Positions 1 through 5,448 of a DNA stretch of 5,448 bases are shown in pieces. The notes beneath the pieces were generated by a model. The model was given only the letters and a program-made list of their open reading frames with translations. It made no database searches and was not told the origin of the DNA. Source of the stretch: Clostridia bacterium. GTDB lineage: Bacteria > Bacillota_A > Clostridia > Oscillospirales > CAG-382. The translations under genes were made by a program, and so were the position numbers. The DNA lies in NCBI GenBank assembly GCA_017614095.1, contig JAGACN010000006.1, positions 1 through 5,448 of the forward strand, in the 5' to 3' direction. Positions within the stretch are counted from its first letter, which is position 1. Each line of letters starts with the position of its first letter.

Positions 1-86
1 ACAAGAACGTCATGATGTTCTTAGGCATCTGGATCGTCGCGCAGTTCCTGGCCCTGATCATCATCGTCGTCGCGCGCGGCCTCTAA
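1..86 (+). CDS. C-terminal end of an unrecognised membrane protein (partial)
   Basis: Reading in the frame that starts at base 3, 27 sense codons precede a TAA stop at 84-86. The encoded tail (KNVMMFLGIWIVAQFLALII, then IVVARGL) is almost entirely hydrophobic and ends with one Arg, which looks like a C-terminal transmembrane helix with a very short tail. Codon choice (GTC, ATC, CTG, CTC) matches the downstream genes. The start and nearly all of the protein lie outside the window, so no family can be assigned. Only 46 bases separate it from the next start and no terminator is visible between them, so it probably shares a transcript with the downstream EEP-family gene. The frame is fairly secure because it runs open to the edge and ends just before a Shine-Dalgarno site. 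Confidence 0.6.
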   Translation, partial: KNVMMFLGIWIVAQFLALIIIVVARGL

Positions 87-117
87 AAAAACAAATACAA
101 ATCATACAAACTGAATT

Positions 118-124
118 CGGAGGT
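118..124 (+). promoter_or_regulatory. Shine-Dalgarno site of the EEP-family gene
   Basis: CGGAGGT lies 8 bases before the ATG at 133, a near-ideal site and spacing. It fixes the start of the EEP-family gene. The rest of the 87-132 gap is A-rich and shows no terminator. Confidence 0.75.
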
Positions 125-132
125 ATTCCATC

Positions 133-1245
133 ATGACCGTCGAAACCGCAAAACCGACCCGCAAGCGCAAACCCTGGAAAATAGTGCTGCTCATCCTGCT
201 CATCGTCATTCTTGCGATCGTGCTGATCGGCGTCGGCTATTTTGCCTATCTGATGCTCTCCTATTCCCGGATCGAAGACAACCAGACGCAAACGATCGCC
301 GCCACCGGACAGACCGCTTCCCTGCAGACCGGAAAGACCTACGTGGCCGTTACGAACAACATCGGATTCGGCGCCTATACCCCCGACTACACCTTCTTTA
401 TGGACGGCGGCAAGCAGTCCTGGGCCGCCAGCGAGGAAAGCGTCCACAAGACCATCCGGGAAGCGGCCGAGACCTGCCTGTCCTTAGACCCGGATTTCCT
501 GCTCTTATAGGAGGTCGACACGGACTCCACGCGCACCTACCACATCGACGAGTCGGAACTCATCCGCTCCGCCTGCCCGTCTTATTCGTCCGTCTTCGCA
601 AACAACTTCCATTCCGCCTTTTTGATGTACCCGCTCACCGAGCCGCACGGCGCCTCCGTCAGCGGACTCATGACGTTGGCGAAAAACAATCCGACATCCG
701 CCGTCCGCTACAGCCTGCCGATCGCCGAGACGCTGTCCAAATTCCTGGATCTGGACCGCTGCTTCCTGGTCACCCGCTATCCGGTGGAGAACGGAAAGGA
801 ATTCGTCCTCGTGAACGTCCACACGTCCGCCTACGGCAATGACGCGACCATCCGCGAGCAGCAGATGAACAAACTGCTCGGCTTTATGAAGGACGAGTAC
901 GCGAAAGGCAACTACGTCCTGTGCGGCGGCGACTTCAACCACGACTTCACCGGCACGTCCGTCCAGGCCCTGAACGGAACCGACGCGGGCGAGCGCACCT
1001 GGGCGCAGCCGCTCCCCGTCGAGATGCTTCCGGACGGCTTCCGCCGGCTGGACCGGTACAAGGACGGAAAGACGGTCGCGACCTGCCGGGACAACGACAT
1101 TCCCTTCTGCGAAGATTCTTTCTTGATCATCGTGGACGGCTTCCTCGCCTCGGAGAACATCGAGGACGTGGAACTGGAGAACGTCTGGGTGGGCTTCGCC
1201 TATTCCGACCATCAGCCGGTCAAGCTGACGTTTACGCTGAAGTAA
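133..1245 (+). CDS. Membrane-anchored EEP-family hydrolase, interrupted by an in-frame amber codon
   Basis: The frame spans 371 codons and is open except for TAG at 508-510 (codon 126). Residues 1-15 are basic and residues 16-43 form a transmembrane helix, so the catalytic domain should be extracytoplasmic. Endonuclease/exonuclease/phosphatase signatures follow in order: NNIGFGAY (75-82), the Gln-Glu metal motif as stop-EVD (126-129), NVHTSAYG (His230), GGDFNHDF (Asp267, Asn269), IVDGFLAS (333-340, Asp335) and a terminal SDHQP (Asp359, His360). The family comprises metal-dependent phosphodiesterases and nucleases; the substrate here cannot be told. The amber replaces the expected Gln just before catalytic Glu127, a single CAG-to-TAG change. 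The 125-residue upstream product holds the anchor but almost none of the active site. The downstream open part begins at a TTG (622) with no Shine-Dalgarno site. It may be a recent pseudogene, a suppressed or recoded amber gene, or a sequencing error. The family call is firm; the functional state is not. Confidence 0.82.
508..510 (+). other. In-frame TAG at the conserved Gln of the EEP metal-site motif
   Basis: The codons read Leu-Leu-Leu-TAG-Glu-Val-Asp, where EEP proteins of this kind usually read Leu-Gln-Glu-Val-Asp. The same frame then stays open for 244 codons and carries all remaining catalytic motifs. The clear stops in the window are TAA (84-86 and 1243-1245) and TGA (1969-1971); no gene clearly terminates with TAG. 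This is compatible with TAG being reassigned, but the number of genes is too small to show it. Confidence 0.85.
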
Positions 1246-1254
1246 GAACTCAAG

Positions 1255-1287
1255 AGAGAGATCCCGCCCGATGCGGGATTTCTTTTT
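1255..1287 (+). terminator. Intrinsic terminator after the EEP-family gene
   Basis: A perfect 7-bp stem, ATCCCGC (1261-1267) with GCGGGAT (1273-1279), closes a 5-base loop, CCGAT. The T-rich run TTCTTTTT follows at 1280-1287. Purines at 1255-1260 can pair with the T/C run to extend the stem. It begins 9 bases after the TAA stop at 1243-1245 and separates the EEP unit from the sigma-factor unit. Confidence 0.88.
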
Positions 1288-1306
1288 GAAAAAATCCGTT
1301 TTTTGC

Positions 1307-1332
1307 GCAACCGAACCCCTCTTTTTTCCGTC
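1307..1332 (+). promoter_or_regulatory. Candidate ECF-type promoter of the sigma/macroglobulin operon
   Basis: GCAACC (1307-1312) resembles the AAC-core -35 element of ECF promoters, and CGTC (1329-1332) resembles their -10 element. The spacing is 16 bases, in the usual range, and the spacer ends in a T run. A/T tracts (A at 1289-1294, T at 1299-1304) lie directly upstream, as an UP-like element would. Because the first gene downstream is itself an ECF sigma factor, the likely reading is autoregulation. A T-free palindrome-like motif is not needed for this call. The start site would fall near 1338-1342, giving a leader of about 60 bases. This is a motif match only. Confidence 0.55.
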
Positions 1333-1341
1333 TTGTCAAGA
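1331..1341. repeat. Small inverted repeat at the -10 / start-site region
   Basis: TCTTG-T-CAAGA is a perfect 5-bp inverted repeat around one central base. It overlaps the end of the candidate -10 element and the predicted start site. It could be an operator half-site pair, or simply chance; its position is the only reason to note it. Confidence 0.3.
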
Positions 1342-1359
1342 TGAGACACCCGTAGAACT

Positions 1360-1385
1360 GGCCCGAGAAAACGCGGCCCGGGAAA
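1360..1385 (+). repeat. Short imperfect direct repeat in the sigma-gene leader
   Basis: GGCCCGAGAAA (1360-1370) is repeated as GGCCCGGGAAA (1375-1385) with one mismatch in 11 bases. It sits in the untranslated leader just before the weak ribosome binding site of the sigma gene. No function is evident. Confidence 0.4.
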
Positions 1386-1401
1386 GGAACAGGAAACGCC
1401 T

Positions 1402-1971
1402 ATGGCAGCCGAAAAAGCCGGACTTCCGGACGACCGCACGCTCATCGGTCTGTATTTCGACCGGGACGAGCGCGCGATCACGGAGACCAAACAGAAATAC
1501 GGCGCGCTGATCCGCTCGATCGCCCTGCGTCTGCTGACCAACCCGTCCGACGCGGAGGAGTGCGAGAACGACGCCTATTTCCGGTTGTGGAACGCCATCC
1601 CGCCCGCAAGGCCGGACAACTTCGCCGCCTACGCCGCGAAGACGGTGCGCAACCTCGCGCTGGACAAACTGGAAAAGGACAACGCCGCGAAGCGCGGCGG
1701 GCGCCAGCTGGCATTGGAACTGAACGAGGCGCTGCCGGACAGCCGTTCGGACGACTACGCGCTGTCCGACCTGACCGGAGCCATCGACGCCTTCCTGCGG
1801 ACGGTCGAGAAGAAGGAGCGCATCCCGTTCCTGCTCCGGTATTTCCACGGCTTTTCCATCGACGAGATCGCGACCAAATGCGGATGCTCACCCGGAGCGG
1901 TCAAAAGCCAGCTCCTGCGGACAAGAAACATATTGAAGACCTATCTGGAAAGAGGAGGTTACGCACTATGA
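1402..1971 (+). CDS. ECF-type RNA polymerase sigma factor (sigma-70 family)
   Basis: This 189-residue protein has the usual ECF length and two-domain layout. Region 2 lies at about 25-92: YGALIRSIALRLL, then the acidic DAEECENDAYFRLWNAIPP stretch, then FAAYAAKTVRNLALDKLEK, the core-binding and -10-recognising part. A short linker (95-122) follows. Region 4 lies at about 125-183, with RIPFLLRYFHGFSIDEIATK and CSPGAVKSQLLRTRNILKTYL forming the -35-binding helix-turn-helix. It should direct RNA polymerase to a small regulon, probably including its own promoter. ATG 1402 is the first usable start after the in-frame TGA at 1342-1344, and it has only a weak ribosome site (AGGAAA, 5 bases away). The end overlaps the next gene as ATGA, so the two are translationally coupled. 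No separate anti-sigma gene is seen; the next protein has that position. The family is secure; the ECF subgroup is not resolved. Confidence 0.93.
   Translation: MAAEKAGLPDDRTLIGLYFDRDERAITETKQKYGALIRSIALRLLTNPSDAEECENDAYFRLWNAIPPARPDNFAAYAAKTVRNLALDKLEKDNAAKRGGRQLALELNEALPDSRSDDYALSDLTGAIDAFLRTVEKKERIPFLLRYFHGFSIDEIATKCGCSPGAVKSQLLRTRNILKTYLERGGYAL
1953..1959 (+). promoter_or_regulatory. Strong Shine-Dalgarno site of the macroglobulin gene
   Basis: AGGAGGT lies within the last codons of the sigma gene, 8 bases before ATG 1968. It is much stronger than the sigma gene's own AGGAAA, suggesting more macroglobulin than sigma factor is made per transcript. It settles the start at the ATGA overlap. 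Confidence 0.8.
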
Positions 1972-4900
1972 ACGAACACAACGAACGGGACGAATCCTTA
2001 AAGCTGCTGTCGTCCGTCGGAGAGATCGGAGACGATCTGCTGCAGGAAACGAACGACTTTCTGACTTCGCCCGAAAAACAGACGTCCGGACGGACGCCGG
2101 ACACCGGGAACGGCAAGCGGAAGAACCGCTTCTCGTCCTTCTTCCGGTCCCACAAGGCCGGACTGATCGCGGCGGCGCTTTCGATCGTCCTGCTGGGCGG
2201 CATCCTGGTCCCGGTCTTTCTGCTGAACCGGCCGGCAGACAATCCGAAGCCGAACGAGTCTGGCTCCTTCGTCGACCCCGTCATCGATCCCGTGATCGAC
2301 CCGATCCAACCGTCCTATAACTCGGACGTCTATACGGAAGTGCCGGACGCGCTCCGGCAACTGACCGTCACGGCGGAATCCGAGGACGGGGAACCCGTTT
2401 CCGGGCGCATCATCCCCACGAAGGCGGTCTTACGCGTGCAGACGTCCTCCGCCTGCGATACCGACACGCTGACCGATTTTGTCCGCGTCTCGCCTTCCGT
2501 CCCGCTGTCCGTCACGAAGGAATCCGACACCTCCTTCCGTTTGCAGCCGGCGGGGACCGCGTTCGCGCCTGACACCGTCTACCGGCTGACCGTCGGGGAC
2601 CCGGAAAACCCGGACGCGAGCTTCGCTTTCCAGACGGCCTCCGAGCCGCACATCCAGTATGTGCTCCCTGCAGACCGCAGGACGGGCGTTCCGGTCTCGA
2701 CCGGCATCGAGATCTATTTTTCGGAAGCGGTCAAGGCGTCCGCGTCGGATCTCGCCTCCATCTTCTCGATCACGCCGGACGTCGAGGGCTTTTTCCAGAT
2801 CTCGACGGACGGAAAGACGGTCGCCTTCGTTCCGGAGCAAAATCTGGCATACGACACCGTCTATACGGTCACCGTCGGATCCGGTCTGACCGGCGTCAGC
2901 GGAAAACCGATCACAGACGGGAAAACGTTTTCCTTCCGCACGGTCTCCGAAGAGTCGGAAAAAGCGTCCGTTGATTTCATCGCGTCCGTTTACGACGCCT
3001 TCACCAACCGCGCGCAGGGGGTCTGGACCGTTTACAGTCCGAAAAGCACGATCCGGATCGTTGCCGACCTGACCCTGTTCGACGATCAGGGAAGCTACGT
3101 TCCCTACCGGCAGTCCCAGGAACTGCTCGAGAACGGAAAAGTGAAAGTGACTGCGACCTTCTACCGCGCGAAGGATCTGTCCAAAGTGGCGGACGCGCTT
3201 CTGAAAAGCGAGGAACGGGTATTCAACCTGGAGATATCGGCTCCGGAACCGGATCTTTCACTGTTTGAGAAAACGTCCGAATGGACCTTCGCGCACGAAA
3301 AGGACAGAACCCGGATGCAGGCCGAAGGTCATCTCGACGAAGAGGGCTTTTACGTCGCGGAGATCAAAGCCGCCTACCGGTCCGCCACGAGGGTGCGCTA
3401 CCAGATGATCTCCGTCTCTTCCCTGCGCTACGGCGCCATGACTTCCGACGGCAGCACGCTGCTGTACGTCACGGATGACAGCGGAAATCCCGTTGCCGGG
3501 GCCGCCGTTGAGGGAACTGCCTACGATGCCGGCAGATGGGAATCCGCTCTCCGGAAGGAACCCTTCCGGACGGAAACCGCTTCCGACGGAACCGCGCTGA
3601 TCGAAAACGGAACATGCAACTATCTGCTCTTCCGCGTCTCCGCGGCCGGGAAAGAACTGCTCGTTTTCGGGTCCGGCGCCGTCACGGACGACAATCCCTA
3701 CTATCTGAATACGATGTACACCGACCGCACCGTCTATTTCTCCACCGACACCATCCACGTATGGGGCACGGTCCGTCGGCGGTATACGGAAGATCCGTAC
3801 GCGGAAGGCTGCTATTATCTGGCCACGCCGTTCGACTCGCGGAAGATCCCCGTTGTGCTCGACGAAAACGGCTGTTTCGAAGCCGCGATCGCCATCGAGG
3901 ACGTCGAAAACATCTGGAGCGGATCCGTCCGGCTGGTCGATGATGAAGACCGGATCGTCTCAAGCCGTTCCATCCGCATCACGCGGGAGGAAAAGCCAGT
4001 CGTCAACGGAACGATCGAATTCGACAAGCCCTTCTATACGTTCGGGGAAACGATCGTAGGCGTCTTCCGTGCGGCCTTCTTCGACGGGACGCCCGCCCCC
4101 GGATACCAGATCCGGCTGAACGCCTCGACCTTCCACGTCAACCAGTCCGGAAACGTCACCGACGAAAACGGCGAACTGCATTTCTCCATCCCGACCGGAG
4201 TCGTCCATGCCCAAAGCACCGATCCGTATACCATCTCCGTCCGGGGCTATCTGACCGGCGAAGGAACGGATGAGGTCGACGTCCGGGCCTCCGTTCCCTA
4301 TTACCATTCGGACTACGTATACCGCCTCGAACGGACGGAAAACCATGTCCGCCTGCTGCTGAACGAACGCGATTTTGCCGGATTCCCGGACGACACGATC
4401 GGGCAGCCGGCCGAAGGATACGCGTCCGTCTCGCTGATCAAATACACGCTCAAAGTGACGGAATCGACCGAATACGATTCCTATTCCAAACGCCGGTATA
4501 CCGTCTATTCCACGGATATCTCCGAATCGACGGTCAAGACCGAGATCCTGTATTTCGAGAACGGCGTCATCGAACTGGACTATGTGGAATCCGACAGCGA
4601 CAAGGTGTGGTACAACTACGAAGCCATGTTCCATGACGGCCACAACGCCTTCCGGCTGGCGTCCTCCGCGCAGAAGTACCGCTGGACGTCCTATTACGAT
4701 ACCGGGCTTCTCGTCAATCTGAACGCCGACAAATCCGCCTATCTGCCCGGCGAGACCGTGCACGTGTCGCTGGAGGGCGTGGCGGTGCCGGACCAAGCGC
4801 TGTACGCTTTCTATTCGAACGGCTACATCGCACACGCGGTCGGAAGAGACGCGTCCCTGCAATTCGCGGAAGATATGATCCCGGCTCTGGTCTGCGACGC

Positions 4901-5448
4901 GCTGTATTTCGATCCGGGCACTTCTGTGATCTCCTTCGTGTCCACGACCGTGACCTACGACGTGGAGAACTCCGTCCGCGAGATGGCCGTTCGGACCGAC
5001 AGCGAGACCTACCGGCCGGGCGAACAGGCAACCATCACCGTCTCCGCACCCGGACTGGCCGGAGGCAGTGCGCTGATCAGCATCACGGACGAAGCCTGTT
5101 TCGCGCTGGGCGAAGACAATTACGACGTCCGCGGTTTCTTCGCCGGGCAGACCTCCGCCTGGTACAGTTATATGGACGCCTATTATATAACTGCTTACAT
5201 GTCTTCATCCGTCAAGCAGGTGTACCGGTTCCGGCCGCAGAACTTCTTTACGTCCGGACGTCTCTCGAACCGATCCAGCTACAGGGGCGAGTGGTACAAT
5301 GAAGAAATTGATTATGGCGGACCCGACGATGCTCTGCAATATGAAGCGGCCGACGGCAATATGGACGAAACCGTCGAGACCAATAACCGCGAGCGCTTCG
5401 AAGACACGGCCGCGTACGTAGACGTCCCGATCGGAAACGACGGGACCG
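1968..5448 (+). CDS. Membrane-anchored alpha-2-macroglobulin-like protein with N-terminal Ig-like domains (3' truncated)
   Basis: The frame is open for 1160 codons and runs off the window. Residues 1-63 are polar and end in a basic stretch (KRKNRFSSFFRSHK); residues 64-86 form one transmembrane helix, with a cytoplasmic N-terminus predicted. A Pro/Asp linker (about 87-118) follows. Two Ig-like domains come next: a degenerate one (about 125-223) and a clear SbsA-type one (about 228-326, with LPADRRTGVPVSTGIEIYFS and FVPEQNLAYDTVYTVTV). Macroglobulin domains follow: LLYVTDDSGNPVAGAAVEGT (498-517), YTDRTVYFSTDTIHVWG (584-600), FDKPFYTFGETI (685-696), DKSAYLPGETVHVSLEG (921-937), SETYRPGEQATITV (1012-1025), and ALISITDEACFALG (1035-1048), the usual stretch near the bait region. 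RERFEDTAAYVDVP (1141-1154) begins the A2M domain. Family members trap proteases that cut the bait. The thioester and C-terminus are outside the window, so trapping chemistry cannot be judged. There is no lipobox, unlike the lipoprotein YfhM of E. coli. It is coupled to the ECF sigma gene. Family confidence is high. Confidence 0.88.
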   Translation, partial: MNEHNERDESLKLLSSVGEIGDDLLQETNDFLTSPEKQTSGRTPDTGNGKRKNRFSSFFRSHKAGLIAAALSIVLLGGILVPVFLLNRPADNPKPNESGSFVDPVIDPVIDPIQPSYNSDVYTEVPDALRQLTVTAESEDGEPVSGRIIPTKAVLRVQTSSACDTDTLTDFVRVSPSVPLSVTKESDTSFRLQPAGTAFAPDTVYRLTVGDPENPDASFAFQTASEPHIQYVLPADRRTGVPVSTGIEIYFSEAVKASASDLASIFSITPDVEGFFQISTDGKTVAFVPEQNLAYDTVYTVTVGSGLTGVSGKPITDGKTFSFRTVSEESEKASVDFIASVYDAFTNRAQGVWTVYSPKSTIRIVADLTLFDDQGSYVPYRQSQELLENGKVKVTATFYRAKDLSKVADALLKSEERVFNLEISAPEPDLSLFEKTSEWTFAHEKDRTRMQAEGHLDEEGFYVAEIKAAYRSATRVRYQMISVSSLRYGAMTSDGSTLLYVTDDSGNPVAGAAVEGTAYDAGRWESALRKEPFRTETASDGTALIENGTCNYLLFRVSAAGKELLVFGSGAVTDDNPYYLNTMYTDRTVYFSTDTIHVWGTVRRRYTEDPYAEGCYYLATPFDSRKIPVVLDENGCFEAAIAIEDVENIWSGSVRLVDDEDRIVSSRSIRITREEKPVVNGTIEFDKPFYTFGETIVGVFRAAFFDGTPAPGYQIRLNASTFHVNQSGNVTDENGELHFSIPTGVVHAQSTDPYTISVRGYLTGEGTDEVDVRASVPYYHSDYVYRLERTENHVRLLLNERDFAGFPDDTIGQPAEGYASVSLIKYTLKVTESTEYDSYSKRRYTVYSTDISESTVKTEILYFENGVIELDYVESDSDKVWYNYEAMFHDGHNAFRLASSAQKYRWTSYYDTGLLVNLNADKSAYLPGETVHVSLEGVAVPDQALYAFYSNGYIAHAVGRDASLQFAEDMIPALVCDALYFDPGTSVISFVSTTVTYDVENSVREMAVRTDSETYRPGEQATITVSAPGLAGGSALISITDEACFALGEDNYDVRGFFAGQTSAWYSYMDAYYITAYMSSSVKQVYRFRPQNFFTSGRLSNRSSYRGEWYNEEIDYGGPDDALQYEAADGNMDETVETNNRERFEDTAAYVDVPIGNDGT
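2274..2306 (+). repeat. Short Asp-Pro-Val-Ile repeat in the extracellular linker
   Basis: Residues 103-113 read DPVIDPVIDPI, nearly three copies of a 4-residue unit just outside the membrane helix of the macroglobulin-like protein. The DNA copies differ at wobble positions. It is probably a stiff spacer lifting the Ig-like domains off the membrane or through the wall. Confidence 0.6.
5107..5388 (+). other. Predicted bait region of the macroglobulin-like protein
   Basis: Residues about 1047-1140 lie between the ISITDEACFAL motif and the RERFEDTA start of the A2M domain, where bacterial macroglobulins carry the exposed bait and MG6 region. It is rich in Tyr and Ser, then strongly acidic (NEEIDYGGPDDALQYEAADG, 1111-1130), with scattered Arg/Lys that proteases could cut. 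Bases 5161-5220 are only about 42% GC and use codons rare elsewhere in the gene (ATA, ACT, TCT, TCA). Exact borders of the bait cannot be set from one sequence. Confidence 0.45.

Follow-up and report, generated by a model that had tools for sequence, protein, structure and literature searches.

A macroglobulin as the likely membrane anti-sigma factor of an adjoining ECF sigma factor in Clostridia

Background

On contig JAGACN010000006.1 of a Clostridia bacterium (GCA_017614095.1), an ECF sigma factor gene runs directly into a gene for a membrane protein with an extracellular macroglobulin (MG), which raises the question of whether the MG protein is itself the anti-sigma factor and what it might sense. 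The role of bacterial macroglobulins is unsettled. The outside part of this protein resembles the protease-trapping immune protein alpha-2-macroglobulin (A2M), which suggests that it may serve the cell as a detector of proteolytic attack. The stretch of DNA analysed, here called the window, comprises 5,448 nt (positions 1-5,448, forward strand). The host is an uncultured gut-type bacterium. Taken as a whole, the data are best explained if the ECF sigma factor encoded upstream has the MG protein as its cognate membrane anti-sigma factor, with the MG as the sensor, a reading that we consider well supported.

The sigma-macroglobulin gene pair

The upstream gene encodes an ECF sigma factor, a short member of the sigma-70 family with regions 2 and 4 present. 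Its matches in Pfam are PF04542 (47.8 bits) and PF08281 (51.1 bits), and TIGR02937 is matched at 73.4 bits (cut-off 42.9). A tree with 44 paralogs groups the type-I sigmas linked to MG in a single clade of 15 members (SH-aLRT 94), and the window sigma falls inside it.

The original prediction had the sigma gene overlapping the MG gene by ATGA, and this is what we find: sigma stop and MG start share the ATGA at 1968-1971, the MG reading frame begins at the ATG at 1968, and AGGAGG lies ahead of it at 1953-1958. On gene order and overlap, the MG gene is predicted to share an operon with the adjoining sigma gene, as is looked for in a membrane anti-sigma factor. A genome scan found the same ATGA/GTGA arrangement in all 14 type-I relatives, and longer overlaps occur in 2 relatives carrying another regulator gene. 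The MG frame is visible for 1160 aa and still open at the window end; because its close homologs measure 1789 aa (94% identity) and 1787 aa (84% identity), about 630 residues are expected beyond the window. The predicted architecture, a single-pass protein with a 63-residue cytoplasmic tail and a large macroglobulin outside, was confirmed by the Pfam match to A2M_BRD and by a structure model that matches A2Ms; the tail and the transmembrane (TM) helix (residues 64-86) come first, then Big_5 and A2M_BRD (Table 1).

Table 1. Features of the sigma-macroglobulin locus, in window coordinates
Feature	Position	Strand	Remarks
ECF-type promoter-like site, GCAACC-N16-CGTCTT	1307..1334	+	ends 67 nt ahead of the sigma start codon
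ECF sigma factor gene	1402..1971	+	189 aa; Sigma70_r2 and Sigma70_r4_2 above cut-off (Pfam); within the clade of MG-linked sigmas
Proposed membrane anti-sigma factor with extracellular MG	1968..5448	+	incomplete at window end; ATGA overlap with sigma gene
Cytoplasmic tail, residues 1-63, proposed sigma-binding region	1968..2156	+	15.1 bits to tail profile from non-MG paralogs
Acidic helix motif VGEIGDDLLQETNDFL, residues 17-32	2016..2063	+	kept in P0003-P0008; looser in non-MG paralogs
Transmembrane helix, residues 64-86	2157..2225	+	hydropathy; helix 64-86 in model, low pLDDT
Juxtamembrane linker, residues 87-115, possible site-1 cleavage zone	2226..2312	+	pLDDT <50 through residue 114; role inferred
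Big_5 Ig-like domain, residues 225-325	2640..2942	+	PF13205, 73.5 bits
A2M bait region domain (A2M_BRD), residues 917-1047	4716..5108	+	PF07703, 37.3 bits, cut-off 22.7
Bait-like variable segment, ~residues 1049-1141	5112..5390	+	low pLDDT; fast divergence

A cytoplasmic tail shared with sigma-linked paralogs

Many paralogs of this sigma factor exist, and the gene after most of them encodes a membrane protein whose tail is similar but whose outside part is another. Among 45 non-MG pairs the chosen downstream start lies -11 to +23 nt from the sigma stop in 43, and 32 have an ATGA/GTGA-type overlap, one doubtful 28-residue frame included. Start codons of the tails were picked partly for lying close to the sigma stop and for having a TM segment after them, a choice that is biased towards finding tails. 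When 10 of the paralog downstream proteins were searched with Pfam, RsgI_M was found in two (E 6e-21 and 2e-18), LRR_5 in two and no match in six. The RsgI_M carriers of this same-tail family are L091 and L094; RsgI_M is the domain at the centre of the RsgI anti-sigma factors, an established family. Such a modular family, in which one short tail is combined with a variety of outside parts and each combination comes with a sigma of its own, offers a route to the signals of unannotated anti-sigma candidates in gut Clostridia.

A tail profile built from 42 non-MG paralog tails only detected 21 of 23 type-I MG tails (12.8-35.6 bits; the 23 include near-duplicates). None of 50 other MG N-termini was detected (maximum 1.7 bits), and 1150 shuffled type-I MG tails gave 9.8 bits at most. 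At 15.1 bits, the window protein shows the layout asked of a membrane anti-sigma factor, in which a conserved cytoplasmic domain at the N-terminus leads into a TM helix. Its tail is modelled as two short helices (residues 9-16 and 22-33, low pLDDT) and shares 44 of 63 residues with P0003; tail and linker diverge more than the MG part. An acidic helix had been predicted here at residues 16-31; the helix is real and its conservation holds as listed in Table 1, with its position corrected to 17-32. The tail had also been read as lacking a zinc anti-sigma motif, and indeed a Pfam search of the window protein at E <= 0.1 gave no match to zf-HC2 (PF13490), which speaks against a zinc anti-sigma domain in the tail and a place in the zinc (class I) group. 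RsgI_M was likewise absent from the window protein in Pfam, which sets it apart from the RsgI anti-sigma factors. The class II anti-sigma domain of CnrY/CnrH is described in PMC7406223 as a very short cytoplasmic region with two helices; the window tail is like it in size and in its two predicted helices, the only features compared.

Linkage of macroglobulin and sigma genes across relatives

Among 101 MG genes, 31 had both tail and sigma, 64 had neither, 5 had the tail only and 1 the sigma only; some of these loci also went into the sigma profile behind this count, which may therefore have passed over sigmas of unknown type. Left out were L147, L150, L172, L188 and L190 (start strings unmatched, all five without a sigma), L132 and L186 (repeats of L015 and L089) and L136 and L187 (no N-terminus), and L133 was counted though it repeats L005. 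Five MGs without a sigma gene keep a long cytoplasmic N-terminus (L015, L070, L074, L076 and L189). The original prediction was to be doubted if homologs mostly lay away from sigma genes or lacked the tail. This is the case for the MG family at large, with no sigma in 69 of 101, and not for the window's own clade, where a regulator gene accompanies the MG in 17 of 20 rows and the other 3 have no tail or a degenerate one. Because 69 of the 101 MGs examined in the class lack a sigma, MG has another, probably older role. Some 5 phylogenetically independent contrasts of sigma against tail were available (mean 3.8 agree, 0 oppose, sign test p 0.125), too few for the test to reach significance.

At least five different sigma/tail modules are found joined to MG. 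One of them has zf-HC2, the canonical zinc-finger anti-sigma domain: in L152 and L156 (39.9 and 37.3 bits, cut-off 22.2) it forms part of the MG protein, next to an ECF sigma. A separate anti-sigma gene downstream, which would have counted against the prediction, was not noticed by eye in 12 neighbourhoods (one stops at a contig end), and in L001-L003 the next gene downstream of MG is convergent. The anti-sigma role first proposed is well supported by the conservation of the coupling, by the occurrence of the tail in dozens of sigma-linked paralogous membrane proteins, by joint gain and loss, and by the MG-zf-HC2 fusions, and from this comparative evidence the MG protein is likely the cognate anti-sigma factor.

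A promoter-like site ahead of the operon

No sigma-70-type promoter was found in a scan of the window; the ECF-type site came from comparison. The original prediction placed a promoter at 1307-1332, and a promoter-like site shared with MG-linked operons is indeed present there, its span being 1307-1334. It matches GAAACC-N14..17-CGTCTT at 11 of 12 positions. That motif was compiled from the type-I regions linked to MG, with 45 paralog regions as control (repeats included: L045 recurs in L101, and L052 and L059 are nearly alike). At 11/12 or better it occurs in 10 of 14 MG-linked type-I regions, a fit that is partly circular because the motif was derived from those regions, in 0 of 45 paralog regions and in 0.3-0.6% of shuffled regions. 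A promoter common to MG-linked operons and missing from the 45 paralogs suggests autoregulation.

A wide regulon was also considered and rejected: GAAAC-N15..18-CGTCTTA gave 14 sites in 12 genomes (0-4 per genome), no more than its reversed control, which gave 15. Sigma-MG operons hold 5 of these 14 exact-pattern sites. With one mismatch allowed, four genomes gave 11 sites against 7 in the control; G001 and G003 each carry the motif once, at the sigma-MG operon, and G002 and G008 have 3 and 4 further sites, respectively.

The extracellular macroglobulin

The structure model of the window protein has a mean pLDDT of 74.4 and a pTM of 0.55. Its best PDB structure matches are the E. coli and Salmonella alpha-2-macroglobulins, at low Foldseek TM-scores (0.28-0.34 by query length) that are expected if domain positions in the model are off; a PDB sequence search with the window MG gave no match at E <= 0.01. 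Bait region domain and macroglobulin fold together place the protein in the alpha-2-macroglobulin family. Residues 116-1048 are identical to P0003 at 916 of 933 positions and to P0004 at 828 of 933; for the bait-like segment the figures are 85/93 and 50/91 aligned. For L004/L005 and for the window versus P0004 the bait has clearly diverged; for L001/L002 the divergence is weak. Within the segment, pLDDT is below 50 at residues 1060-1079 and 1097-1147.

Neither P0003 nor P0004 contains the CxEQ thioester string (the window itself stops before the TED), which speaks against a type I A2M and not against type II. Four of 69 long MGs contain CxEQ, at residue 816 (L001, L002) and at 1459 or 1464 (L070, L074). 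We therefore read the extracellular part as a bacterial alpha-2-macroglobulin of the thioester-free kind.

Proposed mechanism and its alternatives

In the mechanism that we propose, the 63-residue tail would bind the sigma factor and retain it at the membrane, and the thioester-free macroglobulin outside would act as the sensor. A signal on the macroglobulin would expose the juxtamembrane linker to a first cut, after which a site-2 protease would liberate the tail; degradation of the tail would release the sigma factor, which could then transcribe its own sigma-macroglobulin operon, probably from the 1307-1334 promoter. As the sigma would drive its own operon, the first response would be to make more trap. 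M50 site-2 protease candidates were found in 12 of 12 genomes and in 14 of 14 control genomes, weak support for the mechanism because site-2 proteases are nearly universal.

That the two genes are functionally unrelated neighbours is scarcely credible. Most MGs examined in the class do lie away from sigma genes, but the linkage is conserved in diverged relatives, the type-I relatives all having the same overlap despite an MG identity to the query of only 31-38%, and MG occurs with at least five sigma types and shows joint losses; chance neighbourhood was therefore rejected. It is also quite improbable that the MG is an effector only, made under the control of a sigma that something else regulates, with the tail as a mere membrane anchor. 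The resemblance of the operon promoter to a sigma target, the sole motif copy found in G001 and G003, would suit such a role, as would the existence of MGs without sigma, presumably protease traps. However, the tail is specific to the sigma-linked paralog family and missing from the 50 other MG N-termini, MGs with zf-HC2 exist, and no other regulator was noticed by eye downstream, where the next gene in L001-L003 is convergent.

With the MG protein as anti-sigma factor, the chances that its trigger is a protease that cuts the bait and collapses the fold are about even, which makes this the favoured trigger. The fuller proposal, in which Clostridia coupled A2Ms to ECF sigmas through at least five sigma/tail modules as a receptor for protease attack (a cut bait leading to intramembrane proteolysis, free sigma and new macroglobulin on the surface, so that sensor and effector are one), is put forward tentatively, at somewhat less than even likelihood. 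The signal could instead be a ligand, as lysozyme is for RsiV, or envelope damage, an ordinary site-1 protease cutting the linker; we regard this as possible, if rather doubtful. The RsiV precedent, in which a ligand-induced change exposes site 1 (PMC4183432), speaks for it, as do the other outside folds of same-tail paralogs (e.g. LRR_5), the lack of CxEQ in 65 of 69 long MGs, and the distance of the bait from the membrane: at ~960 residues beyond it, bait cleavage alone would leave the tether uncut. Against a ligand or envelope signal stand the retention of a fast-evolving, poorly ordered bait-like segment and the thioester-free A2M MagD, which according to PMC5764988 still traps protease once its bait is cut. 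Should bait cleavage prove to be the trigger, a fold shared with complement C3 would serve bacteria as a transmembrane alarm.

Comparison with known systems

Membrane anti-sigma factors themselves are already known, and the new element would be the macroglobulin as sensor. We know of no earlier case of direct bacterial sensing of protease attack through bait cleavage. In the literature searched, no paper linking a macroglobulin to an anti-sigma factor was found; the passages of PMC12839542 and PMC5063857 that use both terms do so incidentally. Closest in its outside part is MagD of Pseudomonas aeruginosa, described as an inner-membrane-associated type II A2M with a bait region and no CxEQ thioester (PMC5764988), features that the window MG shares. 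Unlike the window MG, which is paired with a sigma gene, MagD has a signal sequence and is encoded in the six-gene mag operon, and the passages considered in PMC5764988 mention neither a cytoplasmic tail fused to MagD nor an ECF sigma as its partner. In that study a TEV site was placed in the bait of MagD. The six-gene layout is not seen here either, the locus being a sigma-MG pair with, in L001-L003, that convergent gene behind it.

For RsgI/SigI of Clostridium thermocellum, PMC12203970 describes several paralogous pairs per genome with exchangeable outside sensors. The window's family likewise has multiple paralogous pairs, two of them with RsgI_M, whereas the window sigma is classed as ECF-type, its partner lacks RsgI_M and the proposed sensor is an MG. 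In RsiV/sigma-V of Bacillus subtilis and Clostridioides difficile, too, a membrane anti-sigma factor holds an ECF sigma and senses the signal with its own outside part, and a conformational change in RsiV makes site 1 accessible (PMC4183432). The two systems differ in the outside part, a macroglobulin of ~1700 residues in the window protein and a lysozyme-binding domain in RsiV, and in their tail families. Among the sigmas of MG systems, those of L182 and L184 are nearest to NCBIfam TIGR02954 (below cut-off), and SigV and SigM models also match.

The sigma-macroglobulin gene pair

The macroglobulin (MG) gene of the window overlaps the stop of an ECF sigma gene as ATGA, just as the original prediction had read it. 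Full-length close relatives of the MG are 1789 and 1787 aa long and share 94% and 84% identity with it. The Pfam A2M domain is over cut-off in four relatives (P0005, P0006, P0007 and P0018) and just under it (18.9 bits vs 21) in P0004, the nearest relative tested. The best PDB matches of the predicted window-protein structure are bacterial alpha-2-macroglobulins; the C-terminal half of the protein at locus L014 matched complement C3/C5, E. coli A2M and Salmonella A2M. The CxEQ thioester motif is missing in the two closest relatives (P0003 and P0004) and in 65 of 69 long MGs, which suggests that the window-type MG is a thioester-free A2M.

Features of the window and of two related loci
Feature	Location	Strand	Description
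ECF sigma gene	window 1402-1971	+	189 aa; Pfam Sigma70_r2 and r4_2 over cut-off
MG gene, running off the window	window 1968-5448	+	1160 aa visible; Pfam Big_5 and A2M_BRD over cut-off
Likely terminator	window 1261-1288	+	hairpin ATCCCGC-CCGAT-GCGGGAT, then TTCTTTTT; read directly from sequence
Sigma-replacing protein	L019 2491-2997		sigma-4-like end and XRE-type N-terminal helix-turn-helix region (named from sequence)
Sigma-replacing protein	L006 1483-1986		as in L019

Two MG genes lie in tandem in genome G086 (contig C14, 18217-27777; frames of 1661 and 1636 aa), and no sigma was detected 5' of one of them (L188). Loci L028 and L029 each have an MG reading frame broken into two, by frameshift or assembly error.

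The tail in close relatives

A tail of the form xxMLxAVGxIGDDLxxEA, followed by a single TM helix, is common to all of P0003-P0008. Among the more distant P0009-P0026, 13 of 18 are lipoprotein-like (by eye) and 5 have a different short N-terminal anchor. A single scan of the GTDB species genomes, run with the tailed alignment, found 30 loci, each in a record whose title names a member of the Clostridia, Clostridiales or Oscillospiraceae. Adjacency of sigma and MG across genomes, which the original prediction had proposed as a check, was found in part: a sigma-like gene lies directly 5' of the MG in 16 of the 28 loci with a visible MG start (14 type-I, that is window-like, ECF sigmas and two XRE-type variants, L006 and L019), and none does in the other 12. 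Over its first 115 residues (1968-2312), which comprise tail, TM and linker, the window MG is only ~54-74% identical to P0003, against 98% over residues 116-1048, and the P0003 tail is nearly identical to that of P0004; the 5' end of the window MG gene is possibly a mosaic of alleles.

Paralogs paired with other membrane proteins

Paralogs of the window sigma are numerous, with 23 matches in G006 and 12 in G009. In 43 of 45 non-MG pairs the chosen downstream start lies -11 to +23 nt from the sigma stop, 32 of the 45 having an ATGA/GTGA-type overlap as in the window. The downstream proteins have a common tail and different outside parts; ten searched with Pfam gave RsgI_M in two, LRR_5 repeats in two and no match in six. 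A profile trained on 42 non-MG tails only recognised 21 of the 23 type-I MG tails, with scores of 12.8-35.6 bits (near-duplicates included: window/P0003/P0004 and P0007/L009), bearing out the acidic helix that the original prediction had likened to one in proteins encoded beside ECF sigmas. L006 and L019 scored 3.8 and 3.5 bits, and scores stayed at or below 1.7 bits for 50 other MG N-termini and 9.8 bits for 1150 shuffles; among 519 control ORF starts (MGs included) one unrelated ORF reached 13.8 bits. By these profile matches the window tail appears to belong to an anti-sigma-like family.

ECF sigma/short-tail membrane-protein pairs make up a large family within single MAGs (L091, L092, L094, L099, L104, L106 and further loci in G006, G008 and G009), whose outside parts include RsgI_M, BspA-type LRR and, from sequence only, solute-binding-protein-like parts.

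Other sigma modules joined to macroglobulins

Four further sigma/tail modules adjoin MGs. In type II, seen at six loci, the sigma is a canonical ECF one (checked with Pfam at one locus) and the tail reads MSKLxxLREIVDxHL. Type III, seen at five loci, has a divergent sigma: L079 and L080 pass the Pfam cut-off for both region 2 and region 4, L088 for region 4 alone, and L084 and L085 for neither; the sigma at L084 276-825 is degenerate, with a weak region 4 match only, yet adjoins a tailed MG. In type IV (L152 and L156) the MG begins with zf-HC2, the canonical zinc anti-sigma domain, and an ECF sigma lies 5' at 109 and 130 nt. Type V (L182 and L184) has a sigma closest to TIGR02954 and a short tail. 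No other single argument for the MG as anti-sigma factor, a role that we consider very probable, is as strong as type IV, whose MG bears an independently recognised anti-sigma domain. Types I-V are different modules; the count of separate origins is less certain, with six sigma-state changes on the tree (gains and losses combined) and types III and V as sisters.

What is new is the union of three known elements: membrane anti-sigma factors, exchangeable sensors and type II A2Ms. No paper linking macroglobulins and anti-sigma factors turned up in the literature searched, in agreement with the earlier statement that no established macroglobulin-based sigma regulator was known.

History of the linkage

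Among 44 paralogs the type-I sigmas paired with MGs group into a single clade (15 rows, SH-aLRT 94). Type I is placed among sigma-less MGs in both MG trees (51 and 69 rows; midpoint roots, quick searches). Within it L008, L010 and L015 are without sigma, the first two also without tail and L015 with a degenerate tail only; adjoining them are L006 and L019, where another protein takes the sigma's place and the MG tail is altered. Across 101 MG genes, 31 have tail and sigma, 64 neither, 5 tail only and 1 sigma only, the last with a 27-aa tail, one short of the limit (Fisher p 1e-19). This table is not decisive alone, because relatedness leaves only about five independent contrasts.

Proposed mechanism and the bait-like segment

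E. coli A2M undergoes a global conformational change upon bait cleavage, as described in PMC4498604; thioester-free MagD is described as still trapping the protease once its bait is cleaved (PMC5764988); and in RsiV a ligand is reported to alter the anti-sigma factor so that site 1 becomes exposed (PMC4183432). Taken together, these precedents point most economically to a relay in which a signal acting on the MG would expose the linker (residues 87-115), site-1 and then site-2 cleavage would follow, the tail would be degraded, and the released sigma would give rise to additional MG. All 12 genomes searched contained M50 site-2 protease candidates, as expected of nearly any bacterium. Sigma release through intramembrane proteolysis seems reasonably likely, and the chances that the trigger is a protease are about even.

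The bait-like segment is fast-evolving in some pairs. Its dN/dS in L004/L005 is 0.74, vs 0.11-0.40 in the tail and in stretches of at most 150 residues (the stretch with 0.40 includes part of the bait), and in L001/L002 only 0.33, within the range of that pair's other stretches. Identity of the window protein over residues 1049-1141 is 55% to P0004 and 91% to P0003, vs 89% and 98% over residues 116-1048. Over the last 41 residues before the window end (5325-5448) identity to P0003 is 78%, with differences at positions that are elsewhere conserved, reflecting either a bait strain difference or contig-edge errors.

Promoter and upstream region

GAAACC-N15/16-CGTCTT matches at 11/12 or better in 10 of 14 regions 5' of MG-linked type-I sigmas (a 15th region scored, L019, has its sigma replaced), in 0.3% of shuffles and in 0 of 45 paralog regions; the window site at 1307-1334 is thus consistent with an autoregulated operon. 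L004, L005 and L016 have a variant -10, CAACAT. By eye, without statistics, type II regions have TGTAAY-N-CGTCTA in common, and where a promoter is visible in type III regions it resembles a housekeeping one; L194 by eye has AACC-N-CGTCTAAT. Allowing at most one mismatch, the motif is confined to the sigma-MG operon in G001 and G003. Over 12 genomes, however, the pattern was no more frequent than control and so defines no regulon.

The terminator, which a scan of the window reports on the - strand only, likely separates the sigma operon from a nuclease gene. This gene (133-1245; endonuclease/exonuclease/phosphatase family) has an N-terminal hydrophobic helix and an in-frame TAG at 508-510, to be explained by a nonsense mutation, an error in the sequence or recoding of the codon. 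Genes resembling the same family by sequence lie just 5' of sigma-less MGs in L013 (6558-7827) and L028 (6838-7699), as the window gene lies 5' of the sigma gene. In L014 a small membrane-protein gene end (QFLALIIIV...; upstream of 4158) is directly 5' of the sigma-MG pair, whereas in the window the nuclease gene intervenes between such an end (1-87) and the pair.
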